NCBI GenBank assembly: GCA_018970325.1
Contig: JAGWWP010000024.1
Location: 1-36,040, forward strand
Length of the DNA stretch: 36,040 nt
Direction: 5' to 3'
From: Cyanobacteria bacterium REEB446
Lineage (GTDB): Bacteria; Cyanobacteriota; Vampirovibrionia; LMEP-6097
The notes beneath the pieces are model-generated. The model was not told the origin of the DNA. It worked only from the letters and a program-made list of their open reading frames with translations, and made no database searches. Made by a program: the position numbers and the translations under genes. Shown here piece by piece: positions 1-36,040 of this stretch; positions within the stretch are counted from its first letter, which is position 1, and every line of letters starts with the position of its first letter.

Positions 1-132
1 TAAAAATCTATTTACCGCATCATGCGATAACTCAATTGGTGACACATTCTCTAACTCGGTGCAGCTATACTGCTTCTGAGTTGCTATTAGGAAATTTGTA
101 AATAATTCAATCTGCACTTTCTTCGGACGCAT
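1..132 (-). mobile_element. IS transposase, N-terminal fragment running off the window
   Basis: A minus-strand frame opens at the ATG complementary to 130-132 and stays open for 44 codons to the window edge. The readable end is SPIELSHDAVNRFL, preceded by QYSCTELENV. This resembles the start of IS4/IS701-type DDE transposases, which often carry a 'TctxLa...lShDavsRfL' block and are common in Cyanobacteria. The 9-bp hairpin at 187-210, just upstream, could be the element's terminal inverted repeat. Only the first 44 residues are visible, so completeness cannot be judged. The family assignment comes from motif recall alone. Confidence 0.6.
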
Positions 133-186
133 ATCCTATGTTTTACTACATTTATTCTAAAATGGCCAGCTTACATCTGTAAGACT

Positions 187-210
187 ACAGGAGTTTCGCG
201 TAACTCCTGT
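187..210. repeat. Hairpin upstream of the IS transposase fragment, possible IS end
   Basis: ACAGGAGTT at 187-195 is followed by a 6-nt loop and its exact complement AACTCCTGT at 202-210. It lies about 55 bp upstream of the transposase start. Many IS ends carry such a sequence, but the other end of the element is outside the window. A weak attenuator is the alternative. The remaining sequence between 211 and 380 shows no convincing gene. Confidence 0.35.
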
Positions 211-379
211 GATATTAAGTTCTCATCCATGTCTTTGATTTTATCTTCTGGTATCCAAAACCATGATTCTATATAGTGCATAGCGTAATGAATAAGAGGG
301 CTAATTCATAGTGTCTTCAAATTAAGCTGATTATATTTGAAATTGATTTTAAAATCCCACTATTAAAACATCGCAGGGC

Positions 380-2527
380 TTACAGTATTCTACAGCCATT
401 TTCATCACATTGATAAGTTGGTTTAAATTCTAAAAGACTTTCTAATCCGACCAAAGCTTGACCATAACCCGTAGGGTACTGCTTCGTATTTGCGACCATA
501 ATCTTAATCATTGAATTTAACTTATCTAAATAAATATTCTTATTAGTTAGTTTAAACAACTCAATTAAATTACAGAAAGCGATAGAATTTCCAGAGGGTA
601 TAGCACCATCAAAAAATTCTTTATTTGCTAAAGGCAATTCCCGAGCTTCTTTATCAGCATAGAAAAAAGCACCATTGTGATCATCCCAGAATTTACGAAA
701 CATAATCTCCTGTGTATCTATCGCTATATTAATTAGTTTTTCAGTATCTAAGCACTGTACTCCAATTTCTGCGTTTTCGGCAACAGTGCTCTCTACAGCC
801 TCCGATGCTTTAATTAATTCTATTAAAGCAAAGATGAAAAAGCTGTAATCATTTATACATGAGATATTTGGCGAACTAATACCAAGACGTGATGATTTTA
901 ATAATTCACCATTAGGCTTGCGCATGATTTTTAAAAGTGAATCTGTAACTTTGAGAGCAAGATTTAAAAACTTAGTATCTTGAGTTGCCTGATAAGCTCT
1001 CGCTAAAGCTGCGACCATAAGTGAATTCCAATCAGTGAGTATCTTATCGTCTTTTAATGGATGGATTCTACCTTTACGATGTGCATAGAGCTTCTCCACT
1101 CTTGGTACTAAAAAATCATTTAAATCTTTTCGATGCAGAATATTTCTACCTGTTTTTTCCTTAGTGCTTTCATCTAAAAAATTCCCCTTTTCCTCTACCT
1201 GAAAGATTGTTACTATTAGGGTTAACTCATCTTTATTTAATATCTCTTTAAGCTCTTTCATCGTCCAAGTGTAGAACAATCCCTCTTCTCCCTCACTGTC
1301 AGCATCTTCAGCACTGAAGAAAAGATTTTCTGATGAAAGCATGTCTGTTACTAGATATTCATATATTTCATCCAAAACTCTTTTATAGACAGATATATTA
1401 TTTTTAAGTTTTTCCTGATTTAAATTCAGATCTTTTAAATTTATAGAGTTTTCAATCTTTTGAGAATAGAGTTTTTCTAAAACCAGCACGGTATCACTAT
1501 AAGCAAGCATAAGCGTAGCTTGGTCATATAGCATCTTCTCGAAATGTGGTAATAGCCACTCTCTATCTGTAGAATAGCGATGAAAGCCATAACCAAGCTG
1601 ATCAAAGACACCACCAAGACGAAACTGTGTCAGGCTTTTAAGCACCATATCAAGAGCAGTCGAAATTTTTTCCTTGGCTTCTTGAGGATACTGTTTTACA
1701 AGGCGTTCGTAATATTTTAAAAGAAAAGAATATACATGCGGACTAAAGAATTTAGGCGCTGGTCCAAAACCACCATATTTATTATCAAACTGGTGACTTA
1801 ACTGCATAAAAGCTTTATCTGAGATTTCTTGAATCTCATTACGAAAAGCTTCTGAGCTTTCATTTTTATCTAAATTAAATATCTCTTTGTCTATTTCAGA
1901 TACTAGCTCTGAACTACTGTCCTCACCTAAATGATACTTTCTATAATTAACACTAATTTTTTCTGCGGTAGCCTCTAGCTTCTCCTTATCGTTTAACCAC
2001 ATCTCACCAAGATGATGAGCGATTTGAATTAGCCCAGGCATCTCATAGCCATTAGGATAGAGTTTACTTAATTTAGGGAAATAAGTCCCTGCATAGAATA
2101 CATGCTTCTCTGGTGTAAGAAAAAGATTAAGAGGCCAGCCCCCTCTAGATATAAGCATTTGAGCTATACCCATATAAAGACTGTCTATGTCTGGTCTTTC
2201 CTCTCTATCGACTTTGATACAGATGAAATGTTGATTTAAAACCTTGGCTACATCTTCATCCTCAAAGGATTCATGCTCCATCACATGACACCAATGACAA
2301 GTCGAATAACCAATAGATAAAAATATAGCTTTATTTTCTACTTTAGCCTTAGCAAAAGCTGTTTCAGACCATGGATGCCAGTCTACTGGATTCGCCGCGT
2401 GCTGTAATAAATAAGGACTTTTTTCAAATACCAGCCTATTCCACTCATCACCACCATCTTCTGGAATTTTTTTTAAATCCTCGCCTTGAGGCAGATCTTG
2501 AAGTACTTTTTCTATGGTGTAATTCAT
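380..2527 (-). CDS. DUF255 / thioredoxin-fold and six-hairpin glycosidase-like protein (YyaL/SPATA20 family)
   Basis: 715 residues, the usual length of the DUF255 family. The N-terminal thioredoxin-like domain (about 30-190) contains [15 protein letters not shown], a CHWC pair at 77-80 and the family block [11 protein letters not shown]. The rest matches the alpha/alpha-barrel part, including [10 protein letters not shown] and [13 protein letters not shown]. Its cellular function is not established; a redox or N-acylglucosamine-epimerase-like role has been proposed for relatives. It lies 19 bp downstream of the asmA-like gene on the same strand, so the two are probably co-transcribed. Residues about 580-593 (ENAEIGV region) come from a short palindromic repeat inserted in frame at 751-790. 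The protein otherwise looks intact, ending in a Cys-containing tail (CDENGCRIL). Confidence 0.9.
751..790 (-). repeat. Short in-frame palindromic element inside the DUF255 gene
   Basis: The arms AGCACTGT (751-758) and ACAGTGCT (783-790) are exact complements. They enclose ACTCCAATTTCTGCGTTTTC (759-778), which is identical over 20 bp to 28891-28910 in the radical SAM gene. The flanking 5-mers ATCTA (746-750) and CTCTA (791-795) match at 4 of 5 positions, consistent with an aged target duplication. Element plus one flank is 45 bp, or 15 codons, so the frame is kept. It looks like a small derivative lacking the central core of the 121-bp copies. Confidence 0.75.
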
Positions 2528-2546
2528 TTAATAAAAATCTTAGCAA

Positions 2547-5500
2547 TTATAGCCAAGCAAAACTCTCTTTAATAGATTGAGCTATAGCATCAGGATCACT
2601 AGCTTTACCTTTAGCTTTAAATTTAAAGAAACGCTTCTCAGACTTACGTAAACCTAAATTCAGGTTAGCGACAGATGTTAAATTACCAAGATTAAGCTCA
2701 CCTACACCGACTTTCTGAAGAAAGCTTTTAGAGTATTTCGGTATCACCCCTTGCCCGCGAACATCTTGAAAATCTTTATCTTTGTTGTAGTCAACATAGC
2801 CCTTTGCCAAGATCTCTATCTGTGGTGCTTTAAGTAAAAACTTCTCAGTACTTACTTTTCCACGATTATAAGTAAGAGAACTAATTAGATGATCAAAATG
2901 ACCACCTTCAAAAGTAATAAGAGTGTGCACTATATTATTCATATCTAAACTCTTTATAGTGTTAATTGCTGAAAGTATACGCTGCATTAAACTTAACTGG
3001 CTGAGCTTACCATTTTTAATGATTAGATCGGCTTTACCTTCTAAGTTAAAGAAAACCTCGTCTGGAAGGAGACCTTTAGTCTTACCCGTAAAATTAACAT
3101 CTAGTAAACCACTTGGTATCTCAGAACCTAATTTCCAAATGCTTTCTGCAATTTCATGAGCTGGTAGCTTATTACCATTAATTTTAAATACTGAATCGAA
3201 ATTTAGATAATTAAAATCTATGCTAGATTCAACGAAACCTTCTTTAATGCGAGCTTTAAGATTTCTTACTCTTGAAAACTGTTCATCTACAGCTAAATGA
3301 AAGGATAGATCACTATAAGGTAATCCATTCCAGTCACCAGCAGTCATTCTCATCTGCATTTCAGCAGGTTTATTAACTACAGAAATAAATTCTATCTTAG
3401 AACTTTTACTATACAGGTCACCAATGCCAAACTGCTTTGCAGTTGCTGGTCCCAGAGTGAATTTACACACAGATAATCTATCAAGGTAGCTACCATAAGT
3501 ATCGCAGAGGAAATTACCATTATTGAATACTAAATTAAATGGTTTAATAGTGGCGATATGTGGCGAATATAGATTTAGATTATTTTTCACAGTTTCCGTT
3601 TCGGGAGGAGATTCCACAAGAATTTCATAATTTAATTTTTCTCTATTTCGGTAATCTCTTACCTGAAAGCGTCCGAATAATTTAGCTTTATTAACACCTT
3701 GCTTAAAGACAACCTTGGCATCACTGGAACTAATCAAACTAGGAGTGATAGTAATTTTAGTTTTAATTTTGGTAAGAATTTTTTTATCTAAATCTAGCCA
3801 AGTAGAGAATTTACAATATTTAAGTTCATCAAGAAAGACTTTAACATCTAGTACTTGCTTTGCTGGTCCGCCATTTAAAGCTAACTCTGAGCGAACTAAT
3901 CCTTGGTAATCCAAACTATTTTTAATCGCAGGCGGAGAATATTTATTCAGCAAACTAGAGTGCAAATTCCCCTTGAACAGTAGATTAAATAATGGCTCAA
4001 AACTTCCTTTGCCAATATTTTGAATATCACCATTAAAGATTCCCGAACTAGCTCCAGAACTTAAACTTAAATCCTCAAAAGTAAATTTATTATTCCTAAA
4101 ACTGAGTTTTCCATTTAAATTTTGCACTGGCTCTGAGAATTTCTCATGAACACTAGTCAGAGAAACATTTTTCAAAGTACTATCAACTTCAAGACCAAGA
4201 GGATTATATTTAAGAACAATATTTAATAATCCATCTGGATCTACAACAAAATCCTTTATCTTAGGTGCATTGAAAAGGCTCAAATAATAAAGGTCTTTCG
4301 CTAAAAGATTATTGGCTATTAAATCTATTGATTGTATATGACCACTTATATCCATAGCACCCATGCCCTTAATTTCAGCACCATTAATATGAGCTGAAAG
4401 GTTTTTAGAACTAATTAATGTTTTGGAAAGAATGACTTCACCATTGACATCACTGATAATAGGCGTATCTTCGTTGATTTGAAAATTAAGATCTTTAATA
4501 TCGAAGCGTCCTTCCATATTGTAATCACCCTGATTAGGCGTAGTAATTTTCAGCTTGATATTCGCGAGTTCACCGTAAAGACTGTCTGGGAGTATTTTTT
4601 TAAACTGAAAAGAGTCTAAAGCACCAGACTCTAAAATCCCAGAAAGATCTAATTTCTGTGCTATAAAATCAAGTTTAATTTTAGGCTTAGCTGGTGCTGC
4701 TGGGAATTCTATTTCACCATTACTAGAAAAGAAACTACCATTAATAAAACCATTTAGCTGTTTGATTTTCAGGTCATTATTATCTATCTGTAAATCAGCA
4801 TTTAACTGATTTACAGATAAAGGGTAATCCTGTTTTCTAAAGCGACCATCCGTGATTTTGGCAGTCCCCTTAAGGAAACTATCGGTTATTTGCAGATCTA
4901 TAAAAGCAAAGCCCCTTAAAGTCGAATTACTGAGATAGTTCTGATATTCTTTAAAGAAATTAAAACCATGAAAAATTCTTTTAAACTTCTCTATAGCGAA
5001 GTCTTTAGTGAAAATTTTAATATCAAATTTTTTAGTCTTTGTATTAATCTTCCCTGTAACATTTAAAGCACTTTCATTAAAAGGAATACTAAGATTCAGA
5101 ATTTTAAAATTATCCCCCTCAAAACTCAGATCAGCAGTAAGCAGTTTATCTAATACTTGAAAAGTCTTTTTAATTCTTTGCTTGAGATTTAGTTTTAGCT
5201 TCAAGGTTTTTTGCTTAATATCAGAGCTGTAACCAACTTCACCATTGAAAAGATCATTATAGTTAATGATTTCTATTTTACTTAGTATAGTTTTTAAATT
5301 TTCATTATCTATAAAAGTAAAATGATTTTGAACTAAGTTGAGTAAGTCATTGTTAGTGAGTTTTACTTTAATATCAATGTCTGGATTTTTAGTTTGCCAT
5401 TTTTTAAAATCCCCCATAATAGCGAAAAACTCTTGATCAAAGGATGTTTCAAGCTTATTTATATGAATAGATTCACTTACATTTAAATCAGCAAGGACTT

Positions 5501-6377
5501 GTGTCTTCTTAAAACCACTAAAATTCTCTATATCTTGTCTTAGATTTATTCTCAGCTGATCTTTAATACGATTAATTTTAATATCACCATCTAAAACGGC
5601 TTTCGCGGCTGAATATTTATTAATAGCTTCTCGTATTTTCTGAAATTCTTCATAGGAAAGAAAAGTCGCTAAGAAAAACTCTAAATGACTGATCGGCAAA
5701 TGATGTAATTCAGTATTTAAAAAGAAATCAGGGTCTTTATGAAAATCTTTAGAGAAATTTAAAAGTCCATTTACACTAATGGAAGTACCTGTTTTATTGA
5801 GCTGCTGAGAATTCGGGCTCAGTTCTACAAGAAAGCGTTTATGTTTTTTCTCCTTCTTCCAGTTCAGAGTAAGATTTTCATAAAGCACTTGATGATTTTG
5901 AATTTCATCAATAACTCTAATATTTATGTTATCGATTTTCAGTAAATCTATTTCAGGCATTTTCCCTTTTTTTTCTTTTGCTTTAAAAATCTTATAGATA
6001 TTCCATTCGCCTTTTTTATCTTTAATGACTCGCAGTTCCAATAAATCAGTACTTAAGGAATTAAATTTAACTTTAAATCTAAGTAAATTAGGCGTAGATA
6101 AAACGGCATTTAATTTATTAAGGCTAAGAACCTCTGTGCGAGATTTATCTAAGATTTTTAAATCCGTAACTGCTATATTCAGTGAGCTTGGCTTAAGTTC
6201 TAGGCAAAGATCCTTAGCGCTAATTTTTCCATCTAGCCTTTTATTAATCTCTTTAATCAGAAATTTTTTAGCTTGTTTAGAAATATCATTATTCTGTGCA
6301 TAAATAAACACTGAAATCCCGCCCACGACACTAATCGCAGTGAAAATAAGCAGAAAATTCAGAAGGTTTTTCATCAA
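2547..6377 (-). CDS. Large AsmA-like / YhdP-type envelope protein
   Basis: 1276 residues with one N-terminal membrane anchor (about 4-27, hydrophobic with no cleavage-like site). The anchor is followed by a very long beta-rich region with repeated 'F.G...' strands, as in the AsmA/TamB/YhdP bridge-like lipid-transport superfamily. Near the C-terminus (about 1110-1135) the segment KNGKLSQLSLMQRILSAI matches the AsmA-like C-terminal domain. Members are anchored in the inner membrane, span the periplasm, and are implicated in phospholipid delivery to the outer membrane, so this gene argues for a two-membrane envelope. The DUF255 gene follows after 19 bp on the same strand. Family identity is fairly sure; assignment to AsmA versus YhdP is not resolved. 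Confidence 0.82.
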   Translation of the reverse strand: MMKNLLNFLLIFTAISVVGGISVFIYAQNNDISKQAKKFLIKEINKRLDGKISAKDLCLELKPSSLNIAVTDLKILDKSRTEVLSLNKLNAVLSTPNLLRFKVKFNSLSTDLLELRVIKDKKGEWNIYKIFKAKEKKGKMPEIDLLKIDNINIRVIDEIQNHQVLYENLTLNWKKEKKHKRFLVELSPNSQQLNKTGTSISVNGLLNFSKDFHKDPDFFLNTELHHLPISHLEFFLATFLSYEEFQKIREAINKYSAAKAVLDGDIKINRIKDQLRINLRQDIENFSGFKKTQVLADLNVSESIHINKLETSFDQEFFAIMGDFKKWQTKNPDIDIKVKLTNNDLLNLVQNHFTFIDNENLKTILSKIEIINYNDLFNGEVGYSSDIKQKTLKLKLNLKQRIKKTFQVLDKLLTADLSFEGDNFKILNLSIPFNESALNVTGKINTKTKKFDIKIFTKDFAIEKFKRIFHGFNFFKEYQNYLSNSTLRGFAFIDLQITDSFLKGTAKITDGRFRKQDYPLSVNQLNADLQIDNNDLKIKQLNGFINGSFFSSNGEIEFPAAPAKPKIKLDFIAQKLDLSGILESGALDSFQFKKILPDSLYGELANIKLKITTPNQGDYNMEGRFDIKDLNFQINEDTPIISDVNGEVILSKTLISSKNLSAHINGAEIKGMGAMDISGHIQSIDLIANNLLAKDLYYLSLFNAPKIKDFVVDPDGLLNIVLKYNPLGLEVDSTLKNVSLTSVHEKFSEPVQNLNGKLSFRNNKFTFEDLSLSSGASSGIFNGDIQNIGKGSFEPLFNLLFKGNLHSSLLNKYSPPAIKNSLDYQGLVRSELALNGGPAKQVLDVKVFLDELKYCKFSTWLDLDKKILTKIKTKITITPSLISSSDAKVVFKQGVNKAKLFGRFQVRDYRNREKLNYEILVESPPETETVKNNLNLYSPHIATIKPFNLVFNNGNFLCDTYGSYLDRLSVCKFTLGPATAKQFGIGDLYSKSSKIEFISVVNKPAEMQMRMTAGDWNGLPYSDLSFHLAVDEQFSRVRNLKARIKEGFVESSIDFNYLNFDSVFKINGNKLPAHEIAESIWKLGSEIPSGLLDVNFTGKTKGLLPDEVFFNLEGKADLIIKNGKLSQLSLMQRILSAINTIKSLDMNNIVHTLITFEGGHFDHLISSLTYNRGKVSTEKFLLKAPQIEILAKGYVDYNKDKDFQDVRGQGVIPKYSKSFLQKVGVGELNLGNLTSVANLNLGLRKSEKRFFKFKAKGKASDPDAIAQSIKESFAWL

Positions 6378-6439
6378 AGAGATTTTTTAAATCAGTTAAA
6401 TAGAAAGTTATTTAAGCTAGCTTATCCCTATAGTTATTT

Positions 6440-6580
6440 TAGCTGTAATATGCCCTTTATGTTGAGCAATGGACCAACAACAGAGAGGGTTTAGGGGAAG
6501 CGCCAATAAAGAACCCAAAAAGCTCATCGCACACCCCCCGAAGGAACGTAAAAAAACGATTTTAGAGTATCGTTTTTTTA
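6440..6580 (+). ncRNA. Candidate structured small RNA ending in a terminator
   Basis: This gene-free stretch has a nested fold. TGAGC (6462-6466) pairs with GCTCA further right and encloses GGGTT pairing with AACCC. A G/C-rich patch follows, and then a hairpin ending in seven T residues (6550-6579). This is unlike the surrounding spacers. It does not carry the SRP RNA GGAAGGAAGC signature or tmRNA features that I would recognise. It could also be a leftover untranslated region or a decayed element. The 5' end is a guess. Confidence 0.3.
6550..6579. terminator. Rho-independent-type hairpin
   Basis: AAAAAAACGAT (6550-6560), an 8-nt loop, then ATCGTTTTTTT (6569-6579) form an 11-bp perfect stem whose 3' arm supplies the U-tract. 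Because the arms are A- and T-rich it could work in both directions. Confidence 0.65.
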
Positions 6581-6606
6581 CTGGTGGATTCTCACTGACA
6601 CCCTAC

Positions 6607-6652
6607 ATAAACGAGAAGACCACTTAAGTTCTTAAGTGGTCTTCTCGTTTAT
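6607..6652. terminator. Perfect 22-bp inverted repeat, bidirectional terminator after tRNA-Ser
   Basis: Arms 6607-6628 and 6631-6652 are perfectly complementary with a 2-nt loop (TT); the inner part reads CCACTTAAG / CTTAAGTGG. It begins 6 bp past the 3' end of the minus-strand tRNA-Ser, the expected place for its terminator. The stem is unusually long. Confidence 0.7.
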
Positions 6653-6657
6653 TTTAA

Positions 6658-6745
6658 TGGCGGACAGAGAGGGATTCGAACCCTCGGTAGCTTGCGCTAC
6701 GACGGTTTTCAAGACCGCTCCGATCGACCACTCTGGCACCTGTCC
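6658..6745 (-). tRNA. tRNA-Ser (anticodon UGA), CCA encoded
   Basis: The minus strand begins GGACAGGTGCCAGAGTGG and ends CTCTGTCCGCCA. The acceptor stem pairs over 7 bp with one G-U pair at position 7. The anticodon loop sits in GGTCTTGAAAACC with anticodon TGA. A long variable arm (GTAGCGCAAGCTAC) gives the class II shape typical of tRNA-Ser, and the T-arm GGGTTCGAATCCC is canonical. Length is 88 nt including the encoded CCA. Confidence 0.96.
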
Positions 6746-6869
6746 ATTCAATATTCTACACTAAGCCCCTGAGTGAAAATTAAATTTTTTCATAAAATTT
6801 TGAGTACGTTCAGTAATAGTTACTTTAGCTAAAATTAACTGCTCTTTTCTTTAACGCATATCTTTTTTA

Positions 6870-7829
6870 CTAAAATACTTTCCTATTGAACCATTGTGGC
6901 ATTCTTGAAGATCTACTTAACCCATTTATTGCTTCATTACTAAGTGCAGGTCCTTCTTCTCTATAAAGATTCCTAAAATTCCTAGCGTCTTTTAAAAATA
7001 TATTAACGTGATGTTGATCTTGTTCAGCTAAATTTCTATCACCCAATCTATCTTCTAAAAGAGGGTGGACACCATGACCAATATTCCATTTACCACCTTG
7101 ACTATAATTACTAGCCTGTTTAAATTCTTTAACTAAAGAAAATTGAACTGGTGAATCTTTTGAAATTTCGCCCCCAATAAAATTTAAAACCCCGACTAAT
7201 TGCTTCATTAGCTCACAATCTTGAGAATTCCCTTGAACAATTTGCTTAGCAAAATTAAAAATCATTCCTACTCTTAAATCTCTCCTTAATTGCTTATATG
7301 GATTAGAAGTGTTATCATCATTTTCTCTTTCTTTGTACCATTTTTTTAACTGATTTATCATCATTTCAGAAAAACCGCTTTTACTCTTATCATCAGCAAG
7401 AGCCTTCTCAAGTTGAGTTACAGTACTGAAAAATTTATCCGATTCTAAAGGTTCAACAGAAGGTGAAAATTCTTTTAAAATATCTTGAAGCGTTTTACGT
7501 GGATTAGTAGAAGATGCTGAAACTTTAGAACTAGCAGCAGATTCAGCCTTATCATTTACCCGAACCTGACTGATAGAAGTATCTGGTGATGCAAGATTAG
7601 TACCGCTCACTCTACCAGGAAGGATTATTCTTGGCTGATCACCTGATATTTCAACAAATCGATTTAAAGCTGCAAGTGGAGCCCTCAGAGCTTCCAAAAC
7701 TCTATTTACGTCAAATGGTTCTAATCGAGCAGTCTTAGGAGAATGAACAGAGTTTAATATCATAGTACTTATCTTAAACCATTTAATCTTATTTTGGCAA
7801 GCTGTGTTGTAAGAATTACACGATAGCAT
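6870..7829 (-). CDS. Hypothetical protein, no recognised family
   Basis: 319 residues from the first ATG. A second ATG (complement of 7761-7763, residue 23) begins MILNSVHSPKTARLEPFDVN and is an equally plausible start, since neither has a clear ribosome binding site. The protein is soluble, with no membrane segment. A Ser/Ala/Thr-rich low-complexity linker (about residues 70-110) precedes an alpha-helical C-terminal part containing GHGVHPLLEDRLGDRN and ending SRSSRMPQWFNRKVF. The rare composition, lack of family match and solitary position suggest a lineage-specific protein. I assign no function. Confidence 0.6.
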   Translation of the reverse strand: MLSCNSYNTACQNKIKWFKISTMILNSVHSPKTARLEPFDVNRVLEALRAPLAALNRFVEISGDQPRIILPGRVSGTNLASPDTSISQVRVNDKAESAASSKVSASSTNPRKTLQDILKEFSPSVEPLESDKFFSTVTQLEKALADDKSKSGFSEMMINQLKKWYKERENDDNTSNPYKQLRRDLRVGMIFNFAKQIVQGNSQDCELMKQLVGVLNFIGGEISKDSPVQFSLVKEFKQASNYSQGGKWNIGHGVHPLLEDRLGDRNLAEQDQHHVNIFLKDARNFRNLYREEGPALSNEAINGLSRSSRMPQWFNRKVF

Positions 7830-7909
7830 TTTTAGTATATTTATTAGCCATCACACTGAGGAAAAATGACCCCTTAAAATTTGCATAGAGATTTTGCAGA
7901 ATCTTGTTT

Positions 7910-9277
7910 ATGCTTGACAATAAAAAAACTGAAGAGAAGCTAATCAACCTAGCTTTACTATTCTGCACTTTACTGATATTCATTCTCTATTTATTAAATC
8001 ACTCTGAACTAAGCGCAAAATCTAATCTGGGACTAAATTTACTCTCTAATCCAAGTATCAAACAAACAAAAATAAATTCAGCCAAAGAGAGTGATTTTCG
8101 CCACAAAATGATTATTGGCAAATCTACAATTAAAGATTCAAGACAGTTAAAGATTAAACCTAGTATACTCTGGCAGCCCCCAAGTGCTCGTTATGTACTT
8201 TATGAAATGAATAAAACTTTAAATCAAGAACGTGAAGAAAAGGTTCTAGAACATTTAACACAGATAGAACTTAGGCGAAATGCTCATTTAAGCAGAGCTT
8301 TTAAAATTTATAATGCTGCATCTTTAAAACAGTTCTTTTATTTAATTGGTGGTTTTTTTAATAATAATGCGCAAATCACTAATAGCAGAGGGGCTTATGA
8401 ATATATTTCTAAAATTAGGCAAGAGCAGCTTAAATTAGTGAAAGAATATCTAAGTTTTTTTTCTAGTGATTTAAATTTTAGAGATATAGACACTGCTCAC
8501 GAGAAAGAAGTTATTGAGACTATTTCAGGAAAATATAGTTTTCAAACTCTCAATTATATTAATCATCTTTACTCACGCTTTCCTTATTACTATGAAACCA
8601 AGAATAAGCTGAGCTTACTGCAAATACATGAGAACGACGAAAATACAGAAATTGTAGTTCCATTACACACCAACTTTGAAGGAGACGAAAGCCTAAAGAA
8701 TGGAGTAGTGCATCAGTTCATACCCAAGAATCACTCTCCTGAATTATGTCTTAGCCATGGCAGAATATTATTAATTTCCTTAGACTCGCTTGAAATTGGA
8801 ACATTTCTAATCAGCGACGAATCTTTAGTTAAAGTCTATAAATTAAACACAGGTATTCTGGCAGTACAGGCACTAAGTGAGACAGGGACTGCTGAATTAA
8901 TAATTAATACTAAACAGGGTTTACTACATTTTAATCTTAATATAGGCAAATCTCACAGTGCTGATTTTAACTTACTGGAAAAAAATAAATTAAAAATTCT
9001 ACCTAGCCATACTGTATCAGTAAACTCTTTAATTACTATCAAGCTTAATTCTCGAATTGAAGGATCGATATTAGCTTCTAATGGTGCACTTCTAGAATTT
9101 AAACACCTTGTTAATAGTCAGGATAAGGAATTTCTGAGAATTTTTCTTTTAAAAATTAAAAACACTGTGGGTATAACTGATATCGTCGTTTGTACAGAAA
9201 AATTAGTTTATAAATTTACTTTAGAAGTTAGCGAAAATGCTTTAAGGAGTGAGATTGATGAGATTTTTTTGGACTAA
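7910..9277 (+). CDS. Membrane-anchored orphan protein, first of a three-gene cluster
   Basis: 455 residues if the ATG at 7910 is used; a TTG two codons earlier is possible, and neither has a strong Shine-Dalgarno. One N-terminal hydrophobic segment (about 10-30, LALLFCTLLIFILYLL) anchors or exports the protein. The next 150 residues are charged and helical. The C-terminal half (about 230-450) is beta-rich, with repeats such as GTAELIINTKQG and NSLITIKLNSRIEGSILASNG, recalling a carbohydrate-binding or Ig-like fold. No catalytic motif is seen. The next gene overlaps its end by 20 nt, so translation is probably coupled. Function unknown. Confidence 0.7.
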   Translation: MLDNKKTEEKLINLALLFCTLLIFILYLLNHSELSAKSNLGLNLLSNPSIKQTKINSAKESDFRHKMIIGKSTIKDSRQLKIKPSILWQPPSARYVLYEMNKTLNQEREEKVLEHLTQIELRRNAHLSRAFKIYNAASLKQFFYLIGGFFNNNAQITNSRGAYEYISKIRQEQLKLVKEYLSFFSSDLNFRDIDTAHEKEVIETISGKYSFQTLNYINHLYSRFPYYYETKNKLSLLQIHENDENTEIVVPLHTNFEGDESLKNGVVHQFIPKNHSPELCLSHGRILLISLDSLEIGTFLISDESLVKVYKLNTGILAVQALSETGTAELIINTKQGLLHFNLNIGKSHSADFNLLEKNKLKILPSHTVSVNSLITIKLNSRIEGSILASNGALLEFKHLVNSQDKEFLRIFLLKIKNTVGITDIVVCTEKLVYKFTLEVSENALRSEIDEIFLD

Positions 9278-9830
9278 ATTCAATATTAATAAGGGCATTA
9301 AGCTTTTAAACTTTTTTTTCATGCTAGTACTTTTTATTTTTTTAAAAAATTATACTGAAGCTGAAATGATTAGTGAATACAGGACTTCAAGGCAGAGAGA
9401 AATAAATGCCCATGATATTTCACGAGCAGATAACAGCGACCATAAATTAACTTACTATGAAAAACGACTGTATCCTCAGCAGGATTTCAGCAGTGATAGC
9501 ATATTAATGCGTATTGAGCGTTTAGAAATAGCCTTATTTGGGAGAATTTCAGACGAAGAGCTTCTTAATGAAAGGGTTTTAAAAATTGAATCAGAGATGG
9601 CATTACTCGAATTAAATTCATCTAAAAGAACTGCCCAATTAGAAAATGAGCAGCGTGGGAAGATAAAGGAATTAAAACAGGAAAAGGAAATGATGCGTGA
9701 AAATAAATTAAAGCGAGAAAGAGAAATGATACGTGAAGCTAATTTAAAACGTGAAAATAGAAGAAGAAATTACAGCATGATTAATCCTCTTATTCAGGGT
9801 GCTTCTCAGAGATTATTAAGGATGATCTAG
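9258..9830 (+). CDS. Exported coiled-coil protein, second of the cluster
   Basis: 190 residues from the ATG at 9258, chosen because AAGGAG at 9244-9249 sits 8 nt upstream; a GTG at 9249 would overlap that site. The N-terminus has a strong hydrophobic stretch (LLNFFFMLVLFIFL) after a Lys-containing start, acting as signal peptide or anchor. Residues about 85-175 form a highly charged coiled coil rich in Glu, Lys and Arg, with a repeated block of the form (K/N)REREMIREANLKREN. This resembles periplasmic scaffold proteins, but no family is recognised. Confidence 0.7.
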   Translation: MRFFWTKFNINKGIKLLNFFFMLVLFIFLKNYTEAEMISEYRTSRQREINAHDISRADNSDHKLTYYEKRLYPQQDFSSDSILMRIERLEIALFGRISDEELLNERVLKIESEMALLELNSSKRTAQLENEQRGKIKELKQEKEMMRENKLKREREMIREANLKRENRRRNYSMINPLIQGASQRLLRMI

Positions 9831-9834
9831 TAAA

Positions 9835-10287
9835 ATGAAACGATTAACAAACTTAGGAATCATAAAATTATCTATTCCAGTTTTAATTCTAGTTACCATA
9901 CTAAACTCCTTTCCTGCATTAGGTTATAGCAGTGGTAATACTACGATTATTGAGACGGGGAGGAAGTCTTCATATTCACTATTAGATAGAAAATTTATTT
10001 TTGATCAAGCTGAAAATAAAGCTTCTCAGAGTTTTAAAAAGTCCCAAGAGTTGAATTCACAGAATTTAACTTTATTTTCACAGGTGAACTTGAAACCCGT
10101 TAAGCAAAGGGAAACTAAAGTATCACCGCCGCCAAAAGTGATTATTCAAGCGAAACGAGATTCCCTAAAAAATTCAGAAACTACAAACAATCTATCTAAG
10201 TGGGATAAATTTAAAGAATCTAATAGTGAAATTACTTCTACCGATGAAGCTTTAAATGTAAATGCTCGAATACTTATTAAAGAATAA
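9835..10287 (+). CDS. Small secreted orphan protein, third of the cluster
   Basis: 150 residues starting 4 nt after the previous stop. A signal peptide is evident: KRLTNLGIIK followed by a hydrophobic core (LSIPVLILVTILNSFPALG). The mature part is low-complexity and rich in Ser, Lys and Asn, with a PPPKV-type segment and no folded-domain signature. Spacing and shared export signals tie it to the two preceding genes, suggesting a small envelope complex. Function unknown. Confidence 0.65.
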   Translation: MKRLTNLGIIKLSIPVLILVTILNSFPALGYSSGNTTIIETGRKSSYSLLDRKFIFDQAENKASQSFKKSQELNSQNLTLFSQVNLKPVKQRETKVSPPPKVIIQAKRDSLKNSETTNNLSKWDKFKESNSEITSTDEALNVNARILIKE

Positions 10288-10320
10288 GACTGTTTTTAAA
10301 AAAGCTAATAGAATATTAGT

Positions 10321-11046
10321 GTGCTTAAAATCGAAAATAAACCATTATTCATTAATCAAATGTTTACAAGAATCGCTAAAAAATATGATTTTTTAAACAA
10401 TATTATGACCTTCAATCTGCACCAGATTTGGAAGAAACAGGCTATTGAAAGTGCTTCTGTTAATATACCTTATTTAAAACACGCTAAAGTCTTAGACCTT
10501 TGTACTGGTACTGGTGATATGGCTCAAATGTGGGCTAAAAAACCACAAGTATCTAAAGTTATGGCTATTGATTCTTGCCCTCCGATGCTAGAAGAAGCAG
10601 AAAAGCGTCAGCGAAAGATTAAAGAACCTTGGGCTACTAAAATCACGTTTATGCCAGGTGATGCACTGGAATTACCTTTTCCTGATGATAATTTTGATGC
10701 TATTTCTGTAGGCTTCGGTCTTAGAAATGTAGCGGATCTAAGAAGAGCTATACAGGAGATCTTCAGAGTTTTAAAGCCTGGTGGTTTTATTGTTAGCTTA
10801 GATTTGGGTCATCCAGAACAGCCTTTCATTCAAAATATTTATAAAAATATTTTCCTAAACTTTATACCGCTCTTAGGATCTATATTTGCTGGTGATAAAT
10901 TAGCTTACCGGTATCTAGTAGATTCTTTAGAAACTTGGCCTAAACAGAAAGAACTTTCACAAATGTTCTGGGATCATGGTTTTACCCGCAGTTACTTTAA
11001 AGATCTTATGTTCGGGACTATAGCTCTAGTAGTAGCACAGAAATAA
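10321..11046 (+). CDS. ubiE: Demethylmenaquinone / polyprenyl-benzoquinol C-methyltransferase (UbiE/MenG)
   Basis: 241 residues with a GTG start. The family opening MFTRIAKKYDFLNNIMTFN is followed by the SAM-binding motif VLDLCTGTGDMA (57-68), an acidic end of strand 2 (MAIDSCPPML), DALELPFPDDNFDAI, the UbiE block GFGLRNV, and FRVLKPGGFIVSLDLG. The enzyme methylates the quinone ring in menaquinone, ubiquinone or plastoquinone-type pathways; which quinone is made cannot be told from the sequence. It follows the orphan trio by 33 bp on the same strand. A ubiA-type prenyltransferase lies 10 kb away. Confidence 0.93.
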   Translation: MLKIENKPLFINQMFTRIAKKYDFLNNIMTFNLHQIWKKQAIESASVNIPYLKHAKVLDLCTGTGDMAQMWAKKPQVSKVMAIDSCPPMLEEAEKRQRKIKEPWATKITFMPGDALELPFPDDNFDAISVGFGLRNVADLRRAIQEIFRVLKPGGFIVSLDLGHPEQPFIQNIYKNIFLNFIPLLGSIFAGDKLAYRYLVDSLETWPKQKELSQMFWDHGFTRSYFKDLMFGTIALVVAQK

Positions 11047-11093
11047 TCATCCCAAGAAATATTTAGTTAACTGACTTCAGCTTAAAAAATAAA

Positions 11094-11116
11094 AAGCGAG
11101 AGCTTGGCTCCCGCTT
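11094..11116 (-). terminator. Terminator for the minus-strand secreted protein gene
   Basis: AAGCG-A-GAGC / GCTC-C-CGCTT forms a 9-bp stem with one internal mismatch and a TTG loop. On the minus strand it is followed by a T-rich run (TTTTTATTTTTT), as expected for a terminator of the gene ending at 11219. Confidence 0.6.
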
Positions 11117-11121
11117 AATAA

Positions 11122-11220
11122 AAGTAAAGTCTATAGAATTTAAATCTTAATTTTGAAGAAGAAAAGAAGAAGAAAAAATACAAGAGATAAGATTTAAATT
11201 ACTAAATTCCCCCTTTACTT
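11122..11220. repeat. Nested long-range inverted repeats in the 3' region
   Basis: AATTTAAATCTTA (11137-11149) is perfectly complementary to TAAGATTTAAATT (11188-11200). Outside it, AAGTAAAG (11122-11129) pairs with CTTTACTT (11213-11220), which touches the stop codon of the neighbouring gene. The purine-rich loop is about 38 nt. On RNA from the minus strand this would be an extended 3'-UTR stem ahead of the terminator. Confidence 0.55.
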
Positions 11221-11704
11221 AAAGTTTTTTTAGATAAGAGATAGTTTTATAGTCACCAGTATAACGTCCATTTAAATACTGTTCGACATCACTCTCAGCT
11301 GTAATATAATCTTGATTTTGGATATTAAAGACATCGGTAGATTTAGCTACCCATAAATGTTTACCACGTTGAAGCTTATTTTCCCTGACCCAAAGCAGCT
11401 TATCATTATCGTTTAGCTTAAAAAGCCTATTCGCTACCAGATCCCAGTCGTGCCCATACCATTTTGGAATTAGCTTACCATTTACTAAATGAAAACTTAA
11501 TTTAGATGTGCTTTTTAAACCTTCTCTAACGTACTTACAGTCAGAATCTATGACTACTGTATGCACTTCCCATGTTCCAAATAATCTTGGATCATATGAC
11601 TGAGCGCTAACTGATAATCTTACTGGAGCTAAAGCATTAAGCGAAGTTCCTGAACTTAAAGCACTACATAAAACTAAACCTATGGTTAATACAACCTTTT
11701 TCAT
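11219..11704 (-). CDS. Small secreted protein of unknown function
   Basis: 161 residues. A clear signal peptide (MKKVVLTIGLVLCSALSSG, cleavage probably near ALA at 24-26) is followed by a mature domain of about 135 residues. This begins DPRLFGTWEVHTVVIDSDC and is rich in Trp, Tyr and charged residues. The FGTWEV opening and the beta-strand pattern recall small lipocalin-like or extracytoplasmic ligand-binding domains, but no family is recognised. The ATG lies just after a run of eight G residues (minus strand), which also sits where the ribosome binding site would be. Confidence 0.7.
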   Translation of the reverse strand: MKKVVLTIGLVLCSALSSGTSLNALAPVRLSVSAQSYDPRLFGTWEVHTVVIDSDCKYVREGLKSTSKLSFHLVNGKLIPKWYGHDWDLVANRLFKLNDNDKLLWVRENKLQRGKHLWVAKSTDVFNIQNQDYITAESDVEQYLNGRYTGDYKTISYLKKL

Positions 11705-11707
11705 TTA

Positions 11708-11715
11708 CCCCCCCC
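11708..11715 (-). promoter_or_regulatory. Homopolymer G8 tract at the ribosome-binding position
   Basis: Eight consecutive C on the plus strand (G on the sense strand) lie 3 nt upstream of the start codon of the secreted protein. In an AT-rich genome such a tract is conspicuous. A matching CCCCC run occurs about 30 nt further upstream on the sense strand (complement of 11750-11756) and could pair with it. Confidence 0.4.
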
Positions 11716-11820
11716 GAGTAATTGACTTACAAGATTATTAATCGGCTGTTTGGGGGAGAACTTTAATTTTAATTTATAAAATTTTATAAACTGTTAGAAA
11801 TCGCTGTGCAGCACTATCTT

Positions 11821-12702
11821 CTACAGGAGATTAGTTTCAACTAGTTTTTTAAAATCATCTGGTAAGTCAGAAACCAGCTGTAAGTTAACTCCAGTAACAG
11901 GGTGTTTAAAACTCAATTTATAAGCATGTAATAAATGTCGATCAAATATTTTTTTACATCTAAATTTTTCACCATAGACAGTATCGCCTAAAATCGGGTG
12001 CCCTAAATAAGCTGCATGGACTCTGAGTTGGTGAGTCCTGCCTGTAAAAGGTCTTAGTTTAACGTAGGAATAATCTTTATAGGCTTTTATAAGTTCAAGC
12101 TCAGTAATAGCTTGCTTGCTAGGCTTAGTGGTATTTTTACCCTTCACTCCCCACTTTTGGCTACTTTCACTTCTATCTATAAGCACCAGTTCATTGTCTA
12201 TACGGGTTTTACTTTTATTTACAGGTAAAATACCATCCATAATCGCAAGATATTCTTTCTTAATCTCTTTATCAATAAACATTTCATTAAATTTAGAAGT
12301 GGTATCTTGATCTTTCGCAAAAATAATCAAGCCACTAGTCCCTTTATCCAAGCGATGCACGGCATATAATTTACGAAGCTTAAGCTGTTTTTTTAATTCT
12401 CCAAGAAGGTGGATCTGGTTTTTAGAACTAGTCTCAGTGCTTGGATAATAGCCTTCTTTATCGTAAATTAATAAATGCTCATCCTCGAAAACAATACGGG
12501 CTTTACTAATCACTAATGGTTTATTTATGACATCCTTAACTTTACGATAAGCGATCTTATCCTTCTGTGGATTAACGTCTCGACTAGCATATCTTTCGAC
12601 CTTACCATTAACCGTACAAGCACCCATCTCTAAGCTTTTTTTAATGACGAGATTCGAGAGTTCAGGATATTTTTCTTTTAAATAATTTCTTAAGGAAACC
12701 AT
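11821..12702 (-). CDS. RluA-family 23S rRNA pseudouridine synthase
   Basis: 293 residues. An S4-like RNA-binding domain (about 1-55) precedes the synthase domain, whose catalytic motif is AVHRLDKGTSGL with Asp119 as the expected nucleophile. The second family block RPFTGRTHQLRVHAAYLGHPILGDTVYG is intact. These enzymes isomerise uridines in large-subunit rRNA or tRNA; the exact target (RluC, RluD or RluA-like) cannot be assigned. It is transcribed divergently from gdhA. Confidence 0.9.
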   Translation of the reverse strand: MVSLRNYLKEKYPELSNLVIKKSLEMGACTVNGKVERYASRDVNPQKDKIAYRKVKDVINKPLVISKARIVFEDEHLLIYDKEGYYPSTETSSKNQIHLLGELKKQLKLRKLYAVHRLDKGTSGLIIFAKDQDTTSKFNEMFIDKEIKKEYLAIMDGILPVNKSKTRIDNELVLIDRSESSQKWGVKGKNTTKPSKQAITELELIKAYKDYSYVKLRPFTGRTHQLRVHAAYLGHPILGDTVYGEKFRCKKIFDRHLLHAYKLSFKHPVTGVNLQLVSDLPDDFKKLVETNLL

Positions 12703-12810
12703 CAGGGCTTAATACTTTTCTTTAGTTTTCTACATGATAAAGTATTGCTTAGGGAAGTGATGCAAAACAGAACTTTTACTTAAGAAATAATAGCAAAAGG
12801 AGATCAAACA

Positions 12811-14136
12811 ATGGCGTTTGATGAGAAAACAATAACCATGGTACTTGATGAAACAACAATAGAATCAGATTACACATTAGGCGGAAAAACCTGCTACGAT
12901 GCAGCGTCTGCATTTTTATTAAATCGAAAACAAAACCTACATGGCAAAGAGATTAATGATCAAATACTTTCTTATTTAAATACTTGCAAGAGAGAAATTC
13001 TTATGGAGATTCCTCTAAGACTGGATGATGGTAGCCTACTACCTGTCCATGCTTACAGAGTTCAGCATAATAATGCTCGCGGCCCTTTTAAAGGTGGCAT
13101 AAGATATCACGAAGAAGTTAATCTACAAGAAGTTAGAGAGATGGCGAATCTAATGACTTGGAAAACTGCTCTTGTAGACATTCCCTTTGGCGGTGCTAAA
13201 GGTGGAGTAGCGATTAACCCTAAAAAACTTTCTTTTCACGAACTGAGAAGACTTACCAAAGCTTTAGTTTCACATTTAGGTGATAATATCGGTCCTTATG
13301 TAGACATTCCTGCACCAGACGTGAATACTAATCCACAAGTTATGGCTTGGATCTATGATGAATTCTCTAAATCTCATTCTAATAATTCCCTAGCAGTGGT
13401 TACGGGAAAACCCCTTGAAGTAGGTGGTTCACAGGGACGTTTAGAAGCTACAGGCAGAGGGGTTGCTATCTGCATGCGCGAGGCATGCAAGTATAGAGGT
13501 TATGACCCAAAAGATCTAACTGTAGCGATTCAAGGATTTGGGAATGTTGGTTATTTCAGTGCAAAAATTATTTCAGAAGAACTCGGAGCAAAGGTTATCG
13601 GCATCAGTAATGCTGTTAGTGCGGTTTATAATCCTAATGGCATAGATATAGCAGCATTAAAAGCTTATGCAGATAGCCATAACGAATCTCTAGATGGCTT
13701 CGAAGGAGCTACTAGTATTCCTCGAGATGAACTTTTAATGCTTGACTGTGATGTATTAGTACCAGCAGCACTTTCTAAAGCTATTACAGCGAAAGTCGCT
13801 AAGAATGCGAAGAATCTTAAAATACTTTTAGAAGCAGCTAATGCCCCTACTACGCCAGAAGGCAATGCTATTTTATTTGAGCAAGGCGTTCTGATAGTTC
13901 CTAGTGTCTTAGCAAATGCTGGTGGTGTAATTTGTAGCTATTTTGAATGGGTACAGAATTTACAGCAATTCTACTGGACATATGAAAGAGTCGCTCAAGA
14001 ATTAGAAAACTACATGATGAGAGCCTTTCAGAATGTAACGAAACTAGCTCAAGAGAAAAACATAGGTCTTAGACAGGCAGCTTATTGTATAGCCTTAAAC
14101 CGTGTAGCATCTGCTCTTATTATTAGAGGTTTCTAG
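12811..14136 (+). CDS. gdhA: Glutamate dehydrogenase (Glu/Leu/Phe/Val dehydrogenase family)
   Basis: 441 residues, within the family range. The substrate domain contains NARGPFKGGIRYH and the catalytic-lysine block DIPFGGAKGGV (Lys130). PAPDVNTNPQVMAW follows, and the C-terminal Rossmann domain has the dinucleotide motif IQGFGNVGYFSA. The enzyme interconverts glutamate and 2-oxoglutarate plus ammonia; the length and sequence fit the hexameric catabolic or dual-use type, and cofactor choice is not certain. AAGGAG at 12797-12802 sits 8 nt before the ATG. The downstream micro-gene and trpA follow on the same strand. Confidence 0.93.
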   Translation: MAFDEKTITMVLDETTIESDYTLGGKTCYDAASAFLLNRKQNLHGKEINDQILSYLNTCKREILMEIPLRLDDGSLLPVHAYRVQHNNARGPFKGGIRYHEEVNLQEVREMANLMTWKTALVDIPFGGAKGGVAINPKKLSFHELRRLTKALVSHLGDNIGPYVDIPAPDVNTNPQVMAWIYDEFSKSHSNNSLAVVTGKPLEVGGSQGRLEATGRGVAICMREACKYRGYDPKDLTVAIQGFGNVGYFSAKIISEELGAKVIGISNAVSAVYNPNGIDIAALKAYADSHNESLDGFEGATSIPRDELLMLDCDVLVPAALSKAITAKVAKNAKNLKILLEAANAPTTPEGNAILFEQGVLIVPSVLANAGGVICSYFEWVQNLQQFYWTYERVAQELENYMMRAFQNVTKLAQEKNIGLRQAAYCIALNRVASALIIRGF

Positions 14137-14157
14137 ACGCCTAGATTACGAGCGTAA

Positions 14158-14163
14158 TATAAT
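14158..14163 (+). promoter_or_regulatory. -10 box giving a probably leaderless transcript for the micro-gene and trpA
   Basis: TATAAT at 14158-14163 ends 6 nt before the ATG at 14170, so transcription would begin at or next to the start codon. TCTAG (14132-14136) and CTAGA (14141-14145) form a short palindrome at about the -35 position, overlapping the gdhA stop codon. No Shine-Dalgarno is seen. Confidence 0.45.
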
Positions 14164-14169
14164 ACATCT

Positions 14170-14289
14170 ATGATGGCAATTGCAATATTTGGAACACTTA
14201 CAGTAATTATAGGGACTGTTCTTTTTTTAATGCTTAAAGCTAATAAAGCTGAGGAGCATGATGAAACTGGAAAGCATGACGAGGAATAA
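14170..14289 (+). CDS. 39-residue single-pass membrane peptide, coupled to trpA
   Basis: The frame ATG at 14170 to TAA at 14287-14289 encodes a peptide starting MMAIAIFGTLTVIIGTVLFL. It continues with a Lys/Ala stretch and a His/Glu/Asp-rich tail ending GKHDEE. This is one transmembrane helix with a charged C-terminus. Its stop codon overlaps the trpA start (TAATG), a layout typical of translational coupling. Perfect fit between gdhA and trpA and a -10 box immediately upstream support a real gene. It resembles tiny respiratory-complex subunits in size only; no family is recognised. Confidence 0.6.
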   Translation: MMAIAIFGTLTVIIGTVLFLMLKANKAEEHDETGKHDEE

Positions 14290-15086
14290 TGTTAGGTATT
14301 TTTGTTACCGCTGCTTATCCCTCAGAAGAGGCTTGTATTCAGGCTTTAAAAATACTGCATGAAGAAAAGGTTTCTTTAATTGAGCTTGGCATACCTTTCT
14401 CTGACCCTCTTGCTGATGGCCCAGCAATTCAGAACGCGAGTTTTAAAGCTTTAGCTAATGGAATTAATATAGATAAAATTTTTGATCTTGTCGCTCAAGC
14501 TCGATCAGAAGCTGGTTTAGTAGACTCTTGTAATTATGGATTAAATAATATTATTTTCTTCACTTACTATAATCCTGTCTATGTCTATGGTATAGAGAAA
14601 TTAGCTCAAAAGTCCTCAGAGTATGGCATTAAAGGTTTACTAATTCCAGATCTACCAGTGGAAGAAGCTGAGACAGTTTCGAAAGTTTTAAAAAGTCATG
14701 GACTCACCTTAACCTTACTAGTAGCCATAACTAGTTCAGAGCAGCGAATTGAAAAAATTGTAGAGCTATCAGAACCATTTATATATTTAGTAAGCCGTAT
14801 TGGTATAACTGGCTCTGATAGTGATATCACGAAATGGCAAGGAGCTAACACCATTCTAAAACAGAAAATAGCCGAAATTCGCAAATATGCTCCAAATAAA
14901 CCTATCGGCTTAGGGTTCGGCATAGATAGTGCTGCTAAAGTACGCGACACTTTAGATTTAGGCGTAGAAATAGCCATTATCGGCACTAAAGCAATTCGTG
15001 TCTTAGAAGAAGATCAGAGCCATGATTTAGCAGTGTTTAGGGACTTTATACTATCGGTTAATATCTCTAAAATAGAGAACGTTTAG
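14289..15086 (+). CDS. trpA: Tryptophan synthase alpha chain
   Basis: 265 residues. The catalytic pair is present in LIELGIPFSDPLADGPAIQ: Glu32 and Asp43 correspond to Glu49 and Asp60 of the E. coli enzyme. Phosphate-binding segments YLVSRIGITGSDSD and GLGFGIDSAAKV are intact. The enzyme cleaves indole-3-glycerol phosphate to indole, which is passed to TrpB. The N-terminus is about 17 residues shorter than E. coli TrpA, so the first helix is missing; an in-frame stop at 14277-14279 rules out an upstream start. No other trp gene is in the window, and the gene is coupled to the preceding micro-gene. Confidence 0.93.
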   Translation: MLGIFVTAAYPSEEACIQALKILHEEKVSLIELGIPFSDPLADGPAIQNASFKALANGINIDKIFDLVAQARSEAGLVDSCNYGLNNIIFFTYYNPVYVYGIEKLAQKSSEYGIKGLLIPDLPVEEAETVSKVLKSHGLTLTLLVAITSSEQRIEKIVELSEPFIYLVSRIGITGSDSDITKWQGANTILKQKIAEIRKYAPNKPIGLGFGIDSAAKVRDTLDLGVEIAIIGTKAIRVLEEDQSHDLAVFRDFILSVNISKIENV

Positions 15087-15088
15087 AC

Positions 15089-15108
15089 GAAAACGCAGAA
15101 AATGGAGT
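15089..15108 (+). repeat. Intergenic remnant of the palindromic element
   Basis: GAAAACGCAGAAAATGGAGT matches the shared segment of the DUF255 and radical SAM copies at 19 of 20 positions. It begins 2 nt after the trpA stop codon, in the opposite orientation to the other copies. Possible arms AGAGAAC (about 15074-15080) and GGTCTCT (about 15117-15123) pair at 6 of 7 positions and would include the trpA end. Confidence 0.6.
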
Positions 15109-15122
15109 TGTGCAGCGGTCTC

Positions 15123-15971
15123 TTAAATGTCTAATCCAGCTGTGATATTTAGCTGCTGGCCAGTAATTCCTTTCGCTGGCTCAGAAAGTAAATAACTAAT
15201 AGCGTGTGCTATCTCTTCTGGCTCTATCCAGCGATTCTGTAAAGTCGCTCCGAGACTGTCTTTAATAACATCTTCATTAGGCATCTGATTTAACGCCATA
15301 TCAGTTCTCACCCAACCTGGACATATACTATTAACCGTAATTTTGTATTTGGAAAATTCCAATGCAAGGCTCTTTGCTAAAGCAATTAAAGCAGCTTTAC
15401 TTGCACTATAGGCTGGAGCATAAAGTTCACCAGCATAGGCACTGACTGATGAAATAAAAATAATTCGTGAATAGCTTTCTGGATTTAGTTTCACATAAGT
15501 TTTTAATAAGGGTAAAGCCGCCTTAACTAAATGAAAAGCACCATTTAAATTAACATCTAAAACCCTCTGCCAATCATTAAAACAGTATTCTTCAAAGCAT
15601 GAACTGTGATAAATACCAGCATTTACTATAAGTCCATAGAGGGACTGCTCGCAATCTTCAATTTCTGCGTTTTCATCGTCCTCATGATCCTCATGCACCC
15701 GCAGTACACTGCGGTCATTCGTCCTCCTCAGCCTTGAACTTGTACGACTGTGAGCAGTCCCTTCAAGATACTGCTCGCAATCTTCAATTTCTGCGTTTGA
15801 GAAATAATCTTGGACAGATTTTTCAGAACTCTGATCTAATTCTTGGGAACTCGGTGCGAAAACCTTATAATCAGACCGACTAAGCAAATAAGCGGCGGAC
15901 TTACCGATTCCTCGGGAGCCGCCGCTTATTAATATGTTTTTTTTAAACTTAGTTTTCTCTGAATCACTCAC
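15123..15971 (-). CDS. SDR-family oxidoreductase (FabG-like) carrying an in-frame repeat insertion
   Basis: 282 residues. The Rossmann motif ILISGGSRGIGKSAAYL, the NAG block (GLIVNAGIY), the active-site SSVSAYAGELYAPAYSASK with YxxxK, and the C-terminal GITGQQLNITAG are all present. The enzyme is an NADPH-type reductase or dehydrogenase similar to 3-oxoacyl-ACP reductase; the substrate is not certain. Residues about 59-109 are foreign: they are translated from the palindromic element and a second partial copy (15641-15798). They lie in the loop before the strand carrying NAG. Without them the protein is about 231 residues, close to a normal SDR, so the enzyme may well remain active. Confidence 0.88.
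   Translation of the reverse strand: MSDSEKTKFKKNILISGGSRGIGKSAAYLLSRSDYKVFAPSSQELDQSSEKSVQDYFSNAEIEDCEQYLEGTAHSRTSSRLRRTNDRSVLRVHEDHEDDENAEIEDCEQSLYGLIVNAGIYHSSCFEEYCFNDWQRVLDVNLNGAFHLVKAALPLLKTYVKLNPESYSRIIFISSVSAYAGELYAPAYSASKAALIALAKSLALEFSKYKITVNSICPGWVRTDMALNQMPNEDVIKDSLGATLQNRWIEPEEIAHAISYLLSEPAKGITGQQLNITAGLDI
15641..15761 (-). mobile_element. 121-bp palindromic element (copy A), in frame inside the SDR gene
   Basis: Outer arms GGGACTGCTC (15641-15650) and GAGCAGTCCC (15752-15761) are perfect complements. The centre carries the palindrome CCGCAGTACACTGCGG (15699-15714), with two copies of CATGAGGA beside it on the sense strand. The core matches copy B (28877-28997) almost base for base, but the arms do not. 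In the host frame it encodes RTSSRLRRTNDRSVLRVHED followed by an acidic stretch. No transposase is encoded, so it would have to be moved in trans. Confidence 0.85.
15770..15798 (-). repeat. 29-bp direct repeat of the element end
   Basis: The 29 bp at 15644-15672 recur exactly at 15770-15798, an offset of 126 bp (42 codons). This gives the duplicated peptide NAEIEDCEQ at both ends of the insert. It is either a second, truncated element that was the landing site, or a duplication made on insertion. Confidence 0.75.
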
Positions 15972-16000
15972 AAGAATAACCTAGTTCCAATTTACAGATG

Positions 16001-16228
16001 TTAAACTAACTGTAATTCTGGTTTTTCTTCGTCTAATATAGCACCTTCTACTGGGCAAGCAGATAAGCAAGCTCCGCAGTCGATACAAGTCGAATGATCG
16101 ATGTATGGATACTTAAATCCTTTTTCATTAGTTTGACCTGATTCAGGCCAGTGAATGCAATCTACTGGACAGACAGGTATACAGTCTGCTGCACCTTCAC
16201 AAACTTCAGAAACTATAGTGTATGGCAT
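16001..16228 (-). CDS. Ferredoxin, seven-iron / 2[4Fe-4S] type
   Basis: 75 residues with eight cysteines: Cys10, 16, 20 and 24, and Cys48, 51, 54 and 58. The second set is a canonical CxxCxxCxxxCP [4Fe-4S] site (STCIDCGACLSACP). The first has the wider spacing CEGAADCIPVCPVDC seen in ferredoxins with a [3Fe-4S] or oxygen-tolerant cluster. It is a cytoplasmic electron carrier; its partner is unknown. The gene reads away from a spacer with three Fur-like boxes, suggesting iron control. AGGGAG lies just before the start on the minus strand. Confidence 0.92.
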   Translation of the reverse strand: MPYTIVSEVCEGAADCIPVCPVDCIHWPESGQTNEKGFKYPYIDHSTCIDCGACLSACPVEGAILDEEKPELQLV

Positions 16229-16314
16229 AATAATCTCCCTTTTTACGGTTCTACAGAACGATTGTTCCCCGCATCAATTTGATCTTATCAAGATGAAGCA
16301 AATAAATAATTAAA

Positions 16315-16398
16315 TGAGAATCATTCTTAGCTAATCTGGGAGAGCTACTGAGAACTATTCTCAACTATATTGAGTCAAAATAAAAAATAATTATCATC
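16315..16398. promoter_or_regulatory. Three Fur-box-like operators in a divergent spacer
   Basis: TGAGAATCATTCTTA (16315-16329) and TGAGAACTATTCTCA (16349-16363) are near-perfect dyads in the 6-3-6 form. AATAATTATCATC (16386-16398) resembles a Fur half-site. They lie between the ferredoxin gene (minus) and the 89-residue ORF (plus). Fur consensus knowledge supports the call; no binding data. Confidence 0.55.
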
Positions 16399-16428
16399 AA
16401 AAAAAAATAAAAACTAATTTATATTTAC

Positions 16429-16698
16429 ATGAGCTCAAGTGGAATGACGCAGCTAAGTCTGGGTCTCATTGATACCTTGACTAAGCTCGAATTTGGTAAG
16501 AAGGAAATTAATGAAGAATATGCTATATTACTGAACTCTTATACGCTTCTTTTAAAGAGTATGTCCATAATGCTTGATAAAATCGAGAAGGAAAAGAATG
16601 AAAAAATGCATGTGGCGCATAAGAATCAGGAGCTGAAAAATAATCTTCACTACATTAAAAGTCTTGCCCTTGGTCTGTCTCTGAATAGACCGTGCTAA
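16429..16698 (+). CDS. Small helical protein of unknown function, possibly iron-regulated
   Basis: 89 residues, almost entirely alpha-helical, with a heptad-like middle (INEEYAILLNSYTLLLKSMS) and a Lys/Glu-rich segment. There is no signal peptide or membrane helix, and one Cys at the last position. No family recognised. The gene has its own spacer with Fur-like boxes upstream and a strong hairpin downstream (16711-16759), which supports it being a real single-gene unit. Confidence 0.6.
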   Translation: MSSSGMTQLSLGLIDTLTKLEFGKKEINEEYAILLNSYTLLLKSMSIMLDKIEKEKNEKMHVAHKNQELKNNLHYIKSLALGLSLNRPC

Positions 16699-16710
16699 AA
16701 CGAAAAAGCC

Positions 16711-16759
16711 AGCCTGTGAGTAGATCTTGATGCATCAAGCCATAAAGTACTCACAGGCT
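16711..16759. terminator. Terminator hairpin with a nested palindrome
   Basis: AGCCTGTGAGTA (16711-16722) pairs perfectly with TACTCACAGGCT (16748-16759). The loop contains a second palindrome, CTTGATGCATCAAG (16726-16739). TTATTTTTAA follows on the plus strand. It lies between two convergent genes (89-residue ORF and ilvE), so it can serve both. Confidence 0.65.
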
Positions 16760-16809
16760 TATTTTTAAGCTACTGTGTACGGAATATACAAGTTCTGAGT
16801 TCAAAGCAG

Positions 16810-17766
16810 TTAAGCAAGTACATTTTGATAATTAATCGGAGTTAATTGATCTGCATATTTAGGATTCTCACCCTGACATACACTGCGATGAATCTCTTGT
16901 AGTTTCAGTGTAATGGAACCTGCTTTACCATTACCAATAGCATAATTATCTATAAGACCAATAGGTGCTATCTGTGCTCCAGTACCAGCAAAGAATGCTT
17001 CATCTGCTAAATAAAGCTCTGTACGATTGATTTGCCTAAATTCCACTTCCAGACCCAGCTCTTCACGAGCTAAGCGTGCAACAAAAGAACGAGTAATACC
17101 TTCTAAAATACTATCCGAGGCTAAAGAAGTAATCAATTTACCACCTCTAATCATAAAGAAGTTCATAGCAGAGCCTTCTGAAACATAACCTTCTTCTGTA
17201 AGAAATATAGAATCATCGAAACCAGCAAGCATAGAACTAGCCTTAGCTAAAGCAGTATTCACATAACTGCCATTAACCTTGGCACGAGGCGGAATAGCAT
17301 TATCAGAAACTCGCCTCCAACTAGTAACCTCGACGCTGAGACCTTTCTGGGTATCAAGGTAGTCACCTAAGTCTAAAGAAGTTACAACAAAAGATTCATC
17401 ATGCTCAGCATCGGCTCCTTTAGTTACCAGAGAGGGTCCTATGCGAAGAGCTGATTTAAACCAGCTTGGTCTAATGTATGCATCAGTCTCTGGTTTATTT
17501 TTTTTCATTAATTCGATGATAATATTTAACATCTCATCAACACTGTAATAAGGCTGCATCCGTAAAATTTTGCAGCTATTTATAATCCTTTCTAAATGCG
17601 GCCTCGCTTGTAAAAGATTTAACTGTCCTTTCTTAGGATTCCAGTAAGCCCTAATGCCTTCAAAGACCGCAGTTCCATATAAAAAAGCATGCGTCATAAC
17701 GCTGATTTTAGCGTCCTCAAACTTAACAAAATCTTTTCCTAGGAAAGAATATTCATGAATTGCCAT
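16810..17766 (-). CDS. ilvE: Branched-chain amino acid aminotransferase (fold-type IV PLP enzyme)
   Basis: 318 residues, the usual length. THAFLYGTAVFEGIRAYWN is the family opening. Lys163 in RAKVNGSYVNTALAKA is the expected PLP lysine. EGYVSEGSAMNFFMIRGG and the phosphate-binding LEGITRSFV are intact. It transfers amino groups between glutamate and the 2-oxo acids of Leu, Ile and Val. It lies 83 bp downstream of acs on the same strand. An imperfect palindrome at 17813-17830 (CAGGTATA-GT-TATACTTG) in that gap may be its own operator or promoter element. Confidence 0.93.
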   Translation of the reverse strand: MAIHEYSFLGKDFVKFEDAKISVMTHAFLYGTAVFEGIRAYWNPKKGQLNLLQARPHLERIINSCKILRMQPYYSVDEMLNIIIELMKKNKPETDAYIRPSWFKSALRIGPSLVTKGADAEHDESFVVTSLDLGDYLDTQKGLSVEVTSWRRVSDNAIPPRAKVNGSYVNTALAKASSMLAGFDDSIFLTEEGYVSEGSAMNFFMIRGGKLITSLASDSILEGITRSFVARLAREELGLEVEFRQINRTELYLADEAFFAGTGAQIAPIGLIDNYAIGNGKAGSITLKLQEIHRSVCQGENPKYADQLTPINYQNVLA

Positions 17767-17849
17767 AGATTAAGTATAGAATATTTTTTACGGGTATAGT
17801 TCGGGTTTAATACAGGTATAGTTATACTTGAAATGCAACAATAGCACTA

Positions 17850-19838
17850 TTACCGTTTCAACTTCGCTACAGCTAAGAGCTTAGCCACCACATCTTTATC
17901 TTCTAAAGTCGATAGATCTCCCTCTGGGAGTCTGTCTTGAGCTATGTCTTTAAGTAATCTGCGCATGACCTTTCCTGAACGGGTTTTAGGCAAAGCCTCA
18001 CAGATGATAATACGCTCGGGTTTTGCATGTGCGCCTATTTCATTCGCCACATGCTCTTTTAAAATACGCTCTCTCTCTTCTGTAGATCCATGACTTTGCT
18101 GACTATCAGTAGAATTCATTAAACCCTGTTTTAGAACTACAAAGGCTACTATACCTTCTCCCTTTATTGCATGAGGAATTGCGATTACCGCAGATTCATT
18201 TACGGTCTGATGTTTTGCTAAAGCTGTTTCAATTTCAGCCGTCCCAAGCCTATGCCCAGACACATTAATGACATCATCATTACGCCCACCAATTTTAATA
18301 TAGCCCTCTGCATAAATATCAGCAAGATCACCAGGAAGGTAAGAGTCTGGAATCGTAGTCCAGTAGCCTTTTATATATCTATCGGGGTTCTTATAGACAC
18401 CCTTGAGCATAGATGGCCAAGGTTTAGAGATATGCAAAAGACCTTCAGGATTTATTTCAGCAGAAATCCCGGGTAATGCTGGTCCTGCCGTTCCTGGAAT
18501 CATATAATTCACACCGGGTAAAGTACTTATCATAATTCCACCTGTTTCAGTCTGCCACCAAGTATCAACTATAGGACATTTAGACTTTCCTATATTTTGA
18601 TAAAACCATTTCCACGTTTCGGTGCCAATCGGCTCCCCTACAGAACCTAATAAGCGTAAAGAACTCAGATCGTGTTTCTCAATATATTCTAATCCCCAAG
18701 CCTGAAAGCTGCGTATTGCGGTAGGCGCAGTGTAAAAGATATTTATTTTATATTTCTCGATTAAAGCCCAGTATCTATCAGCTTCTGGAAAATTAGGCGC
18801 ACCTTCATAGATAAACACCGTCGCTCCATTAGCGAGTGGACCATAAGCTACATAACTATGACCTGTAATCCAACCAATATCAGCAGTACACCAATACACA
18901 TCCTCGTCTTTAAGGTCAAATACCCATTTCGAGGTAAGTTTAGCCCACAGCAGATAACCAGCGGTATTGTGCTCAATGCCTTTAGGTTTACCAGTACTGC
19001 CACTAGTATAAAGTATAAAGGAAGTATCATTCCCTGAAAGCCATTCAGGGGTCTGTTCTGGAACTTCATGAGTACTAAGATTTAAATTCTTAATAGCTAA
19101 ATGCACAAGATTTTTAAGTTCCCTCTCTACATCATGAATTTGAATTTTTAATGAGCTTTGTAGACTTAAGGGTTCTTTTACCCTTTTAAAAATCAGTAAA
19201 TCCTCTATAGGACTGTTTCCACTTATAGCTTCAGTAGCGACTTCTAATAAGTTAACCATTTTGCCACGGCGGTAAAAACCATTTTGGGTAATTAAAATTT
19301 TCGCAGAAAGCTCATCTATACGATCTTTCAGAGCATGAGCCGCGAATCCAGCAAAAACCACACTATGAATAGCTCCGATACGAGTACAGGCATGCATAGC
19401 TATAATAGCTTCAGGGCAAAGAGACATATAAATGCAGACCCTATCACCTTTCTTCACCCCTAAATTTTTAAGATAGGCTGTAAATTCACAAACCCTTGCG
19501 TGCAATACCTTATAGCTAAAAGCCTCTGACTCTCCAGCTTCATCTTCAAAGATTAGAGCAGCTTTTTCCCCTCGATCTTTTAAATGAATATCTAAGCAAT
19601 TATAAGAAATATTAGTTTCACCATCTGGAAACCATTTATAGAAAGGTTTCTCGCTATCATCTAAAGTCTGTAAAAAATCTTTATGCCAAAACAGCTCCTC
19701 CTGAGCGAGTTTTGCCCAAGTACCTAAATAATCTTGCTGAAAAGAAGCTTGAAGATCTTTATAATTTTCTAAATTGAAATTAGCATGGGTTTTAAAATTT
19801 AAGGGTAGCGGAATGATCTCTTCTGAATTGGTTTGCAT
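17850..19838 (-). CDS. acs: Acetyl-CoA synthetase (AMP-forming)
   Basis: 662 residues, the typical Acs length. The P-loop-like adenylation motif YTSGSTGKPKG is near residue 277, the acetate-pocket block WWQTETGGIM follows, and GYIKIGGRNDDVINVSGHRL marks the hinge. The C-terminal TRSGKVMRRLL has the catalytic, acetylatable lysine near residue 622. The enzyme activates acetate to acetyl-CoA using ATP, so the organism can assimilate acetate. A short in-frame stretch (about residues 568-582, MNSTDSQQSHGSTEER) is a low-complexity linker not typical of the family. Confidence 0.95.
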   Translation of the reverse strand: MQTNSEEIIPLPLNFKTHANFNLENYKDLQASFQQDYLGTWAKLAQEELFWHKDFLQTLDDSEKPFYKWFPDGETNISYNCLDIHLKDRGEKAALIFEDEAGESEAFSYKVLHARVCEFTAYLKNLGVKKGDRVCIYMSLCPEAIIAMHACTRIGAIHSVVFAGFAAHALKDRIDELSAKILITQNGFYRRGKMVNLLEVATEAISGNSPIEDLLIFKRVKEPLSLQSSLKIQIHDVERELKNLVHLAIKNLNLSTHEVPEQTPEWLSGNDTSFILYTSGSTGKPKGIEHNTAGYLLWAKLTSKWVFDLKDEDVYWCTADIGWITGHSYVAYGPLANGATVFIYEGAPNFPEADRYWALIEKYKINIFYTAPTAIRSFQAWGLEYIEKHDLSSLRLLGSVGEPIGTETWKWFYQNIGKSKCPIVDTWWQTETGGIMISTLPGVNYMIPGTAGPALPGISAEINPEGLLHISKPWPSMLKGVYKNPDRYIKGYWTTIPDSYLPGDLADIYAEGYIKIGGRNDDVINVSGHRLGTAEIETALAKHQTVNESAVIAIPHAIKGEGIVAFVVLKQGLMNSTDSQQSHGSTEERERILKEHVANEIGAHAKPERIIICEALPKTRSGKVMRRLLKDIAQDRLPEGDLSTLEDKDVVAKLLAVAKLKR

Positions 19839-19909
19839 AATACTAATCGTTTTCTGAAAGTATTCTTTACTTTAGCTTTCTTCCAATAAATTAACATGCT
19901 TTAGTCTAT

Positions 19910-20060
19910 ACTCGTGTTCGAGTCACTTCGATCAAGTTTAATTTATTAAAATGGTGGACCCGAAGATGTGGATTCTTGACAAAGAATCCAGCAAAAAGAC
20001 TAACACTCGTGTTCGAGTCACTTCGATCAAGTTTAATTTATTAAAATGGTGGACCCGAAG
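19910..20060. repeat. 56-bp direct repeat containing the tRNA-Ala 3' end
   Basis: 19910-19965 and 20005-20060 are identical over 56 bp, offset by 95 bp. The right copy includes the last 14 nt of the tRNA-Ala gene plus 42 bp beyond it, so the left copy carries a spare tRNA 3' end (19952-19965). Both also contain GTGTTCGAGTCACTTCG, a 16-of-17 inverted copy of the tRNA T-arm (20056-20072). Between the copies, TGGATTCTT / AAGAATCCA (19969-19990) is a hairpin. Confidence 0.85.
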
Positions 20061-20122
20061 TGATTCGAACACTCGACCTCCTCGGTGCAAACGAGGCGCT
20101 CTACCAACTAAGCTACGGGCCC
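20047..20122 (-). tRNA. tRNA-Ala (anticodon UGC), CCA encoded
   Basis: The minus strand starts GGGCCCGTAGCTTAGTTGG and ends CGGGTCCACCA. The acceptor stem pairs over 7 bp with one G-U pair. The anticodon stem-loop CTCGTTTGCACCGAG has anticodon TGC. The T-loop is GTTCGAATC. Length 76 nt. The sequence TAGAAT about 20 nt upstream on the minus strand is a likely -10 element. The spacer to 20310 holds nothing else that I can recognise. Confidence 0.96.
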
Positions 20123-20309
20123 GTGAGATATCATTCTAATCAATTTTCACCCTTAAAAACATAAAAATATTTTTTTTTAGTTTTTACTTAGAATTTAGCT
20201 ACAATCTCTCATTTAAAGCTTCTGCAAAATCTCTTCTTAGTTAGAGCAATTTAGAAAAAGTTTTTCCAGTTAAATTCCTATCTGGTCGGAGGGTAAACTA
20301 ACAACTTCT

Positions 20310-21191
20310 CTAAAAAATAATCTCTAAAAACACTGCGACCATCAAGCCGACCCCAAGCCAGCTATTAACGGTAAAAAATGCCAGCTCTAATTTTTCCTGT
20401 TTCGCAAGATGCTGCTCATAGATTAAGCCTCCTAAAAAGCAGAGTAGCCCTAACTTATAAATCATCCCTAGTCCTAAACTTTCGCCCATTAAATAGAGTA
20501 ACGAAACAGTTATAAAATGAAATGCTTTCACTAAACGAAGAGAATTTTCTTTACCAAATTTAGCTGGAATAGAATTTAGTTTTCTCGCTCGATCAAATTC
20601 TATATCGGCGATAGCATAAACTATGTCAAAAGCCGCTACCCAAAAGGTAATTGCAAAAAACAAATAGAATGGTGCTATATGATTAAAGCTCCCACTAATA
20701 GCGATCCAGGCTCCGAGTGCAGCACCACCCAAGGTAGTACCTAAAAACAAATGACAAAACCACGTGAAACGCTTTAGATAGGGATATAAGCAAACCCAAA
20801 TTATGGGAATCGGCAATAATATCTGACACAACCTTGGTAACTGAAAAGCACTGAAAATTAATAATAAGATTCCTAAAAGTGAAAAAATCCAAGAACTATT
20901 TACTGAGATTTTTCCAGCTGGTATCTCTCTATCTTTAGTACGTGGATTTAAAGAATCAAGACCAGCATCAATAATGCGATTCAAAGTCATACCAGCCGAT
21001 CTAGCACCCAGAAGACATAAAAATATCCACAAAAAAACTATTAAGTCTGGCTTAAATTCTGGATTAAAACTCTGTTCATAACGCACTGATAATAAGGCAC
21101 TGATAATAACGAAAGGTAGCGAGAACAGAGTATGTTCAAGTTTAATCATTTTAGTCCAAGTTATAAAAGTGTTTATGAGATTTACTTTCAT
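20310..21191 (-). CDS. ubiA: UbiA-family prenyltransferase (quinone biosynthesis)
   Basis: 293 residues from the ATG complementary to 21189-21191, which has a weak GGA upstream; a TTG three codons earlier is possible. The two Asp-rich Mg-prenyl diphosphate motifs are present: NRIIDAGLDSLNPRTKDREI (NxxxDxxxD) and YAIADIEFDRARKLNSIP. Eight or so membrane helices surround them. It attaches a polyprenyl chain to 4-hydroxybenzoate or, in futalosine-pathway organisms (MqnP-like), to a naphthoate precursor. The TrxB-like flavoprotein gene lies about 30 bp upstream on the same strand, suggesting an operon. Confidence 0.88.
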   Translation of the reverse strand: MKVNLINTFITWTKMIKLEHTLFSLPFVIISALLSVRYEQSFNPEFKPDLIVFLWIFLCLLGARSAGMTLNRIIDAGLDSLNPRTKDREIPAGKISVNSSWIFSLLGILLLIFSAFQLPRLCQILLPIPIIWVCLYPYLKRFTWFCHLFLGTTLGGAALGAWIAISGSFNHIAPFYLFFAITFWVAAFDIVYAIADIEFDRARKLNSIPAKFGKENSLRLVKAFHFITVSLLYLMGESLGLGMIYKLGLLCFLGGLIYEQHLAKQEKLELAFFTVNSWLGVGLMVAVFLEIIF

Positions 21192-21220
21192 GAGATCCAA
21201 AACATGATACTAAAATATCA

Positions 21221-22246
21221 TCAGCCTTTCACCACAGAGTCAACTGCACTCAATAAATTACGCCTATGTGAGTTCCTAAGTTTAAAATCCATATCATCTA
21301 CAGAATCTACAGCCATATCCCAAGCTGTGTATATCTGATATTTCTTACCCTCACGCAAATCACCAGCCACGTAAAAACCACTCACTGAGCTTTCCCCCTT
21401 TTCGTTAGTTTTTACATTACCCTTTTCACTAATCTCAGCGCCTAAATTTTTAGCGAGTTCATTATATGCTATCTGCCCAAGCATCGGGAAAGCCACCTGT
21501 ACTGGTTCTTCATGCGACTCCCCTTCTGCATTTTTAATCTGAAAAGCTTTTAAATTTTTAGCCTCATCACTAATGATAGAGAGTATTTCACCAGTAATAA
21601 CCTTAATCTTATAAAGCTCTACTAATTTAGATAGATCAGCGTCACCAAGCCACTCTGGAGCTTTACCATTAGTGAAAATTTTCATTTCAGGCGGTGAATA
21701 TCTTTCACACAGGAGTACGGCTACCCAAGCGGCTGTAGAGCCATGCCCGATAGTCGCTGCCACTTTATTAATAACTTTATGACCATCACAGCGAATGCAG
21801 TAGTCTATATCACCCTTATTCGCATAAGGCAATATCGGCTCAATTGAGCCCTGTATCTCTGGCTGAATATCCATAATCCCTGTAGCTAAAAGCACGTATT
21901 TAGCTTGGTATTTATTAGCGTTACTATCTTCTAAAGTAAAAATCCCCTCTTCATCTCTAATAACAGTCTTCACTTCATCATTAACACTAGTAAGCTTTTT
22001 AGAAAAATATTCATGCCCCTCTATCCAAGCAAAAGTCTCTTTAACACTGTCTGTTATCGCCATTTTCTTATCAAACATTAGCGGCATATTAACTACTTTT
22101 CTCACCCATAAAGCACGTGAACGCTTATTAGTCTGCTTAGAGCCTTTAAATATAATCGTCTTACGATTATTTAAGACCGCCCTTAGCATTCCCATGGAAC
22201 CAGCCGCTCCAGCACCTATAACTGCTATATCGTAGATTTCAGACAT
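21221..22246 (-). CDS. Thioredoxin-reductase-like FAD/NAD(P)-dependent oxidoreductase
   Basis: 341 residues. The FAD motif IAVIGAGAAGSMGM opens the protein, the NAD(P)-binding GHGSTAAWVAVLL lies mid-protein, and the second FAD motif SGFYVAGDLREGKKYQIYTA closes it. A TrxB-style redox pair is kept in DYCIRCDGH (CxxC), so disulfide reductase chemistry is possible. The spacing and surroundings differ from classical TrxB, and the substrate (thioredoxin, ferredoxin or other) is unknown. It is probably co-transcribed with ubiA and lies only 29 bp from the divergent ZIP gene. Confidence 0.85.
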   Translation of the reverse strand: MSEIYDIAVIGAGAAGSMGMLRAVLNNRKTIIFKGSKQTNKRSRALWVRKVVNMPLMFDKKMAITDSVKETFAWIEGHEYFSKKLTSVNDEVKTVIRDEEGIFTLEDSNANKYQAKYVLLATGIMDIQPEIQGSIEPILPYANKGDIDYCIRCDGHKVINKVAATIGHGSTAAWVAVLLCERYSPPEMKIFTNGKAPEWLGDADLSKLVELYKIKVITGEILSIISDEAKNLKAFQIKNAEGESHEEPVQVAFPMLGQIAYNELAKNLGAEISEKGNVKTNEKGESSVSGFYVAGDLREGKKYQIYTAWDMAVDSVDDMDFKLRNSHRRNLLSAVDSVVKG

Positions 22247-22275
22247 TAAATTAACCCTTTAGCTATAATTACAGC

Positions 22276-23001
22276 GTGACTTTAGTATACATTCTAATTG
22301 CAAGTACTTTAGTAAGTCTAGGTATAATCCCAGTCTCCGCTATATTACTAACTATTTTTAAAGACAGTTACCAAAAACTATCTTTTTTATTTCTCAGCTT
22401 TTCCCTTGGAATCCTTTTAGGCTCTGCTTTTTTCGATCTAATTCCACATATCATAGAACATTTAGAGCTTAGGGAAGCTTCTGTATATTTAGTCGCAGGC
22501 ATAATTCTATTCTGGTTAATCCATAAAATTATTCTTAAACGCAGATGTTCACACGATGGTCACGATCATGGTGCAGCCGGTGCTTTATTACTCTGGGGCG
22601 ATGCTATTCATAATATTACCGATGGCGTTATTATCGCTAGCTCATTTCATCATTCATTCTCGCTGGGCTGGGTAGTCACTGGTACTGTAGCTTTGCACGA
22701 GTTATCTCATGGCGTAAGCGAGTTCGCTGTGCTTTTAAATAGTGGTTATTCGAGAAAGAAAGCCATACTCTACTATGCTCTAAGCTCTAGCACGACGATT
22801 ATCGCAGCTCTTATAACGCATTTCAGCTTAGATTATTTAGATCATTTCGTGCCTTATGTCTTATTAATGGCAGCAGCTAATTTTATCTATGTCTCACTTG
22901 TAGAGCTGGTTCCTAATCTAAATCAGGAAACGCAGTTCCGTAAAATTATTTTGCAGTTTTTATTGGTTTTGTTGGCGTTGTTTATTGCTTATAATCTCTA
23001 G
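22276..23001 (+). CDS. ZIP-family divalent metal transporter
   Basis: 241 residues, GTG start. Seven to eight membrane helices and a His-rich cytoplasmic loop (CSHDGHDHGA, 91-100) typical of ZIP proteins. The metal-pathway motifs are HNITDG (112-117) and HELSHG (141-146). It moves zinc, iron or a related divalent metal toward the cytoplasm; the metal cannot be told from sequence. It is transcribed divergently from the flavoprotein gene across a 29-bp gap. Confidence 0.92.
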   Translation: MTLVYILIASTLVSLGIIPVSAILLTIFKDSYQKLSFLFLSFSLGILLGSAFFDLIPHIIEHLELREASVYLVAGIILFWLIHKIILKRRCSHDGHDHGAAGALLLWGDAIHNITDGVIIASSFHHSFSLGWVVTGTVALHELSHGVSEFAVLLNSGYSRKKAILYYALSSSTTIIAALITHFSLDYLDHFVPYVLLMAAANFIYVSLVELVPNLNQETQFRKIILQFLLVLLALFIAYNL

Positions 23002-23070
23002 GGATTAGCCAATTTAAAGTGGAAAAAAAATAAAAATGCAAGAGTAGAAACTTTATGACACTATCGAATT

Positions 23071-23111
23071 TTTTATACAGAATAGGACTTATACTCCTAT
23101 TCTGTATAAAA
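23071..23111. promoter_or_regulatory. 17-bp inverted repeat at the -35 position, likely operator
   Basis: TTTTATACAGAATAGGA (23071-23087) and TCCTATTCTGTATAAAA (23095-23111) are perfect complements with a 7-nt spacer. TATAAT follows at 23118-23123 and the ATG at 23131, so the right arm covers the -35 region and the mRNA would be leaderless. The lack of a downstream T-run argues against a terminator for the ZIP gene. Confidence 0.5.
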
Positions 23112-23130
23112 CGAGGGTATAATATATATT

Positions 23131-24294
23131 ATGTCTAAGTATATAGAGAGAAGCTTAGAACCATTAATACTAAAGGTCGCGAAACATTTTCCAGCCTTAG
23201 TAATAACAGGAGCTAGACAAACTGGCAAATCCACTCTAATTAAACATCTTTTCCCTGATGCTGATTATGTAACTTTCGATTCACTGAATATTAGAAATTA
23301 TGCAAAAGATGATCCCATAGGTTTTTTATCTGAATATACTGGAACTCTCATTTTAGATGAGATACAGGAAGTACCTGAATTACTATCTTACGTAAAAATG
23401 GAGATAGATAAAAATAGACAACCTGGAAGGTTTATTATTACAGGCTCACAGCAGTTTTCTTTAATGGAAGGAGTACAGGAGTCATTAGCTGGGAGGGCTG
23501 CTATTTTAGAACTCAGCACTTTCTCTTGCACTGAAATTAAATCTAAAATAAAAAAACTTAAATGGCATGAGCTTTGCTACAGGGGCTTCTATCCTGAAAT
23601 TTGGACAAATAAAGGCATTGATATAGAGCTTTGGTACAGCTCTTACATAAAGACTTTTATTGATAGAGATATCAGAAAACATTTAAAAGAACAAAATCTA
23701 TACAATTATGGTCGCTTTATTGAGTTACTTGCAGTAAGAACCACTCAAGAATTAAATATTTCAAGCTTAGCTAAAGAGCTGGGTTTAGATCAAAAAACTA
23801 TACAGACTTGGATATCTTTTCTGATCCGCTCACAGATAGTTTTTCTACTGCCTCCCTTCTATAAAAATCTTGGTAAACGCGTTACCAAAAAACCTAAACT
23901 ATATTTTTATGATACTGGTATAGTAGCGAGTTTAACTCGCCACCGAGATGCTGAGCTGGTTAGAAATGGACCCATTTCAGGAGCATTTTATGAAAATTTA
24001 GTTATAAGCGAACTGATGAAACAAAATATGGGAGAGGCTAAGCGAAAAAACTTTTTTTATTTTCGTGAGAATAATGGTCTAGAAATAGATTTACTCATAG
24101 ATGATCCTGTAAGCCCCTTAGCCTTAGAAATTAAAAGCACTATGACACCGAGTTTAGCGGATGTAAATAATTTACTTAAATTTATAGACCTTAGTCCTAA
24201 TCAATTTAACGCTTACTTAGTCTGCCCTTCTTTAGAGAAGCTGAATTTTAAAGGAGTTAAGGTGATAAATCATTTGGGGATGTGCTTTGATTAA
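23131..24294 (+). CDS. AAA-type ATPase with DUF4143 domain
   Basis: 387 residues. Walker A is GARQTGKST (27-35), Walker B LILDEIQ (about 71-77), sensor IITGSQQF, and the C-terminal DUF4143 nuclease-like part has FYFRENNGLEIDLLIDD followed by ALEIKST. These ATPases are widespread, often mobile accessory genes of unknown role. The restriction-like nuclease signature (D...E.K) is recognisable in the C-terminus. The gene has its own palindrome-covered promoter with no leader. It neighbours the decayed restriction genes, consistent with an accessory region. Confidence 0.9.
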   Translation: MSKYIERSLEPLILKVAKHFPALVITGARQTGKSTLIKHLFPDADYVTFDSLNIRNYAKDDPIGFLSEYTGTLILDEIQEVPELLSYVKMEIDKNRQPGRFIITGSQQFSLMEGVQESLAGRAAILELSTFSCTEIKSKIKKLKWHELCYRGFYPEIWTNKGIDIELWYSSYIKTFIDRDIRKHLKEQNLYNYGRFIELLAVRTTQELNISSLAKELGLDQKTIQTWISFLIRSQIVFLLPPFYKNLGKRVTKKPKLYFYDTGIVASLTRHRDAELVRNGPISGAFYENLVISELMKQNMGEAKRKNFFYFRENNGLEIDLLIDDPVSPLALEIKSTMTPSLADVNNLLKFIDLSPNQFNAYLVCPSLEKLNFKGVKVINHLGMCFD

Positions 24295-24406
24295 CCTGAG
24301 AGTCAGGTAAATCCCAAAGAATCTTATACGCAGGGATAATCAATAAAGCTGCAAATAAAATACATATTGCGTAAGAAGCTACTATATTTAAAATATAATC
24401 ATTCAT
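24257..24406 (-). CDS. 49-residue membrane peptide, CcmD-like
   Basis: The frame starts at the ATG complementary to 24404-24406 and ends at TAA (24257-24259). It begins MNDYILNIVASYAICILF, continues with one hydrophobic helix, and ends in a polar tail. The YxxASYxxxxxxxxxL pattern and size recall CcmD, the small subunit of the haem exporter used in cytochrome c maturation. No other ccm gene is in the window. It overlaps the upstream 81-residue gene by 8 nt (ATGAATGA), as coupled genes do. It also overlaps the opposite-strand ATPase gene end by 38 nt. Confidence 0.45.
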   Translation of the reverse strand: MNDYILNIVASYAICILFAALLIIPAYKILWDLPDSQVNQSTSPNDLSP

Positions 24407-24644
24407 AACCAATCCCTTTTACACTGTGCTTATCTACCAAGTATAAACCTCGATCAAGAAACTGCCAACCAATGACACAAAGAATAAAGGAAACTGGTAA
24501 AAGGATTAAATTCAATTTTTGGAATAAGTAATCTTTATCTGTAAAAATCATAAGCACTGTAGTGGCAAATGAACTCATCAATGCAAAACCAATGTAACGC
24601 AGTGTTTCGGCTCTATATTTTATACGCTCAGGAATCTCAGCCAT
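24399..24644 (-). CDS. 81-residue two-helix membrane protein
   Basis: The protein begins MAEIPERIKYRAETLRYIG, then has two membrane helices (about 16-35 and 44-62) separated by a short charged loop, and a soluble tail ending KGIGYE. No family recognised. It is translationally coupled to the CcmD-like peptide by an 8-nt overlap. The two together may form a small membrane complex. Confidence 0.6.
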   Translation of the reverse strand: MAEIPERIKYRAETLRYIGFALMSSFATTVLMIFTDKDYLFQKLNLILLPVSFILCVIGWQFLDRGLYLVDKHSVKGIGYE

Positions 24645-24781
24645 AGATTTTATTTTGGCAAAAAAATTTGAAAATATTTAAAGAGCAGGGTTTTCACCAT
24701 GATTCTGAGAATAAAGAAAAAGCTCCAAACACCTGAATAAAACTTATAATATGTAGATAATCAGTTTTATCTGATAGATTT

Positions 24782-24982
24782 ATGGATAAATTAGAACAGG
24801 AATTTTTAAATGATTGAGATACTAAGATTTGGAAGTCTGCTGTATTTGAGGAAGAAGATGGTGAACCTTTTAATGAAAAGATGAAACGCTTAACAGCACA
24901 GCTAAGTGAGCAATTTAAAGAGAGTACTAGACTAGAAGCTGAGATTAAGAAGAATTTATTGGGTATTGGCTATGAGGTATAG
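24782..24982 (+). pseudogene. C-terminal remnant of a type I restriction methyltransferase (HsdM)
   Basis: Reading from 24782 with one in-frame TGA (24815-24817) gives a stretch containing EDGEPFNEKMKRLTAQLSEQ and ending EIKKNLLGIGYEV. This is the characteristic C-terminus of HsdM, which normally ends in a helix of the form LxxEIxxNLxxxGY. The catalytic domains are absent and there is a premature stop, so this is a fragment. It stops 12 bp before the RhuM remnant, the order seen in type I operons that carry rhuM. Confidence 0.75.
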
Positions 24983-24994
24983 ATTTGTGAATGG

Positions 24995-25366
24995 ATGACA
25001 AAAAAGAAAAACACTAATCTCGAAGAAGGCTTCAACGAAATATTACTTTACGCTACACCAAGTGGCAAAATTAAAGTAGAGATTTATCTATTTAATGAAA
25101 CTATCTGGCTTACGCAGCAGAAGATCGGAGATTTATTTGGGGTAGATCGAAGTGTTATTACTAAGCATTTACAGAATATTTATACAGACGGTGAATTACA
25201 AAAAGAGGTAACAAGTGCAAAATTTGCACAAGTTCAACAAGAGGGCAACCGAACAGTAAATAGACAGATCGAATACTATAACCTCAATGCCATTATCTCA
25301 GTAGGCTATAGGGTGAACAGCTCTCAGGCAACAGCATTTCGCATTTGGGCTACAGAACTAAGATGA
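24995..25366 (+). pseudogene. Truncated RhuM-family protein
   Basis: 123 residues. The RhuM core is clear: LYATPSGKIKVEIYLFNETI, then WLTQQKIGDLFGVDRSVITK and YYNLNAIISVGYRVNSSQAT, ending FRIWATELR. Full-length RhuM proteins run to about 300 residues, continuing after FRxWAT with a conserved LKEY block. Here a stop follows at once, so about 60% is missing. RhuM genes are frequently embedded in type I restriction operons, matching the HsdM tail beside it. Confidence 0.78.
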
Positions 25367-25394
25367 AAGCGAAGAAGAGTCTTAGGAAGAAGGT

Positions 25395-25514
25395 TTAAGA
25401 ATCTAAATAACTACTTTTAATTGAAACCAGTTTCTCTTTAACTTCCTCGGAAATAGATGATTTCTCTAAATGATGGTCTATAAAATCCTTATCAGCACTA
25501 AGTGCCACAAAAGC
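25395..25514 (-). other. In-frame extension of the KAP gene beyond its stop codon
   Basis: Directly after the TAA at 25515-25517 the same frame stays open for 39 more codons and ends at TAA (25395-25397). It reads AFVALSADKDFIDHHLEKSS and then a charged helical tail. Composition resembles the KAP protein rather than random spacer. Either the stop is a recent nonsense mutation or the extension is reached by readthrough. Confidence 0.55.
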
Positions 25515-27806
25515 TTACAACCATGTTGTATTTATTGAAGCTAAAACATCCAAATCATTCATGCAAAGATATTCAAATCTAGATTTAAGAAAAGCTCTTC
25601 CAGAATCTTTTTCAGCCAAGCTTCCTGTTGTCATAGCATAGTCATAAATAGACTTAAATAATATTTCGTTAATTCCACTAATACATAGATACTTTAAATT
25701 TTGATCAACCCAATTTAAAAATTCTTGATTTTCGTGGTCAGATTTAGTAAGTAAATATTCTTTAATACTATGCTTCGGCTGAAAAGGGCTTCCATCTTCT
25801 GGATCAAAGTGATCATTTGCCTGATCTTTAAAAGCAGCTTGCAAGAAAAATATGCTTAGTAAAAGCGGATTTTCTTTCTGCTTGAAGAAATAAGATTTTA
25901 TGTTTTCTATATTCATTAGAGCGTCATGTAATTTATAAAAGCTACTAAAATCAGCATCATATTCATAAATTGACCAAAAAACTATGTGAAGTAACTTTAT
26001 AGCAATCAATTCATGCAAATATTTTTCATTGATTTTTTTTCTATAAAGCAACTTAGTAAACTCAAAAAGAAAACCATACCAGCAAGCACTATTCAAGTCA
26101 TAAATATAAGTTAGATTTTTTAAAATATATCTATAATCATCTCTACTGCTAAAGCCTATCTCACTTAGTTCAGTTTCTAAATCCTTTGTGCCTAAAGAGT
26201 CATCACTACTATAAGATTTAATTAAATTAACAAGACCATCTAAATAACGAAAAGATGAATTGAAATCCAAAAAATACCGAGGAAAATACTCTTTTAAATA
26301 CATACGATAAAGTCGATGTCTATCAAAAGTAAACATTTCCTTTAATAAGTTTAAAGCAGCTATGTCATCCACTAAATAAGGGATAGAAGACTCTTCATCT
26401 AAGCTATAAATATCTAAACCATAAAGCTTAAGTTCATATGCATAATAATCAGAAGAATATAAATCTGGACTATATGAACTCTGCTTAATACCTAAATTAC
26501 TAAAATTCTTTTCTTTTAAAAGATCATAAACCTTGGGATGATACTTTTGTAGTAAACAAACTAAAACCAGGTCAGTAATGTTATAACATTCACTCATTAG
26601 TATAATTCTTTCTCTGACAGAGTTTTGTAATGAATATAAACTGCGGTAATTTGAAATATACTCTTCAAGAAAATTCTTTATCACTTCTTCATCTATATCT
26701 CTGCGTTTATCCTCAGATAAACTATCTTTCAGCCAATTTAAAAATTCTTGAGAAAAGCTTTTTCTATCACGATTCGGTAAATTAAACTCAGAGTGAAAAA
26801 TCTTCTCTAAATACCTTTCACTTAAACTAATCTCTTTTTTAAGTTCTTCTATAACATAATCTTTATCAAAGGCTACTATGTAACAGAGATTCGGTAGCTC
26901 GAAGGTATCTCTAATTAATCTAAGAACTGCATAAATTTCTTCAGCTTTAAGACGATCTAGATCATCAATAAAAATAAAATACCTACTATAAGCTTCAGTT
27001 AATGCTTCTCGTAAATTCTTAAGCTGTGACTCGATGCTCTCGTGTCTTTTCAGAAAATTATTTAACCAATTATCTTTTGATAAAAGTGTGTCAGCATAAA
27101 GATTTACAAGCTTTTTTAAAGCCTCACTTTCTAACTCTAATCCTAGGACTCTAGTAAATTCTGTGATAATTTCTCGTTCACTTAGACAGTGCCAAGGTTT
27201 AAAATCTATTAATTTAATTTCTGACTTAGTTTTAGGATTAGCGACAAGCTCATCTTTAATAATTTTGAGAAAACTAGTTTTCCCATTGCCCCATTTACTA
27301 GTAATCGCATAAGCATAAGATTCTGATAAATTTTGTCTAAGTAAATCACTAATAAAACTTTCAATTAAATTCAAACCAAATATTCTGTCATCAACCGACT
27401 TACCAATCGCCGCATGATGAGCCCCCTTTACTTTAGCCTCTTGAATATTTGGCTGATTTTTCTTTGCTAAATTTCGTAAAAATAACTGACACAAATTAAT
27501 AATCGGTCTTAATATCCATAAGTTCAGTAAAAAAGATTTTAGTGTTTGAAACTTTTCATATACCTTGACCAAAAGTAATAAAAGAGCTGTTCCAAAAAGC
27601 AACTTAAAACATATAGAACAATATGCGTTATTTTTTAAAGCACTAAAGCTCTGAGCAAAAGCATTTAAAAATTCCTTTCCTAAAAAGATTTCTAAAAATA
27701 AAGGAGAAAAGTAATAAAGAAAACTTCCTAGCAGAAAGAATAAAGCTGCGAGAGAAATTTCTATCAGTAGATTTTTAACAGAAGCCCAAGCATCAACTCG
27801 TTTCAT
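25515..27806 (-). CDS. KAP-family P-loop NTPase with membrane anchors
   Basis: 763 residues. Two membrane segments near the N-terminus (about 14-42 and 65-82) precede the NTPase. Walker A is KWGNGKTSFL (GNGKT, about 173-177), the block FKPWHCLSEREI follows, and Walker B is FIFIDDLDRL (about 278-286), the KAP signature. The latter half (about 380-763) is helical and rich in Tyr, Ser and Asp. KAP NTPases are membrane-associated and several act in phage or plasmid exclusion (PifA type). It begins 3 bp from the radical SAM gene start side, on the same strand. The natural C-terminus may lie 39 codons further on. Confidence 0.85.
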   Translation of the reverse strand: MKRVDAWASVKNLLIEISLAALFFLLGSFLYYFSPLFLEIFLGKEFLNAFAQSFSALKNNAYCSICFKLLFGTALLLLLVKVYEKFQTLKSFLLNLWILRPIINLCQLFLRNLAKKNQPNIQEAKVKGAHHAAIGKSVDDRIFGLNLIESFISDLLRQNLSESYAYAITSKWGNGKTSFLKIIKDELVANPKTKSEIKLIDFKPWHCLSEREIITEFTRVLGLELESEALKKLVNLYADTLLSKDNWLNNFLKRHESIESQLKNLREALTEAYSRYFIFIDDLDRLKAEEIYAVLRLIRDTFELPNLCYIVAFDKDYVIEELKKEISLSERYLEKIFHSEFNLPNRDRKSFSQEFLNWLKDSLSEDKRRDIDEEVIKNFLEEYISNYRSLYSLQNSVRERIILMSECYNITDLVLVCLLQKYHPKVYDLLKEKNFSNLGIKQSSYSPDLYSSDYYAYELKLYGLDIYSLDEESSIPYLVDDIAALNLLKEMFTFDRHRLYRMYLKEYFPRYFLDFNSSFRYLDGLVNLIKSYSSDDSLGTKDLETELSEIGFSSRDDYRYILKNLTYIYDLNSACWYGFLFEFTKLLYRKKINEKYLHELIAIKLLHIVFWSIYEYDADFSSFYKLHDALMNIENIKSYFFKQKENPLLLSIFFLQAAFKDQANDHFDPEDGSPFQPKHSIKEYLLTKSDHENQEFLNWVDQNLKYLCISGINEILFKSIYDYAMTTGSLAEKDSGRAFLKSRFEYLCMNDLDVLASINTTWL

Positions 27807-27809
27807 TTC

Positions 27810-29594
27810 TCACCCAGCCTTCCCCTCAGCCTCCAAAGCATGCTTCCCAAGCATAGCCACCTGCCCCTCACTCATTAAATACTGCCAAGGATAACGCAGC
27901 GGCACAGAAATTTCAGCATCCTGCTTTTCCCCCCAATCCTTAAACACAAAATACTCAAAAGCCTCTTTAGAAATAGCCTTCTTATAATCCCCATAACTAG
28001 GCTCATCACCTAACTCTGTTAATTCTAAAAACATCTTACTAAGCGATCTATCGCCACGTGAAATTAAAGCTTGAATCTGTGTCCACTTATAGCTTTCAGG
28101 GCGCACCTCTATGCCAGCAGGTCTTAGGGCTTTAGTAATTTTTTGTAATTTTTTTTCGCTACTCGTATCTATCCCAAAGTTTTGAAAAGGAGTCTGTGCC
28201 TTCGGTGTAAAAATGCTACAGCCCCAAGTAATTTTCAGTCTAGAGAATGATTTTTTCAGTCTTTTTAAAAGATCTATAGTAGCTTCGATATCAGCATCTG
28301 TTTCATAGGGCATACCGACCATGCCATAAAGTTTTACCGCTTTAATACCGCCATTCAGAGCGTTCTCACAGGCAGTAAAAATCTCAGCTTCGCTAAGCTT
28401 TTTATTCATAATCTCTCTTAATCTCTCTGAGCCACTTTCGATAGCGATAGTCATACTCTTCACCCCAAGCTCTACTAAAAGTTCTGCCATCTCTAAAGTC
28501 ACAGTACCAGCACGCATAGAAGCGACTTGTGCCTGAGGCTTTTTCGGGTGAGCGACTAAATATTTTAAAAGCTCTATAAATTCTGGATGCTGAGTTACAC
28601 TAGGTCCTAAAAGACCTATCTTATTGGTAAATTTTAAAAGATACTCGACATTCGGAATTAAAACACTGTTAATATCTGGCTTCCTAAAAGGCAGCGTAAG
28701 ATAGCTAGCTAAGCAGAATCTACACATCTCAGGACAGCTTCTCACCACCTCTAAAAGAGCTGTATCTTCCCAATACGCATCTGGAGCTATAACCGAACTA
28801 TGAGCTAACTGCTCGGGCTTACTTTTTTCACGCTCTATTGCTTTATAATTTTGCGGAGAATATTTAACTACACCTTGGGCGTGTAGCGAAACTCCAATTT
28901 CTGCGTTTTCGTCGTCCTCATGATCCTCATGTACCCGCAGTACACTGCGGTCATTCGTCCTCCTCAGCCTTGAACTTGTTCGTTTGGCTACACGCCCACC
29001 TTGTGCACCCGCCTTATTCACTGAAACTAAAATCGCTTCATATAAAGAAGGTACATAAATTCCTGGTATCTCTTCAAAGCAGCTTAGCTTATCACCACGA
29101 GAGCTATCACTAAATCCAAAAAATTTCTCAGTCTGCGACACTATCCCATCTATATTATTTTCACAATCGCCTATAGTAATAAAATCAAAAAAATCAGCCC
29201 AAGGCTCAGGATTCGCCGTAAGAACAGGACCCCCACCATAAACTAAAGGATGAGACATATCTCTATCTTTAGATAGCAGTGGAATATTTAAATCCTCTAG
29301 AGTTTTAATAATATTAATAAAATCCAGTTCCCAAGAGACAGAGAAACTTACTAAATGAATATCACGCGGAAACTTTTCATAGAAATTCGTGAAATATCTA
29401 TAAGTAGAAGTTTTCTCATGCTCAGAAAAAAGTTTAAAAACTAACTGATAGCCAAGGCTCGCCATGCCGACTTCATAACTATTGGGGAAACAGTTAAGTA
29501 CATTAATATATCCTCCCTGCTTTCTTGTGAATAGAAATATCTCTTTTCTTAAAGCCTCTTGAAAATTAATTGGTTTAGTAGCACTATCCATCAA
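27810..29594 (-). CDS. B12-binding-domain radical SAM protein (TIGR03960-like)
   Basis: 594 residues. The N-terminal B12-binding-like region (about 1-180) contains NCFPNSYEVGMASLGYQL and PLVYGGGPVLTANPEPWADF. The radical SAM [4Fe-4S] motif CxxxCxxC is in VVRSCPEMCRFCLASY. The family is widespread but of unknown substrate; related proteins often sit near rRNA or tRNA modification genes. Residues about 199-238 are translated from the 121-bp palindromic element (28877-28997), placed in the linker between the two domains, so function may survive. It overlaps the end of aroQ by 11 bp. Confidence 0.87.
   Translation of the reverse strand: MMDSATKPINFQEALRKEIFLFTRKQGGYINVLNCFPNSYEVGMASLGYQLVFKLFSEHEKTSTYRYFTNFYEKFPRDIHLVSFSVSWELDFINIIKTLEDLNIPLLSKDRDMSHPLVYGGGPVLTANPEPWADFFDFITIGDCENNIDGIVSQTEKFFGFSDSSRGDKLSCFEEIPGIYVPSLYEAILVSVNKAGAQGGRVAKRTSSRLRRTNDRSVLRVHEDHEDDENAEIGVSLHAQGVVKYSPQNYKAIEREKSKPEQLAHSSVIAPDAYWEDTALLEVVRSCPEMCRFCLASYLTLPFRKPDINSVLIPNVEYLLKFTNKIGLLGPSVTQHPEFIELLKYLVAHPKKPQAQVASMRAGTVTLEMAELLVELGVKSMTIAIESGSERLREIMNKKLSEAEIFTACENALNGGIKAVKLYGMVGMPYETDADIEATIDLLKRLKKSFSRLKITWGCSIFTPKAQTPFQNFGIDTSSEKKLQKITKALRPAGIEVRPESYKWTQIQALISRGDRSLSKMFLELTELGDEPSYGDYKKAISKEAFEYFVFKDWGEKQDAEISVPLRYPWQYLMSEGQVAMLGKHALEAEGKAG
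28877..28997 (-). mobile_element. 121-bp palindromic element (copy B), in frame inside the radical SAM gene
   Basis: Arms GGGCGTGTAGCGAAAC (28877-28892) and GTTTGGCTACACGCCC (28982-28997) pair with one mismatch. The 5-bp flanks are identical: ACCTT at 28872-28876 and ACCTT at 28998-29002, the mark of a target-site duplication. Element plus one flank is 126 bp (42 codons). The central palindrome CCGCAGTACACTGCGG is at 28935-28950. The core encodes the same peptide as copy A in the same frame. Confidence 0.88.
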
Positions 29595-30039
29595 TAAAAT
29601 ATTTCAAAGCAAGGATATAACTTTTAGCAGCGAAGCCCGATATCTGCCCCTTACAGACAGCTGCTATCATCGAGGTGTGTCTAAAATTTTCTCTTGCATG
29701 AATATTAGATAAATGTACTTCTATCACGGGAACTTTTATAGATGAAATAGCGTCTCTAAGAGCAATACTCGTATGTGTATAAGCACCAGCATTCAGAATG
29801 ATACCTTTCATCTGCTGAGACTGCTCGCAATCTTCAACTTCTGCGTTTCCAGCTTCTTGAATTTTAGAAACTAATTCCCCCTCGATATTCGACTGAAATG
29901 TTTCTATGTCTAAATTAGCTGTAGCCGCAAGCTTTATAAGCTGCTGATTAATATCAAGCAAGGTCTCTGAGCCATAATATTCTGGCTCTCTCTTGCCAAG
30001 CATATTTAAATTCGGACCATGAATAACTAGAATTTTCAT
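29584..30039 (-). CDS. aroQ: Type II 3-dehydroquinate dehydratase
   Basis: 151 residues. The family opening ILVIHGPNLNMLGKREPEYYG contains the catalytic Arg and Tyr. INAG-type block IILNAGAYTHTSIALRDAI and the active-site EVHLSNIHARENFRHTS are intact. It dehydrates 3-dehydroquinate in the shikimate pathway and forms a dodecamer in relatives. Residues about 64-76 (GNAEVEDCEQSQQ) come from a short copy of the palindromic element inserted before the strand leading to the NAG-like loop, a position that tolerates length changes. The radical SAM gene follows with an 11-bp overlap. Confidence 0.93.
   Translation of the reverse strand: MKILVIHGPNLNMLGKREPEYYGSETLLDINQQLIKLAATANLDIETFQSNIEGELVSKIQEAGNAEVEDCEQSQQMKGIILNAGAYTHTSIALRDAISSIKVPVIEVHLSNIHARENFRHTSMIAAVCKGQISGFAAKSYILALKYFIDG
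29820..29848 (-). repeat. Short palindromic-element derivative in aroQ
   Basis: The 29 bp match the repeat at 15644-15672 in 28 of 29 positions (one A to C change), giving NAEVEDCEQ instead of NAEIEDCEQ in the same frame. Flanking arms are weak (GCTG / CAGC), suggesting an old or trimmed copy. Confidence 0.7.
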
Positions 30040-30074
30040 CTGCTTAAATACTGAAACTTAATTTCAGAACCTAA

Positions 30075-30461
30075 TTAAGTACTCGCTTTAGAAGTTACGT
30101 TATTCACTAACTCGAGTAATTCTAAAGGACTAAATGGCTTAGAAATAAAATGATCTGCTCCTATAGACTGAGCCCACTTCTCTTCTGTAGCCTGCCCTTT
30201 AGCAGTAAGAATAATTACTTTAATATCTTTAAGTTCTGGTGTTTGTTTAATCTTTTCACATACCTCAAAACCAGACTGACCAGGCATCATGATATCTAAG
30301 ATCAAAAGGTCTGGCTTATCAGCTTTAACCCTAATCATTACCTCATCGCCATCTATGGCTTCCTCTATGATGTATTTATCCTCTGCTTCGAGAACCGCTC
30401 TCACGAGAGTTCTTAGCGAATCCTCATCATCAGCAATTAAAATTTTAATTTTTTCGCCCAT
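30075..30461 (-). CDS. Stand-alone receiver-domain response regulator (CheY-like)
   Basis: 128 residues, receiver domain only. The acidic pair Asp11-Asp12 (LIADDED), the phospho-acceptor Asp56 (LLILDIMMPG), Thr87 (ILTAKG) and Lys108 (FISKPFSP) are all present. No output domain, so it acts through protein contact, for example on a motor, a kinase or another regulator. No histidine kinase is in the window. It precedes aroQ by 35 bp on the same strand and is divergent from rsmD. Confidence 0.93.
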   Translation of the reverse strand: MGEKIKILIADDEDSLRTLVRAVLEAEDKYIIEEAIDGDEVMIRVKADKPDLLILDIMMPGQSGFEVCEKIKQTPELKDIKVIILTAKGQATEEKWAQSIGADHFISKPFSPLELLELVNNVTSKAST

Positions 30462-30496
30462 ATTAACCTATCGCCATTTTATCATTAAGCGTTAAC

Positions 30497-31090
30497 GTGG
30501 GACTAAAACTAGTAAGTGGAAAATTCAGAGGAAAAACCCTCGCAACAACAGATAATGCTCGGGAACTTAGACCCACACAGTCTTTAATCCGTGAGGCCAT
30601 TATAAATACCTGCCTTTCATATTTTGATTTTAATTTTTCAGAAATAAAAGTTTTAGATATTTTCGCTGGAACAGGTGCAGTAGGATTCGAGTTTATGAGT
30701 AATTCTGCTAAATCAGTTTTATTTATCGAAAGAGATCCTAAATGCACAAAGCTTATTAAGGCCAATATCCAAAATTTACAATTAAATACCTCGGCCAAGA
30801 TCTTTCCTCTAACGGCCGAAGCTGCAATAAAGAAATTATCGAAAAATAATTTTGAAATTATTTTCTTAGATCCCCCTTACTCACTGCCTCCAAAAAAATT
30901 CCAAAAAATCGTCGAAAACATTTTCGAGGGAAAACTTTTATCAGAGCACGGTCTACTTATAATCGAGTCAGGGAGCGGGAACTGGCTGGATCAGTCATTT
31001 GATGGATGTTTAAGCCATTTAGAATTAGTGAAGAAAAAAGAGTATGGAGATAGCTCAATTTTTTTCTATACCAGCGATACAGAAAAATAA
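30497..31090 (+). CDS. rsmD: 16S rRNA (guanine(966)-N2)-methyltransferase RsmD
   Basis: 197 residues, GTG start. The RsmD opening KLVSGKFRGKTLATTDNARE is followed by LRPTQSLIREAIINT, SAM motif VLDIFAGTGAVGFEFMS (52-68), and the catalytic DPPYSLPP (125-132). It methylates G966 of 16S rRNA during small-subunit assembly. It lies 35 bp from the divergent response regulator gene. Confidence 0.92.
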   Translation: MGLKLVSGKFRGKTLATTDNARELRPTQSLIREAIINTCLSYFDFNFSEIKVLDIFAGTGAVGFEFMSNSAKSVLFIERDPKCTKLIKANIQNLQLNTSAKIFPLTAEAAIKKLSKNNFEIIFLDPPYSLPPKKFQKIVENIFEGKLLSEHGLLIIESGSGNWLDQSFDGCLSHLELVKKKEYGDSSIFFYTSDTEK

Positions 31091-31207
31091 TTTTGAGAAA
31101 TTTCCGTCAGAAATGGTTTACACAAAAATAACTTCCTAGTAAACTATTTTTGAGACTATTTAAAGATGGTCATCAATTGGGTTTAGTAAACAATAGGAGA
31201 AAAACAA

Positions 31208-31609
31208 ATGAATAAATCTGAATTAATCGAAAAAGTAGCTGAAGGAACTGGTCTATCAAAAGTAGACGTTGACAGCGCTCTAAAAGCTATCCTTGCTGTA
31301 ATCGTAGAAGAAATCACTAAAGGACGTAAAGTAACTTTAGTTGGTTTCGGTACTTTCGAAGCTAGAAAAAGAAAAGCTAGAATTGGCGTAAATCCACAGA
31401 AGCCTACTGAAAGAATTAAAATCCCTGCTAAGAAAACACCTGCTTTCTCTGCTGGATCTGAGTTCAAAGCTGCTGTACAAACAGGCAAAGCACCTGGCAT
31501 CAAGAAACCAGTTGCTAAGAAAAAACCAGCTGCTGCTAAAAAAGCTCCAGCTGCTGCAAAAAAAGCAGTTGCTAAAAAAGTAGTTGCTAAGAAAAAAGCT
31601 ACTAAGTAA
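31208..31609 (+). CDS. hup: HU-family DNA-binding protein with Lys/Ala-rich tail
   Basis: 133 residues. The HU fold occupies about 1-90: NKSELIEKVAEGTGLSKVDV, GRKVTLVGFGTFEARKRKAR, then the beta-arm NPQKPTERIKIPAKKTPAF with the intercalating NPxT-like loop. Residues about 95-133 form a repetitive K/A/P tail (KKPAAAKK type) like the H1-type tails of some HU proteins, adding non-specific DNA binding. AGGAG at 31195-31199 is 8 nt before the ATG, and a strong terminator follows. Its codon choice and clean signals suggest high expression. Confidence 0.95.
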   Translation: MNKSELIEKVAEGTGLSKVDVDSALKAILAVIVEEITKGRKVTLVGFGTFEARKRKARIGVNPQKPTERIKIPAKKTPAFSAGSEFKAAVQTGKAPGIKKPVAKKKPAAAKKAPAAAKKAVAKKVVAKKKATK

Positions 31610-31632
31610 GAAGCTTACACAATAAGTACTTT

Positions 31633-31667
31633 AAAAAGAGTCCTCATTACTGAGGACTCTTTTTTTT
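31633..31667 (+). terminator. Strong rho-independent terminator after hup
   Basis: AAAAAGAGTCCTCA (31633-31646), loop TTAC, then TGAGGACTCTTTTT and further T residues. The stem is 14 bp and the U-tract is intact. Confidence 0.92.
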
Positions 31668-31741
31668 GCTTGTTTATAATTATTCTTACTTTTTCAATTC
31701 AGAATCTCGTAAACTGATAGTCTTAAGCTCAGCTGATAACA

Positions 31742-32242
31742 ATGCGTTTAGCTACACTAGCTGCAAATATAGGCATGTCTCTCAGTGTCGCTCAGGCTGG
31801 GCAGATCGTCGCATGTACAGCTTATGATGTCGAAAAAGCAGATCAAGCTAGTGAGCAAAGCATCGCGAAAAAAGCCCACGATACTTTCGAAAGCCAGTTC
31901 ATACCTGCTGCCATGCAGAAGGTCGCGCAAATTATCGGTGAAGGTTTTCTAGGATCTAAAATCGGCTCAGCTGCGGCAGCCTATAGTTCATCCTTACTCT
32001 ACATGCTTTTCCACAAGTCTATGTTAGCTGGAACTAACTACGAATTTTCTCATGATAAAAATTCCTATGTACCAGAGTCTCTACCACGCTTTTATAAGAA
32101 TAAAATTTCACCTCTCGTAAATTTCATTAAAGAGAAAGTCTATGGAATTTATGAACATGAAATAAAATGGGGCAGATGGCTCACTACTAGTGGCATTACC
32201 ATTGGCTCCTTATTCCTACTCAGAAAAACTAAACACGAATAA
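31742..32242 (+). CDS. Hypothetical protein, possibly the 5' part of a frameshifted gene
   Basis: 166 residues. The N-terminus (MRLATLAANIGMSLSVAQAG) is mildly hydrophobic. An Ala/Ser-rich hydrophobic stretch (about 78-100, LGSKIGSAAAAYSSSLLYML) and a C-terminal hydrophobic patch (GITIGSLFLL) suggest membrane association. No family recognised. The stop is reached after a run of five A residues (32222-32226); a one-base change there would join it to the following frame. Confidence 0.55.
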   Translation: MRLATLAANIGMSLSVAQAGQIVACTAYDVEKADQASEQSIAKKAHDTFESQFIPAAMQKVAQIIGEGFLGSKIGSAAAAYSSSLLYMLFHKSMLAGTNYEFSHDKNSYVPESLPRFYKNKISPLVNFIKEKVYGIYEHEIKWGRWLTTSGITIGSLFLLRKTKHE

Positions 32243-32606
32243 TCCTCTCGCCCACCTGAAGGTATTAGCTGATAAAATCGGTTTAGCCTTTCAAAGAAAA
32301 TACCTCAGCACACTTGCAGTAGCCGCTGCCGATTCAGTTACCAATATAGTAAATAGCTCTCAGGCAAACAAACTCATACCCTCACCTCTTATAGCGGGGG
32401 CATTACGGATAGCGTTAATGAATGCTGCTGTAAAAGCTCAATCAGGAAAACAGCCACCAGAAAACTCAACAAGTAACGATATCGAAAAAAATAAATTAAA
32501 AAATCAGCCTCTGGAATCTAGTCCTAAACTGACTCCTGATTCCAATCCAGAGCACCCTTCTTCCATGCATAAAGTAAGCCTATTAGAAGAATCGCTACAA
32601 ACATAA
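32190..32606 (+). CDS. Hypothetical C-terminal frame, likely continuation of the preceding gene
   Basis: Open frame of 138 residues from a GTG. It has no ATG before residue 74 and no ribosome binding site, and its first 53 nt overlap the preceding gene. From about residue 14 it reads as plausible protein (LKVLADKIGLAFQRKYLSTL, then ALRIALMNAAVK), ending in a Pro/Ser/Asn-rich tail. It is in the +1 frame of the gene before it. Its last 83 nt overlap the 3' end of nuoA on the other strand, which is unusual in this compact genome. Possibly coded only through frameshifting. Confidence 0.4.
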   Translation: MALPLAPYSYSEKLNTNNPLAHLKVLADKIGLAFQRKYLSTLAVAAADSVTNIVNSSQANKLIPSPLIAGALRIALMNAAVKAQSGKQPPENSTSNDIEKNKLKNQPLESSPKLTPDSNPEHPSSMHKVSLLEESLQT

Positions 32607-32910
32607 AAGCCTCAAATATTATAAAGCCTCTAGTACCCGCTTCCATAAAGGTAAATAAACTAGCCCATGGCATTAAGAAAACGAACTCTACATCAAAAAT
32701 TATGAACATAATCGCAAAGAGATAGTATTTAATGTCGAACTGGACTTGGCTCTCCATCTCAGATTTCATACCGCACTCATAGGTGTCATTCTTAACAGCA
32801 CCAGGACTGTAAATACCACATATTCTCTGAATTGCGATACTCAAGCCAAGCAAAAATATGCCATTTAGAATAGCTACTACAGAGATGATTCCTATTTGTC
32901 CTGTTTCCAT
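32524..32910 (-). CDS. nuoA: NADH-quinone oxidoreductase subunit A (complex I, ND3/NdhC)
   Basis: 128 residues with three membrane helices. The conserved loop YECGMKSEMESQVQFDIKYY carries the ECG cysteine that changes accessibility in the active/deactive transition of complex I. FDVEFVFLMPWA follows. The subunit is part of the membrane arm at the quinone tunnel. In most genomes it begins a nuoABC.. operon, but here the downstream side is occupied by the convergent orphan frame and no nuoB follows. Confidence 0.94.
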   Translation of the reverse strand: METGQIGIISVVAILNGIFLLGLSIAIQRICGIYSPGAVKNDTYECGMKSEMESQVQFDIKYYLFAIMFIIFDVEFVFLMPWASLFTFMEAGTRGFIIFEAFMFVAILLIGLLYAWKKGALDWNQESV

Positions 32911-32929
32911 GGTCAGCTTAAATTATAAA

Positions 32930-33619
32930 CTATCCTGAAATTCTTTCCAGTTTTTCAAGCCATTCGTGGAAATGGCGGCATTTGGTTCGGAGAGTATTTA
33001 AGCCGATGCTTTCTGCGATAGAAAAACCAATAGTACTTTTTTGAAAGCTTTCTGAGAAAATTTCTTTCATGTGTACAGAAGGTCCTTTATCACTGTTAAT
33101 CAGTTCTGGATTTTCATATTGTCTGATAATTTTTTCATATCTTTTCTTTTGCTCTTGGTCTGTGTTCATTAATTTTTCAAGCGTCTTAGCGCTATCAACG
33201 AACATAAAGGCTTCAAATTCGTGTAACTGTAAGTATGGAATAAATTTATTTATATTCATACCATCGTTTTCTAATGAGCTTTTAAGAGACTCTTCTAGAA
33301 AACGAACTCTTTCATAAGGATCTCTTGTATTTCTTGATTTTTCGTACATGGGGAAATCTTTTGGTAAGCGGTATAAATCAAACATCGTACTGATCAATCC
33401 TAGATTAGGATTATTATTGTTCAAGTGACGTTTTAGCTCTAACCTGACTTGCTTTTCATAGTTAGTAATGCCCCCCTTTTGATTGGGACCAGTCGGTGTC
33501 GATTTAGTATCGATTAATACTGCTTTTAAAAAAAATTTTTTTACTTCTAAGTAAGGTTTTAAAACCCCATCACAGAAACGTTTTTCAGTATGACCTTCTA
33601 CTAAAATAATAATTTCCAT
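32930..33619 (-). CDS. DUF4276 protein (TOPRIM-like), partner of the adjacent ATPase
   Basis: 229 residues from the ATG complementary to 33617-33619, one nt after the ATPase stop codon (TGA-C-ATG); a longer start inside the ATPase gene (33661) is less likely. The opening MEIIILVEGHTEKRFCD has the E-G-x-T-E motif of TOPRIM-like nucleases, and LQLHEFEAFMFVD and PSVHMKEIF complete the DUF4276 pattern. The domain is predicted to be a Mg-dependent nuclease. One-nt spacing shows coupling with the ATPase. Codon usage looks like the host's. Confidence 0.85.
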   Translation of the reverse strand: MEIIILVEGHTEKRFCDGVLKPYLEVKKFFLKAVLIDTKSTPTGPNQKGGITNYEKQVRLELKRHLNNNNPNLGLISTMFDLYRLPKDFPMYEKSRNTRDPYERVRFLEESLKSSLENDGMNINKFIPYLQLHEFEAFMFVDSAKTLEKLMNTDQEQKKRYEKIIRQYENPELINSDKGPSVHMKEIFSESFQKSTIGFSIAESIGLNTLRTKCRHFHEWLEKLERISG

Positions 33620-33620
33620 G

Positions 33621-34715
33621 TCAAGGATTAGCTCCAAATAAATTTTTTTGCCATAATTCACCTAAAGAGTAATCATCTAGCCAATCTTTTAAATCATTTG
33701 AATTAAGCCTGCGAAAGACACTCTCTTTATCTTTTCTATCTACGACAATAATGTCCTCGGGCTTAAATTTATCTATTAATTGAACGGATTGAGTGGAAAT
33801 AATTACCTGTCTGTTTACAGCAGCTTGTTTAATCATGCTCGCTAAAATTTCTATCGCATATGGATGTAAGCCTAGTTCTGGTTCGTCTATGACTATAGTA
33901 CTCGGAGGATCTGGTTGTAGTAATAAGGTAGCGAGACAGATAAAACGTAATGTTCCATCTGATAAATAGTAGGCATCACGATAATCATCGGAATGTTTTT
34001 CTTTCCAGATCAGGGATACGGTATCACCATTAGGATTGAAATCAAAATCTTTAAAAAAAGGAGCTACTAGTTTAATATGATCTACAATACCGTTATAGTG
34101 GCTATTGTGGTTGAGTTTTAATTTATATAAAAAGGCTGCTAGATTTTCTGCAAACGGTCTTAATGACTGGTTTTCATTAATAGAATTTTTTTGTTTAACT
34201 TTTGCTTCATCACTTGTATCGTGAAAGTGAAATAATCTCCAAGATGTTAAGGCACTGTGTACATAGTAAGAGACACTGTTTTGGCCAGTCCATCCAGTTT
34301 TTTTTGCATAGTCAGCAAGGCTGCTTTCTATAGTATTAGTCATATTGCAGTGAACAAAGTCTTGACCGTTACTTTTGATGTAAACTGACTTTTCGGATTT
34401 AAAAAATAATGTTGGTTCGCTTCCTAAACGAGGTTCTAGTTCACAGACATACTTATTGTTTCCGAAAATAATTTCAAATGAAATTAACTCTGTTTCTTTA
34501 CTGCCGCAAAAAAGAAAATAATCAGCACCATATTTTATGGTGTAGTGTCCAAGGCGCTCATTAATAATCTCATTCAGTAATTTAAAAAAGGAAATAAAGT
34601 TAGATTTTCCCGAACCATTTGAACCTACTAAAATATTGATAGGCTTCAGCTCTAAATCTAATTCTCGAATTGACTTAAATCCTTGTATTTTTATTCTAGT
34701 GACTGGATTACCCAT
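33621..34715 (-). CDS. SMC/OLD-like AAA ATPase (AAA_21)
   Basis: 364 residues. KIQGFKSIRELDLELKPINI leads into Walker A GSNGSGKS (31-38); the ABC-like signature YLSDGTLRF and Walker B IVIDEPELGLHP follow, then QVIISTQSVQLID. This is the architecture of OLD and RecF-like ATPases that work with a TOPRIM nuclease. Here the nuclease domain is split off as the following DUF4276 gene. Such pairs are accessory genes with likely anti-phage or anti-plasmid roles, by analogy with OLD, Gabija and PARIS. Confidence 0.87.
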   Translation of the reverse strand: MGNPVTRIKIQGFKSIRELDLELKPINILVGSNGSGKSNFISFFKLLNEIINERLGHYTIKYGADYFLFCGSKETELISFEIIFGNNKYVCELEPRLGSEPTLFFKSEKSVYIKSNGQDFVHCNMTNTIESSLADYAKKTGWTGQNSVSYYVHSALTSWRLFHFHDTSDEAKVKQKNSINENQSLRPFAENLAAFLYKLKLNHNSHYNGIVDHIKLVAPFFKDFDFNPNGDTVSLIWKEKHSDDYRDAYYLSDGTLRFICLATLLLQPDPPSTIVIDEPELGLHPYAIEILASMIKQAAVNRQVIISTQSVQLIDKFKPEDIIVVDRKDKESVFRRLNSNDLKDWLDDYSLGELWQKNLFGANP

Positions 34716-34783
34716 TACTTGCTCAGATTTATATTTTATCTATATTGCAAAAAAATTTTTACAATGCAGAGATTTAACTGATT

Positions 34784-35704
34784 CTAGCTTATCTTCCTTA
34801 AATACAATTCCATCGTATTAGATAAAAGCATGGCCACCGTCATTAGTCCGACTCCGCCTGGTACTGGCGTGATAAAAGAAGCTTTTTCAGAAGCGGTTTT
34901 AAAATCTACATCCCCGACTATTTTTTTGAGTTCACTGCCATCCGCTTGCACTTGCATCACAGCATTAATCCCGACATCTATCACTACGGCTCCAGGCTTT
35001 AACCATGAACCTTGAATATAATTAGGTTTACCAATCGCCGCAACTATAATATCTGCATTTTTACATTCTTCTTCTAGATTAGCGGTGCGGCTATGAGCCA
35101 TAATAACCGTGGCGTTAGCTTGATTTAAAAGAATCGAGATCGGCAAACCAACTAGGGTACTACGTCCTATAACTAAAACTCTTTTAGCCTCGGTCTTAAT
35201 ACCATACCTTTTTAATAACTCCATACAGCCTTTTGGAGTGCAAGGATGTATCGCAGATTTAGAATTAGAGAGTAATCTACCTAGGTTAGCAGTAGTCAGA
35301 CCATCTACATCTTTATCTACGGATATAGAATCTACTATGTCTTGAGTAAACTCTCTTAAATGATCTGGCAGAGGTAACTGCAAAAGAATACCGTCAATTC
35401 CATCATCTTTATTGAACTCGGCTATCTGCTGTAGAAGTTCTTCCTTAGAAATGCTCACAGCCATAATTTTTTTTATAGATTTAATACCCACTGCTTCGCA
35501 CGACTTCTCTTTACTACTCACGTAATAATGACTAGCAGGGTCATCACCGACTAAAATCACCGCAAGACAAGGAGGTCTTGAAAATCTCTCATCAAGGTGG
35601 TTTTCATCAGAAACAGTTAAAAATCCACTGATTTTTTTCTTTAATTCTTCTTTAATTTCAGTCGAAATTTTCTTACCATCAATGATTTGAGCAGCTTCTA
35701 GCAT
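34784..35704 (-). CDS. folD: Methylenetetrahydrofolate dehydrogenase / cyclohydrolase
   Basis: 306 residues. IDGKKIS, the catalytic-lysine block ASHYYVSSKEKSCE, DGILLQLPLP, DKDVDGLTTANLGRL, the dinucleotide motif VIGRSTLVGLPI and TPVPGGVGLMTVAML are all present. It links one-carbon units of folate for purine and formyl-Met synthesis. About 13-15 extra residues (SDENHLDERFSRPP, near residue 35) lengthen the loop before LAVILVG; this insert does not match the palindromic element. The ATPase/DUF4276 pair sits downstream on the same strand. Confidence 0.95.
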   Translation of the reverse strand: MLEAAQIIDGKKISTEIKEELKKKISGFLTVSDENHLDERFSRPPCLAVILVGDDPASHYYVSSKEKSCEAVGIKSIKKIMAVSISKEELLQQIAEFNKDDGIDGILLQLPLPDHLREFTQDIVDSISVDKDVDGLTTANLGRLLSNSKSAIHPCTPKGCMELLKRYGIKTEAKRVLVIGRSTLVGLPISILLNQANATVIMAHSRTANLEEECKNADIIVAAIGKPNYIQGSWLKPGAVVIDVGINAVMQVQADGSELKKIVGDVDFKTASEKASFITPVPGGVGLMTVAMLLSNTMELYLRKIS

Positions 35705-35775
35705 ATTAAGAGATTTTAGCTTATCTGCGTATTTTGGACTTGGGGTCTTAAAATGCTAGATTGTTTTAAGTTCGG

Positions 35776-35874
35776 CTATAGGTCCAAAATATTAGAGATA
35801 TCAATCTCTGTATCTTTTTTATAGATTAATTTTCCAGTCTTTTTAATTTCTTGAATAAATTCAGGTTCCTGAAT
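35776..35874 (-). pseudogene. C-terminal remnant of a nucleotidyltransferase-like (MNT) gene
   Basis: A 32-codon open stretch ending at the TAG complementary to 35776-35778 contains EFIQEIKKTGKLIY. It resembles the C-terminus of small nucleotidyltransferases of HEPN-MNT toxin-antitoxin pairs ('FLxEIxxxGxxLY'). It is bounded upstream by an in-frame stop. The match is short. The rest of 35705-35985 holds no other gene that I can see. Confidence 0.35.
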
Positions 35875-35942
35875 TCAGATCTGAAGTTAAATTTTTAATA
35901 ATTTAAGCAAATTGTTAATTAGATTTCAGGGAGAAGTTTATC

Positions 35943-35981
35943 AAGAGAGATGGAATTTCTGCAAGAAATTCCATCTCTCTT
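35943..35981. terminator. Perfect 18-bp hairpin
   Basis: AAGAGAGATGGAATTTCT (35943-35960), loop GCA, then AGAAATTCCATCTCTCTT (35964-35981). It starts 5 bp after the stop of the partial minus-strand gene at the window edge, so termination is likely, though no strong T-run follows. Confidence 0.55.
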
Positions 35982-35985
35982 CACT

Positions 35986-36040
35986 TTATGCCATTAGCAT
36001 GGCTAGCGCGAACCGCACTGTGAAAGCTTCTTTCAGGGGG
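35986..36040 (-). CDS. 3' end of a gene entering from the right edge
   Basis: The last 17 codons before TAA (35986-35988) read PLKEAFTVRFALAMLMA on the minus strand. The stop followed closely by a perfect hairpin supports a genuine gene end. It is too short to identify. Confidence 0.4.
   Translation of the reverse strand, partial: PLKEAFTVRFALAMLMA

Follow-up and report, generated by a model that had tools for sequence, protein, structure and literature searches.

Two copies of one element in unrelated genes

Two unrelated enzyme genes of a cyanobacterial genome share a 121-bp segment that is read in frame in both, and the question raised by this locus is what that segment is and how it came to lie there. 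The window, i.e. the whole stretch of 36,040 nucleotides that was analysed, is one contig from an assembly of 2.25 Mb with 93% completeness (G000, the window's own genome). The host, a non-photosynthetic relative of cyanobacteria, belongs to Caenarcaniphilales, Cyanobacteriota, and lies outside Enterobacterales and Vibrionaceae; it is also not Rickettsia, as a reading made from the sequence alone (the sequence-only reading) had argued from gene content. The named relatives in which the element peptide was found are both Caenarcaniphilales/Melainabacteria MAGs of Cyanobacteriota. The features identified in the window are listed below.

15641 to 15761, minus strand: copy 1 of the complete 121-bp element, lying in frame within the SDR gene (ORF 15123-15971); arms GGGACTGCTCACAGTC / GATTGCGAGCAGTCCC
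28877 to 28997, minus strand: copy 2 of the complete 121-bp element, lying in frame within the radical SAM gene (ORF 27810-29594); arms GGGCGTGTAGCCAAAC / GTTTCGCTACACGCCC
28872 to 28876, no strand: first copy of the 5-bp target-site duplication ACCTT flanking copy 2
28998 to 29002, no strand: second copy of the 5-bp target-site duplication ACCTT flanking copy 2
15770 to 15801, minus strand: 5'-truncated copy encoding NAEIEDCEQ, immediately upstream of copy 1 within the SDR ORF
29819 to 29850, minus strand: 5'-truncated copy within the aroQ-type gene 29584-30039, read in frame as GNAEVEDCEQSQ
759 to 779, minus strand: 5'-truncated copy within the thioredoxin-domain protein gene 380-2527, read in frame as ENAEIGV
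15086 to 15122, plus strand: 5'-truncated copy with arms of a different subfamily (...GTTGTGCAGCGGTCTC), flanked by the 3' ends of the trpA and SDR genes

Both full copies were present where the sequence-only reading had placed them, each exactly 121 bp long and on the minus strand. The almost identical core of about 85 bp that it described was found as a 94-bp stretch in common at 95% identity, and its claim of a single reading frame in the SDR and radical SAM genes was borne out by the shared peptide RTSSRLRRTNDRSVLRVHEDHEDDENAEI. Copy 2 is located between the Radical_SAM_N2 and Radical_SAM domains. The segment of copy 1 is absent from PDB and Pfam SDR homologues, and the possibility that the core is a normal protein segment in orthologues of distant taxa was checked and did not hold. 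Two congeners carry the same insert at the same position in the SDR gene, and an identical copy of the second element occurs at the same position in L118. The ACCTT duplication is exact and is accompanied by the family-wide statistics given below. The four 5'-truncated copies are additions to the earlier account; the arrangement of the one upstream of copy 1 is repeated in congeners.

Copies inside genes

A total of 41 full 121-bp copies were identified in G000, with a core of 86 bp in 40 of them, besides more than 200 truncated remnants; these counts rest on searches and on the sequence stretches around the matches. The in-frame inserts in "at least two" enzymes are therefore real but understated, since the copies number dozens, and about one-third of the full ones are intergenic. 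Local duplication alone was rejected as their origin, as copies occur throughout the genome and in congeners.

Analysis of the full copies revealed that 28 of 41 lie in long ORFs, all 28 in sense orientation and all 28 in a single stop-free sense frame. No antisense genic full copy was found, though many copies also have an open antisense frame. Stops or frameshifts occur in five of 13 intergenic full copies vs none of 28 genic ones (p=0.0017). The host genes identified with Pfam include GMP synthase (guaA), a RadA-type protein, GltX, ArgJ, RibD, PdxA, TsaE and signal peptidase, in addition to the SDR and radical SAM genes, and the genomes G006, G047, G025 and G321 likewise contain genic in-frame copies. 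Insertion in many unrelated genes, in frame and in one reading frame, is the behaviour of Rickettsia palindromic elements (RPEs), and the likeness to these mobile palindromes drawn from the sequence alone proved sound.

In GltX the match to solved structures ends at residue 84 and restarts at residue 132, the insert occupying residues 88-129. AlphaFold models of SDR and GltX with their inserts had mean pLDDT values of 34 and 30 and were uninformative, with only two to three sequences as input. We infer that the insert residues are translated and tolerated by the host proteins. It is very improbable that the insert is missing from the finished protein, either bypassed during translation or excised in the manner of an intron. 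The presence of insertions in conserved enzymes and the strong hairpin in the mRNA speak for such a loss, but skipping would not require that every genic copy keep a frame without stops while five of the 13 others lost it, and no Rfam RNA family matched the element.

Insertion and target-site duplication

Among 106 distinct copies a 5-bp flanking duplication is exact in 27, vs 1.1 expected, and another 25 match at four of five positions; duplication lengths from 2 to 11 bp other than 5 are all at chance. Copies in G004 also possess 5-bp duplications. Comparison with a congener revealed pairs of empty and filled sites (L033/L169, L026/L162 and window position 6567 vs L160), and in L033/L169 the orthologous empty site holds the target once. 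Since 121 bp and 5 bp add up to 126 bp, insertion keeps the reading frame and adds 42 codons. We propose that conserved genes tolerate the insertions because 126 is divisible by three and the element has a sense frame free of stops.

In an intergenic part of the window (6607-6652), two 22-bp arms around a 2-bp loop form a perfect inverted repeat, which adjoins a site filled by a full element in a congener.

Hairpin structure and covariation

The sequence-only reading described a central palindrome; one is present, but this description was too small, as all 121 bp of copies 1 and 2 fold as one hairpin (z-scores -5.3 and -5.8). Folding over the whole length of a palindrome of about 125 bp is a property of ERIC/IRU repeats. 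The arms are 16 bp long and variable between copies, yet still complementary. Across 46 copies, 95.2% of cells in the hairpin are paired vs 85.1% in shuffled sets, 15 of 16 terminal arm pairs change on both sides, and compensated cells number 165 vs 39.9 shuffled. In a broad alignment of 55 copies from many genera, which had been fitted to a covariance model, 38 of 40 pairs covary, including single pairs between tandem G-A mismatches. The conserved parts are the internal loops (tandem G-A pairs) and the tip, CCG[CG]AGY[GT]TAC-loop-GTA[CA][AG]TGAGGA. On the coding-sense strand G-U pairs outnumber A-C pairs by 72 vs 12 in the broad set, 19 vs 2 in the other class and 65 vs 35 in the genus, 17 of the latter 35 coming from one fixed site. 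This excess fits folding of the coding-sense (+) strand, with mutational strand bias as the alternative. The 5' half also has a CUGANGA motif resembling that of a hammerhead, a reading that was dropped as the stems do not fit.

At fixed orthologous sites the elements differ by 1.3% and the flanks by 5.4%, and five arm-pair changes are uncompensated with none compensated. A strongly divergent orthologous pair (L032/L128), which the flank filter dropped from this count, has compensated arm differences at one site. The uncompensated changes suggest that the demand for pairing acts mainly during the mobile phase, and they do not support in-place arm repair by template switching.

The low divergence at fixed sites and the very strongly conserved structure are also what would be expected if the hairpin were a host-selected RNA element, acting in mRNA processing or stability and kept by selection in place. 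ERIC affects mRNA stability (PMC2229807, PMC10969869), and a role in processing or stability has been proposed for ERIC in Yersinia. Selection in place is nevertheless unlikely, given that arm changes at fixed sites are uncompensated, that intergenic copies show no sense orientation relative to neighbouring genes, and that copy number and sites differ between congeners.

Truncated copies and decay

Counts of terminal motifs in G000 gave 282 for the 3' end and 67 for the 5' motif, vs 2 and 0 for the reversed controls; two congeners gave 240/58 and 138/31. The remnants mostly lack the 5' part, and 40 of 58 inspected lie in frame in long ORFs. In L019/L143 and L109/L096 a relative has a full copy where the G000 copy is truncated, with microhomology at the deletion; because the relatives hold full copies there, truncation occurred by deletion at these sites. 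No flanking duplication was seen in the truncated copies checked by eye. Tandems of a truncated and a full copy in a 126-bp register show units gained and lost between species (L028/L171, L036/L135 and L004/L175).

The predominance of 3' ends over 5' ends, about fourfold in all three congeneric genomes (G000, G001 and G002) and at coding and intergenic sites alike, would also follow from movement via an RNA copy by target-primed reverse transcription, in which the 5'-truncated copies are truncated insertions and not decayed ones; that the folded strand appears to be the + strand agrees with this route. We regard it as quite unlikely, as the RVT_1 domain is absent from the genome, the truncated sites compared above are full in relatives with microhomology at the deletion, and the truncated copies inspected lack a flanking duplication.

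Search for a mobilising enzyme

The domains RVT_1, Y1_Tnp and rve, the families searched, were all absent from the 93%-complete G000 assembly. The Y1 REP-associated transposase expected in the genome for a REP/RAYT system is thus lacking from G000. Conserved terminal repeats matching an autonomous transposon, expected for a DDE-mobilised MITE, were not found, the termini of the element being variable and covarying; the fixed length of the target-site duplication, 5 bp, is as in such MITEs. No autonomous version was present at the 5'-only sites examined. One candidate span for an autonomous copy between split ends was rejected, as it consists of ordinary host genes and has no matching duplication.

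Relationship to ERIC/IRU repeats

ERIC (enterobacterial repetitive intergenic consensus) repeats of gut bacteria such as E. coli, on record since 1990-91, are a common tool in strain typing. We know of no account of their origin or of their mobilising enzyme. A pattern search of viral contigs found prophages with a related repeat that is frequent in enterobacterial plasmids, and this led to ERIC. Three covariance models were then compared: R1, based on the genus; R2, from Cyanobacteriota copies only, without ERIC; and R3, from five ERICs. With R2, an ERIC on a Pantoea plasmid was matched over its full length (1503-1625, E=1.5e-8; BLAST match 1501-1626) and one in Rahnella with E=6e-4, the E-values of these models being rough owing to short calibrations; this search gave no further match within its 55 kb, including 49 kb of E. 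coli K-12. In total R2 matched four of the five ERICs at their exact ends, the one missed being a rearranged copy. The best matches of R3 were two Cyanobacteriota copies in G005, with exact ends and rough E-values of 9e-5 and 3e-4, followed by an E. coli palindrome (E=0.007). Shared sequence and structure beyond hairpin shape were hence found in both directions, through R2 and R3.

No direct match joins the window copies to ERIC. Because R3 finds no window copy and R1 finds no ERIC, the link is transitive, via intermediates, and in that form it is good. Structure-based comparison therefore revises the statement of the sequence-only reading that the element belongs to no family it recognised as described.

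The element resembles ERIC/IRU (126-127 bp) in length, full-length hairpin and orientation, and the series AAGGC ... GGAG-stem-GTA...TGA ... AACGCAG is conserved at the same structural places. It differs in its Cyanobacteriota host, its 5-bp duplication and its far more variable arms; furthermore, ERIC is mainly intergenic, whereas two-thirds of the full copies here are genic. Reviews describe ERIC as a MITE of which some copies lie in frame within genes (PMC2229807, PMC10969869), and its listed hosts are Enterobacteriaceae and Vibrionaceae (PMC10969869).

Another palindromic repeat of about 124 bp (...CCGCAGCGTACACGCAGTACGTGAGG...; L288-L295) is common in Enterobacterales plasmids and prophages, with Salmonella, Escherichia and Yersinia records; R2 matched it at about 1e-5, and it is probably a further ERIC-like family.

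Distribution and other palindromic systems

R1 matched copies in each of the five genera of the family and, outside it, in two further families of the class and one further class of the phylum. Hairpins in general do not match R1, because only four of 386 phylum genomes were matched. Copies from the other genera, families and class have similar folds, z ranging from about -3 to -11. The window-type sequence was absent from the viral contigs, phages and plasmids searched, and a literature search by words of the element sequence gave nothing relevant.

Several described palindromes are comparable in part. YPAL / RU-2, a Yersinia palindromic sequence, is likewise a mobile palindrome with an open reading frame and filled and empty sites, but is 168 bp long with internal inverted repeats and duplications of 3-26 bp (PMC2229807). 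PARCEL is also a protein-coding palindromic sequence in several taxa, but consists of tandem 25-residue repeats in ORFs that are often membrane-linked and is not dispersed in conserved enzymes (PMC2996958). In mitochondria of Nematomorpha, inverted repeats are likewise retained within protein-coding genes, but both of their arms encode conserved host residues and there is no dispersed element (PMC6649704).

The palindromes of Rickettsia and Wolbachia (RPE/WPE) are similar in being 100-150 bp long, in frame in unrelated protein genes and translated to a conserved peptide. The target duplication of RPEs is listed as unknown (PMC2229807). A family that is a true relative of RPE/WPE rather than of ERIC would account for the like size and hairpin shape and for insertion into genes in frame with a conserved peptide (PMC10969869, PMC3767692). 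Such kinship is improbable, as the structural match found was to ERIC; the likeness to RPE/WPE, which belong to another phylum, is one of described features.

Proposed origin and spread of the element

Overall, our analysis suggests that the 121-bp element is probably a mobile palindrome, non-autonomous and distantly placed among the ERIC/IRU-type hairpins, that is recognised as a folded single strand. The best reading of the family is a new ERIC-type branch that, in this genus, inserts inside proteins as RPEs do. The form recognised would be one folded strand, ssDNA or RNA, of which a putative trans-acting enzyme would read the conserved internal loops and the tip. The arms would need only to pair and so could drift by compensated change between mobile lineages. 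Insertion would produce the 5-bp staggered duplication and, in the right phase and orientation, would leave the gene readable with 42 extra residues. Copies would later decay through deletions that keep the frame and mostly remove the 5' part, or recombination would add and remove 126-bp units.

It is an evenly balanced question whether ERIC is one branch of ancient, bacteria-wide mobile hairpins that are defined by structure and moved by an enzyme acting on a folded single strand, the Caenarcaniphilales branch being protein-invading with a length and duplication that are frame-neutral. A superfamily reaching Cyanobacteriota would separate the conserved parts (tip and tandem G-A loops) from those that need only pair, and would narrow the search for the enzyme. 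The element also provides a second bacterial lineage, distant from Rickettsia, in which many conserved proteins gain residues from a mobile palindrome.

Additional observations

Several copies carry in their hairpin tip a second palindrome of about 76-78 bp (ATTTCCAGCGATGCC...GGAAATACAAGCTTGATTTATCAAGCTT), which apparently entered at a TA and forms its own covarying mini-hairpin. Its carriers in G000 are L098, L099, L100, L101, L104, L111 and L114, with L111 vs L151/L173 as the comparison; it may travel together with its host element.

Some copies supply gene ends. A 5'-half remnant in L108 (G000 C42, near 23600, minus strand) gives AGGAGG and the ATG opening a dethiobiotin-synthase-like ORF (MIFITATDTGVGKTFF...); here the element may have been exapted as a translation start. 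In L020 (G000 C22) the stop codon of a cytochrome-like gene comes from an antisense copy at the gene end. Many intergenic copies are antisense and lie at most 15 bp from the 3' end of a gene.

Between its acetyl-CoA-synthetase-like and UbiA-like genes the window also contains a 56-bp perfect direct repeat (19910-20060), whose two copies lie 95 bp apart.

Follow-up and report, generated by a model that had tools for sequence, protein, structure and literature searches.

A recently gained HEC-01 gene pair between folD and nuoA of Cyanobacteria bacterium REEB446, with a predicted TOPRIM-like DUF4276 protein

Two adjacent genes between folD and nuoA of Cyanobacteria bacterium REEB446 encode an OLD-like ATPase and a DUF4276 protein, and this locus is a real, recently gained member of the catalogued candidate system HEC-01. 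We examined the pair in a window of 36,040 nucleotides (contig JAGWWP010000024.1), and the features concerned are collected in Table 1. With moderate confidence, we read it as a horizontally gained HEC-01 locus that is most likely an abortive-infection module on a split-OLD, PARIS-like plan. The find itself is ordinary; it is useful for a clean empty site and for a TOPRIM assignment with an altered motif.

Both open reading frames are present in the open reading frame list of the window where the first-pass annotation had placed them, and the coupling by one nucleotide that it described can be read directly: the ATPase stop codon TGA (33623-33621) is followed by one base and then by the DUF4276 start codon ATG (33619-33617). 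A longer GTG start at 33661, offered for the same frame by the program that listed the open reading frames, is unlikely because homologues start at ATG. The DUF4276 protein matches PF14103 (E 9e-42) and is encoded by the only gene of this family in the genome. The ATPase matches AAA_21 (PF13304, E 1.2e-28) and carries a Walker A (G31-x-N-G-x-G-K37-S), a Walker B (ending in D277-E278-P), and a signature-like S252-D-G. An Rfam search around the pair gave 0 matches, and a scan for promoters and terminators at the pair returned nothing better than shuffled sequences did.

Table 1. Positions of the gene pair, its insertion borders and its flanking genes in the window
Feature	Position	Strand	Remarks
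HEC-01A-type ABC/OLD-like ATPase	33621..34715	minus	364 aa, AAA_21; Pfam, PADLOC-DB, alignment
HEC-01B-type DUF4276 TOPRIM-like protein	32930..33619	minus	229 aa, ATG start at 33619; Pfam, PADLOC-DB, model
folD	34784..35704	minus	upstream flank; PF02882/PF00763; stop codon now from insert
nuoA	32524..32910	minus	downstream flank; PF00507
Whole insert, 1,859 bp	32931..34789	minus	74-bp stretch before ATPase start plus two genes; absent in sister species G001
GATA, folD side of insert	34790..34793	minus	with the insertion, folD acquires a new end (AGC TAG)
GATA, nuoA end of insert	32931..32934	minus	runs into DUF4276 stop codon (GGA-TAG); 4-bp duplication or microhomology

In PADLOC-DB 2.0.0, the ATPase matches HEC-01A (PDLC04175, E 9.2e-141) over residues 3-364 of 364 and profile positions 4-362 of 363, and the DUF4276 protein matches HEC-01B (PDLC04188, E 8.3e-62) over residues 2-227. 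Since both proteins match these models near full length, the pair has a candidate-system name, membership being judged by E-value and length coverage, and its earlier description as an unnamed system has to be given up. HEC-01 (Hma-embedded candidate 01) is mentioned in a genome survey (PMC12724379); the window pair resembles it in having both proteins full-length, adjacent and in the same order, but lies between folD and nuoA and not within an Hma operon, a location that we took as the origin of the name and not as a requirement for each locus. Our literature search, over 5.39 million papers, found none naming DUF4276 or PF14103 and, within the passages and abstracts it covered, no phage assay of HEC-01. 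Several HECs, including HEC-06, are credited with antiviral activity in a preprint (10.1101/2024.01.29.577857), according to PMC12988326. Membership in MADS, judged from the ATPase alone, was rejected: MAD3 is its best NCBIfam match, at 114.8 bits against a cut-off of 420, and the 20 papers listed in a literature search on MAD3/MAD4 looked unrelated.

The insertion between nuoA and folD, proposed in the first-pass annotation, is confirmed by the Pfam matches of both flanks and by the sister species G001, which lacks the pair and has nuoA 20 nt after folD, thus presenting an empty site. Once joined, the two flanks of the insert align with G001 at 94% DNA identity across 1,430 bases with no gap. 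Besides the leader stretch and the two genes, the insert holds nothing more; no transposase or other mobility gene lies in it, no inverted repeat was seen by eye at its ends, and its GC content is 32.9% as against 35.0% for the window. The insertion is recent and scarless. Matches to folD and nuoA are also adjacent, within 170 nt, in five further genomes of the family (G003, G005, G006, G007, and G008) and lie on separate contigs in G004; in G002, folD was not found and the ATPase-DUF4276 pair adjoins nuoA. As folD adjoins nuoA elsewhere in the family too, the pair was gained, and on the simplest reading this happened in the lineage of the window genome and G002. A role of nuoA as an insertion hotspot was considered and rejected: among 80 DUF4276 loci from a contig database, only a record of G002 with the same insertion (L016) has nuoA, and none has folD near the pair in the DNA covered. 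In a genome of another family of the class (G036; L005, 784-2257), a HEC-01 pair also adjoins nuoA, on the opposite side, which is probably coincidence.

DUF4276 is present in 9 of 60 related genomes, with no match in the other 51, and all 12 places in which it occurs there have an ATPase-like open reading frame directly upstream by eye, three of them being cut by contig ends. The 80 contig-database loci, collected by the pattern HE[FT]E, are spread over many phyla including archaea. Two of them are records also seen among the related genomes (L016 is L010 of G002, and L080 is L008 of G004); L016 is a Candidatus Caenarcaniphilales MAG whose DUF4276 protein is 99% identical to that of the window. 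In a profile search, 77 of the 79 loci with a separate DUF4276 gene have the ATPase immediately upstream of it, the exceptions being a locus at a contig end (L027) and one with a truncated DUF4276 (L050), while a single open reading frame joins both proteins in L070 (78/80 upstream or fused). Given this constancy, together with the existence of an empty site, the arrangement is not due to chance. A 4-nt overlap joins 42 of the 77 separate pairs, and protein distances in the ATPase correlate with those in DUF4276 (Mantel r 0.61, with 0 of 2000 permutations as high). The fused frame of L070 was rejected as strong proof of contact between the proteins: in G137, the relative closest to it (67% in the ATPase), there are two genes that share 8 nt in different frames, so that the single frame of L070 may be an isolated case or result from a frameshift error. 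The ATPase tree requires 31 changes of phylum label (minimum 19; shuffled mean 48), and the class of the window is scattered on it, with L005/L006, L007, and L080, for example, grouped away from the window. This scatter fits repeated transfer, each single transfer not being proven by it. More distant DUF4276 proteins of the class (L014 and L015 of G036, and L011-L013) each stand behind a different AAA-type ATPase and are other members of a wider ATPase-DUF4276 group.

The description of the DUF4276 protein as TOPRIM-like gains support from a confident structure model (82 sequences; pLDDT 92.2, pTM 0.89). A search of solved structures with the DUF4276 profile gave 0 matches at E <= 10, and Foldseek against the PDB gave no match under E 0.001, the first being the OLD C-terminal region 6njv (E 2.8e-3). 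In a second structural comparison, the OLD TOPRIM 6nk8 leads (Z 9.1, rmsd 4.2, 173 aligned), followed by the OLD TOPRIM regions 6njx, 6njw, and 6njv and by PH0156 (Z 8.8); PARIS AriB (8ux9_A) reaches Z 8.5 (rmsd 4.9, 180 aligned), retron Eco8 Z 7.0, and GajA Z 6.8. The lead of TOPRIM structures in the model comparison is modest because unrelated structures reach Z 6.9 and below, yet it is consistent in kind.

Conserved residues of the aligned DUF4276 proteins include E8 and E12 (80/82 each), G50 (81/82), D81 (82/82), and the Gly-Gly of the TOPRIM motif (80-81/82). H133, E134, E136, P171, and E172 are each present in 82/82, an invariance that is partly built in for H133, E134, and E136 because the loci were selected by the HE[FT]E pattern. 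The TOPRIM active site of GajA is reported to consist of E379, G409, and D432/D434 (PMC10781630). Position 83 of DUF4276, which corresponds to the second Asp of the GajA DxD motif, is Tyr in 74 and Phe in 8 of the aligned proteins, the residues having been matched by motif order and not by superposed coordinates. A search for the full OLD TOPRIM active site (Glu, Gly, and DxD) in DUF4276 thus found D-x-Y, with the second Asp absent in 82/82. The DUF4276 protein is a probable nucleic-acid cutter.

The ATPase is OLD-like, as had been proposed: its profile finds TsOLD (6p74, E 1.1e-14) as the best solved relative, with PtuA, retron ATPases, GajA, and AriA lower. When L070 was modelled whole, Foldseek placed TsOLD (E 1.5e-15, 615 columns) and GajA first, over 615-677 columns and with large rmsd, and by Z the ATPase half is nearest to SMC and Rad50 heads. 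The same joint model, used as a check on the structure of the complex, has confident domains but does not fix their arrangement or interface because its pTM is 0.66 and its linker pLDDT is below 50. The equation of the pair with a split OLD nuclease holds in part: an ATPase followed by a TOPRIM-like domain is indeed found in two genes, while the altered DxD departs from it. OLD nucleases of classes 1-3 (TsOLD, GajA, and the retron Eco8 effector) share the same two domains in the same order; they differ from the window pair in that it is split over two genes, has D-x-Y in place of D-x-D, and has no helicase or reverse transcriptase beside it.

The proposed parallel to PARIS (AriA, an OLD-ABC protein, with AriB, a TOPRIM protein; class 4 OLD) is sound as regards the plan, since in both an ATPase and a TOPRIM or TOPRIM-like protein are encoded by separate adjacent genes, and the DUF4276 model resembles AriB. 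The second proteins differ: ours belongs to DUF4276 and gives no DUF4435 or AriB match at E <= 1 in Pfam and PADLOC, DUF4435 being the family of AriB. The parallel to Gabija fails for want of a helicase partner, and membership in that system was rejected, as the neighbors are folD and nuoA and no GajB UvrD-like helicase is among them. HEC-04, or IbfA, compared by its description, has the same domain pair in a single fused ABC ATPase-TOPRIM gene, and resistance to T4 and T5 is reported for it (PMC12111858).

The defence context of the family is real but patchy. In five of the 80 loci (L036, L071, L075, L086, and L091), the pair lies between an SNF2 helicase and a methylase that resemble those of the Aeromonas plasmid pMC64A, an Hma-type embedding that occurs in 0 of 17 control stretches, the nine phmmer queries for such neighbors having come from plasmid loci in which the pair was known beforehand. 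Weaker helicase matches stand beside the pair in L033, L039, and L067, and a methylase match in L054. The pair was found in 12 of 72,556 plasmid records; three of the four plasmids examined have methylase and helicase neighbors (restriction-type operons), and the fourth, a small mobilizable plasmid of Acinetobacter, carries it next to VapBC. Phage records gave 0 of 50,697 and viral contigs two confirmed matches; on one of these, a Mu-like prophage contig (L158, 4122-6648), the pair directly follows an S24-type repressor gene, opposite a Mu transposase. For 17 loci on long contigs, we also counted the PADLOC matches within 5 kb of the pair: at E <= 1e-25, no family exceeds 2 of 116 neighbors, a count reached by type III restriction and methylase and by DrmD/HmaA-type helicases; for controls (122 of 123 proteins, one having been left out for its size), the maximum is 1 of 122 per family (GajB-type helicase, PD-T4-6, and methylases). 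With strong PADLOC neighbors so few, most of these loci lie outside a strong defence island, and the window pair itself is flanked by housekeeping genes. About 5 kb from it, behind housekeeping genes, other PADLOC candidates occupy 23131-27806: an AAA_14-DUF4143 protein that matches the PDC-S01 model (E 9.5e-100), a RhuM-like protein in truncated form (PDC-S05), and a KAP NTPase of 29% GC that matches the PifA model (E 4e-34). This stretch is a second candidate patch of defence or mobile genes.

Context and kinship make a defence role plausible. In PARIS, the OLD-ABC protein AriA is described as sensing Ocr and activating AriB, which then cuts tRNA (PMC12839542, PMC12409363), and in GajA the TOPRIM is reported to be kept closed by ATP binding (PMC12796447). 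By the logic of these two systems, we infer that HEC-01A would bind ATP as a dimer or higher assembly, would restrain HEC-01B, and would sense either a phage product or the blocking of a host defence. HEC-01B would then cut nucleic acid, with tRNA as the target if it follows AriB or DNA if it follows OLD and GajA, and the infected cell would stop growing or die ahead of phage release. The archaeal OLD protein Cran1 counts against a defence reading, since it is described as having a role in the cell cycle and not in defence (PMC12796447).

That precedent would also suit a housekeeping pair for DNA or RNA processing, consisting of an SMC/RecF-like ATPase and a TOPRIM maturase and acquired by transfer. 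The nearness of the ATPase fold to SMC and Rad50 heads agrees with this, as does the existence of M5-type TOPRIM RNases (PMC12409363); however, a pair so patchily present among relatives, and with an empty site in the sister species, makes such a function quite improbable. It is also possible, if unlikely, that the pair is an addiction or exclusion module resembling a toxin-antitoxin system, in which HEC-01A curbs the toxicity of HEC-01B and the two genes are maintained through addiction and not through defence. Two touching genes in fixed order, the VapBC neighbor on the Acinetobacter plasmid, and the Pfam description of AAA_21 as a putative AbiEii toxin (type IV TA) speak for this, but insertion into a chromosomal operon and embedding in Hma and restriction operons suit defence better, and the two readings do not exclude each other. 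Finally, housekeeping flanks and an insert devoid of mobility genes could mark a decaying passenger without present function in this genome; we regard this as very improbable, as both frames are intact, their motifs are conserved, and a near-identical intact DUF4276 persists in G002.

Beyond the favored abortive-infection module, we tentatively raise a bolder and rather doubtful proposal. HEC-01 may be a separate split-OLD class with an acidic TOPRIM center of D-x-Y and H-E-x-E, a guard that would fire when phages disable Hma or restriction; it may also move alone as a bare two-gene cassette, inserting by short microhomology between housekeeping genes without a transposase. The active site and the proposed guard role can now be tested directly. 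Through this locus, a candidate system that is catalogued but has received little study becomes known from an uncultured lineage. The locus also offers structural grounds for treating DUF4276 as a putative TOPRIM nuclease whose active site is altered, and it provides a clean before-and-after pair in which a defence candidate was acquired as two bare genes.

Elsewhere in the window, a dispersed repeat of 94 nt occurs at 15653-15746 and 28889-28982 (95% alike), both copies being read in frame within genes for an SDR and a radical-SAM protein (peptide ..SRLRRTNDRSVLRVHEDHEDDENAEIED..), and in part in aroQ (29584-30039). It has at least 44 matches in the window's genome, at least 46 in G001, at least 50 in G002, and at least 11 in G006; the matches listed include none from five further genomes of the family. 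Among 12 loci examined, three other, unrelated genes also contain it as an open in-frame stretch. The repeat resembles the Rickettsia palindromic elements. Two identical direct repeats of 56 nt lie at 19910-19965 and 20005-20060; the second overlaps the end of a tRNA-Ala gene (20047-20122), and they are possibly a duplicated tRNA end or an attachment-site-like repeat.
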